A stretch of DNA of 37,547 nt from Candidatus Poseidonia sp. (GTDB lineage: Archaea > Thermoplasmatota > Poseidoniia > Poseidoniales > Poseidoniaceae). The notes beneath the pieces were generated by a model, which saw nothing but the letters and a program-made list of their open reading frames with translations, was not told the DNA's origin and ran no database searches. Below, in pieces: positions 1 through 37,547 of this stretch (position 1 is the stretch's first letter; the number at the start of each line of letters is the position of its first letter). The stretch is from contig JAUREJ010000017.1 in NCBI GenBank assembly GCA_030827475.1, forward strand, positions 1 to 37,547, written 5' to 3'. Made by a program: the position numbers and the translations under genes.

Positions 1-781
1 TGCGCTGCCGCATGCCCTCCCTCGACACGTTGAGCTTACCCAGAGCGTCCGCTTCCAACCCGTCAACACCTGCTTGGTAGAGCACGAGTTCGGGCGCAAA
101 GGCCATGCAGATGTCCAGCGCCCTGCGAACGGTGGCCAAGTAGACCTCATCGCCAGATTCAGGCGGCACGGGCAGGTCGTGGTCGCTCACGGATTTCCGA
201 AAGGGGAAGTTGGTCGAGCAGTGAACGGAAATGGTGCAGACCCGGTCCTCCTCGTGGAGGATGGTGGCGGTCCCGTCGCCCTGATGCACGTCCAAATCCA
301 AAATCGCCACCCGTTTGACACCGAGGTTTTCAACGGCGTGCAATGCACAAACGGCGAGGTCGTTGAAGACGCAGTAGCCCGAGCCGAAGTCTCGGTGAGC
401 ATGGTGCGTTCCCCCCGCCATGTTCCCGGAGATGCCACCGTGGACGAGGGCGTGTTCCATCGCTTCGACCGCCCCGCCCATCAGCACTTGGGTTCGCTCG
501 ATCATGGCCGGCGTCCACGGAGTCAGCCCGATTCGCTTTTCTTCCTTTTCCGTCAATTCACCGGCGAGAAAACGGTCGACGTAAGCCGCATCGTGGGCGA
601 GCAGCAAACGTTCCCGAGCGATGGCGTTTGGCGTATGAACAGCGATGCGCCCGTTCGCCTCGGAACCTTTCAATCGGTCGAGAAGCAAGCGATATCGGTC
701 GCGGGGAAAGCGCGCCTCGGGGTGGATGCCGTCGGTGTAGAGAGGATGGTACCACAGCGCGAACGTCCGTGGCGTGCTCAT
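1..781 (-). CDS. Histone deacetylase family protein (AcuC/HDAC fold), 3' end cut off by the window
   Basis: An open frame of 260 codons starts at ATG 779-781 (MSTPRTFALWYHP) and runs off the left edge. It shows the arginase/deacetylase fold signature: a catalytic His pair in GGTHHAHRDFGSGYC (H126, H127), the zinc-binding stretch ILDLDVHQGDG (D164, H166) and the third zinc ligand in YQAGVD (D240). The family's catalytic Tyr (GGGY motif) should lie in the missing part. These enzymes remove acetyl groups from protein lysines or small amides. In archaea the target could be chromatin proteins or acetylated polyamines, but nothing here identifies it. The gene lies 78 nt downstream of the Lhr helicase on the same strand and is probably co-transcribed. 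The fold is certain; the substrate is unknown. Confidence 0.92.
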   Translation of the reverse strand, partial: MSTPRTFALWYHPLYTDGIHPEARFPRDRYRLLLDRLKGSEANGRIAVHTPNAIARERLLLAHDAAYVDRFLAGELTEKEEKRIGLTPWTPAMIERTQVLMGGAVEAMEHALVHGGISGNMAGGTHHAHRDFGSGYCVFNDLAVCALHAVENLGVKRVAILDLDVHQGDGTATILHEEDRVCTISVHCSTNFPFRKSVSDHDLPVPPESGDEVYLATVRRALDICMAFAPELVLYQAGVDGLEADALGKLNVSREGMRQR

Positions 782-859
782 GCAGCAACCTGCCTCGTCC
801 GGCGAATAAAGCCCTGTCTTCGCTGCAGTCGTCGAACCTGAGCGGCGCTCTCTCGGCCG

Positions 860-3800
860 TTACCAAAAGCGCCTCGTGCGAGCGTACTCCACCTCTGCGA
901 GATGAATGGCGTGAAGCAAGCCCTCCTCGTTCCCCGGCATCACCTTCACCAAGAGACGATTGGCCGTTGCTTCACCGATGCCCCGGCCCATCAAACACAG
1001 GATGGCTTCCAAACCTCGATTGGCCACCAAATCGGCGTTCTTCATCATCCTGTCCTGGTCCTTCACGTCCTCGGATTTCACCCATTTCTCCAACATTTCC
1101 TGAAGCCCTTCGCGAGCGCACGCCAACCGGTTCCCCCCGCATTTCAAGCAGAAACCCGGCTTTTCCATGTCCAAGAAGCGTGCGACGCGGAAGCGTCGTA
1201 CGCCATGACATCGTAGACAACACAGAACGGCTCGTTCGTTGGTCAAGCGCAGTTTGAGCCGTTCACGAATCGCGGCGTTGTCCCAATTCGGAAGCAGCAT
1301 TTGGTTTTGGGTGGTGTTGGACATCCCCAGCGGGCCTTGCGCCGTCACTTCGATGGAAAGAACACCCGATTGAAGCCCGTGAAGCACGTCGCCCGCACCC
1401 TTGACATCCATCCGCTCGTGAAAGAGTTTGGAGAGCACCTCTTCCATCACCACGGTCCCCTTGTATTTTCGCAGCAGGGCTTGGAGGTTGATGCGGCGTG
1501 GGTCAACCCCGTGGCGCAACACACCGAAAATTTTGGCTACCTGAGCAAAGCGCCAACGAACCTGTCGGGAATTGGGCACCGTGATGCTGAGCACGTGTTC
1601 TATCGCATCTGGTGGGGTCTCGAGCAACCACGCCATGATGTCCTCGGGGCGGACGTCCGCACTTTGCAGGGCGACGCGTGTCGGTTCAACCACCAAACGC
1701 CCCCATTTGCCGGATTTGGTAGAAGCCATGGCGAGCAAAAAATGACCCAAGGCTTCGTTGATTTTTGAACCCTGACAGCTGTTTAACACCAGCGCATCGT
1801 CCCGCTCCTCGATCGTGAAATGACGGTCGGTGGGCAGCGCCCCCGTCGCATCCAAGTGGTCGGCGATTTGTTCGGCAAGCATGCTTCGCGCTTCGGCGTC
1901 AAGCGGAAAATCCGCAAGCGTGAGATGTCGCTCAGGAACCAAACCCCTCGGGTCCAGGCTTACCGGTTCTGCCTTGGGAAGCAACCCCAAATCTTGGGCG
2001 ACAGCGTGGCGAAGGTACCCGACTTCACGGGCAACGCTTTCGGGAACGGGCGGCAATTCACCCAACCAATGCGGGGCTGCCCCGCTGTCTTTGACGGGAG
2101 CCACCAAGAGTTCGGATTGTTCAGGGTCGGCATCGACGATGAGCCACGTTCGTCCGGCGATAACAAAGCGTCGTGGGGTGCCGTCGTCATCCTCGCCCGA
2201 ATCGTTGAGGCTGAGAACAAAGGCTTCATCGACGTTGCCCAGGCTCTGCCGAGTTACGGCGTCACGGACACGGTACGAGCGTTTGTCCGGGATCATTGAC
2301 AGGTGGTTGGAGACCCAATCACGGGTGCGCCCAGCACTCGAGAACCATCCGTTCGCAAACCTCCGGGGCACGTCCACCGTTCGCTCGGTGTAGAGCCGCG
2401 GTATCTCCTCATCGGCCGTTGAATAAAGCGGTAGGTCTTCAGGCAAGGTTTCGCCCTGTTCTGCGGCGCGTTCCCGAGCAAGCGCATAGACCGCCTTGGG
2501 CCATCGGAACCAAGGCACTTCGCTCGGCTTGGGCGTAAAGCGGACGATCCAATGCTCGGCCAAGACCTGCAAAACGGCTTCCGTATCGGTTCTCTCCCAA
2601 CCCTCAAATTGAGACGTGTTGGCCAACAAGGCCGTGGCTTCGTCGATGCTCACCGCTTTGAAGGCGTGAACCATCAACACCAATTGGTTCGCTGCGATGG
2701 TGAAGGGGCGTTTGCGCCACTCCACGGGCTCAATTTGACCCGCCATCGCCCGCCGGGCCACGACGGCCGATTCCAACAGATGGTCCGTGTCCCAAGTGAC
2801 CACGTGACCTCGGCCTACACCCCCGAGCCGATGGTCGGCTCGTCCGACGCGTTGGAGCATGCGGTCAACGGATTTTGGTGAATGCAATTGGATAATTTTT
2901 CGGATGCTGCCCACATCAATGCCAAGTTCCAGACTTGACGTGCACACCAATCCGGACAAGGTCCCGTTGCGAAGATCGTCCTCCATTTGCTGTCGCGTCT
3001 CAGCGGCAAGCGAACCGTGATGCACACCGAACTTGAGGTCGGGGGCCATGCTCTGAAGCCGGGTGGTGAGCGTTTCAGCCTCGCTCCGGCTGTTGACAAA
3101 GAGCAGGCACGGCGGCTCTTTTCGCAGCAAATCGCACAAATGCCGGTAAGCTGCGTGTTGTTTCGGAGAAGGGAGCGACATCTCAGCGTAGGCGATTTCG
3201 TCCTCGGGCAGGGCCGTTGGCGATTCAACGCTGAGTTCGGTCATTCGGTCACCGGTGGTGATGAGCGGCGTTGCGTTTCGGGACGAAAGCCACGCGGCGA
3301 CCTCGTCGGGGTTGCCCACCGTGGCTGACAGGCCCAAGCGCTGAACAGCACGCCCGGTTAACGCTTCCAAGCGGGACAAACCGACGCTGAGTTGCCACCC
3401 GCGCTCGGAGGCAGCGAGGTCGTGAACTTCGTCGACAACAACGGCTTGCACGGTGCTCAACATCGCCCGGAGGTTCTTCCCGGTGAACATCAACTGGAAT
3501 GTTTCGGGCGTGATGACGAGCAAATTCGGAGGTCGACGCGTCTGTTTTGCACGTTGGGCTTGTGGGGTGTCACCGTGGCGCACGTCCACCTTGAGACCGA
3601 CAGCAGAAGCCAATTCACGAAGCCGGCGGTCGACATCGCGGTTCAGCGCACGAAGAGGCGTGATGTATAGGATGGACAACGAAGGCCATTCATGCTCAAG
3701 ACACCGGTGGAAGAGCGGAAGAATCCCCGCCATGGTCTTTCCTGAACCGGTAGGAGCCACGACGACATGATCGGTGCCTTGGACGATTTGAGGAAGCACG

Positions 3801-3886
3801 TTCTCTTGAACAGGCGTGGCGTTCCAGCCCTTCTCCTCCAGAGCAGTCGCCAGCAGGGGATGAAGGCGGGAAAATACGCGCGACAT
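860..3886 (-). CDS. Lhr-type superfamily 2 DEAD/DEAH helicase
   Basis: This 1008-residue protein has Walker A APTGSGKT (44-51), Walker B DEVHD (152-156), motif III SAT (187-189), and helicase C-terminal motifs around SSLELGIDVG and QRVGRADHR. Long C-terminal regions follow, as in the Lhr family. Near residues 886-925 a four-cysteine cluster (CLRCHG followed by CLKCGG) should bind zinc. Lhr proteins are 3'-5' ATP-dependent DNA or RNA:DNA helicases linked to repair and replication stress in archaea. The start at 3886 is supported by a purine-rich Shine-Dalgarno stretch (GGAGGGGAGAG) directly upstream. The gene lies 76 nt after the large surface-protein gene and before the deacetylase, all on the same strand. 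The Lhr assignment is firm; which archaeal subgroup it belongs to is not decided. Confidence 0.93.
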   Translation of the reverse strand: MSRVFSRLHPLLATALEEKGWNATPVQENVLPQIVQGTDHVVVAPTGSGKTMAGILPLFHRCLEHEWPSLSILYITPLRALNRDVDRRLRELASAVGLKVDVRHGDTPQAQRAKQTRRPPNLLVITPETFQLMFTGKNLRAMLSTVQAVVVDEVHDLAASERGWQLSVGLSRLEALTGRAVQRLGLSATVGNPDEVAAWLSSRNATPLITTGDRMTELSVESPTALPEDEIAYAEMSLPSPKQHAAYRHLCDLLRKEPPCLLFVNSRSEAETLTTRLQSMAPDLKFGVHHGSLAAETRQQMEDDLRNGTLSGLVCTSSLELGIDVGSIRKIIQLHSPKSVDRMLQRVGRADHRLGGVGRGHVVTWDTDHLLESAVVARRAMAGQIEPVEWRKRPFTIAANQLVLMVHAFKAVSIDEATALLANTSQFEGWERTDTEAVLQVLAEHWIVRFTPKPSEVPWFRWPKAVYALARERAAEQGETLPEDLPLYSTADEEIPRLYTERTVDVPRRFANGWFSSAGRTRDWVSNHLSMIPDKRSYRVRDAVTRQSLGNVDEAFVLSLNDSGEDDDGTPRRFVIAGRTWLIVDADPEQSELLVAPVKDSGAAPHWLGELPPVPESVAREVGYLRHAVAQDLGLLPKAEPVSLDPRGLVPERHLTLADFPLDAEARSMLAEQIADHLDATGALPTDRHFTIEERDDALVLNSCQGSKINEALGHFLLAMASTKSGKWGRLVVEPTRVALQSADVRPEDIMAWLLETPPDAIEHVLSITVPNSRQVRWRFAQVAKIFGVLRHGVDPRRINLQALLRKYKGTVVMEEVLSKLFHERMDVKGAGDVLHGLQSGVLSIEVTAQGPLGMSNTTQNQMLLPNWDNAAIRERLKLRLTNERAVLCCLRCHGVRRFRVARFLDMEKPGFCLKCGGNRLACAREGLQEMLEKWVKSEDVKDQDRMMKNADLVANRGLEAILCLMGRGIGEATANRLLVKVMPGNEEGLLHAIHLAEVEYARTRRFW

Positions 3887-3962
3887 ACTCTCCCCTCCCC
3901 CTTGGAAGGGCTTTCCTCACCGCATTTGAGCGTTTGGCTTTCGGCTTGATGGCTGCGCGACG

Positions 3963-6900
3963 TCAATCGTCGTCGTCGTCATCGTCATCGTCGTCCTCAT
4001 CGTCACCTTCCCATTCGGACTCGTCCTCATCGAAGGCACCCTCACCAAAGTCGATGGAGGTCTTTGTGGCAACGGTGAACACAATCGACAAGGTGAGAAT
4101 GCTGAGGAAGGCGAAGAGCCAAGCGAGCGGTTGTTCGCGAACCGAGTCAAACCACCCAAGATATTGGGCATAAGCGATGGTCACGGTGTGCTCGGCGGTG
4201 TTGTCGTCGTCGTTGGCTTCGGGAATCTCGTTTTCTGCGTCAACGACCACACGAATGCGGTCCACGTCCTCAGAATCCCATGTCGTGTAAACGGGGAACG
4301 TTTCGCCTGCATCGATGCCGACCACTCGAGCAACGTGGAACGGTTTATTGCTGTCACCTGCATAAAAGGCGACTTTGAATTGGGCCGTGGTGCTTCCACC
4401 TGCGTTGAAGATGTCCGCACGGATGTCGATCTTTGCACCCGGGGCGATGTGGTCATCGCTTAACACGATGTTTCGGATTTGAAGTTCGGGACCAACAGCG
4501 CCAAGGCGAACCCATTGACGCTCAAAGTCGGTGTCGTCCGACGCCAACTCTGGAATCGGGCTGGCCTCGGAGTTGGAAACGAGCGGGAATTGGTTGCCCG
4601 CAGCGTCGTAGCCTGTGACATAGAAGCCAACGAAATCGCCCTCCTTGGGCAAGATGGTGCCCTCTGCGGTGATGTCGACAACGCCGGTCCACTTCACGGT
4701 CTGGCCGTCCTGCTGCATGCCGAGCAGCGTGGAGCCTGCACCGATGGTCATGGTTCGGGTCGCATCCCGCATGACCCAGTGAACAATTTGCTTGGAGCCG
4801 GTCAAATCAGCGTCTTCGGTTCCTTGGAATTCCACGACGACTTGCGTAAGGTCATTGCTTGCGGATATATCGATAACGTTGAGCGGCGCCACACGGCGTG
4901 TGACACGAGGCGCAGCATCGTCAACGATGACCTGAAGGGTGGTGGAAACAAGCATTCCCGTCATGTCTTCGCCTCGACCGGGGATGTTCGTAATTGAGAT
5001 CAGGCAGGTCCTCGAAGGGGACGATTGGAGGGTTGAGGCCGAGGAGAGGGGAACCTCAACAGCGTACTCACCATCGGCGGTCAGCGAACCGTCGGACCAC
5101 AATTTCTCACCGTCAAAGACCTCCACAAGAATGCCGAGGTCTCGAGGTGCAGGGGTTTGGCTGCCTTCGTAGACCACGCGACCGCTAAACGCCAATCGGT
5201 CGTCCTTACGAACACGGCTCCCGTCGGCCACTGGGCCCGTGCGGGGCTCGCTCACGTCTTCGACCGTGAAGTCCGTTGGGGACAACATCAGATCGTTCTC
5301 CACGCGGAAGGTGTGTTCCAAGAGCAGAATGCGGGACGGGTCTGAACTGCCCAATTCCTTGTACATCAGGGCCACATCGCCCATCTCTTCATCCGGCCAA
5401 TCCCAACTGAACTTGAAATTGAACTCAAGCAGAATCCAAGGCAGACCGGATTCGTTGGTGGTCTGCGTCATCTTGCTGGTGGGCGAGAGGTGGATGTAAG
5501 GTGAATCGGACCAGAAGGTGTTGTTGACACCCGAATAGGATATTCTCTGAGCGTCTCGAGCGGGGTTGGGTCCTTCAAAGTCAAAGACGAGAGCGATGAA
5601 TTCGAAGTCGATGGCGGTGTTCGCGTCAATGAAGCCGAGGCTGATGGTTTGTGGCATTCCAGCATAGACAGCATCGTTGTCTTCGTGACCCAACCACTCA
5701 AGACCGGTGAAGATGGCTGAGGAGTCCTTGCGAGTACGGAAGGTGGCGTCGTCGTAAAGGAACCCTTCTGCGGATTCAAACATCATGATCTCTTCGTCGT
5801 CGTTAAGGACTTTGAAGTGGAGCGGGTTTCCAGCCTCGTCTCCACCGTCCCAGAAGTATGAAACGCGACCCATGTTTGGATTGCGTGACGTATCGATGCT
5901 GGTGATGAACCATTTTGATTTCGCTTGCGTGTTGTTGCGAACGATCTTGCTGGCGTATTCCTCTGGGTCTGCTTCTCCGTTGCGGTTTGCATCGTGGTCG
6001 GCCTCAACCCAATAATTCAGTTCAAGTTCCATCGGATGACCAACTTTGTCCTCAACGAGCACCTGGATGGACTGTTCATTGGACGCAGCTTCGTAGGCAT
6101 CGTCCAACGGCGAGACGACCATTCGCTCGGGATGCGTGGCATCCACACGATAGGTCCGGCGCCATTCGGCGTTGGGTTGTTGGACGTGGTCAGGGTTGCG
6201 TTCGTTGTAGGTCTGCACTTCGTAGGTCAAACCAGCAGGAACGTCGATGGTAGGGAGGTCAATGGAGATGAAATAGGACCCGTTGTTGTTCGTTGTATCA
6301 CGGGCCGTTTGCTCAACATAACCGTTGCGAGAGACGCGAACGTCAAAGGCGCTGTCCTTGGGGGCGTCGTCGGTATCCTGGAACCACATCGCTCCAACAA
6401 AGTGGATTTGTTCTCCTGCAGCAACCCAGGAATTGTCGGGGAGGTCCTGCGAAGTCACCTCACCGTCGTTGTCTCGGACGTTGAGCCACCCAAGGCCAAA
6501 GGAACGGTTCACGCGGAGGCCGTTTTCCGACATCAACGGAAGGGGAGCAAATCCGGAAGCCCCGGTGTCATCAAGGCATCCGGTGCGGAACCGGACGTTT
6601 TCTTGGTCGGGCATTTCACTGGTCACGAAGAACTTCCAGTGAATCTCCAAGATGCCGTTGCTCTCCACTGAATAGGACGTGGGGTCAACCTCAATGTATT
6701 GAGCAGGGTCGTTGGGATCTGGGAAAATGTCCCCGTACTGCCATGAAAGTGTGGGCCAGTTGGCCATCGAGTTGGTCATCAACGTCAACTCTGCGCTGAC
6801 AATGCTGGTGGCTTCTTCACCGATGATGTGCCGGGTCACCACCTCGTAAGGCGTGATGCGTTCGTGGAGCACTTCGCCTTCGGGAATGGTGATGTCAAGG

Positions 6901-9026
6901 TTCACCGTTTGCATGGTGTAGGTGATTTCAAAGGACTCAAGAACCAAGACGCCCGGCGATTCAGAGGTCAGGTTGATCGGAATCTCCGCGACACCCGAAC
7001 CCTGGTCGGGGATCGCGTCGTTCAACTTGTCGAGAATGGTGTTGCCGCTTTGTTGGGTGGTCACCGTGATGGGGCCGATGAGGGCTCCGCTCTGAGGTGA
7101 ACGTTTCCATGCGCTCAGGCCGTTGATGGTGATTCCAGGTTGGTCCGGTGCATTTGAATGCAGGGCGATCGACAAGCCGGTCAGTGAAGGCGTGTACCCC
7201 GATGACGAGGTTGACAGCATGATGCGGACGCAGAAATAGTAGGAACTGCCCGTCATCGGTTGGGTTTGGTTCGGCGAGGTGAACTGCACCACACCGGTGC
7301 TCCCCGAATTGCAAGATGTGCTCGATGAGTAGCCGATGTTGACCTGCACGGAAGTAGCGGCTGGTCCCGTCTCGGTCCAGTTGACCGTCGCGGCCACGAC
7401 GCTCTTTGTTCCGCTCCCGACGTATTGGTAAGCGTAGTAATACCCACTGCTTTGGTAATTGGTGGTGTAACTGAGGACGACATCGCCCAAAACCGGAGTT
7501 TTTGAGCTGGTCCCGTTCAGCGTTGCCCGCCAAAGGATGTAAGAGCCAGCGCTCGAGAACACGACCTTTTGACCGACAGAGGCACTTTGCCAAGTCGTTC
7601 CGCCGTCGTTGGAAACATCGACGTCGATGCTGGTGCCGGTGGGGACCGAACCGAAGATGGCGTCGACGTTGATGGTGTCAATGGCTCGGGTGGACGAGAT
7701 GGTTTGACCCACGACGGTTTGGCTGGTAACGGAGGATGAGCGAACGTCAAAGTGCGAGCCGTCGCCGTAGATGTGTACCTTGCGGGCGCCTTGAGTGCAG
7801 TACGCCGTGCTGGCGTAATGGCAAGAAAAGTACACCTTGTGGTCTTCGGTGTCAACGAGCCCGTAGTGGCCTCCGCCAGGCATGGTGCGCTCACCTTGCG
7901 AAGTCAGCAGACCGTTCTGCATCGAGTAATGGTAGTGGACGCTCTTGAAGTCGGTGTTGTAGTAGTAAATGTTGTAGGTCACGCTCGGTATGCTGACAGA
8001 GAGACCTGCCCCATAGTCGGCGTAATAGGAGGTGGACGTCATCAGCCAAGTGTTGGTGACGACCGTTGGAGAGGCCGGGTTGACCTCCCGGAGATAGTGA
8101 TTCTGGGCTTGTGTATCGTAGACCGCGACATACATCTTGCCGGTGTTGTCGTCGAAGTCAACCCCTGAGATGTAGTTTGGATATTGATAGTTGTAATTGG
8201 ATTGACACGACCAAAGGACGGAAGTCCCAGCGGCGTTCCAGTCCACGTCCCACTTGTTGACGGAGTAATATGACCAGTGTGCGGTGTAAACATAGCCCCC
8301 GTAAACGTCTGCGTCGTGGATGCTGTAAATGGCCGACGAACCGCAGTTTCCGGTGTTGTAGGACGCCGTACCAAGGTATGCGCCAGTGCTCGGGTTCACT
8401 CGAAGAATCGTCGGGATGCTCGATACCGAGGTGCTCGTGTACCGCATGATGTGGATCTCGGACGCGTTGATGGGGACCACTATGCCAGTGTAGGTCCAAG
8501 GTGCAGATGAACTCACGGCGAGATCGGTGTATTTCTTGGTTGGACTGACATAGCCCTGATCGCTCAATGCAACGAACTCACCGGTCGTGTTGAGGTGAGC
8601 GTTTCCAAGAGAACTGACGTCGTTTGAGGATTGAAAGCGAGCCATGACTTCGGTGGGGTTGCCTTTCAGGTAAACCGTTTGACCGGACACATCCAAGTTT
8701 TCACGGTAAGTGGTTTGGAAGGGCGAGGGGGCGAGACCGCTCGAGCCCTGCACCCTTGAGTCGCCCTCTCCGCCGTAATGGTCGTTGGACGTGAAGTTGG
8801 TGTAGGCCGTTGAACTCGCATCGCCTCGGAGATTAAACGTCGCCGATGTGACTTCCGCTCCGTACGGAATGGTCACCATGCCGGCGGACCCTTCCCCTTT
8901 CTGAGAAAAGGTGTGGGAGTACGAGGTGGTGCCGTCTTTGAACTGTGTTTCCGTGGTGGCCGCACCGGCCAAAGGCGAAAGCACGGAGAGGAGGAAAACC
9001 GATACGAGAAAAAGTGCACGATGCAT
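3963..9026 (-). CDS. Giant secreted surface protein, C-terminal CARDB-like domain, membrane anchor and poly-Asp tail
   Basis: The protein has about 1687 residues. A signal peptide (MHRALFLVSVFLLSVLSPLAGA) opens it. The ATG at 9024-9026 is preferred over the in-frame GTG at 9033-9035 because GGTGG lies 5 nt upstream of it. The body is Ser/Thr/Asn/Tyr-rich beta-sheet sequence with few recognisable modules. One stretch (about nt 5955-6010, DANRNGEADPEE) looks like a calcium-binding EF-hand or thrombospondin-3 loop. Counting from the upstream GTG, residues 1516-1621 resemble a CARDB adhesion domain (DIFNAGGSTTAQF, then ENEIPEANDDDNTAEH). A transmembrane helix spans about 1636-1657, followed by an acidic tail ending in ten consecutive Asp. 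The protein should be exported by Sec and anchored with most of its mass outside. Its ligand is unknown. A role in adhesion or the cell surface is inferred from the architecture only. Confidence 0.9.
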   Translation of the reverse strand: MHRALFLVSVFLLSVLSPLAGAATTETQFKDGTTSYSHTFSQKGEGSAGMVTIPYGAEVTSATFNLRGDASSTAYTNFTSNDHYGGEGDSRVQGSSGLAPSPFQTTYRENLDVSGQTVYLKGNPTEVMARFQSSNDVSSLGNAHLNTTGEFVALSDQGYVSPTKKYTDLAVSSSAPWTYTGIVVPINASEIHIMRYTSTSVSSIPTILRVNPSTGAYLGTASYNTGNCGSSAIYSIHDADVYGGYVYTAHWSYYSVNKWDVDWNAAGTSVLWSCQSNYNYQYPNYISGVDFDDNTGKMYVAVYDTQAQNHYLREVNPASPTVVTNTWLMTSTSYYADYGAGLSVSIPSVTYNIYYYNTDFKSVHYHYSMQNGLLTSQGERTMPGGGHYGLVDTEDHKVYFSCHYASTAYCTQGARKVHIYGDGSHFDVRSSSVTSQTVVGQTISSTRAIDTINVDAIFGSVPTGTSIDVDVSNDGGTTWQSASVGQKVVFSSAGSYILWRATLNGTSSKTPVLGDVVLSYTTNYQSSGYYYAYQYVGSGTKSVVAATVNWTETGPAATSVQVNIGYSSSTSCNSGSTGVVQFTSPNQTQPMTGSSYYFCVRIMLSTSSSGYTPSLTGLSIALHSNAPDQPGITINGLSAWKRSPQSGALIGPITVTTQQSGNTILDKLNDAIPDQGSGVAEIPINLTSESPGVLVLESFEITYTMQTVNLDITIPEGEVLHERITPYEVVTRHIIGEEATSIVSAELTLMTNSMANWPTLSWQYGDIFPDPNDPAQYIEVDPTSYSVESNGILEIHWKFFVTSEMPDQENVRFRTGCLDDTGASGFAPLPLMSENGLRVNRSFGLGWLNVRDNDGEVTSQDLPDNSWVAAGEQIHFVGAMWFQDTDDAPKDSAFDVRVSRNGYVEQTARDTTNNNGSYFISIDLPTIDVPAGLTYEVQTYNERNPDHVQQPNAEWRRTYRVDATHPERMVVSPLDDAYEAASNEQSIQVLVEDKVGHPMELELNYWVEADHDANRNGEADPEEYASKIVRNNTQAKSKWFITSIDTSRNPNMGRVSYFWDGGDEAGNPLHFKVLNDDEEIMMFESAEGFLYDDATFRTRKDSSAIFTGLEWLGHEDNDAVYAGMPQTISLGFIDANTAIDFEFIALVFDFEGPNPARDAQRISYSGVNNTFWSDSPYIHLSPTSKMTQTTNESGLPWILLEFNFKFSWDWPDEEMGDVALMYKELGSSDPSRILLLEHTFRVENDLMLSPTDFTVEDVSEPRTGPVADGSRVRKDDRLAFSGRVVYEGSQTPAPRDLGILVEVFDGEKLWSDGSLTADGEYAVEVPLSSASTLQSSPSRTCLISITNIPGRGEDMTGMLVSTTLQVIVDDAAPRVTRRVAPLNVIDISASNDLTQVVVEFQGTEDADLTGSKQIVHWVMRDATRTMTIGAGSTLLGMQQDGQTVKWTGVVDITAEGTILPKEGDFVGFYVTGYDAAGNQFPLVSNSEASPIPELASDDTDFERQWVRLGAVGPELQIRNIVLSDDHIAPGAKIDIRADIFNAGGSTTAQFKVAFYAGDSNKPFHVARVVGIDAGETFPVYTTWDSEDVDRIRVVVDAENEIPEANDDDNTAEHTVTIAYAQYLGWFDSVREQPLAWLFAFLSILTLSIVFTVATKTSIDFGEGAFDEDESEWEGDDEDDDDDDDDDD
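3966..4004 (-). repeat. Trinucleotide (GAY)n tract encoding the poly-Asp C-terminus
   Basis: On the minus strand, the last codons before the TGA of the giant surface protein are an almost pure run of GAC/GAT. They give ten consecutive Asp, preceded by Glu and two Asp. On the plus strand this appears as a GTC/ATC run. Such a tract can change length by replication slippage without shifting the frame. Confidence 0.85.
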
Positions 9027-9157
9027 GTTAGCCACCCGCTATCATTACGAGAGCCCACATCACATTTGAATGATGCCCTCTCTGGACGATTTTCATTCTC
9101 GTGCATCATTCCCAAAAATGCGAGCATTGAAGGCAGGTTCCGATATCGGTTGGACAG

Positions 9158-9559
9158 GTGAGCATCGTGAGCGAAACGACCTCTTTCTTGGGCCGCTGGT
9201 GGGCAAAACAACACGGACGACAATACGCCATCACCGCGATTGCATCGGGAGCCAGCGGCATCCTCCTCGTCCTTTGCGCCTACCAATTGATGTTTCTTCA
9301 AGACCATCCCGAATGGCAGGAATTCACCGGAGCAGCCATCGCAGGCGCCGTTCTCACGCTGATTCTTTTCTTGGTGGCCTTCCCCGAATTTCTTCGCTTT
9401 AAAGGCCACGTCGCCACCCTCGAGGAGCTGAAAGCGATCCAATCAACTTCGGAGTTGAGGAGGCGCAAGGCCGACGGCGTCTTGGCCGCAGAAGCGCTTG
9501 GTGCTGGCCATTTGGAACAATGGAACGCATTCCTTGAAAGCAAAGGCCTGCGACGTTGA
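9158..9559 (+). CDS. Small two-helix membrane protein of unknown function
   Basis: The protein has 133 residues and starts at GTG 9158 (MSIVSETTSFLGRWW); a second GTG at 9167 is an alternative start. Two hydrophobic helices lie at about residues 24-47 and 57-80. A soluble charged C-terminus of about 50 residues (ATLEELKAIQSTSELRRRKADG) follows, probably helical and cytoplasmic. I recognise no family. The gene ends 15 nt before the signal peptidase on the same strand, so the two are likely co-transcribed. It is divergent from the giant surface protein across about 130 nt. The context suggests envelope or export work, but that is inference. Confidence 0.75.
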   Translation: MSIVSETTSFLGRWWAKQHGRQYAITAIASGASGILLVLCAYQLMFLQDHPEWQEFTGAAIAGAVLTLILFLVAFPEFLRFKGHVATLEELKAIQSTSELRRRKADGVLAAEALGAGHLEQWNAFLESKGLRR

Positions 9560-9574
9560 ACCGGGGCCACCTCG

Positions 9575-10573
9575 ATGACGACCTCTCATCCGCTCAAGTC
9601 GTTGGTGTTGGAAATCGGTCTTGCCATCGGCATGATCGCCTGCCTGATCGGAGCCATGGTGATTCATACCGGTTCCATGCCGCCGCTGGTGGTCGTCGAA
9701 TCGGCGTCCATGGTCCACGACGAAAACGGGGAAATTGGGAGCATCGATGCGGGCGACCTGATTTTGGTGCACGACCAACCGGCCAGCACGGTGGTGACGT
9801 TTGCTGAGGCCACCGAACCATCGCATCCGGCGTACGGTTACGAGCAACACGGTCTTGCAGGTGACGTCATCATTTACGACAAAAATGGAGAAGGGGGCAC
9901 GCCCATCATCCACCGCGCCATCCTGCGGGCCGTTGCAGAACAAACGACGATTCCAGACCGACAGGGCAGCGACCCGTGCCCGGATGGGGGGACCTACGAC
10001 GCCCAAAAACCGGCCGATGACGGTCTGCCTGGAACGTGCATCCAGACCTGGTCTGTCCCCGGAACGGGTGTTCGAGATGTCGCCAACATCACCGTGGTGT
10101 TTGACGGTACTTCGGCAGGCTACTACGACTGCAAGCGTCCTTCGCACGCAGGGGTTGAATCTCATTTGGTGGTGTGGGAGTGGCAACCCCCGCACGAGGG
10201 CATCTTGACCCTCGGAGACAACAACAAATGTTCGGTTGACCAAGGCAGCAGCGCCACCAACGGTTCTGCCGGTGTCCACAGCCCGTCCGGGGTGGTCGGC
10301 CCGATTCGTGACGGTTGGATTTTGGGCGTTGCAGGCGGCGAAATCCCGTGGCTCGGGACCGTGAAACTGATGTCGGGCGGCCCAACTTCGTACGGAACAG
10401 GAGATGTCCCCTCCTCGTCCTTCATGGCCCTGGTCATCCTTCTCGCTGCGGTGTTCGCAGCGCCCCAGGTGAGCGATGCCTTGTTTCGGAGATGGATTGC
10501 TTCATCGCCAGACCTCCTGCACAAAGACCTGAGTTGGGAAACGATTGGCGACTCGCCTCAAGAAGCCTCGTAA
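9575..10573 (+). CDS. Type I signal peptidase (S26B, Sec11-like) with a large insertion
   Basis: The 332-residue membrane protease removes signal peptides on the outer face of the membrane. A transmembrane helix (about 8-32) is followed by the catalytic Ser box VVVESASM (Ser45-Met46), a His box TPIIHRAI (His113, replacing the bacterial Lys as in archaea and the ER), and LTLGDNN (Asp215). These three boxes match the Ser/His/Asp arrangement of archaeal signal peptidases. About 100 residues separate the His and Asp boxes, more than in minimal archaeal enzymes, and they include several Cys (near 135, 154 and 186) that could form disulfides. A second hydrophobic helix lies at about 280-305. It is a natural partner for the large exported proteins on either side. 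The 3' end overlaps the convergent gene by 16 nt. Confidence 0.9.
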   Translation: MTTSHPLKSLVLEIGLAIGMIACLIGAMVIHTGSMPPLVVVESASMVHDENGEIGSIDAGDLILVHDQPASTVVTFAEATEPSHPAYGYEQHGLAGDVIIYDKNGEGGTPIIHRAILRAVAEQTTIPDRQGSDPCPDGGTYDAQKPADDGLPGTCIQTWSVPGTGVRDVANITVVFDGTSAGYYDCKRPSHAGVESHLVVWEWQPPHEGILTLGDNNKCSVDQGSSATNGSAGVHSPSGVVGPIRDGWILGVAGGEIPWLGTVKLMSGGPTSYGTGDVPSSSFMALVILLAAVFAAPQVSDALFRRWIASSPDLLHKDLSWETIGDSPQEAS

Positions 10574-11307
10574 CCCGCCTCGATCAAGGCTTCTTCAAGC
10601 GTGAGTTGCCCTCGACTCACCCGCCGCGCGGCCTCGATGGAAATCGTGAGGGCCCCTTTCGACCGTTGCCGGCTGATGCGTTGTAAATTCCGAAGTTCGC
10701 CCAACGAAGGCACGTGGTCTCGTTGTTCGTGAACCGGTTTTCCTGCTTGACGCCCGATCTTGACCGCCGATGCGCCATGGGCATGTCTGGATGTTCCGGT
10801 GCTGGTGCGGTACTCGTTCACTTCCTCAACCCAAAAGCCTCGGCCAATGGCCTCGTTGATGAGTCGGTCGCGGTGCATGGGTGACCCGTGACCGACACGA
10901 ACCAAAACGGCATCCGGGGACATGGCATCGACCATGCGAGCCATGAAGCCGAACAACGAAGGGAAGTCCTCCTCCACGGTCTTTCCCAGCACCGTGCCGT
11001 CCGCAAAACACGCACAACCCGGGCGAGGGCCGGGGTCCAGCCCGAACACCAATTGCTTAGGCGACATGGGGTGGGCTCGGGTCATCGTCCAAACCAACAC
11101 CTGTTCGTCAACGGTGTCAATCGACACGGGAACACCTCGCCCTCCGAGGCGTTTGATCTCGCCTGGCGAGGCGAACCACCAAGCGGAGGGGTCCGGTAGC
11201 GGTTCGTCCGTCGAGAGCATGAGAACGGGGATTCGATGAAATTCCAAAGCCTTCAGCAAACGATGGGCCAGTTGGAAATCGTCGGTGCGGACGTAGACGC
11301 GCTGCAC
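10558..11307 (-). CDS. Uncharacterised protein with an RNase H-like (RuvC/DUF460-type) core
   Basis: The protein has 249 residues and a GTG start at 11305-11307. The first 90 residues (RVYVRTDDFQLAHRLLKAL, then DEPLPDP) look like a small alpha/beta domain. The second part opens with LVFGLDPGPRPGCACF, the first beta-strand of an RNase H/RuvC-type fold with an acidic residue in GLDPG, followed by SPDAVLVRVGHGSPMHRD and WVEEVNEYRTS. The C-terminus is basic and helical (RNLQRISRQRSKG). The motif resembles the archaeal DUF460 group and RuvC-like nucleases, but I cannot assign a family. Its neighbour on the other side of the divergent spacer is Hjc, which makes a nucleic-acid role plausible. Nuclease activity is not demonstrated by what I can see. 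Confidence 0.8.
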   Translation of the reverse strand: MQRVYVRTDDFQLAHRLLKALEFHRIPVLMLSTDEPLPDPSAWWFASPGEIKRLGGRGVPVSIDTVDEQVLVWTMTRAHPMSPKQLVFGLDPGPRPGCACFADGTVLGKTVEEDFPSLFGFMARMVDAMSPDAVLVRVGHGSPMHRDRLINEAIGRGFWVEEVNEYRTSTGTSRHAHGASAVKIGRQAGKPVHEQRDHVPSLGELRNLQRISRQRSKGALTISIEAARRVSRGQLTLEEALIEAGYEAS

Positions 11308-11433
11308 GAAGGTTGGTTGGTCCGGCTCCGTTCTAATCTATCGGTTCGCCTCGATGGAGAGACCTGGAAACCCGTTGAAAAGTTGTTCGCGTGAACCGAA
11401 GTCATCAAGAACGATGGACGACGATGTCGGTTC

Positions 11434-12102
11434 ATGACAAGCGCCTACGAAAGGGAACTGCGGGAGGTTCTCGCAGGCACCGAGAAAGGCGTGGATGCGG
11501 TCATCAAGAGTTGCGATGAAGCCGAGCGTCGTCGAATGCGGCGTGTGCTTGAACGCCCCTTTCTCGTCGTTCGTGCGGCGGGCTCGGGTATGGAGGGAAG
11601 CGGTGATTTGGTTGCGCTTCGTGGCGATTGTTCGTTCCCCATCGAAGTGAAAACCACCAAAGCTGAGAAACTGTATTTTTCAGGACGAACAAAAGACCAG
11701 TTGGAAGCCATGATTCGAGAGGGTGAGCGCAGCGGCCTCATGCCCCTTTACGCACATCGAAGAAAGGGCGTGCGGGGCGATTCGTGGCGGTTGTTTCGGG
11801 TTGAAACGCAGGGCCTGCGCGGGACCCTTCGGTTGCTCGCACCAAAAATTCCGGCCCTGCCCTTGAACCGAAACGGTTCACCGTTTATCGATTGGGGCCA
11901 AGGCATGCCGTTGAACGAATTCATCGGTTTGATGTGCTCCGCAGAAGGGAGGGAAGACCTTCAGCCATCGCTTCACATGCGCGCCAAAAAGCACGCATCA
12001 ACGGCGTATCGGGATGAGGTCTCCGCAGCAGATGTCCTGGCGGAACTTGAACGCCGTCGCTCAGATGCGATGGACCTCAGAGATACGGCACCACCATTGT
12101 GA
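11434..12102 (+). CDS. hjc: Archaeal Holliday junction resolvase (Hjc) with extra segments
   Basis: The protein has 222 residues; the family usually has about 120-140. It carries the Hjc catalytic set of the restriction-endonuclease-like fold: E6 in YERELREVL, the strand and loop VVRAAGSG, D58 in GSGDLVAL, and E71 and K73 in PIEVKTTK, with the canonical 13-residue spacing between D58 and E71. This enzyme cuts four-way DNA junctions during recombination and fork repair. Two oddities stand out. About 28 extra residues lie between the N-terminal helix and the first strand, and about 90-100 extra residues follow the core (from about residue 115), of unknown purpose. No strong Shine-Dalgarno precedes the ATG. 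The 3' end overlaps the convergent protease gene by 26 nt. Confidence 0.9.
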   Translation: MTSAYERELREVLAGTEKGVDAVIKSCDEAERRRMRRVLERPFLVVRAAGSGMEGSGDLVALRGDCSFPIEVKTTKAEKLYFSGRTKDQLEAMIREGERSGLMPLYAHRRKGVRGDSWRLFRVETQGLRGTLRLLAPKIPALPLNRNGSPFIDWGQGMPLNEFIGLMCSAEGREDLQPSLHMRAKKHASTAYRDEVSAADVLAELERRRSDAMDLRDTAPPL

Positions 12103-13534
12103 ACACCAGCATCACGAGCAACACCAGGGAAGAGTAACTGGATGCTTTGGACGAGAGATGGTCCACCCACATCGGGTGCAAGTCCCACAGCTTCAATTTC
12201 CGACCGATGCGTTTGACCCCGCTCAAGAAACTGTGCAACATGTCACGTAGCATATGTCCACCGTCAAACGGCACCATCGGAATGAGGTTGGTGAAACCCA
12301 AGAGGATGTTGACCCACATGAGCCAAAAGAAAAGATTCGCCATGAACAGCAAACCTTCGGTACCAAGAACGGCACTCACTGGCCCGTCGCCTGCCGTCAG
12401 CAAGGCTTCTTCAAAGGGGTGAATGGCGACGCCGTTGAGTTCGAACGGCACGATGAGGATGTTCAGAATGTGGATCGGGAGCATCAGCACACGCTGCAAG
12501 ACCGAACCGTCCCACCGCGGAGAAAAGGGGCCGGCCAGCCGGTCAATACCTGCGGTGCCCTCAGAGAGACCTTCTACGCCCAAGAACGGGTCTCCGGGGG
12601 AAATATCGAGATTCCCCAACACCTCGTCCTCCCATCCAAGCGCTTTGTAGTACGCGTGTTTGTCGCCAAATGTGGCGGTGAGGGTTTCCCGTTGGCCGTC
12701 TTGCCTGAGCACCACGAGGTCAACGGTGTCGTGCGCAGCGTAACCGTCAAGGACGGTTCGGAAATCTTCGCTGCTTTGAATCGGTTTGCCGTCGATGGAC
12801 ACCAACGTATCCCATGGCTCCATGCCGGCGCGTTCAGCACCTTCACCGACGATGATGCCTTGCACGTGAAGGTAATCCTCCTTCGCCGTGACCTGCCCGG
12901 CAACGCCGCCGAGCAGGAGCAGCATCACAAAAGCAGCAAAGAGGTTTGTTGCGGGGCCTGCGGCAAACATGCGCAACCGCTCTCGACGGGGCGCACGCAT
13001 CAATTCTTCAGCTTGCGGTTCTGCGAAGGCCCCGAGCGGAAGTGGGCCCAATTGGAGCAAGCCGAACGATCGGACGCGCATACCGTGGCCTCGGGCCAGC
13101 AGGCCGTGGCCAAATTCGTGAATCACCAGCGAAACGACAAAGGCCAAAGCACCCCATCCGAGCGGAATCACGGGATTCAGCCCGGGGACAGCAACCAATT
13201 CGCTGGCCGAGGGCGGGGTGGCGGTTGGTGGGTTCACCAGCGAAGTGATAAACGCCAACACGACCACCAAAGCCACGGCAAGCATGGCCAGTGAGCAGAC
13301 CCAAAGCGAAACCTCACCGTAGGCTCGCCAAAATTTACGTGGCTTTGCGAGGCGGTCAAGCAGGCGTTGACCTCGTTGCGTTCGAACCATCAAGACGATT
13401 CCGAGGGCGCGGGTGGCATTCCATCGGTCGAGGGTCCCGTTGCGTTCCCACGTCCGAATCAGGATGTACCATCCGAAAAGGAGGACAAACAGCAAAGTCC
13501 AGTCGGCTTGAACCGAACCCCACGAGGCCACCAT
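12077..13534 (-). CDS. Site-2-type intramembrane zinc metalloprotease (M50) with PDZ domain
   Basis: This 485-residue polytopic protein has the zinc-binding motif HEFGH at 139-143 inside a transmembrane helix. AAGPATNLFAA (191-201) follows, then a PDZ domain at about 220-290 (GAERAGMEPWDTLVSIDGKP), and the second active-site motif VPFDGGH at 421-427, which supplies the Asp ligand. Additional transmembrane helices lie at about 12-28, 78-100, 125-145, 196-213, 395-420 and 468-485. Site-2 proteases cut transmembrane segments of anchored proteins or regulators, usually after an earlier cut. Its substrate is unknown, but the locus encodes several single-pass anchored proteins. Convergent with hjc and divergent from the next gene across 96 nt. 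Confidence 0.93.
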   Translation of the reverse strand: MVASWGSVQADWTLLFVLLFGWYILIRTWERNGTLDRWNATRALGIVLMVRTQRGQRLLDRLAKPRKFWRAYGEVSLWVCSLAMLAVALVVVLAFITSLVNPPTATPPSASELVAVPGLNPVIPLGWGALAFVVSLVIHEFGHGLLARGHGMRVRSFGLLQLGPLPLGAFAEPQAEELMRAPRRERLRMFAAGPATNLFAAFVMLLLLGGVAGQVTAKEDYLHVQGIIVGEGAERAGMEPWDTLVSIDGKPIQSSEDFRTVLDGYAAHDTVDLVVLRQDGQRETLTATFGDKHAYYKALGWEDEVLGNLDISPGDPFLGVEGLSEGTAGIDRLAGPFSPRWDGSVLQRVLMLPIHILNILIVPFELNGVAIHPFEEALLTAGDGPVSAVLGTEGLLFMANLFFWLMWVNILLGFTNLIPMVPFDGGHMLRDMLHSFLSGVKRIGRKLKLWDLHPMWVDHLSSKASSYSSLVLLVMLVFTMVVPYL

Positions 13535-13630
13535 GGCACGGCGACGACCTGTTCCGCCTTGAACGTTGATATCGCTTCAGCGAACTCTGGGGGACAAAAC
13601 TTGATGATGGGTTGACGCCCCTTCCCTCTC

Positions 13631-14149
13631 ATGAACACGCATCACTCAGCCATCGAAGCATGGTGCGACGTCACGTGGGGTGAGCGACCCGTGCGCATTT
13701 CGGACTGGGCGGTCCACGACGATATCGTTCAGGTCTTCCTTCGTTTGTCGGCCAGCGTACTCATCGCTGATTTCACCCTCAACGCCAACGGACGTCTCAG
13801 CATTCAACAGCACCTTCACATCCCGCTCGAAACCTGGAACCCCGGCTCCATCCAGGGTCTTCGCACCATGGAAGGAAAAACGCGCTTCCAACATCGCCGT
13901 CAGTCCATCTTGCTCTCCAGCGAATTGAGGGTTCCCGAATGGGGGGCGGCGCTCCTTGAGGAGTGGTTGATGAGCATGCGGGGTGCGGTCAATCGGCCGA
14001 AGGACAGGGTGCAACGGCTCAATGAAATCAAGCGAATGCAAATGTCCGTTCAGCGAAATCTTGAGAGCGCTGGACTGTCAAATGCTGAGAGTGAAATCAA
14101 GGCTTTGACCGATAGGGTCGACCAAATCGATGCGCAATTATCGAACTGA
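13631..14149 (+). CDS. Hypothetical protein with C-terminal coiled coil
   Basis: The protein has 172 residues. The N-terminal 110 residues appear to be a mixed alpha/beta domain (WGERPVRISDWAVHDD, then LNANGRLSIQQH) without any motif I recognise. From about residue 110 the sequence is helical with heptad-like spacing (RVQRLNEIKRMQMSVQRNL, then ALTDRVDQIDAQL), suggesting a coiled coil and oligomerisation. There is no signal peptide or membrane helix, so it should be cytoplasmic. The single plausible ATG at 13631 fixes the start; no strong Shine-Dalgarno is seen. Its end overlaps the convergent macro-domain gene by 12 nt. Function unknown. Confidence 0.75.
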   Translation: MNTHHSAIEAWCDVTWGERPVRISDWAVHDDIVQVFLRLSASVLIADFTLNANGRLSIQQHLHIPLETWNPGSIQGLRTMEGKTRFQHRRQSILLSSELRVPEWGAALLEEWLMSMRGAVNRPKDRVQRLNEIKRMQMSVQRNLESAGLSNAESEIKALTDRVDQIDAQLSN

Positions 14150-14779
14150 TTCTTCCATCGTGGTGTCAACCCCGGGAAACTGATCCTCCCCTTCGCGGTA
14201 CACCGTGCGCATGTTGCTGATGAAGTTCCGCTCTTTCACGACGATGGTGAAGTTGCGAATCCCGTAGTCCTTCTCGCCGTCCAGCATTTCGAGAAGCACC
14301 TGGAGGGTGAGGCGGGCCCCTTCCCGATGAGGGTAGGCAAAGACCCCCATGGACAACGGCGGAGAGATGACGCTACTGATGTTGCCGAGCTCCTCGATCG
14401 TTGCAAAGAGGTTACGATAGGTCGTCGTCAGTAATTCACGCCGTGCTTCGTCTTGGTTCGGTCGACGGCAATCGGGCCCCACAGCATGGATGATGTGAGT
14501 GAACTTCGAGGCCAGAGCAAAGGGTTCGGTGACGACGTTTTCAGTCACCGCGCAAGGAGGTGCGTTGATTTTCCGCATTTCCAAGCAGATGTTGCGGGTG
14601 ATTTGGGTTAATTCCTTGCCCGCTTTTTGATGAATCATCTTGTCGATGCCTTCTCGTCCAGAGAGGCGGTTGTTGGCGGGGGTCACGAGCACGTCGCCCG
14701 AATGGTCCCAAACCTCTCCACCCATCACGCGCAAGACACCGTGCTTGCATGTTCTCGCCATGTAGAGTTCGGCCATCAT
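14138..14779 (-). CDS. Macro-domain (ADP-ribose-binding) protein
   Basis: About 213 residues form a single macro domain. Recognisable parts are the strand and loop VLVTPANNRLSGREGID (Asn pair contacting the distal ribose), the conserved Val-Thr stretch followed by FTHIIHAVGPD, and the phosphate loop SPPLSMGVFAYPHREGA. Macro domains bind ADP-ribose or O-acetyl-ADP-ribose and many hydrolyse ADP-ribosyl modifications. The choice between hydrolase and reader is not possible here. Start choice: the frame opens at GTG 14797, but ATG 14779 (or the next ATG, 14776) is better, lying about 25 nt from a CATATG TATA-like element and next to GGGG. Divergent from the 1770-residue surface protein. Confidence 0.88.
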   Translation of the reverse strand: MMAELYMARTCKHGVLRVMGGEVWDHSGDVLVTPANNRLSGREGIDKMIHQKAGKELTQITRNICLEMRKINAPPCAVTENVVTEPFALASKFTHIIHAVGPDCRRPNQDEARRELLTTTYRNLFATIEELGNISSVISPPLSMGVFAYPHREGARLTLQVLLEMLDGEKDYGIRNFTIVVKERNFISNMRTVYREGEDQFPGVDTTMEESVR

Positions 14780-14801
14780 TACCCCATAGAGGGCCACCCT
14801 A

Positions 14802-14807
14802 CATATG
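14802..14807. promoter_or_regulatory. Possible shared bidirectional TATA element (CATATG)
   Basis: The palindrome CATATG lies between two divergent genes. Its centre is about 25 nt from the macro-domain ATG at 14779 and about 28 nt from an ATG at 14833 in the frame of the surface protein. Both distances suit archaeal TATA-to-start spacing for leaderless transcripts. This is inference from spacing only. Confidence 0.35.
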
Positions 14808-14907
14808 CTCTGCGCCCTTTTTTCATGAACCGATGACGATTGCGATGTCTTCGGCTTCCTTGGGTCGAGATGGACGACATTTGAGCGATACGGCTAAAGA
14901 GGCCCCG

Positions 14908-17900
14908 ATGGTGCAACAACCGATGCACACAAAGCGGAGCAGTCTCGCTTTCGTGGTGCTCATGTTGGTCTCGATGGTTCCATTGCAACCCAACGGAACC
15001 GCTCCCTTACCGCCGCTCCTTGAGGACACGAACACCATGTTTGATGGATTTCTGGTCGGTGAAGCCGAGGGTCCGTGGAACGAGACGCCGATGCGAAACG
15101 TAGCCGTTCCCGACGGCTTCTCTTACGGGAGCGTCATCAACTACGGCGATGTTGGGGTCCTCATCAACAACCTCTCGGCCGAAAGCCGGACCATCGGTTG
15201 GGCCTTCGTGGCTGCGCGAAACATTTCCTTGGACCGTGTGTTCATCTTCAACGAGACCGGGACACCAACGGGCGAAACGGTGAATCGGAACCAATTCACC
15301 AACTTCTTCGCGCTTCCGTTCCTTGAAATGCTCCAAAACCGAAGTTCGTCAAACTCACTCAACTACCTCGTCACGACAAAAGGCATGCCACTCCGCATTT
15401 CGGGTGGCAACGACAAAGCAAGCTTTGACCAGGAATTGGCTTTGCTCGGGGGCACCTACAACGCCTCCATCGGAGGGGATTATTGGTTCAACCACGATTA
15501 CGGACCGCTCGCTGGAAAGGCGATGGAACCGTTTACACGCAGCAAGTACGGCTTTTTCCTCGTCACTCGACTCACCGGGTACACCGTCGATACAGCGCTC
15601 GAACTCATCGAGCGTGCGAACCAAAGTCTGGGGCAACGAGGAACCTTCGTGCTTGACTTGGCGACCAACCGAAACAACTCGGGTTACAAATTTTGGAACG
15701 ATGACCTGTATGCGGCCAACACCTCGTTGAACGGAAGCTTGGGCCTCCCGGTCATGTTCGATGAGGAGACCGAGTTCATCACCAACATCTCCAACGTGAT
15801 CGGGTATGCATCTTGGGGAAGCAACGACGGCGACTGGAACAGAAACTACTTGCCCAACGGTGGTTTTGACACCATCGATGCCTCTTGGCAGAGCGGGTCG
15901 CGTTATTGGACGCACAGCGGTCCGACGGTTGCCGCTGAAGACACCTTTGCATGGGCCTATCAAACCGATACCAAGCAGGGAGGAAACGGGGCGTTTGAAG
16001 CCACGGTCAAGACGGCTTGCGAACAAGACGCAGGCGACATGATGCAGGGCATCTACGGTGAGTACTTCGACAACGACGGGGTCTCGTTCAACGCAGCCTC
16101 CATGCCGTCCCTCATCGACCGAGAACCAGACCGTGTTCAAATCGAGCCCCACCTCAACCGAGCTTCCTCCAACAACGCCTATCCCGGCCTTGATGATCGA
16201 TTCAAGGAACATTGGGGTGCACGGTTCAGCGGCCTCATCGATGTCCCATTTTCAGGGAACTGGAGTTTTTTCCTCAACTCCGATGACGGTTCGGAATTGT
16301 GGGTCAACGGCAACAGCGTGGTCCAAAATCGCGGCATGCACGGCATGGTGGAACGTTCCGGCTACCTCAACCTCTCCGCCGGCCTCCACGATTTCCGAAT
16401 CGAGTTCTTCCAAGGAGGCGGACCCCACGGTCTGGTCTTCTCTTGGCAGGGCCCCAACACCTCAAAAGCCGCTGTCCCGAGTTCGGTGTTCTATGTCGAC
16501 GGCGACATCGTGCCGAAAGGCAACCGTCTCATTCATGCATGGTCCTTTGAGGACGGTTCTGGGAGCAAGGCCGTCAATGCGGTCAACACGAGTGCAAACT
16601 TGACCTTCACGGGAATGAATGCCTCAAACTGGCGCACTTGCGTGGACGGGGGGTGCTTGTGGTTTGACGGAGTGGACGACGTGGCGAGCGTTGACGTCAC
16701 GGATTGGACTGGAAATTTGTCCGTGAGCCAATGGGTGTGGGCCAACGCCAGCAACCAAACAACGTACGCCTCAACCTTTGCGGTCAACGACCAAGCGGGT
16801 TCCAACCTCTCCTTCCAGCATATGATTTCCAACAGCGAGTGGAGGCTTCACAACAATCAGTCCCACCCCTTTGGCGATGTGACGCCGCAACGATGGACTC
16901 ACCTCGTCTCGGTGTTTGACAGCGGGCAAATCCGTCAGTACATGGACGGGGTCTTGGTCAACACGCTCACCTACCCCAACGGCTCGTTCACCAACATCGA
17001 CCTCTACAAACTCGGGGTCAATCGCGCCGGCAGTGCATTTTTCGAAGGCATGATCGATGAGGTTCTCGTGTGGGATGTGGCCTTGGACGATCACGACATC
17101 ACCTCGCTTCGTCGGACCATCGTCGACAACTGCACGACCTACTCGGGGGGTGGTACCGATGTCGCGCATGTTACGACCATCTTCACGGTGCCCGAGAACC
17201 TGAAGGGGCATGCATGGATTGGCTATGTTTACGGCAAGCGAAGCGGCGAAGTCAACGGAGCCTTTGGCTTGGAATTGACCGCTCAGGACACCAACGGACA
17301 GACGCTCTCCACCAACACCTCTTCGATGAAGACTTTCACGACCTCATGGGCGGCACAATCCATTCGTTTCCGCCCTGACGCAAACGCAACCCAATTCGAA
17401 GTCAGGGTGCCCATGGACATCGCATCGACCTCAACGGACGGGCAATTCTACGTCGACACCGTGTTGCTGCGAGCCATCCGGCCTCACATGGAGTGGGTTA
17501 ACGGTTCCATCGCTGACACGGCGGTCTCGACCGGTGGGCGTTCGTTCAATTGGGGAACCGCCTACGGCCAATCCCTCGTCGCCGACCTCTTAGAAGACGG
17601 TGTTTCAGGAGTGAAAGGGTACGTGTACGAACCCTACCTCACTGCGGTTGGCCTGCCAAGTGTGTACCTCACCTCGTATGCCTCGGGATACAACCTCGCC
17701 GAAAGCCACGCTGCTGCAAACCGTCTTTCGGGTTGGATGGGCGTCGTTGTAGGCGACCCGAAAATGGCGCCTTACGCCGACATCTTCCATGACATCAGCA
17801 TCGTTGACGTGCGCGTGCTTGGCCCGGCAAATTTGGGCGAGGAGACCGTGATTCAGATGCTCATTGAAAACCGGGGGATGTCAACTTCGAACGGGACGCT

Positions 17901-20220
17901 CATGGTGCAAACCGTTCAGGGCAACAGCGTCCTCAATCAGACCTTGCTTCAACTTCCACCTGGGGACCAACCCGGAAGCAGGACCTTGGTGAACTTGACC
18001 ATCGTTCCGCCTTCATCCGGCTATCTCGACCTTCGGGTACGTTATGATAACCAGAGCGAAGAGCGAAACTTCGGCAACAATCTCTACCCGTTCAGCATCG
18101 TCGTGAACGCCCCTCCCGCTGTTCAAGACGTGTACTGCAGCGCTTCGGTCGTCACTCGGGGAGCCTACACCATTTGCTCGGTTGAGGCAACGGACGATGT
18201 CAACGTCACCAACGCCGTGTTGGAATGGCAGATTGTGACCACGAACAGCACGTGGAACGAGACGAACTGGGCGGTGATCACCCTCGGCCAGATCAATCCT
18301 ACCGTCTGGGAATCAAGTTTGGTCGTCCCTGCCGATGCGAGTTTGGGATGGATCGCCTTGCGAGCAACCGTGACCGATGCCGGCAACATGACGGCACGTT
18401 TGCTGGTCACCAACGCGACGCGAGTTGCCGACGCACCACCATCCTGGTACGGGCCCCACGTTGAGGGGGTTGATGCAGCCGATTGGAACAAAGCCTCTCC
18501 GCTTGGAAACCGGCCCGCAGAAGGGATGTATCGTCACCTCGACACCAAGCTTACGGCTTGTGTTCAAGACGCAGATTATCGGGTTGACGACGGGTTACCG
18601 ATGTTCATGGCATCCCGGGGCACCTTAGGGAACGTTTCGTATGTTCCCCAACAGGTCACCCATCTTTACTGCTACACTGCACCGTTCAACCTGTCTTTGG
18701 GAACCGGGCTGAACGATGTGAATTTTGAGGTGCGTGCCCCCACCGGATCCTTGCTGCTTCAGCGCACCGTCAGGGTCGCAGACATGCCACCGCAACTCGA
18801 GTTGAATGTTCAAAACGATCAAGGTACGGTCCTCGACCGCGTGGTCGGTAACGGCATGGAACATCTTCGCGTCACCGTTCAAGACGTGGACGACCCAGAA
18901 ACCTCGTTTGTCGGTGATGTCACGATACAATGGCCGGGTGGACAGGCGATTCTCCTTCCGCTCGACATCCCGGCAGGGACCAGCACAGTGGTGGTGCACC
19001 TTGAGAAATTGGACGTTCCTCTCGAAGCCGGCGATTTACGAATCGTAGCCTCCGGACGGGGGGAGCACGGGGGCACCTCCATGCTCCAACTCGAACTCCC
19101 GTTTTTGCTGACGCCCCCCGAAATTCTTGTTATGAAAGCCTGCGACGCCAACGGGCCCGTGACCAACATGACCTTTGGCCAAATTGCATTGCTGCAAGTC
19201 GGTATCGTCAGCGACCGACCGATCGATGGCGTCAGCGCTCGCCTTACCCAATCGGGATGGACCATCAACGCCCCAGCGACCGAGGATCTCCCCTGGGGCG
19301 AAGGTGAACCTCCGGAGGCATGCGACCGTGCACCGTACGAGGGCCAAGAGGTGCTTTGGTTGGGTTTCCGCTTGAAGTTGGACAACGCCATGGTGGACGG
19401 GGAGGGGAAAGCGTTTCTTTCGGTGACCGATATTGACGGTTTGGTCAAATCAACCTCGCTTTCGCTCATGTTCCAACATGCTCCCACCGAGTTCGTGGAC
19501 GTCATGCATTCTGAAGTGCTACCTGAAACCGACCTGTTCACCAACCTCACCATCACTGATCTGGACGGATTGGACCGCGTTCTTTGTGCGTACACCATCT
19601 ATGACAACGCCTCCAACCTGTTGAGTCAATCGGCGATGGCTGCGGGCCCAGAAGGGGTGTTCACCAACCAGCTTCGCTGGCTGTATCCGATTCCTCGTTC
19701 GCTTGCAAACACCACGCTCACCGTGAACATCACGTGCATCGATGATTTGCAGCAGACCTTTGTTCACGAAACGCAACTTCTCGTTGGACCGGCTCAGGCG
19801 TGCACGACCTGTTCCGCACCGGACAACCAAACCCAGGCGCCTTCCGGTGAGGCCAAGAACGCAGCATTTGAGAAAGCCGCCATCGGCGTGGCGATGCTCT
19901 TGCTGACAGCGCTCGTTACCGTTGTGCTGGTGCGACGCAATGGGCGCCCAAACATCGATTCTGCATGGGGTGAAAACGAAGAAAAAGGCTTCTCCTCGAT
20001 CGAAGATCTGTTTGAAGGCATGCAAGACGAAACCGTGTTTGATGAAGTCGTCGAACCATCGCCCGCACCAGAATTCGTGCCCGAGGGTTGGACGGTTGAG
20101 GACTTCAGTCGGTGGTTGGATGGGCCCGTGCCCGAGGGTTGGACGGACGCACAGTGGAGCGCCTATGTGGATGAACACCGAGAGCTCCTTGCCCAAGGGA
20201 CCGAGGTTAAGGAAGGGTGA
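14908..20220 (+). CDS. Giant anchored surface protein: split TIGR03790-like domain with inserted PA14 and LamG-like domains
   Basis: The protein has 1770 residues. The start at ATG 14908 (MVQQPMHTKRSSLAF) is chosen because AGAGG lies 5 nt upstream and a normal signal peptide follows; the frame also contains ATGs at 14833 and 14923. Order of parts: a first TIGR03790-like half (about 78-311; GVLINNLSAES, YLVTTKGMPLRISGG, GYASWGSND); a PA14 domain (about 383-517; GIYGEYFDNDG, NSDDGSELWVNG); a LamG/concanavalin-like domain (about 541-735; AWSFEDGSG, WFDGVDDVAS); a second TIGR03790-like half (about 866-956; AYGQSLVADLLEDGV, KGYVYEPYL, VVVGDPKMAPY); a CARDB-like domain (about 960-1068); further Ig-like sequence; a transmembrane helix (about 1657-1678); and a cytoplasmic tail with two VPEGWT motifs. 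PA14 and LamG usually bind glycans, so capture or processing of polysaccharide or glycoprotein outside the cell is plausible but unproven. Confidence 0.9.
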   Translation: MVQQPMHTKRSSLAFVVLMLVSMVPLQPNGTAPLPPLLEDTNTMFDGFLVGEAEGPWNETPMRNVAVPDGFSYGSVINYGDVGVLINNLSAESRTIGWAFVAARNISLDRVFIFNETGTPTGETVNRNQFTNFFALPFLEMLQNRSSSNSLNYLVTTKGMPLRISGGNDKASFDQELALLGGTYNASIGGDYWFNHDYGPLAGKAMEPFTRSKYGFFLVTRLTGYTVDTALELIERANQSLGQRGTFVLDLATNRNNSGYKFWNDDLYAANTSLNGSLGLPVMFDEETEFITNISNVIGYASWGSNDGDWNRNYLPNGGFDTIDASWQSGSRYWTHSGPTVAAEDTFAWAYQTDTKQGGNGAFEATVKTACEQDAGDMMQGIYGEYFDNDGVSFNAASMPSLIDREPDRVQIEPHLNRASSNNAYPGLDDRFKEHWGARFSGLIDVPFSGNWSFFLNSDDGSELWVNGNSVVQNRGMHGMVERSGYLNLSAGLHDFRIEFFQGGGPHGLVFSWQGPNTSKAAVPSSVFYVDGDIVPKGNRLIHAWSFEDGSGSKAVNAVNTSANLTFTGMNASNWRTCVDGGCLWFDGVDDVASVDVTDWTGNLSVSQWVWANASNQTTYASTFAVNDQAGSNLSFQHMISNSEWRLHNNQSHPFGDVTPQRWTHLVSVFDSGQIRQYMDGVLVNTLTYPNGSFTNIDLYKLGVNRAGSAFFEGMIDEVLVWDVALDDHDITSLRRTIVDNCTTYSGGGTDVAHVTTIFTVPENLKGHAWIGYVYGKRSGEVNGAFGLELTAQDTNGQTLSTNTSSMKTFTTSWAAQSIRFRPDANATQFEVRVPMDIASTSTDGQFYVDTVLLRAIRPHMEWVNGSIADTAVSTGGRSFNWGTAYGQSLVADLLEDGVSGVKGYVYEPYLTAVGLPSVYLTSYASGYNLAESHAAANRLSGWMGVVVGDPKMAPYADIFHDISIVDVRVLGPANLGEETVIQMLIENRGMSTSNGTLMVQTVQGNSVLNQTLLQLPPGDQPGSRTLVNLTIVPPSSGYLDLRVRYDNQSEERNFGNNLYPFSIVVNAPPAVQDVYCSASVVTRGAYTICSVEATDDVNVTNAVLEWQIVTTNSTWNETNWAVITLGQINPTVWESSLVVPADASLGWIALRATVTDAGNMTARLLVTNATRVADAPPSWYGPHVEGVDAADWNKASPLGNRPAEGMYRHLDTKLTACVQDADYRVDDGLPMFMASRGTLGNVSYVPQQVTHLYCYTAPFNLSLGTGLNDVNFEVRAPTGSLLLQRTVRVADMPPQLELNVQNDQGTVLDRVVGNGMEHLRVTVQDVDDPETSFVGDVTIQWPGGQAILLPLDIPAGTSTVVVHLEKLDVPLEAGDLRIVASGRGEHGGTSMLQLELPFLLTPPEILVMKACDANGPVTNMTFGQIALLQVGIVSDRPIDGVSARLTQSGWTINAPATEDLPWGEGEPPEACDRAPYEGQEVLWLGFRLKLDNAMVDGEGKAFLSVTDIDGLVKSTSLSLMFQHAPTEFVDVMHSEVLPETDLFTNLTITDLDGLDRVLCAYTIYDNASNLLSQSAMAAGPEGVFTNQLRWLYPIPRSLANTTLTVNITCIDDLQQTFVHETQLLVGPAQACTTCSAPDNQTQAPSGEAKNAAFEKAAIGVAMLLLTALVTVVLVRRNGRPNIDSAWGENEEKGFSSIEDLFEGMQDETVFDEVVEPSPAPEFVPEGWTVEDFSRWLDGPVPEGWTDAQWSAYVDEHRELLAQGTEVKEG
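20077..20157 (+). repeat. Duplicated VPEGWT motif in the cytoplasmic tail
   Basis: The tail of the surface protein contains two copies of a Trp-rich motif, VPEGWTVEDFSRWLDG and VPEGWTDAQWSAYVDE, about 17 residues apart. At DNA level both start with the same codons for P-E-G-W-T (gcccgagggttggacg). The repeats lie after the membrane helix, so on the cytoplasmic side. They may be a docking motif for an internal partner; that is inference. Confidence 0.7.
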
Positions 20221-20252
20221 GGTTGAAGCACCACCGCATGTTCCTTCCCTTC

Positions 20253-20489
20253 ATGGCGATTGGCTATGTCCTCATCAACGTTCAACCGGGAACCGAACAA
20301 AGCGTCTACGAGGCGGTTAAATCCCTCCCCCACGTCACCGATGCGACGGTTTTGTTCGGCGACCACGACCTGATTGTCAAACTTGAGGCGGATGCCCTTG
20401 CAACCATTGCAAAATCCGTGGTGGAGGACATTCGCTCCGTCGAAGGCGTGGTCAACACGAAAACTCTGGCCGGTGCAGACCTGGTTTGA
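20253..20489 (+). CDS. Stand-alone RAM (Lrp/AsnC effector-binding) domain protein
   Basis: The protein has 78 residues from ATG 20253 (MAIGYVLINVQPG). The sequence runs through the whole beta-alpha-beta-beta-alpha-beta RAM fold, with the typical FGDHDLIVKLEA stretch in the middle, and no helix-turn-helix. Such small proteins bind amino acids or other small ligands and assemble with themselves or full-length Lrp proteins. The frame is open from a GTG at 20217 that overlaps the previous stop codon (GTGA), but family members normally begin at the MAIGYV-type methionine. Co-transcription with the surface-protein gene is likely. Its partner could be the Lrp regulator encoded at 29875. Confidence 0.85.
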   Translation: MAIGYVLINVQPGTEQSVYEAVKSLPHVTDATVLFGDHDLIVKLEADALATIAKSVVEDIRSVEGVVNTKTLAGADLV

Positions 20490-20590
20490 GGTCCATAAAA
20501 AACGGGGCCCTACGGCGATTTCCCGATTTTTTAGGCCTCGGGAAGGGAGACTGAGCGCCATATGGGGCGCAGTCATGCCTTTTTTCGGGG

Positions 20591-20630
20591 AAAATATTAT
20601 ATGCTCAGCAGTACAACGGTGGTTCGGAGG
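20591..20630 (+). promoter_or_regulatory. Promoter and ribosome-binding site of the MC1 gene
   Basis: An AT-rich TATA element (AAAATATTATATG, 20591-20603) stands out from its GC-richer surroundings. A strong Shine-Dalgarno GGAGG at 20626-20630 lies 8 nt before the ATG at 20639. The predicted start of transcription, about 25 nt after the TATA centre, falls near 20622, giving a very short leader that just includes the Shine-Dalgarno. Such a strong arrangement fits an abundant chromatin protein. Confidence 0.75.
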
Positions 20631-20638
20631 AAATCCAA

Positions 20639-20905
20639 ATGTCAGACGGAAAGAAATACTTCGTTCTCATGGAGAACGGAAAAGACACGAGCCAAGTATT
20701 TGCGAGCAAGCAACCCCGCGGTGCAGCCTTAAAGGCCGCAACGCGCGGCCACACGAACATCCGCCTACGAGAGCGCGGCACCAAGCGTGTCCACGTCTTC
20801 ACGGGCAACATTTCGATGGTCGACAAGCCTGCTGGCGGCCCTGCTTGGCTCCCAGACAAGATCAAGAAGGCCAACGTCAAGAAGCAAGGCATCGAGCACC
20901 TTTGA
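20639..20905 (+). CDS. Archaeal chromatin protein MC1
   Basis: The 88-residue basic protein matches MC1 (methanogen chromosomal protein 1, about 93 residues) along its length: KYFVLMENG, FASKQPRGAALKAATRG, IRLRERGTKRVHVFTG, and the end PAWLPDKIKKANVKK. In known MC1 the KQPRxAALKAA helix and the RLRERGTKKVHVF strand form the DNA-bending surface, and the conserved Pro-Ala-Trp near the C-terminus contacts DNA. It binds as a monomer and kinks DNA sharply. Here the loop between the helix and RLRERG is slightly shorter than in Methanosarcina. A strong TATA box and GGAGG precede the gene and a hairpin plus T-run follows, so it appears to be a single-gene unit with high expression. Confidence 0.93.
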   Translation: MSDGKKYFVLMENGKDTSQVFASKQPRGAALKAATRGHTNIRLRERGTKRVHVFTGNISMVDKPAGGPAWLPDKIKKANVKKQGIEHL

Positions 20906-20951
20906 GTGCAGCCTGCTGCTGACCTTCTCCCAACTCACCGAGTTGTACAAC

Positions 20952-20995
20952 GGCCCCCGACGCGCCAAGGCTCGCCCGGGGCCCCGACCCTTTTT
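20952..20995 (+). terminator. Likely transcription terminator after MC1
   Basis: GGCCCCCG (20952-20959) and CGGGGCC (20977-20983) are complementary and can form a GC-rich hairpin. They are followed by GACCC and TTTTT (20991-20995). A hairpin plus a T-run after a strongly expressed single gene fits termination; archaea often need only the T-run. Confidence 0.55.
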
Positions 20996-21096
20996 CCCTC
21001 ATCCAAGACGATGATTTGATAAACACGGCCACGCATGTCACGATGTCCTCAGGGACACGGGATGCACACCCGCTTCGGCGGGGGGCGGTGACGCCA

Positions 21097-22197
21097 ATGA
21101 ACGAACGAGAGATGCGAACGCCACAACCAAAAGCTCAACGTCCGAGCCAACGAAGGTTGGTGGATAACGACGATCTCAACCTTCCTGCACGTCTTGTTCA
21201 CCTTCGCCATCTCCCGTGGAAAACATGTTACCAACGCCAACTCCAAGCGGAAAACAAATCCGAGAACACGCAAAAATCCTACTTTTATGGACTGCGCGCC
21301 CTTGTCGAAACCGCCCTTCCAGGCGAAGACATGCTTGACGAGACGGCATTCGAGACCATGTCCATCGAAACCCTCGCCCTACGAATGGAGCCCATGAACG
21401 GACGTTTGGACCTCTGGGCCCACGGCATTGCCGATCTACGTCCCACGACCTTCAACGCTCGCCTCGCAGCATCGCGGCATCTGATCAAGTGGCTCGGACT
21501 GATTTGGCCCGACCATCTTCAACGCGCCCGCACGGGAAAACGCTTACCGAGGACGTTGACACGACGTGAGCTCACCACAGTCTTGGAGGCTGCAAACATC
21601 AGTGAAAACCCCGCAGCTGCCTTGGTCGTGACCATGATGCTTGACACGGGGATGCGGGTCAGTGAAGTCTGTGCGCTAAACGTGGAGGACATTGATTTTG
21701 ATGACGGGTCCGCACGAATCATGGGTGGAAAAGGCGACAAAGACCGTTTGGTGTTGTTTACACAGCGCACACTGGCACGGCTCCAAGGGTGGATTCCGAT
21801 TCGTGAACGCTTGGAGGCCAATGATGTCGGGGCTTGTTTCCTCAATCGCCGAGGCCGTCGTTTGCAGCCCCGAGGCGTGCAACGCATGATGGACGCACTC
21901 GCAGAAGAAGCAGGACTTCCAAAAGGGAAATTGACACCCCATGTTTTGAGACACAACTTTGCAACAGGGCTGCTTGAACGTGGTGCGGACTTGGTGACCA
22001 TTCAGCGATTGATGGGTCACGCAACCATCGCAACAACCCGAGTTTACCTGGAAATCTCCGATCAAACACTCCGAGAAGTCTATCATCGAGCCCAAGCACT
22101 GCGTGAAGAATTGGATGAGCAAACGCTGTTCGTTGAGCCTGTAGAAGAGACGACACCCTCCACCAGTTCGAGAGGGATCGTGGAGTCAAGAGGTTGA
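21097..22197 (+). CDS. xerA: XerA-type tyrosine recombinase
   Basis: The protein has 366 residues from ATG 21097, chosen because GGTGA lies 5 nt upstream; the frame opens at a TTG at 21016. The N-terminal part (to about 150) is the SAM-like core-binding domain (ENKSENTQKSYFYGLRAL). The catalytic domain has the complete set R187 (TGMRVSEV), K212 (GGKGDKDR), H282 and R285 (HVLRHNFATG), H308 (LMGHATIATT) and Y317 (RVYLEIS). XerA resolves chromosome dimers at a dif-like site. There are no integrase companions, direct-repeat attachment sites or phage genes nearby, so a housekeeping role is more likely than a mobile-element integrase. The 3' end overlaps a small convergent gene by 12 nt. Confidence 0.9.
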   Translation: MNEREMRTPQPKAQRPSQRRLVDNDDLNLPARLVHLRHLPWKTCYQRQLQAENKSENTQKSYFYGLRALVETALPGEDMLDETAFETMSIETLALRMEPMNGRLDLWAHGIADLRPTTFNARLAASRHLIKWLGLIWPDHLQRARTGKRLPRTLTRRELTTVLEAANISENPAAALVVTMMLDTGMRVSEVCALNVEDIDFDDGSARIMGGKGDKDRLVLFTQRTLARLQGWIPIRERLEANDVGACFLNRRGRRLQPRGVQRMMDALAEEAGLPKGKLTPHVLRHNFATGLLERGADLVTIQRLMGHATIATTRVYLEISDQTLREVYHRAQALREELDEQTLFVEPVEETTPSTSSRGIVESRG

Positions 22198-22368
22198 TTT
22201 TTTTCGCTTGCTCACCCGATCAGGCCCCGTCCATCGCCGGTTCGGCTGCACGATGTTCCCCACATGGCCGTCAACGGGACAATGCTTTCCCGAGCGACAA
22301 CGAGAACAATTGCCCTTTGCGGGCTGTTCGACGGTTTTGCGGAGACGACCGTATTTCCGACGAGGCAT
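22186..22368 (-). CDS. Small basic Cys-containing protein of unknown function
   Basis: The protein has 60 residues, with basic N- and C-termini (MPRRKYGRLRK and VSKRKKSTS) around a Cys-His segment (CSRCRSGKHCPVDGH). The C-x2-C-x5-C plus His pattern suggests a small zinc-binding fold, possibly RNA- or DNA-binding; this is inference. AGGT lies 5 nt before the ATG, and the gene starts 41 nt after the stop of the HhH/H1-like gene on the same strand, so it is likely in the same transcript. Its Shine-Dalgarno lies in one arm of a small hairpin. Confidence 0.7.
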   Translation of the reverse strand: MPRRKYGRLRKTVEQPAKGNCSRCRSGKHCPVDGHVGNIVQPNRRWTGPDRVSKRKKSTS

Positions 22369-22372
22369 GGTG

Positions 22373-22394
22373 GACCTTTTTGAAGAAGGTCTTC
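22373..22394 (-). promoter_or_regulatory. Two mutually exclusive small hairpins over the ribosome-binding site of the 60-residue protein
   Basis: On the minus strand the leader reads GAAGACCTTCTTC, then AAAAAGGTC, then CACC and ATG. Hairpin A pairs GAAGA with TCTTC (22382-22394). Hairpin B pairs GACCTT with AAGGTC (22373-22391), which hides the AAGGT ribosome-binding site. Both use GACCTT, so only one can form at a time. The stems are short (5-6 bp), so this may be chance. Confidence 0.35.
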
Positions 22395-22409
22395 AAAGAT
22401 AGCGGCGAT

Positions 22410-22892
22410 TCAACCTTTTTTGAACCAAGGCATGTCCTTTACAGAGCGCGGGACACTGATGGTGTTGCCCTTTCTTCCATCGTCTTTCTGGGTATTGAGC
22501 GACGTCGCGGCTGAGGTCGTTTTCTCAACGACATCCTCAGCCACCTCTTGGCTTTTGGCGGCGGCCTTCTGTGTGACCTTTTTGGCCCCCTTGGTAGCTT
22601 TGGAGCTCGCCTTCTTTGCGCTGGATGCAGCTTTCGAACCGGCGTTCTTGACCTTTGATTTGGTCGCAGCACCGGCCTTCTTCGCGGTTGATTTCACGGA
22701 GGAGGCGGCTTTCGCAGCGGACAAAACTTTGGTCGCAACGGAAGCCGAAAGCCCGGCGTTTTGCAAATCTTTCGCACTTGCCTTGGCAATCTTTGCAACG
22801 GTGGTGAACTTGGCGTCAACCAATTTCTTAGCGGTGGCAGCCCCAACACCGGGCATTGAAGCGATTTCGGCGGATGTGTCTTTCTTACCCAT
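22410..22892 (-). CDS. Helix-hairpin-helix protein with a histone-H1-like Lys/Ala-rich tail
   Basis: The protein has 160 residues from ATG 22892 (MGKKDTSAEI), preceded by GAGG. The longer upstream frame is unlikely because it would run into the divergent gene. Residues 8-62 form a Rad51-N/HHH_5-like DNA-binding domain: PGVGAATAKKLVDAKF is a classic hairpin, followed by a second one around LQNAGLSASVATKVL. Residues about 63-122 are almost only Lys, Ala, Ser and Thr (KKAGAATKSKVKNAG, SSAKKASSKATKGAKK), like the disordered tails of histone H1 or bacterial HU/AlgP proteins. The end (RSVKDMPWFKKG) is distinctive. It probably binds DNA non-specifically and neutralises charge; I know of no characterised archaeal example. 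It lies 2 kb from MC1. Confidence 0.88.
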   Translation of the reverse strand: MGKKDTSAEIASMPGVGAATAKKLVDAKFTTVAKIAKASAKDLQNAGLSASVATKVLSAAKAASSVKSTAKKAGAATKSKVKNAGSKAASSAKKASSKATKGAKKVTQKAAAKSQEVAEDVVEKTTSAATSLNTQKDDGRKGNTISVPRSVKDMPWFKKG

Positions 22893-22971
22893 GGTTCCTC
22901 GGCAGTTTTCTGCATCTGCCCTGTATTGAACCTTCCTGTAATGTCCAACGAAGATCCCCAGCGGTTTCTTC

Positions 22972-23931
22972 TTGAGCGACGACGAACTCCACTCACGCAT
23001 GGAGGGGATGTTGCTGGGCGGAACGGAACCTTGGCACCGACTCCATCCCGGGAAAGCTCACCATTACAGCCAGATGCAACTCAGACGCTGTATAGAGGGC
23101 CGAAACCCGCTTCTGGTTCAGATGGAGGACAAATACCGTTCAAGGGAACTTGTGGCCTCAAAGGACGTTGGACGTTTGACAGAATTGTATCACTGGTCGG
23201 AGATGAGCACGGCTCTGCCTTGGGATGACCTTCCCGAGCGCTGTGTCTTCAAAACCAACCATCGTTCTGGCGGGGGGTTGTCCATCATGGACAACGGGGA
23301 ACACCCACTTGCAGATTCAAATCGAGCTTTTCGTCCATGGGCCCGTCACAAAAACTGCTACCGGGTCATTCGAAACGGCAGGGACCAGTACGGGGTTCCT
23401 TGGCCAAAGTGGCGAATTGAACGAAATCTGAAGAAGTGCATAGCTCAGGCATTCCCGATACCGTTGGAATGGGGTGCTGCAAACATCGAACCCAGAGGCG
23501 TTTTGGTCGAGGAGTTGCTGCTTGATGGAAACCGACTACCCAACGACTGGAAGGTCCATGTTTTTCACGGCAAAGCCGGTTTTATTCAATACGATACGGG
23601 GCGACTGGGTGAGCACTGCCAAGCCATCTACGACCTTGAAGGGCATCGAATCCATCAAACCAATCCACGATGGAACCCCGGCGACCTGCCTATGGAATTG
23701 GACGAGGTGTTGGCACCGCAGTTGCGAAAGTCTCTGATCGCCACCACCGAACGCTTGGCCGAGGACATTGACTACTCGAGGGTTGACATGTTCCTCGTCG
23801 GGGACGAATGGGTGTTCGGTGAATTCACAAATTACCACAACTCATGCCACCCCCAATCCGTTGAATGGGAGGAATTGGGCGGAAAATTGTGGGCGGCTGG
23901 CCCGGAAAACACGGTTGCAGAGGGACCCTAA
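22972..23931 (+). CDS. TupA-like ATP-grasp family protein
   Basis: The protein has about 319 residues. It shows the layout of TupA-like ATP-grasp proteins: PLLVQMEDKYRSRELVASK near the start, a nucleotide-binding strand VFKTNHRSGGGLSIM, LVEELLLDGN then DWKVHVFHGKAGFIQ, and the metal-binding end RVDMFLVGDEWVFGEFTNYH. ATP-grasp enzymes join a carboxylate to an amine or thiol through an acyl phosphate; TupA relatives are linked to teichuronopeptide or polysaccharide modification. The substrate here is unknown. The start is uncertain: the frame opens at TTG 22972, with ATGs at 22999 and 23008, and no clear Shine-Dalgarno precedes the TTG. An ATG at 22941 is in another frame. Its stop overlaps the next start (TAATG). 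Confidence 0.82.
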   Translation: MSDDELHSRMEGMLLGGTEPWHRLHPGKAHHYSQMQLRRCIEGRNPLLVQMEDKYRSRELVASKDVGRLTELYHWSEMSTALPWDDLPERCVFKTNHRSGGGLSIMDNGEHPLADSNRAFRPWARHKNCYRVIRNGRDQYGVPWPKWRIERNLKKCIAQAFPIPLEWGAANIEPRGVLVEELLLDGNRLPNDWKVHVFHGKAGFIQYDTGRLGEHCQAIYDLEGHRIHQTNPRWNPGDLPMELDEVLAPQLRKSLIATTERLAEDIDYSRVDMFLVGDEWVFGEFTNYHNSCHPQSVEWEELGGKLWAAGPENTVAEGP

Positions 23932-24815
23932 TGGACCGCATCGTCGACCCATTGCGGTCGGTGCTCGTCGCCCAAGTTCGCAAGGCGGAAGCCTCTCATT
24001 GCATGGACACGACCACCGGGTTGCTCCGAGGGAGACACTTTCAAGGCCCGAAATCAACCGTTTACCTCGGCGATGTTGCTCAAGCCGTGCTCGCCCACCT
24101 GACCCTCCCCGAAACGCCTCGCTTCACCGAGCCACCGGGCTACAACGAACAACGGTGGACGCTTGAAACCCAAAGCGGGGAGCTGAGTGTGCAAATCGAA
24201 TCCAAACCGTATTGGGGCTTGGGCCTGATTACTTCGGGCTACCTCAACGTTATCGCGCTTGAGGGGCCGCTGGAAGACCGCTCCAGGATCGTGCTTGATG
24301 TCATGAGTTCGCTCGGCCAGCCTCCTTGGGAAATGGCCCACCCGCGAGGGGCAGAGCGCTTCATGATGCGTCGGGATGGGATGAACCTCAAAGCCAACGA
24401 AACGGCATGGGCGGCTTTGCGAAACAACGCGAAAACCTCTCTTTCAGAGCGGATTCAAGCCTATGTTCAGCGACGGGATGAAACGGTGTCTGCAATCCAA
24501 GACGACGAAGCCACCGTTGGATGGTTGAACGCCATAGAAGAAGACATCCACATGGCGAAACAGGCGCTATCGGAGGACAATGCGCCTGGCGTGGAGCGGG
24601 CGCTCGCACGGGTCGAGGCATCGCTCATTCACCTGAACCAAAAGGGCGAACACCCAGTGGTAAGCGCCCCCGCCGAACGCTTTGCTGTTACCGGGCCGGT
24701 CAGCGAATTGGGCGGCTCGTCCAAACCGAGCGATACGCCCGCTGCTTCCCTGCTCGCTCCCGATGACGATGTGCCCTTCCTCGACCTCGCTGCCAACGCC
24801 GACGAGGAAGAATGA
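23931..24815 (+). CDS. Unknown cytoplasmic protein coupled to the ATP-grasp gene
   Basis: The protein has 294 residues from ATG 23931, which shares one base with the TAA stop of the ATP-grasp gene and has GAGGGA just upstream. That implies translational coupling and probably a shared pathway or complex. The N-terminal part (to about 160) seems a globular alpha/beta domain (SVQIESKPYWGLGLIT, IALEGPLEDRSRIVLDVM); residues about 165-235 are helical and charged; the C-terminus is low-complexity and acidic (PDDDVPFLDLAANADEEE). There is no signal peptide, membrane helix or recognised motif. I cannot assign a family. Confidence 0.78.
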   Translation: MDRIVDPLRSVLVAQVRKAEASHCMDTTTGLLRGRHFQGPKSTVYLGDVAQAVLAHLTLPETPRFTEPPGYNEQRWTLETQSGELSVQIESKPYWGLGLITSGYLNVIALEGPLEDRSRIVLDVMSSLGQPPWEMAHPRGAERFMMRRDGMNLKANETAWAALRNNAKTSLSERIQAYVQRRDETVSAIQDDEATVGWLNAIEEDIHMAKQALSEDNAPGVERALARVEASLIHLNQKGEHPVVSAPAERFAVTGPVSELGGSSKPSDTPAASLLAPDDDVPFLDLAANADEEE

Positions 24816-24865
24816 GGCACGCGTCGCGTTGATAAAGGGGAGGGCTTTGGCTCCAAACGGTCCTC

Positions 24866-25060
24866 ATGGCAGCGAAGAAGAAGAAGAGCGACGGAAGCGG
24901 CATCCAACAGGCTGCCGGTTTGATTCGGTACTTCGACGAAGAATCGGAGGATTCGTGGAAGATCACACCTGCTCAAGTGTACTTTGCTTGTATTTTCCTT
25001 GGTGGCTTCTTTTACCTCGTGAACGAGGGCGTTGTCCAAGCCATCATGGGTCTCTTTTGA
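24866..25060 (+). CDS. secG: Preprotein translocase subunit SecG (Sec61-beta)
   Basis: The 64-residue protein has the archaeal Sec61-beta layout: a Lys-rich start (MAAKKKKSDG), the conserved GLIRYFDEE segment at 18-26, and one C-terminal transmembrane helix (about 34-53, ITPAQVYFACIFLGGFFYL). It joins SecY and SecE in the membrane channel that exports the signal-peptide-bearing proteins seen in this window. Length and motif are normal for the family. A GATAAA element about 33 nt upstream (24831-24836) may be its TATA box, giving an almost leaderless message. It ends 3 nt before the end of a convergent gene. Confidence 0.92.
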   Translation: MAAKKKKSDGSGIQQAAGLIRYFDEESEDSWKITPAQVYFACIFLGGFFYLVNEGVVQAIMGLF

Positions 25061-25063
25061 AGT

Positions 25064-25453
25064 CTAAATCGTTTGAATCATCACGACCTTGCCGTCGTTT
25101 TCGGCCATGCACCTTGCAACCTCAATCGCCGTTGAAAAATCTTCGGTAACCCCCAAGATGCGGTCACCCTCTTCGGAGGGCAAGACCAAACGGTGGGTGA
25201 GGTTGTACAACGTCGCCTCCTCGATTCGCTCAAACACCCAATGTTCGTTTTCAATTCGAACCAAGGCAGGAACCTCAACACTTGGTCCCATTTGTTCACT
25301 CACGCGTTCCGTACGCGTCGTCAGCGAAGCGAGGTCTCGTACAGGTTTCCACATTCGCCGTCGTAGCGGCATGGTGACTTTTCGGTGTTGTTCAACGCCT
25401 GCGCGAAATGCTCTTGCCATGAGGGTCCCATCCCTGAAATCCGAAGATTTCAT
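25064..25453 (-). CDS. Small hypothetical protein
   Basis: The protein has 129 residues from ATG 25453 (MKSSDFRDGTLMARAF). This start is preferred because a TATA-like CTTATA (25475-25480) lies about 24 nt upstream, as expected for a leaderless transcript. The frame also extends to a TTG at 25504 overlapping the previous stop. The basic N-terminal half (QHRKVTMPLRRRMWKPVRD) is followed by an alpha/beta part (VPALVRIENEHWVFERI, then GVTEDFSTAIEVARCMAENDGKV) that ends in a beta strand (VVMIQTI). I recognise no family. It follows the polytopic membrane protein on the same strand. Confidence 0.7.
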   Translation of the reverse strand: MKSSDFRDGTLMARAFRAGVEQHRKVTMPLRRRMWKPVRDLASLTTRTERVSEQMGPSVEVPALVRIENEHWVFERIEEATLYNLTHRLVLPSEEGDRILGVTEDFSTAIEVARCMAENDGKVVMIQTI

Positions 25454-25474
25454 TCGTGGCTGCTCTGGTGTGGC

Positions 25475-25480
25475 TATAAG
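25475..25480 (-). promoter_or_regulatory. TATA-like element for the small gene at 25064-25453
   Basis: CTTATA on the minus strand is centred about 24 nt before the ATG at 25453, in the 47-nt gap after the upstream gene. The spacing predicts transcription starting at or next to the ATG, so the short gene may be transcribed on its own. Confidence 0.5.
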
Positions 25481-25500
25481 AAGCGCGACAAAAGAAAGGC

Positions 25501-26883
25501 TCAAACCGCCGTTTCAGTCAATCCCTCTTGCGCCCACCGCCTGGAAAGGAAACGCAAAACGATGTTTGAAAGAACCAGAAGGAGCAATCCCCCGAGGAGG
25601 GCGTTGCGAGGTGTTTGAGTAAGAAACGGCGCTCCGACAACACTAGCAATGAAGACCAAACCAAGCGCTTGGTGAAGCGTTGAAGAACGCATATCCTCCT
25701 CCAAGAAAACGGGCAAGAGCACCAAGAAGGCTGCGGCCGTGAACAATCCTGGAACAAGCAACCAGGTCGACGCTGAAAGCAGAGGGCCTGCAGCGACGGT
25801 TGACAACCAACCCATGCGAAACCACCATGCTTCAGGTCGCTGCGCTGCGTCATAACCAACCGAGGGAAGCATCATCAAGAGCCCGCATGCGAGAAAAACC
25901 AGCGAGACCAGACGCCAAGCTGTGGATGCCGCCACGGCCCCATCACCGTAGACGTGAACACGGTCCACCATGAGCCATGTCACCCAGAGCACCACGGCAG
26001 CGGCGAGCAGCAACCCAACACCCAACGTTCGGGTTTGTCTCGGGTGTTGTGAGAATCGGTGTTCAACGTCGACCAGAGGACCGTGAAACAAGGCAACGAG
26101 GGTGGCGTAACTTACGACGAGAAGGGCGGCATGGGGACGCGATACGTGCATAGGTCGAGACCACCATGCTTGGGTGAACACGTCGGTCTGAAACACGGCA
26201 AGCCACGCCAGCAAACCGGCCAACCAAGTTTTCACCAGAGCACGCGAAACGAGGAGTTTCGTGTCTTGGTTGGCGGCCATGCGGGAAGTTCCCACGAGAA
26301 CCTCGCCTCCCATCATCACGAGCAAAGTGAAAACGGCAATCCATCCCCATTCGGTCCATGCAGAAACATGCACGGTCGGAGCAGCAGGCAAGTTCGCAAG
26401 GGTGCTGTGCGCTTCAACGGGAAACAACAGCAGCATCCCCAACAACATCCAAGCGGCGTTGTGGGTCATCATGCCGATTCGAACCAAACGCATCGTCTCC
26501 TCGCTGGAAGAGCGGAGACTTGGCAGCGAGGGCGCGCCGAGAGCGAACAAAGCCAACGCCAACATGGCGCCCTCAAGGCCGCCGTAGCCGGTGAAGAGCA
26601 CCTGAAAGCGTTCCATCATGGGGGCCGACGAACCGAGGTACAACGCCACCTCGTTGTGGCTTGCCTCAAGGGTCAACACGTTCAATGCCCTGTCCGCAAT
26701 AAGCCCTGCCAGCATCAACACCGGCGCACCGAGGTAAAGACGGTGGAGCCAGGGGGTTGGGCGGAAACGAGGTTCGAGCACTCCTGCACCCAACCAGGAG
26801 AGCAACACCAACACCAGCAGGGGGAGATACCACGGGGCAGCATCCGCCAGCATGGGTCGCAACTGAACGAGGCATCCTTTCAT
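25501..26883 (-). CDS. Polytopic membrane protein, weakly CcmF-like
   Basis: The protein has about 460 residues with roughly 12 hydrophobic helices. The start at ATG 26883 (MKGCLVQLRPML) is one of several possibilities (26913 and 26853 are also in frame). The segment SAPMMERFQVLFTGYGGLEGAMLALALF, near the N-terminus, resembles the 'GxEGSxLLW' part of CcmF-type haem lyases, and a helix pair ending VSRPHAALLVVSY sits where such proteins carry a haem-handling His. The diagnostic Trp-rich WWD motif is not present, so the relation is only a suggestion. It could equally be an unrelated transporter-like protein. The gene is divergent from the methyltransferase with only about 41 nt between starts. 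Confidence 0.75.
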   Translation of the reverse strand: MKGCLVQLRPMLADAAPWYLPLLVLVLLSWLGAGVLEPRFRPTPWLHRLYLGAPVLMLAGLIADRALNVLTLEASHNEVALYLGSSAPMMERFQVLFTGYGGLEGAMLALALFALGAPSLPSLRSSSEETMRLVRIGMMTHNAAWMLLGMLLLFPVEAHSTLANLPAAPTVHVSAWTEWGWIAVFTLLVMMGGEVLVGTSRMAANQDTKLLVSRALVKTWLAGLLAWLAVFQTDVFTQAWWSRPMHVSRPHAALLVVSYATLVALFHGPLVDVEHRFSQHPRQTRTLGVGLLLAAAVVLWVTWLMVDRVHVYGDGAVAASTAWRLVSLVFLACGLLMMLPSVGYDAAQRPEAWWFRMGWLSTVAAGPLLSASTWLLVPGLFTAAAFLVLLPVFLEEDMRSSTLHQALGLVFIASVVGAPFLTQTPRNALLGGLLLLVLSNIVLRFLSRRWAQEGLTETAV

Positions 26884-26924
26884 CGTGGCGGAAGACCAAA
26901 AGAGGCGTTGCATGACCAAGGAGC

Positions 26925-28688
26925 GTGAGGGGAAGGGACATCGCCGAGCAGGAGCGAGCGGACGCCGCTCGGCACTCACCTCTCACGGCCCTCGTCGGCC
27001 ATCTCGGTCGCGACCGGGAGGCTTGGCTCGAAACCGCTCTCGCCCCGCTGCCGGAAACCTTCCGCATCAGCCTTCATCGTACAGACCGGACCTGGACCGT
27101 GGAACAGGTCAAGTCGTTCGGAGCGGAGGCCATCCCTTGGATGGCTGAAGAAACGGCATTCACGATGCCGTTTGAACGGGGAAAGGCAACGGGTGATGCT
27201 GGACGAATGATGGCGTTGCTCCACGAAACGGGCCGCATAACCCGGCAAGAAGCGGCAAGCATGCTCCCCGTTCGGATGTTGGATGATGAAGCGAACCGTT
27301 TGGTTCTCGACCTGTGTGCCGCACCGGGTTCAAAGACCACACAAGTCGCCGAGAAACTTCACCCCGACGGTGTGGTCATCGCCAACGAACCCGTCTCAGG
27401 CCGGTTGAACATGCTGGTGAGCAATCGCAGCAGACTAGGTCTTGCGAACGTGGTGGTCACGCAACACGACGGACGGCACTTTGCTCGCCTGCCTCCGCCG
27501 GGGGTCGACGCCGTTCTCGCTGACGTACCCTGCACAGGCACGGCAACGACGAGAAAAAACAGGGATGTTTGGTGGCAGTGGACGCCCAAAGAAGGACGGA
27601 AGATGTTCACCATGCAGGTTGAAATTGCGAGCCGGGGCGTTGGTTTACTGGTTCCCGGTGGCGAACTGATCTATTCCACTTGCAGCGTGGACCCGGTCGA
27701 AAACGAGGCCGTGGTCGCTGAACTGCTTCGACGCCACCCGTTTCTTGAGGTTGAAACCGTTGAAATTCCCGGGCTCACCCTCCATAAGGGGCTGAATCAA
27801 TGGCCGTTGTTGAACGAAGACGGCTCGCTTTGCGACGAAGACGATGCAGAAGGTTTGCCCTTTTTCGCAGACCACCATCGCTCGCCGACTGACCGATTGC
27901 AGCGGGGTCTGGGTGAGCAGGAAAACGAAGTACGCATCGCTGAGGCTTTGCTCGGTTGCGGTCGTCTCTGGCATGAAGACCACAACACGGGGGGGTTCTT
28001 CGTCGCTAAACTCCGGCACCGAGGCGATGCATCGCCTGAGGGGACGGCTGCCGCCTACCGTTCAAGACGCGCCGTTCGCAACTCAACGGACTGGACTCCG
28101 CCGTTGAAACGGCTACCACCGGTGACCGTGAACACGGTCGTGGAGGCCGAAAAAGCGGTGCTAAGCACCGTTGAAACGCTGTACGGCATGGATTTGAGCA
28201 GTTTTTCAGTATGGCAGCGAGGAAAGCGCCTCAACATCGCACCCCCGATGGTGAAACGGCGCTTGTTTGACCCCCCGTCGCCAACCAACAAGGGCGATGT
28301 GTGGCCCGGTGGAAGTTTTCATCCGATGCGCGTCGCGCATGTTGGCCTGCCGGCTTTCACACTGAAAAAAGATTCATGGCGTTCTCGACAAGAGGCCGTT
28401 TACGTGCTTCGAGACAAGTTCACGGCCAACATCACCGACGTCACCGAGGATGTTTTCGTACGTCTTTTGTGCGGATGGGCCCCCCTGCTTGAGGAGTTTG
28501 AGGAGGCAACAGGATTGGACAACCTCCCCTCCGGTGCTTTCCTCTTCAAGGCCGAGGTTTCCTTCGGCGAAGAGGTCCTGTCCGTCTGGCTTGGCGCTCG
28601 CGTGACCTTGATGGTGGACCTCAACGAACAGAACATTTTGCGCCGAAAATTGGGCTTGCCGTGGCGAGACGAGGAGGAAGCAGCATGA
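26925..28688 (+). CDS. RsmB/NOP2/Sun-family RNA (cytosine-5)-methyltransferase, NSUN2/Trm4-like
   Basis: The protein has 587 residues and a GTG start at 26925; the frame is closed 10 nt upstream, so no earlier start exists. The Rossmann core includes the SAM-binding LDLCAAPGSKTTQVAE (about 128-143), DVPCTGTATTRKN with Cys203, and YSTCSVDPVENEAVV with Cys253. The two Cys act in catalysis and product release in this family. The C-terminal 250 residues (from about 340) are unusually long and include a PUA-like region that would grip the RNA. The NSUN2/Trm4 branch methylates tRNA at C48/C49 and nearby. Length and C-terminal extension fit this branch better than the short archaeal enzymes. The stop overlaps the next start (ATGA). 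Confidence 0.9.
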   Translation: MRGRDIAEQERADAARHSPLTALVGHLGRDREAWLETALAPLPETFRISLHRTDRTWTVEQVKSFGAEAIPWMAEETAFTMPFERGKATGDAGRMMALLHETGRITRQEAASMLPVRMLDDEANRLVLDLCAAPGSKTTQVAEKLHPDGVVIANEPVSGRLNMLVSNRSRLGLANVVVTQHDGRHFARLPPPGVDAVLADVPCTGTATTRKNRDVWWQWTPKEGRKMFTMQVEIASRGVGLLVPGGELIYSTCSVDPVENEAVVAELLRRHPFLEVETVEIPGLTLHKGLNQWPLLNEDGSLCDEDDAEGLPFFADHHRSPTDRLQRGLGEQENEVRIAEALLGCGRLWHEDHNTGGFFVAKLRHRGDASPEGTAAAYRSRRAVRNSTDWTPPLKRLPPVTVNTVVEAEKAVLSTVETLYGMDLSSFSVWQRGKRLNIAPPMVKRRLFDPPSPTNKGDVWPGGSFHPMRVAHVGLPAFTLKKDSWRSRQEAVYVLRDKFTANITDVTEDVFVRLLCGWAPLLEEFEEATGLDNLPSGAFLFKAEVSFGEEVLSVWLGARVTLMVDLNEQNILRRKLGLPWRDEEEAA

Positions 28689-29839
28689 AGGGACGTTGGT
28701 GGAGCACCTTGCTTCTCGCACTCATGCTCACACCCGTGCTTTCGTCGGCCGCTTCAACATGGAGCATTCACGCCTATGCACCGGTGCCCGGCGAAGACGC
28801 GATGGTGTTGCGAGAAACGTTCCTCTCCGCCAACATGGAGGCCCCTTCCCGACCTTTAGAGAGCGCAACGGTCGACTGGGTTTGGTGGTCGTGGAGCGAT
28901 TCCACCGGTTCGGATTGGCCCAACGACGACGCCATGTATCGAAAACAGCACTTCAACCTCTCAAGTTCAACCGTTAACACCACCGGTCATCAGGTTGAAC
29001 ACCATCGCATCACCACCGATTTGGTGGACATGACGGGGCGCGTCAACATCGTCGCTGCAGAGGACAACGCCCGATTTGTGACCTTTGAGGTGGACATCAC
29101 GCCGAGGGTGAACCTCTCGGATCAAACCCTCCTGTACCTCGTCCTCACGGAAGACCGAGCACGTGACGTTCACCTTCGCCATGTCAACCACCTCGTTCGA
29201 GAATTGCGACCTGAGGTGGCGTTTTCCTTGAAAGCGAACAACACCACGAGCATGACCGCCATGCTCGCAGCGGACCATCTAGCTGCAGCGGGCGTGGACT
29301 TGACCGACCAACCCACTGGATGGTCGTACACCATCGCCATGTTCGGTGGGACGCAAGGGTCTGAAACCATCGAATTGATGCTGCTCAAACACGACCGTCT
29401 TCCTGCGCCGATGCTTCATCTCACGGCTGCCCAAAAATGGCTGCCACTCACGATCACGGCCGTCGCCCTGGTGGCGATGGCCAGCATCGTTGCGGCCTCG
29501 TCCAAGCGGGAACGAACCGTTCCCGTTTTGAAAGCCAGATGGACCGATATTGAACGTTCGGTCATGACGTTGACCCTTGAGGCCGGCGAGGTCCCATTCA
29601 CCGTAACGCAATGGAGCGTTCAGCCGCCTTGGTCGTTTCGGGGGCGGCCTCCGGTACGCACGTTTGAGGCCGGTGAGAAGGTCGATGTGTTGGTTCGTTT
29701 CAAATCAACGCACGACGCCGAATGTCATCTTGAATCGACCATTGAAATCGAGGGCTTCGGTGCTTGGCGTCAACACGTTTGGCTCAGCAGCCCGTTTCAA
29801 CGGTCCGAGACCGAACTCGAAGTCAACGAGACGGAATGA
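28685..29839 (+). CDS. Exported single-pass membrane protein of unknown function
   Basis: The protein has 384 residues from ATG 28685, which overlaps the methyltransferase stop by 4 nt (ATGA). A signal peptide (MKGRWWSTLLLALMLTPVL) is followed by about 230 exported residues with Asn-x-Ser/Thr sites, a transmembrane helix at about 252-272 (WLPLTITAVALVAMASIV), and about 110 residues inside the cell. This cytoplasmic part appears beta-rich (LKARWTDIERSVMTL, then FEAGEKVDVLVRFKS), like an Ig or C2-type sandwich. I recognise no family. Translational coupling to an RNA methyltransferase is odd and may only reflect compactness. Confidence 0.8.
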   Translation: MKGRWWSTLLLALMLTPVLSSAASTWSIHAYAPVPGEDAMVLRETFLSANMEAPSRPLESATVDWVWWSWSDSTGSDWPNDDAMYRKQHFNLSSSTVNTTGHQVEHHRITTDLVDMTGRVNIVAAEDNARFVTFEVDITPRVNLSDQTLLYLVLTEDRARDVHLRHVNHLVRELRPEVAFSLKANNTTSMTAMLAADHLAAAGVDLTDQPTGWSYTIAMFGGTQGSETIELMLLKHDRLPAPMLHLTAAQKWLPLTITAVALVAMASIVAASSKRERTVPVLKARWTDIERSVMTLTLEAGEVPFTVTQWSVQPPWSFRGRPPVRTFEAGEKVDVLVRFKSTHDAECHLESTIEIEGFGAWRQHVWLSSPFQRSETELEVNETE

Positions 29840-29874
29840 AGGCTTGAAGAGCATCCCCTGCCTCTCACCGTCCA

Positions 29875-30333
29875 ATGAACCTGGACGAGACCGACATCGC
29901 CCTTCTCCGCTTGCTGAATGAGGACGCTCGTGCAAGCCACCGGCATCTTGCCCGGACGCTCGGTCTTGCACAAGGCACCGTGACCAATCGGCTCCGCCGC
30001 TTGGAAGACGAAGGCATCATCGTCGGGTACCGACCGGTCCTCAACCCGCAAGAACTCGGCTGGTCCATGACCATCATGGCGGGCCTTCGCATCGTTAAAG
30101 GCCGTATGATCGATGTCCAACAGCGGATTGCGGCCGACCCAAGGGTGTTCGCGGTCTACGATGTGACCGGGGATTGGGATTCCATCGTGCTGGCCAGGGT
30201 GCGAGACCGAAAGGACTTGGACAACCTCACAAAAACGGTCTTCACCTTGGACGGCGTTGCCCGGTCGTACACCCATGTTGTGCTCAACACCGTCAAAGAA
30301 GATGCGTTTCCTTCCCTTCCACCTCAGGAATGA
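29875..30333 (+). CDS. Lrp/AsnC-family transcriptional regulator
   Basis: The protein has 152 residues. The N-terminal winged helix-turn-helix (about 1-50) reads DETDIALLRLLNEDARASHR, then LARTLGLAQGTVTNRLRRLEDEGII; the C-terminal RAM domain (about 65-145) contains VYDVTGDWDSIVLARV, the usual ligand-binding region. Such proteins form dimers to octamers, sense amino acids and bind near promoters of their own or adjacent genes. Targets are unknown; the RAM-only protein at 20253 could be a partner. No strong Shine-Dalgarno precedes the ATG. Its 3' end overlaps the convergent Toprim gene by 41 nt, the longest such overlap here. Confidence 0.93.
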   Translation: MNLDETDIALLRLLNEDARASHRHLARTLGLAQGTVTNRLRRLEDEGIIVGYRPVLNPQELGWSMTIMAGLRIVKGRMIDVQQRIAADPRVFAVYDVTGDWDSIVLARVRDRKDLDNLTKTVFTLDGVARSYTHVVLNTVKEDAFPSLPPQE

Positions 30334-30817
30334 TGCTTCTTTCGTCGTACAGGTCGACCAGCGGCAAGAGGACGTTCACCAACCCGGACAAGCCTTCCAC
30401 CACCCGTGTTTCGGGTTTCAAGCACACCATCAGCGTTGAGCGGAGGTTTTCGTCGAATTTAACATCCAAGGACTCAAGATTTCGTCTGCATGTTGTTTGG
30501 AGGCGGCCCCCCGTTCGGTCCCAATCCATCAGGACCACCAAACTCGGACCGTTGTCGGTGGCATTCACCCTCCCGTAGCGCTCCACCAGTTTGAGCACAA
30601 CGTCATCAACGGGCCAGCCCCGGTGGAGCAATTCCATGGGCCCGACAAATCCCAACCGCTCAAGGGCGCGTCGGTCCCGTCGCCCTTCCACGAGAATACC
30701 AACATCGAGTTCGCGGTTTCGCCGTCGCACTTCAGCTAAAGCCTGTGCCGCTTTGTGCCAGCGGTGCTCAGCGTTGGACGGACCTCGGATATTGGCGTCA
30801 ACATCGTCAATCGGCAC
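30293..30817 (-). CDS. Small Toprim-domain protein
   Basis: The protein has about 174 residues. The Toprim signature is clear: a catalytic Glu in ILVEGRRDRRALERLGF (E47, counted from the upstream GTG), and a DxD motif in LMDWDRTGG (D101, D103) for magnesium. This fold is shared by topoisomerases, primases, RNase M5 and OLD nucleases. The short form with few extra domains is close to the archaeal Toprim-only group (UPF0292/DnaG-like), whose substrate is not known to me. Start: GTG 30817 has GGAG 8 nt upstream; the frame also has a GTG at 30826. It faces away from the oxidase operon. Confidence 0.85.
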   Translation of the reverse strand: MPIDDVDANIRGPSNAEHRWHKAAQALAEVRRRNRELDVGILVEGRRDRRALERLGFVGPMELLHRGWPVDDVVLKLVERYGRVNATDNGPSLVVLMDWDRTGGRLQTTCRRNLESLDVKFDENLRSTLMVCLKPETRVVEGLSGLVNVLLPLVDLYDERSIIPEVEGKETHLL

Positions 30818-30826
30818 GGCAACCAC

Positions 30827-31232
30827 TCCGCAAATTGCAACGAACTTTGTCCACGCTTTTCATTCGTAGCTGAACACCATCAAGGTTCGTTTCCAAAAGG
30901 TCTCCAATGCTTGGTGCAGCGGCTGAAAAGCATGCAGCGAGAACCTTCTCCATCGCCGACCCGGTCACCACCTGCAAAAAACACGATGAATGGCCCGAAT
31001 GAGAGGTTTTAACGCTCACAAATTACCCTTTCCGCGGGGGGTTCAAGTAGCATGGCCTTGACTGAGCAATGAGGCAAGAAATGGTATCGGAATCGTTCAA
31101 TTTCATCCCAAAAAAATCGCGAAAAAAACGAAGACAGGCCCGCGATGGGGTCTTCAAAATAATCCACGATTCTAACCCCCACCAAGCAACGCTTAAGGGG
31201 GGGCTACACGGCCGGAGAAACAGGGTGGTTAC
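30827..31232. other. 406-nt intergenic region upstream of the oxidase operon
   Basis: No convincing gene is seen; a 70-codon minus-strand frame (30807-31019) has no recognisable sequence. This is by far the longest gene-free stretch in a very compact window, so it is likely to be regulatory for the divergent Toprim gene and oxidase operon. It holds A-rich runs (31111-31130), a C-tract and a G-tract (31176-31180 and 31197-31203) that could pair, and the candidate promoter described separately. A GGTTCAAG sequence at 31039-31046 recalls a tRNA T-loop but has no matching stem. Confidence 0.6.
31155..31228 (+). promoter_or_regulatory. Candidate promoter and ribosome-binding site of the cox operon
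   Basis: Two TATA-like stretches are visible: CAAAATAATCC (31155-31165) and GCTTAAGG (31191-31198). The second would start transcription near 31220. GGGTGG (31223-31228) lies 4 nt before the coxB ATG at 31233 and serves as a Shine-Dalgarno. The C5/G7 tracts between the two elements could form a hairpin in a transcript begun at the first element. Confidence 0.45.
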
Positions 31233-32213
31233 ATGGTAGCAGAAGATACGGTGTTCTCTGTTCTGTATGATAAGTTCATGTTTTGGTCCATCCTCGTAGG
31301 CATCTTCACCTTTGGGTGGATGTTTCTGGCCATGATTCGCTACCGGGACGGCGTTGAACCCGACACGACCCATTTGGACCACATCGAAGTTGGCTCCTTC
31401 CCTGTCGATCGGCACCACACCACCCTCGAGGTGTTCTTTTACGTCCTACCAACGCTCATCGTGGCGTGGTTGGTCGTCCTCGCTCTTTCCTCCAACGTTG
31501 CCGTTTGGACCTTTGATGCCGACGATGAAGACGTTCACAACATGGAAATTACTGGAAAACAATGGTTTTGGGAATACAAGTACCAAGACAGCCTCACGTG
31601 GGAAGATGACCCTTCCCTCACCGGGATTGACGTGACCTGGTCGGGCACCACCCTTAGTGTGGCAAGCACCAACCCAGAGGCCGTGAACATCTCGTGGTCC
31701 AAGGACGGAACCAGCGGAACCGGTGTCTTGGACCAGCTAACAGGCTTGGAAGAGCTTGACGAAGTTTTCAATCCCTTCCTCTATTCCACCGTGCACGTTA
31801 CGGATGCCGAGGGCACCTTGCTCCACACCTGGATGCACATTCCAGCCAATCACGTCTTTTCCTCTGCACTCGGCGAGGACATGATTCTCCCTTGCGACCA
31901 GCAAGTCATCTTTGAGATGCACTCCAAGCCTCATGATGACTCCAACCCCAACTATGTCGGCGTTCAACATTCCTTCTGGCTGCCCGAGTGGGGCGTGAAA
32001 GAAGACTTGGTCCCCGGCATCGAGGGCGGCACCTACATGACCATCATGGCCGACGACCCCGGCACCTACCCCATTCGTTGCGCCGAATACTGCGGCAACC
32101 AACACTCGTTGATGATCGGCCAAGTTTCCATCGTGGCCGCCGAAGGCACGGATTGTTCAACCGACACCGGCGTCAAGAAATCCGGTGACGACGGCGACGG
32201 AGGTGACTACTGA
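31233..32213 (+). CDS. coxB: Cytochrome c oxidase subunit II with complete CuA site
   Basis: The protein has 326 residues, with two transmembrane helices (about 16-36 and 66-87) and an external cupredoxin domain. KQWFWEYKY at 109-117 is the conserved aromatic electron-transfer patch. The CuA ligands are all there: H246 (GVQHSFWLPEWGVK) and CAEYCGNQHSLM with C283, E285, C287, H291 and M294. Electrons enter here from a soluble or anchored donor; no donor gene is visible in the window. About 130 residues separate the aromatic patch and H246, roughly 90 more than usual, forming an extra external segment rich in Ser, Thr and Asp. It is the first gene of the operon; its stop overlaps the coxA start by 1 nt (TGATG). 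Confidence 0.95.
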   Translation: MVAEDTVFSVLYDKFMFWSILVGIFTFGWMFLAMIRYRDGVEPDTTHLDHIEVGSFPVDRHHTTLEVFFYVLPTLIVAWLVVLALSSNVAVWTFDADDEDVHNMEITGKQWFWEYKYQDSLTWEDDPSLTGIDVTWSGTTLSVASTNPEAVNISWSKDGTSGTGVLDQLTGLEELDEVFNPFLYSTVHVTDAEGTLLHTWMHIPANHVFSSALGEDMILPCDQQVIFEMHSKPHDDSNPNYVGVQHSFWLPEWGVKEDLVPGIEGGTYMTIMADDPGTYPIRCAEYCGNQHSLMIGQVSIVAAEGTDCSTDTGVKKSGDDGDGGDY

Positions 32214-34555
32214 TGCGCGGCCGTGTTGCAACCTTGCTTGGCGTGCTGCTCATCGCCTTGTTGGCAGCCCCCCAGTTCACGGCTGCTCCAGCCGGCATTG
32301 GCTCAGCCGGCGACCAAGGGTGTACCTGTCACGGCGGAGCCTCCCCCGACACGACGGTGTTGGTCGACGGCCTTCCACAATCCTACAACGCCAGCGAAAC
32401 GTACTCCTTCACGGTGACCGTTGTCAACGATGCAATGGAACTGTACAACGGCGGTTCCCTCGAGGGTGATGACCCGTGGAACGGCCGCGCCGGAGGTTAC
32501 CGCATCCTCGTGTCCCACGGCGAGGTCGTCGCCGTGCCCGAATCCCAAGGCCAGGTCATGGACGATGGGTTAACGCACACCGAGGAAAGCAACACCGTCC
32601 GCTCGTGGACGTTTGAATGGACGGCTCCTGCAGCCGACGACCTCAACGTCGAAATGACGGTCTACGGAAACGCCGTCAACGGAGGCTCGGGCTCTGGAGG
32701 CGATTACTGGAATGTCGCTCAGTTGGATATCCCCGGCGTCAATGCCGGTGCCGTCGCTGCAAGCGCAAGTGCGCTGATCATCTTCCTGACGTCGATCGGC
32801 CTTGCTGCTGGCCTCATCTTTGCAGGCGTGTTGTGGGTCTTCTACCGTCGCTCTCCGGAGACGTTCACCATGGAACGGTTCTGGGGCTTCCTCAAGCCCT
32901 GGTTGACCACCACCGACCACAAACAGGTCGGTATCATGTACTTCCTCTTCGGCTTCTTCTTCTTCCTCGTCGGCGGTTTGCTCGCACTCCTCTTCCGGAT
33001 TCAGCTCGCCCTGCCCGAGAACGACTTCTTGACCTACGATGAATACAACTCCTTCTTCACCCTCCACGGAACCACGATGATTTTCTTGGCCGCCATGCCC
33101 ATGATCGCCGGGTTCATGAACTACGTTCTCCCGCTCCAAATCGGAGCAAAGGACCTTGCCTTCCCCCGAATCAACGCCATGGGCCTGTGGTTGTTGGTGT
33201 TCTCCGCCCCGTTGATCTTCACGGGCATCTGGTCGGGCGAAGGAGCCGATATCACGTGGGTGATGTACCCGCCCTATTCCTCCTTGAACGAAGCAAACCT
33301 CGGTTCGACGATGGCTGATTACGGCTCAAACCCCGGGACAACGGCGTTCATCTCCGGCATGATGATGCTCGGTGCATCCTCCACGCTCGGCGGTGTCAAC
33401 TTCATCACCACCGTCTTTACCATGCGTGCCCCCGGCGTAACCTGGATGAAGATGCCTTTGTTCTCGTGGTCGGTCTTCATCAGCGTGTTCATGCTCTTCA
33501 TGTCCCTGCCTGCGCTCATCATTGGTGTGGCGTTCCTGCTGTTCGACCACACCATCGGCACGCAATTCTTCGTCGCTGGAGGTGACCCCTTGCTCTTCCA
33601 GCACCTGTTCTGGTTCTTTGGCCACCCCGAAGTGTATGTGGTCATCGTTCCAGCGTTCGGTATCGTCTCCGAAGTGCTAGCGACATCAGCACGTCGGTCC
33701 ATTTTCGGCTACAAATCGATGGTTTTCGCCATGGCGGGCATCGGCATCGTTGGTTTCATCGTTTGGGGTCACCACATGCTGACCTCGGGTATGGACCCCT
33801 TCTGGCGGGCGGCTTTCATGATCACCACCATGCTCGTGGCCATCCCCACCGGAGCGAAAATCTTCAACTGGCTCGCAACGCTTTGGGGCGGCTCTTTGGT
33901 CATGAAGACCCACACCCTTTGGTCGCTGGGCTTCTTGGTGACGTTCACACTCGGCGGCATTTCAGGGATGTTCTTCCCCGTGGCCGGCCTCGATATTCAC
34001 TTCCACGATTCGTACTTCGTGGTCGCTCACTTCCACTACGTGTTCATCGGCGGAACGGTCTTCGCCCTCTTCTCCGCTGTGTACTACTGGTTCCCCAAGG
34101 CCACGGGCCGCAAGTTGAACGAGACCCTCGGCCTCTGGCACTTCCTCATCGGCTTCGCCTCCTACAACGCTGCCTTCTGGCCCATGCACGCCCTGGGCAT
34201 CATGGGCATGCCTCGCCGGACGCACACCTACACCGTCGAATCCGGCTTTGCGGAATACAACATGGCGGTCTCCACCTTCGCCTTCATCTTCGGTATTAGC
34301 CAACTTCTGTTGGTTTGGAACATCCTCTATTCCTCTCGTCGCGGAGAGCCCGTGGGTAAGGACCCGTGGGGCGGTTGGTCCCTTGAGTGGTCCACCACTT
34401 CGCCCCCACCAACGCCTTCCTTCCATGACATCCCCACACAGGGCGACATGAACATCGAGCACGGCCATCACAAGGACGAGCCTTCACTGATGGACCGGTT
34501 GCTCAAAGCCGAGCCGAAAGGAATGGTCGTCGGCCAACTGGAGGGAGAAGAATGA
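32213..34555 (+). CDS. coxA: Cytochrome c oxidase subunit I (A1 type) fused to an N-terminal exported CxCH domain
   Basis: The protein has 780 residues, against about 550 for the family. GGAGGTGA lies 6 nt before the ATG. Residues 1-25 look like a signal peptide. Residues 30-175 form a beta-rich external domain containing CTCH (C37, C39, H40), resembling the 'choice-of-anchor V'/reelin-like domains that begin with a CxxCH-type motif. A helix at 184-210 leads to the normal oxidase core from about 228. Metal ligands: H285 and H608 (haem a), H606 (haem a3), H471, H520 and H521 (CuB), with Tyr475 for the His-Tyr crosslink. D314, E473 and K549 match the D- and K-channel residues of A1 oxidases. 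The enzyme reduces O2 to water and pumps protons. Confidence 0.96.
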   Translation: MRGRVATLLGVLLIALLAAPQFTAAPAGIGSAGDQGCTCHGGASPDTTVLVDGLPQSYNASETYSFTVTVVNDAMELYNGGSLEGDDPWNGRAGGYRILVSHGEVVAVPESQGQVMDDGLTHTEESNTVRSWTFEWTAPAADDLNVEMTVYGNAVNGGSGSGGDYWNVAQLDIPGVNAGAVAASASALIIFLTSIGLAAGLIFAGVLWVFYRRSPETFTMERFWGFLKPWLTTTDHKQVGIMYFLFGFFFFLVGGLLALLFRIQLALPENDFLTYDEYNSFFTLHGTTMIFLAAMPMIAGFMNYVLPLQIGAKDLAFPRINAMGLWLLVFSAPLIFTGIWSGEGADITWVMYPPYSSLNEANLGSTMADYGSNPGTTAFISGMMMLGASSTLGGVNFITTVFTMRAPGVTWMKMPLFSWSVFISVFMLFMSLPALIIGVAFLLFDHTIGTQFFVAGGDPLLFQHLFWFFGHPEVYVVIVPAFGIVSEVLATSARRSIFGYKSMVFAMAGIGIVGFIVWGHHMLTSGMDPFWRAAFMITTMLVAIPTGAKIFNWLATLWGGSLVMKTHTLWSLGFLVTFTLGGISGMFFPVAGLDIHFHDSYFVVAHFHYVFIGGTVFALFSAVYYWFPKATGRKLNETLGLWHFLIGFASYNAAFWPMHALGIMGMPRRTHTYTVESGFAEYNMAVSTFAFIFGISQLLLVWNILYSSRRGEPVGKDPWGGWSLEWSTTSPPPTPSFHDIPTQGDMNIEHGHHKDEPSLMDRLLKAEPKGMVVGQLEGEE

Positions 34556-35922
34556 GCGGTGGAGAAGCGCACGTGGAAAACAGCATTTGGATGCGAGCCG
34601 TGCTGTTCGGTGGCGTCTTTGTGGCCATCGGTCTGCTCGCTTTTGCAACGATGGGTGTCGGTATCGCCAACGTCAAGCACGTCGCTTATGAAGACGCCAT
34701 CCACGAATACGAGGACGCCAAGTATGCCTACGAGAACGCCAAGGCCAACAACGCCAGCGACGTTGATATAAGCGCCCTCAAGGAAGCCAAAGACTTTGCT
34801 CACGAAGACGAAGTTAAAGCCCACCTGTCCTACCTCACCTGGCGAACAGCGGGCATCACCATTCTCTTGATGTGTTTCACCTACGCCTCCTTCATCGGTT
34901 TGGGCGGTTTCCTCAACTCGGTCTTCCCTGACGACCACGGTCATGACAACCACGGGTACGGTGGCGACGACCACGAGCACCACGGCTCGGGTTCACCCAT
35001 CGTCTTCTCCTTGGGCATCATGCTCTTCCTGATGGGTTTTCCCTCGTTCCAAGCCACCCTCGGCAACATGCTCTCGGGCGTGGATGCTGACCTCGGCGAC
35101 CTCGGATTGAGCATGATCGGACTTCTGTTCGTGACCGCTGGCGTTGCAAATTGGTGGCGTGAAGACCTTCCGTTCATCGGCAACAACGAGCAAATTGCGA
35201 CGGAAACTGACGAATGGTTTGCTGGCGAGCACATTCGAAAAGCCGGTTTATGGGTCTTTATCATGTCCGAAGTGATGGTTTTCGCGACCTTCTTTTCCTC
35301 CTACCTTCGCATGCGTACCGAATGGTGTACCGAATGGCAAGTAAGGGATGGAAACGAAAATTGTGCAGCCGTTGACACCCTGACCGCCTCGGATTTCCTG
35401 CGTCCCAACGGGGGTACGCTGGACGGGCTTGGCGGAACAGGCGACTTCATGACCCTGTTGCCGGGCGCAATCAACACCTTTGCACTCATCATCTCTTCCT
35501 ACACCATCGTGCTGGCACTCAAGACGGCCAAAAGCAAGGACTGGCAAGCACCGACCGGCAAGCTCGGAAAAATCATGCCTACCAAGAAGGCCGCCGTTCG
35601 CAACTACCTCATCGCCACCTTCCTGCTCGGTTCGATGTTTATCGTCTTGAAACTCGTTGAGTGGAGCCACTTGGTCGCTGAAGGATTCACCATCGGCGCC
35701 GCCGGTACGACGGGACAAGCAGCCTCCATCTTCTACGTCGCCACGGGAGCACACGGACTTCACGTCTTCATCGGGTTGCTGGTCATGCTCTACCTGATCT
35801 TCAAGGCCGATACGGTTGGCTACGATGAGAAGAACGGACAAGGTATCGAATACTTCGGGCTGTACTGGCACTTTGTGGACTTGGCTTGGGTGGTCATCTT
35901 CCCAGCCTTCTATCTGTATTGA
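34552..35922 (+). CDS. coxC: Cytochrome c oxidase subunit III with long N-terminal extension
   Basis: The protein has 456 residues; the usual length is 200-270. It overlaps coxA by 4 nt (ATGA) with GGAGG upstream. The C-terminal half is standard subunit III: EHIRKAGLWVFIMSEVMVF from about 226, GAINTFALIISSYT, ATGAHGLHVFIGLLVMLY, and the end YWHFVDLAWVVIFPAFYLY. The N-terminal 220 residues hold a transmembrane helix (about 14-38), a charged Ala/Glu/Lys helix (about 42-95), a second membrane helix (about 98-122), a His/Asp loop with six His (127-144), and two more hydrophobic helices (about 149-169 and 183-201). The His loop could bind copper or zinc; that is inference. Confidence 0.94.
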   Translation: MSGGEAHVENSIWMRAVLFGGVFVAIGLLAFATMGVGIANVKHVAYEDAIHEYEDAKYAYENAKANNASDVDISALKEAKDFAHEDEVKAHLSYLTWRTAGITILLMCFTYASFIGLGGFLNSVFPDDHGHDNHGYGGDDHEHHGSGSPIVFSLGIMLFLMGFPSFQATLGNMLSGVDADLGDLGLSMIGLLFVTAGVANWWREDLPFIGNNEQIATETDEWFAGEHIRKAGLWVFIMSEVMVFATFFSSYLRMRTEWCTEWQVRDGNENCAAVDTLTASDFLRPNGGTLDGLGGTGDFMTLLPGAINTFALIISSYTIVLALKTAKSKDWQAPTGKLGKIMPTKKAAVRNYLIATFLLGSMFIVLKLVEWSHLVAEGFTIGAAGTTGQAASIFYVATGAHGLHVFIGLLVMLYLIFKADTVGYDEKNGQGIEYFGLYWHFVDLAWVVIFPAFYLY

Positions 35923-35931
35923 GGTGAGAAA

Positions 35932-36309
35932 ATGGGAGAACACGAAACATCTGGAATCTTTGAATCGTTGGTTGAGAAACTGCCGGGAAACTTTGACATC
36001 TACTTTTGGAACTTCGTCATCCTGATGATTTTCACCGTCTTTGAAGTCGCCGCAGTCTTCTTTGACACAATCCCCCTTTCCGCCGTTTGGGCCATTCTCA
36101 TCGGTGTAGGCATCGTCAAGGGCTACGGCATCGCAGCCTACTTCATGCACTTGAAGGGAGACCCGCGGGTGTACACCCGCACGGCCCTCTTCCCCGTCTT
36201 GTTCGTGCTGCTCATGCTCTGGGGAATCGGCCTCTCCAATCCAGGTGCGGTCGGTGACCTCCCCGCTTGGTGTACACCGTTCTCCGACGGTTACGCAACG
36301 CGACGTTAA
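35932..36309 (+). CDS. coxD: Cytochrome c oxidase subunit IV (prokaryotic CoxIV family)
   Basis: The protein has 125 residues with three transmembrane helices at about 27-44, 49-71 and 84-100. The middle helix ends in VKGYGIAAYFMHLKGD, the signature of the small bacterial/archaeal oxidase subunit IV that packs against subunits I and III and helps stability. A very good Shine-Dalgarno, GAGGTGA, lies 4 nt before the ATG. The gene follows coxC by 9 nt and precedes the Sco-like gene by 12 nt, so it is within the operon. Confidence 0.9.
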   Translation: MGEHETSGIFESLVEKLPGNFDIYFWNFVILMIFTVFEVAAVFFDTIPLSAVWAILIGVGIVKGYGIAAYFMHLKGDPRVYTRTALFPVLFVLLMLWGIGLSNPGAVGDLPAWCTPFSDGYATRR

Positions 36310-36321
36310 GGAAGAAGACTC

Positions 36322-37547
36322 ATGGACGCTAGGAAAGGCTTGGTCTTCCTCGTTCTGTCGCTCCTCTTGCTCGTACCCGTTGAGGCGTACAAAGGCAGCC
36401 AACTGGCGCGTGGCCCGGTTGAATCTTTCCAACTCACCGACCAGAACGGCGATTCCTATTCGTTTGACTTTGACAGCGAAGGGGTCATCGTGGCGTCGTT
36501 CATCTTCACCCGTTGCCCCGATGTATGTCCCGTCATCACCCAGTCGCTGAAGAGCGTTGAACAAGAACTCACCGAGCGTGAACGCCAAGACGTGACTTTC
36601 GTTTCCATCACCGTGGACCCTGAATACGACACTCCCGAACGCCTTGCTGCATACGCTGACCTCCACCGGGTGGATTGGCCTCACCTCACCGGTACGGTCG
36701 AAGAACTCGAGCCCGTATGGGCAACCTTCGGTCTCGTCGTCCAAACCGCGGTGATTGAAGCCCACGTGATGGCGTACCAACCCGCTGAATCGTCGGTAAC
36801 GATCGCAGGAACCGACAACGCAGACGGTCAATACATGTTTACACTCAATGCTTCAACCGCAACCCAGATGCTCACAGAAGAGCGGAATTGGACCCTCAAC
36901 ACCTCACTTACCAGTTTTGGAACCATGCTCCACGGCATCAACGGTGTTGACGCTCCGGACGATGGAGCGTGGTATTGGGAACTCAACATCTGGAATGAAT
37001 CGGGGGGCGAATGGATGGCAAGCGAGGTCGGCATGGATGTTGTTGATGTGCTTCAACGCCCTCACTTTGCCTGGGCAGCCTCAAACGCGAACCGTTCCAA
37101 CCTCTCGGCGCCCGACCTTGAAAACGGGATCAGCATGTCCGTTGTGTGGCCGAACGGCAGCGTTGATGCCGTGTCCAGCGAGACCTTCACCGGATACCAT
37201 TTGACAGAGGGGGCGCTGGGAGAGGCGAACATCAACCGAACCATCGAGTCACAGTCTTTCGGCCACTACTTGTCATCGCTTGACGATGTCCCTGCTCCCG
37301 ACGACTGGTCGTGGTGGTGGAACCTCTTCGTCTGGAACCGTACAACGGGCGAATGGGCAACCTCAGAAGTCGGCATGGACGACCTTGCAGAACCCGAACA
37401 CATCGCTTGGGCACCGTCCACGATCAACGCTTCCTCGCTCCCTTCCCCGGTAAGCGGGAGTGCAGACCCGTCCGTCTGCAACGGCCACGGCTGGCACATG
37501 GGGTCGGGCGAAGGCCAGCACTGCATGTGCGATGACGGCTATGCGTG
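36322..37547 (+). CDS. Sco1/SenC-like copper chaperone with extra tandem domains, 3' end cut off by the window
   Basis: The open frame has 408 complete codons from ATG 36322 (MDARKGLVFLVLSLLLLVP) and runs off the right edge. AAGGA lies about 9 nt upstream. A signal peptide or anchor (1-22) precedes a thioredoxin-like Sco domain with the copper-binding FTRCPDVCP (C65, C69) and VSITVDPEYDTPERLAAYA. Sco proteins insert copper into the CuA site of CoxB, which fits the operon position. After about residue 150 the sequence departs from Sco: two homologous domains (about 189-264 and 303-376) carry APDD-W, GEW and SEVGMD, resembling DUF4430-type domains. Then C386-NGHG, C401, C403 looks like the start of an EGF-like module. 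Sco's third ligand is a His after the CxxxC; H148 is the only visible candidate, or the rest of the fold lies beyond the window. Confidence 0.88.
   Translation, partial: MDARKGLVFLVLSLLLLVPVEAYKGSQLARGPVESFQLTDQNGDSYSFDFDSEGVIVASFIFTRCPDVCPVITQSLKSVEQELTERERQDVTFVSITVDPEYDTPERLAAYADLHRVDWPHLTGTVEELEPVWATFGLVVQTAVIEAHVMAYQPAESSVTIAGTDNADGQYMFTLNASTATQMLTEERNWTLNTSLTSFGTMLHGINGVDAPDDGAWYWELNIWNESGGEWMASEVGMDVVDVLQRPHFAWAASNANRSNLSAPDLENGISMSVVWPNGSVDAVSSETFTGYHLTEGALGEANINRTIESQSFGHYLSSLDDVPAPDDWSWWWNLFVWNRTTGEWATSEVGMDDLAEPEHIAWAPSTINASSLPSPVSGSADPSVCNGHGWHMGSGEGQHCMCDDGYA
36886..37449 (+). repeat. Tandem duplication of an about 75-residue domain in the Sco-like protein
   Basis: Two stretches of the Sco-like protein align clearly: residues about 189-264 and 303-376. 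Both have APDD, then W-x-W, then WN, then GEW, SEVGMD, and later AWA followed by N-x-S and a Pro. The copies have diverged, so the duplication is old. The fold could be of the DUF4430/transcobalamin-like type, which is a guess from the W and G spacing. Confidence 0.75.

Follow-up and report, generated by a model that had tools for sequence, protein, structure and literature searches.

A choice-of-anchor V domain at the N terminus of cytochrome oxidase subunit I in Poseidoniales is a candidate haem c electron-entry module

Cytochrome f folds as a beta-sandwich, carries its haem c motif close to the start of the mature protein and is anchored in the membrane by its C terminus. The exported domain of Poseidoniales CoxA described here resembles it in its predicted beta-sandwich, in a motif near the N terminus and in a membrane anchor, and has a paralogue encoded with a Rieske protein and cytochrome b; it differs in being nearer to Reeler domains in fold, in its CxCH motif and in a distal ligand that is likely histidine. 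In the caa3 oxidase of B. subtilis, a cytochrome c domain is attached C-terminally to subunit II (PMC9145763). The Poseidoniales enzyme shares with caa3 its haem-copper oxidase type, a CuA subunit and the covalent joining of a domain putatively able to feed CuA, whereas its domain stands at the N terminus of subunit I, is predicted to be a beta-sandwich and carries CxCH; we propose that it fills the role of the caa3 cytochrome c domain on another subunit and with another fold. A contracted CKCH haem site is described in a tetrahaem protein from Kuenenia (Ferousi et al. 2019, via the review PMC7096707). That site has the same CX1CH motif and is reported there to bind haem c, but the bacterial protein that contains it is multihaem and belongs to the apparatus of hydrazine synthase. 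The nearest solved fold to the CoxA domain is the Reeler domain (F-spondin, PF02014); in the two Spondin-1 alignments displayed, the match begins only after the CxCH segment and places no His opposite the proposed distal His. Marine Group II archaea are described by Tully (2019; PMC6336850) as globally abundant and as missing canonical bc1 genes while possessing cytochrome b and Rieske proteins.

The window, that is, the whole stretch of 37,547 nucleotides that was analysed, comes from a genome of Poseidoniales (Marine Group II) and carries a cox operon (Table 1). The motif CAEYCGNQHSLM of CoxB is presumably the CuA site, and a motif scan found no C-x(1-4)-CH haem c motif in CoxB, which thus lacks the subunit II cytochrome c that marks caa3 oxidases. 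A 492-aa membrane protein encoded nearby (25504-26979) was weighed as a possible maturation factor and rejected, having no NCBIfam match and nothing over the Pfam cut-off. Within the CoxA core, H285, H471, H520, H521, H606, H608, Y475 and D314 were invariant in 22 CoxA proteins and K549 was at least 90% conserved; we take the histidines to be those of haem a, haem a3 and CuB, and the enzyme to be A1-type. CoxA scored 636.7 bits against TIGR02891 (CtaD_CoxA), short of the equivalog cut-off of 670.75 bits, and is therefore regarded as a divergent member rather than classed as that equivalog.

Table 1. Features of the cox operon and of the N-terminal region of CoxA (positions in the window)
Feature	Position	Strand	Basis
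CoxB, subunit II, CuA-type motif CAEYCGNQHSLM at nt 32079-32114	31233..32213	+	Pfam COX2 E 9.5e-11
CoxA ORF	32213-34555	+	780 aa, no internal stop
CoxA signal peptide, residues 1-25 (approximate)	32213..32287	+	Inspection of translation; hydrophobic segment 1-29
Exported choice-of-anchor V domain of CoxA (predicted Reeler-like beta-sandwich), residues 26-178, approximate limits	32288..32746	+	NF041895, domain model, Foldseek
CTCH motif, CoxA residues 37-40, putative contracted site for haem c attachment, proximal His40	32321..32332	+	Sequence
His122 (LTHTEE) of CoxA, proposed distal haem ligand	32576..32578	+	Conservation
Extra transmembrane helix of CoxA, residues 187-213 (about), YRR next	32771..32851	+	Hydropathy and model secondary structure
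Core of CoxA (cytochrome c oxidase subunit I, A1-type), residues 239-692	32927..34288	+	Pfam COX1 E 8.7e-144
CoxC, subunit III, long N-terminal extension	34552..35922	+	Pfam COX3 E 1.6e-14
CoxD, subunit IV	35932..36309	+	Pfam COX4_pro E 8.1e-13

Ahead of the oxidase core, where the COX1 match begins at residue 239, an earlier note on this DNA had read a signal peptide, a beta-rich domain starting GDQGCTCHGG (residues 33-42) and an extra helix, and the translation, the NF041895 match, the model and hydropathy all bear this out. NF041895 (choice_anch_V) matched residues 19-171 with an E-value of 6.9e-24, well past chance, and scored 84.6 bits for residues 1-218 and 80.8 bits for whole CoxA against a curated cut-off of 42, making the domain a member of the family. 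The extra helix, at about residues 187-213, is supported by a hydropathy segment at 173-212 and by the secondary structure of the full-length CoxA model, whose overall confidence is low (mean pLDDT 60.8, too poor for placing the domain relative to CuA); it extends about 6 nt beyond the end first given. By the positive-inside rule the helix would cross the membrane inwards, leaving the oxidase core in its usual orientation.

The fusion of this exported domain to oxidase subunit I is confirmed. It occurred in 32 of the 39 genomes compared (own genome included), with three further genes cut at contig ends and four genomes without an assembled CoxA. Two outcomes named beforehand as fatal to a true fusion did not materialize: a sequencing error or mis-joining of genes is ruled out by 58 distinct fused rows and by independent assemblies, including the MG-II chromosome CM001443.1 (L167), and the domain was not seen as a separate gene upstream of Poseidoniales CoxA among the relatives examined. 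One apparently unfused case (G028) was rejected as a contig edge. Could the domain and helix be cleaved from the core after translation, yielding a separate membrane-bound cytochrome? The cytochrome b/c1 polyprotein of Bradyrhizobium is a precedent, the region has its own signal peptide and potential anchor helix, and separate anchored family members exist, as at 10931-11578 of L049, where the gene follows immediately on a second oxidase that is also a fusion. We nevertheless think it unlikely, since restoration of the core's usual orientation by the helix favours a stable fusion and a split gene was not seen among the relatives examined.

The domain itself was modelled as beta-rich (pLDDT 91.3), with a predicted Reeler-like beta-sandwich fold whose top Foldseek match was 2zot, a Reeler domain of F-spondin (E 2e-5). 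The earlier suggestion of choice-of-anchor V and Reeler as families to check is supported. The Pfam Reeler profile PF02014 itself gave 13.6 bits, under its 21-bit cut-off, and a profile search of PDB sequences returned weak Spondin-1 matches. Cytochrome f (2jxm) appeared at Foldseek rank 28 (E 8.6e-4, TM 0.48) and was not among the matches of the profile search of PDB sequences. That search also matched the motif region to cytochrome c555, which was not counted as homology, and a single-sequence search of PDB gave chance matches only.

C37 and C39 were the sole cysteines among the 780 residues of CoxA. CX1CH was kept in all 58 aligned fused CoxA rows, and its CH end in 131/131 aligned rows of the domain family. 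The proposed distal His was likewise present in 58/58 fused rows and in 53 of the 73 other family rows (including five with TH aligned two columns further on); it was replaced by Gln in 13/13 rows of a transhydrogenase-adjacent orthologue group that kept CxCH, and by Tyr, Ser, Arg, Val or Ala in seven distant rows. Canonical CxxCH is absent from the CoxA domain, which has CTCH instead, and is present along with longer spacings in homologues: relatives showed CX1CH, CX2CH, CX3CH, CX4CH and CX6CH. One comparison gave CX2CH and CX4CH, a second CX2CH and a single CX6CH, and a third CX3CH and CX4CH in four proteins, of which three fell under the NF041895 cut-off. Although Rieske box II is also CxCH, a Rieske-type [2Fe-2S] site was rejected because the domain has two cysteines only and no box I.

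The overall evidence points towards haem c on the CoxA domain, and the family is linked in genomes to cytochrome c assembly genes, multihaem cytochromes and Rieske/cytochrome b genes. PF01578 (cytochrome c assembly) was over its cut-off in 39/39 genomes, and the maturation machinery in the own genome includes a CcmF-type protein and a CcmA-like ATPase adjoining a CcmC-type protein. Among sampled genomes of the same class, the choice-of-anchor V family was found in 134/134 and PF01578 in 133/134. Elsewhere in the phylum the two occurred together in 24 of 255 genomes compared to about 6 expected (Fisher p 1.5e-14), a co-occurrence that may partly reflect kinship and respiratory lifestyle. Family matches contained CX1-4CH in 15 of 20 genomes with PF01578 versus none of 10 without it, whose weak matches are perhaps not genuine family members; in the remaining five PF01578 genomes the best match had a single-Cys TCH (one), CX6CH (one) or no motif (three). 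In three genomes chosen because family matches lay near PF01578 (G267, G308 and G372), family genes were a few genes from multihaem cytochromes and a CcmF-like gene, and in a fourth chosen likewise (G259) a few genes from a CcmF/CcsA-like gene. Profile searches found the cytochrome c family PF13442 over cut-off in 0/39 genomes and PF00034 in 1/39 (7/39 and 3/39, respectively, counting matches up to E 0.1), and neither matched CoxA, its domain or anything in the own genome; as the search was limited to these two families, the assembly genes might serve other cytochrome c families. An open literature search found no paper under the name choice-of-anchor V, and the NCBI name of NF041895 implies varied anchors and mentions neither haem nor oxidase fusion. 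Some members are long surface-type proteins atypical of cytochromes (own contigs C49 and C55). The earlier doubt about covalent haem, that CxCH is too short, is not supported, given the Kuenenia CKCH site, the variable spacing with CH kept and the tracking of assembly genes by the family.

A family paralogue was encoded upstream of cytochrome b on the same strand, 1.8-2.5 kb away, in 34/37 genomes. A Rieske-type protein, with Rieske boxes, adjoined cytochrome b in 29 of 30 loci, the remaining locus being at a contig start, and the order family-Rieske-cytochrome b recurred in a distant lineage (G372). The own genome encodes cytochrome b and a Rieske protein (TIGR01416 E 1.2e-9, 38.5 bits, under the 97.4 cut-off; no Pfam match), the gene pair sought as the mark of a bc1/b6f complex.

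These neighbours bear on whether the conserved residues hold copper (or zinc) instead, with C37, C39, H40 and H122 as a Cys2His2 site that delivers copper to CuA/CuB or tunes assembly. The residues would fit a soft metal, and the exported domain presumably lies on the side of CuA loading. A CxC chelate would not easily tolerate the spacing changes from CX1 to CX2, CX3, CX4 and CX6 in relatives, however, the occurrence of the family follows that of cytochrome c assembly genes, its members adjoin Rieske/cytochrome b and multihaem cytochromes, and one conserved copy accompanies Rieske and cytochrome b rather than a copper oxidase; a metal site of this kind is thus quite improbable, and copper delivery, as first suggested, gained no positive evidence in this analysis. 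Most improbable is a cofactor-free Reeler-type adhesion or docking domain with CxC as a disulfide or thiol redox pair, which would suit the anchor-type family name, the closest fold and the surface-type members but leaves unexplained the His after the second Cys (131/131 rows), the distal His of fused copies and the assembly-gene link.

We consider it probable that CoxA begins with a c-type cytochrome domain of beta-sandwich fold, which would serve subunit I as a module for electron entry. Once the domain is exported, system I (CcmABC/CcmF) would link haem to C37/C39; H40 would be its proximal and H122 probably its distal ligand, and the extra helix would hold the domain on the outer face. Electrons would reach it either from a mobile carrier, for which a plastocyanin-like copper protein is the likeliest candidate, or straight from a complex III-like assembly, and would pass on to CuA of CoxB; docking of an electron donor, as the earlier note envisaged, is compatible with this electron-entry role and partly contained in it. 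The paralogue from the Rieske/cytochrome b locus would take the place of cytochrome c1 or f. Somewhat more tentatively, we favour the wider reading that the choice-of-anchor V family makes up a large group of c-type cytochromes, unrecognised as such, with a beta-sandwich fold and elastic CX1-6CH haem sites, and that in Marine Group II one member stands in for cytochrome c1 alongside Rieske protein and cytochrome b while another forms part of terminal oxidase subunit I, so that much of the quinol-to-oxygen chain may use a cytochrome type not annotated as such. If true, this could explain electron transfer to oxygen in Marine Group II despite a seeming lack of ordinary cytochrome c: a new haem c domain type in both complexes would close the bc1 gap and provide the oxidase with a module for electron entry. 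A family that owes its name to its anchors would become a testable cytochrome family, and natural CxCH haem sites would be added to the multihaem case so far reported.

A domain tree (90 rows, 136 columns) was poorly resolved and left a single origin of the fusion undecided, requiring nine changes of CoxA label, a number due in part to some truncated CoxA rows that bore the label 'other'. One genome (G017) also contained a partial second CoxA piece covering residues 417-780.

The oxidase genes of the window followed the order CoxB-CoxA-CoxC-CoxD on the + strand. In CoxA, the choice-of-anchor V family profile (NF041895) matched residues 19-171 at 84.6 bits (cut-off 42) and the COX1 match covered residues 239-692, with an extra hydrophobic helix at approximately residues 187-213, followed by YRR, between the two. 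A non-oxidase N-terminal domain with an additional helix, as the earlier note had proposed, is thus borne out. When an N terminus that normally lies inside bears an exported domain, one additional membrane pass is required, which helix 187-213 would provide. The genome holding the window belonged to the Poseidoniales (Marine Group II), the closest named locus being a Poseidonia sp. MAG (domain identity 96%), and contained six family members above cut-off. By profile (PF00034/PF13442), the domain did not qualify as a class I cytochrome c. The domain model, built with 39 sequences (pLDDT 91.3, pTM 0.87), had F-spondin Reeler domains as its best Foldseek matches (E 2e-5, TM about 0.5). Cytochrome f, a beta-sandwich cytochrome, ranked 28th (E 8.6e-4); as it stood amid many immunoglobulin-like folds, the likeness of the modelled domain to it is suggestive only. 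Subunit III was extended at its N terminus by a long segment that included a His-rich loop, and its best COX3 stretch started at residue 345. A 492-aa multi-pass membrane protein (25504-26979, - strand) had no NCBIfam match and no above-cut-off Pfam match.

Oxidase genes of the window and loci of the family members with Gln at the distal position
Feature	Coordinates	Strand	Description
CoxB	31233-32213	+	oxidase gene
CoxA	32213-34555	+	780 aa
CoxC	34552-35922	+	subunit III, 456 aa
CoxD	35932-36309	+	oxidase gene
Gln-group loci	L045:7372-8325 (contig C23 of the genome holding the window), L207-L218		adjoin transhydrogenase genes

The fusion was stable across genomes: domain and COX1 core lay in a single match in 32 of 39 genomes (that of the window included), which upholds the earlier reading of a true fusion. 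Inspection of contig ends revealed CoxA interrupted by them in G016, G025 and G028, and no assembled CoxA in G002, G003, G013 and G019. Among the matches listed, the only other core-only pieces were one in G017 (residues 417-780), where the fused piece lay on a different contig, and one in G005 (L051:1266-2942; contig 6, 8.6 kb), whose start looked mitochondrial by eye and which is probably a contaminant of that MAG. A family from a different order within the class (L135) had the fusion too, as did divergent oxidases (L050, L115, L199 and L205).

We aligned 131 rows of the domain after removal of duplicate, short and X-rich rows. The second Cys and adjoining His of the motif (CTCH, residues 37-40 in CoxA) were invariant (131/131), and the first Cys was 98% conserved in the 130 rows with a letter there. 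All 58 fused CoxA rows had both CX1CH and a His at the distal position (His122 in CoxA), a putative second haem ligand. Among the other 73 rows, 48 had His in this column, five had TH shifted two columns on, 13 had Gln and seven had other residues. The Gln rows all belonged to one orthologue group, a choice-of-anchor V membrane protein next to transhydrogenase genes that kept CxCH; a five-coordinate or otherwise altered site is possible there. Spacing varied among homologues, with CGGCH, CX4CH, additional CX2CH forms and a single CX6CH, and CX3CH or CX4CH in four proteins (one above the family cut-off, three below) from three other lineages. A bacterial relative from an Ignavibacteriae MAG (L221:5881-7125) carried CTCH together with an LTHN histidine, which shows that CxCH also occurs outside the archaea. 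According to a review (PMC7096707), CH adjacency is critical, longer gaps are tolerated in maturation, and a contracted CKCH site was identified in Kuenenia. A constant CH with a varying gap agrees better with the attachment of haem c than with metal chelation by CxC; the spacing variants and the Kuenenia site weigh against the doubt that the earlier note cast on covalent haem at CxCH.

Cytochrome c assembly proteins (PF01578) were above cut-off in 39/39 genomes, and the genome holding the window encoded an 853-aa CcmF-type protein and an ABC ATPase adjoining a CcmC-type protein. We evaluated co-occurrence in 389 genomes drawn from the phylum, 134 from the same class and 255 others. Within the class, the family was present in 134/134 and PF01578 in 133/134; in the other 255 genomes the family occurred in 34, PF01578 in 43 and both in 24 (Fisher p 1.5e-14). 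Each of the 14 strongest family matches came from a PF01578 genome. The best family match was inspected in 30 of the 34 genomes (10/10 without PF01578 and 20/24 with it, leaving out G064, G073, G078 and G392); CX1-4CH was present in 15/20 with PF01578 versus 0/10 without. Matches in genomes without PF01578 were weak and began past the region of the motif; they may not be genuine members of the family. Because relatedness and lifestyle are confounded in these comparisons, the co-occurrence and motif counts support a link between family and assembly genes without proving it.

In an open-access library, no paper turned up under the name 'choice-of-anchor V', and none of the papers listed was announced as describing the domain as a cytochrome or its oxidase fusion. 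A 2015 survey of cytochromes c in archaea (PMC4429474) records some from single-cell genomes of Thermoplasmatales; neither 'Marine Group II' nor 'CXCH' appears in its text.

Most Marine Group II are described by Tully et al. (PMC6336850) as having cytochrome b and Rieske proteins without canonical bc1 genes. In the genome holding the window, a 276-aa choice-of-anchor V paralogue with a C-terminal hydrophobic stretch was followed by a short membrane-type ORF, a Rieske protein and a split cytochrome b. This paralogue lay upstream of cytochrome b on the same strand, with 1.8-2.5 kb between listed positions, in 34/37 genomes, and on a separate contig in the other three; two of the 39 genomes had neither. 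A protein with both Rieske boxes adjoined cytochrome b in 29/30 fetched loci, the exception beginning at a contig end. In G372, a distant phylum member, a cluster with multihaem cytochromes and a CcmF-like gene (L271, 1-18505) held three choice-of-anchor V proteins (CX3CH, CX4CH and CX6CH); the CX6CH protein, which alone passed the family cut-off (55 bits), preceded the Rieske and cytochrome b genes that ended the cluster.

Two cytochrome c families were searched in the 39 genomes as possible clients of the assembly proteins: PF13442 was above cut-off in none (matches up to E 0.1 in seven) and PF00034 in one (G019, one contig; matches up to E 0.1 in three). Plastocyanin-type copper domains were above cut-off in 37/39, in some second-family (f2) genomes only within very long frames, and small plastocyanin-type proteins are the likely mobile carrier. 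We infer that the CoxA domain most likely works as an electron relay, in which a cupredoxin or the complex III paralogue would reduce a putative haem c of the domain, which would pass electrons to CuA of CoxB and thence to haem a and haem a3-CuB. This role resembles that of the cytochrome c domain of caa3 oxidases; however, CoxB (subunit II) lacks a haem c motif, so the oxidase is not a caa3 type.

In G029 (L049:8654-11578), a second, divergent oxidase had the same domain fused to it, and directly after it came a family member that stood alone and had a hydrophobic stretch at its C terminus.
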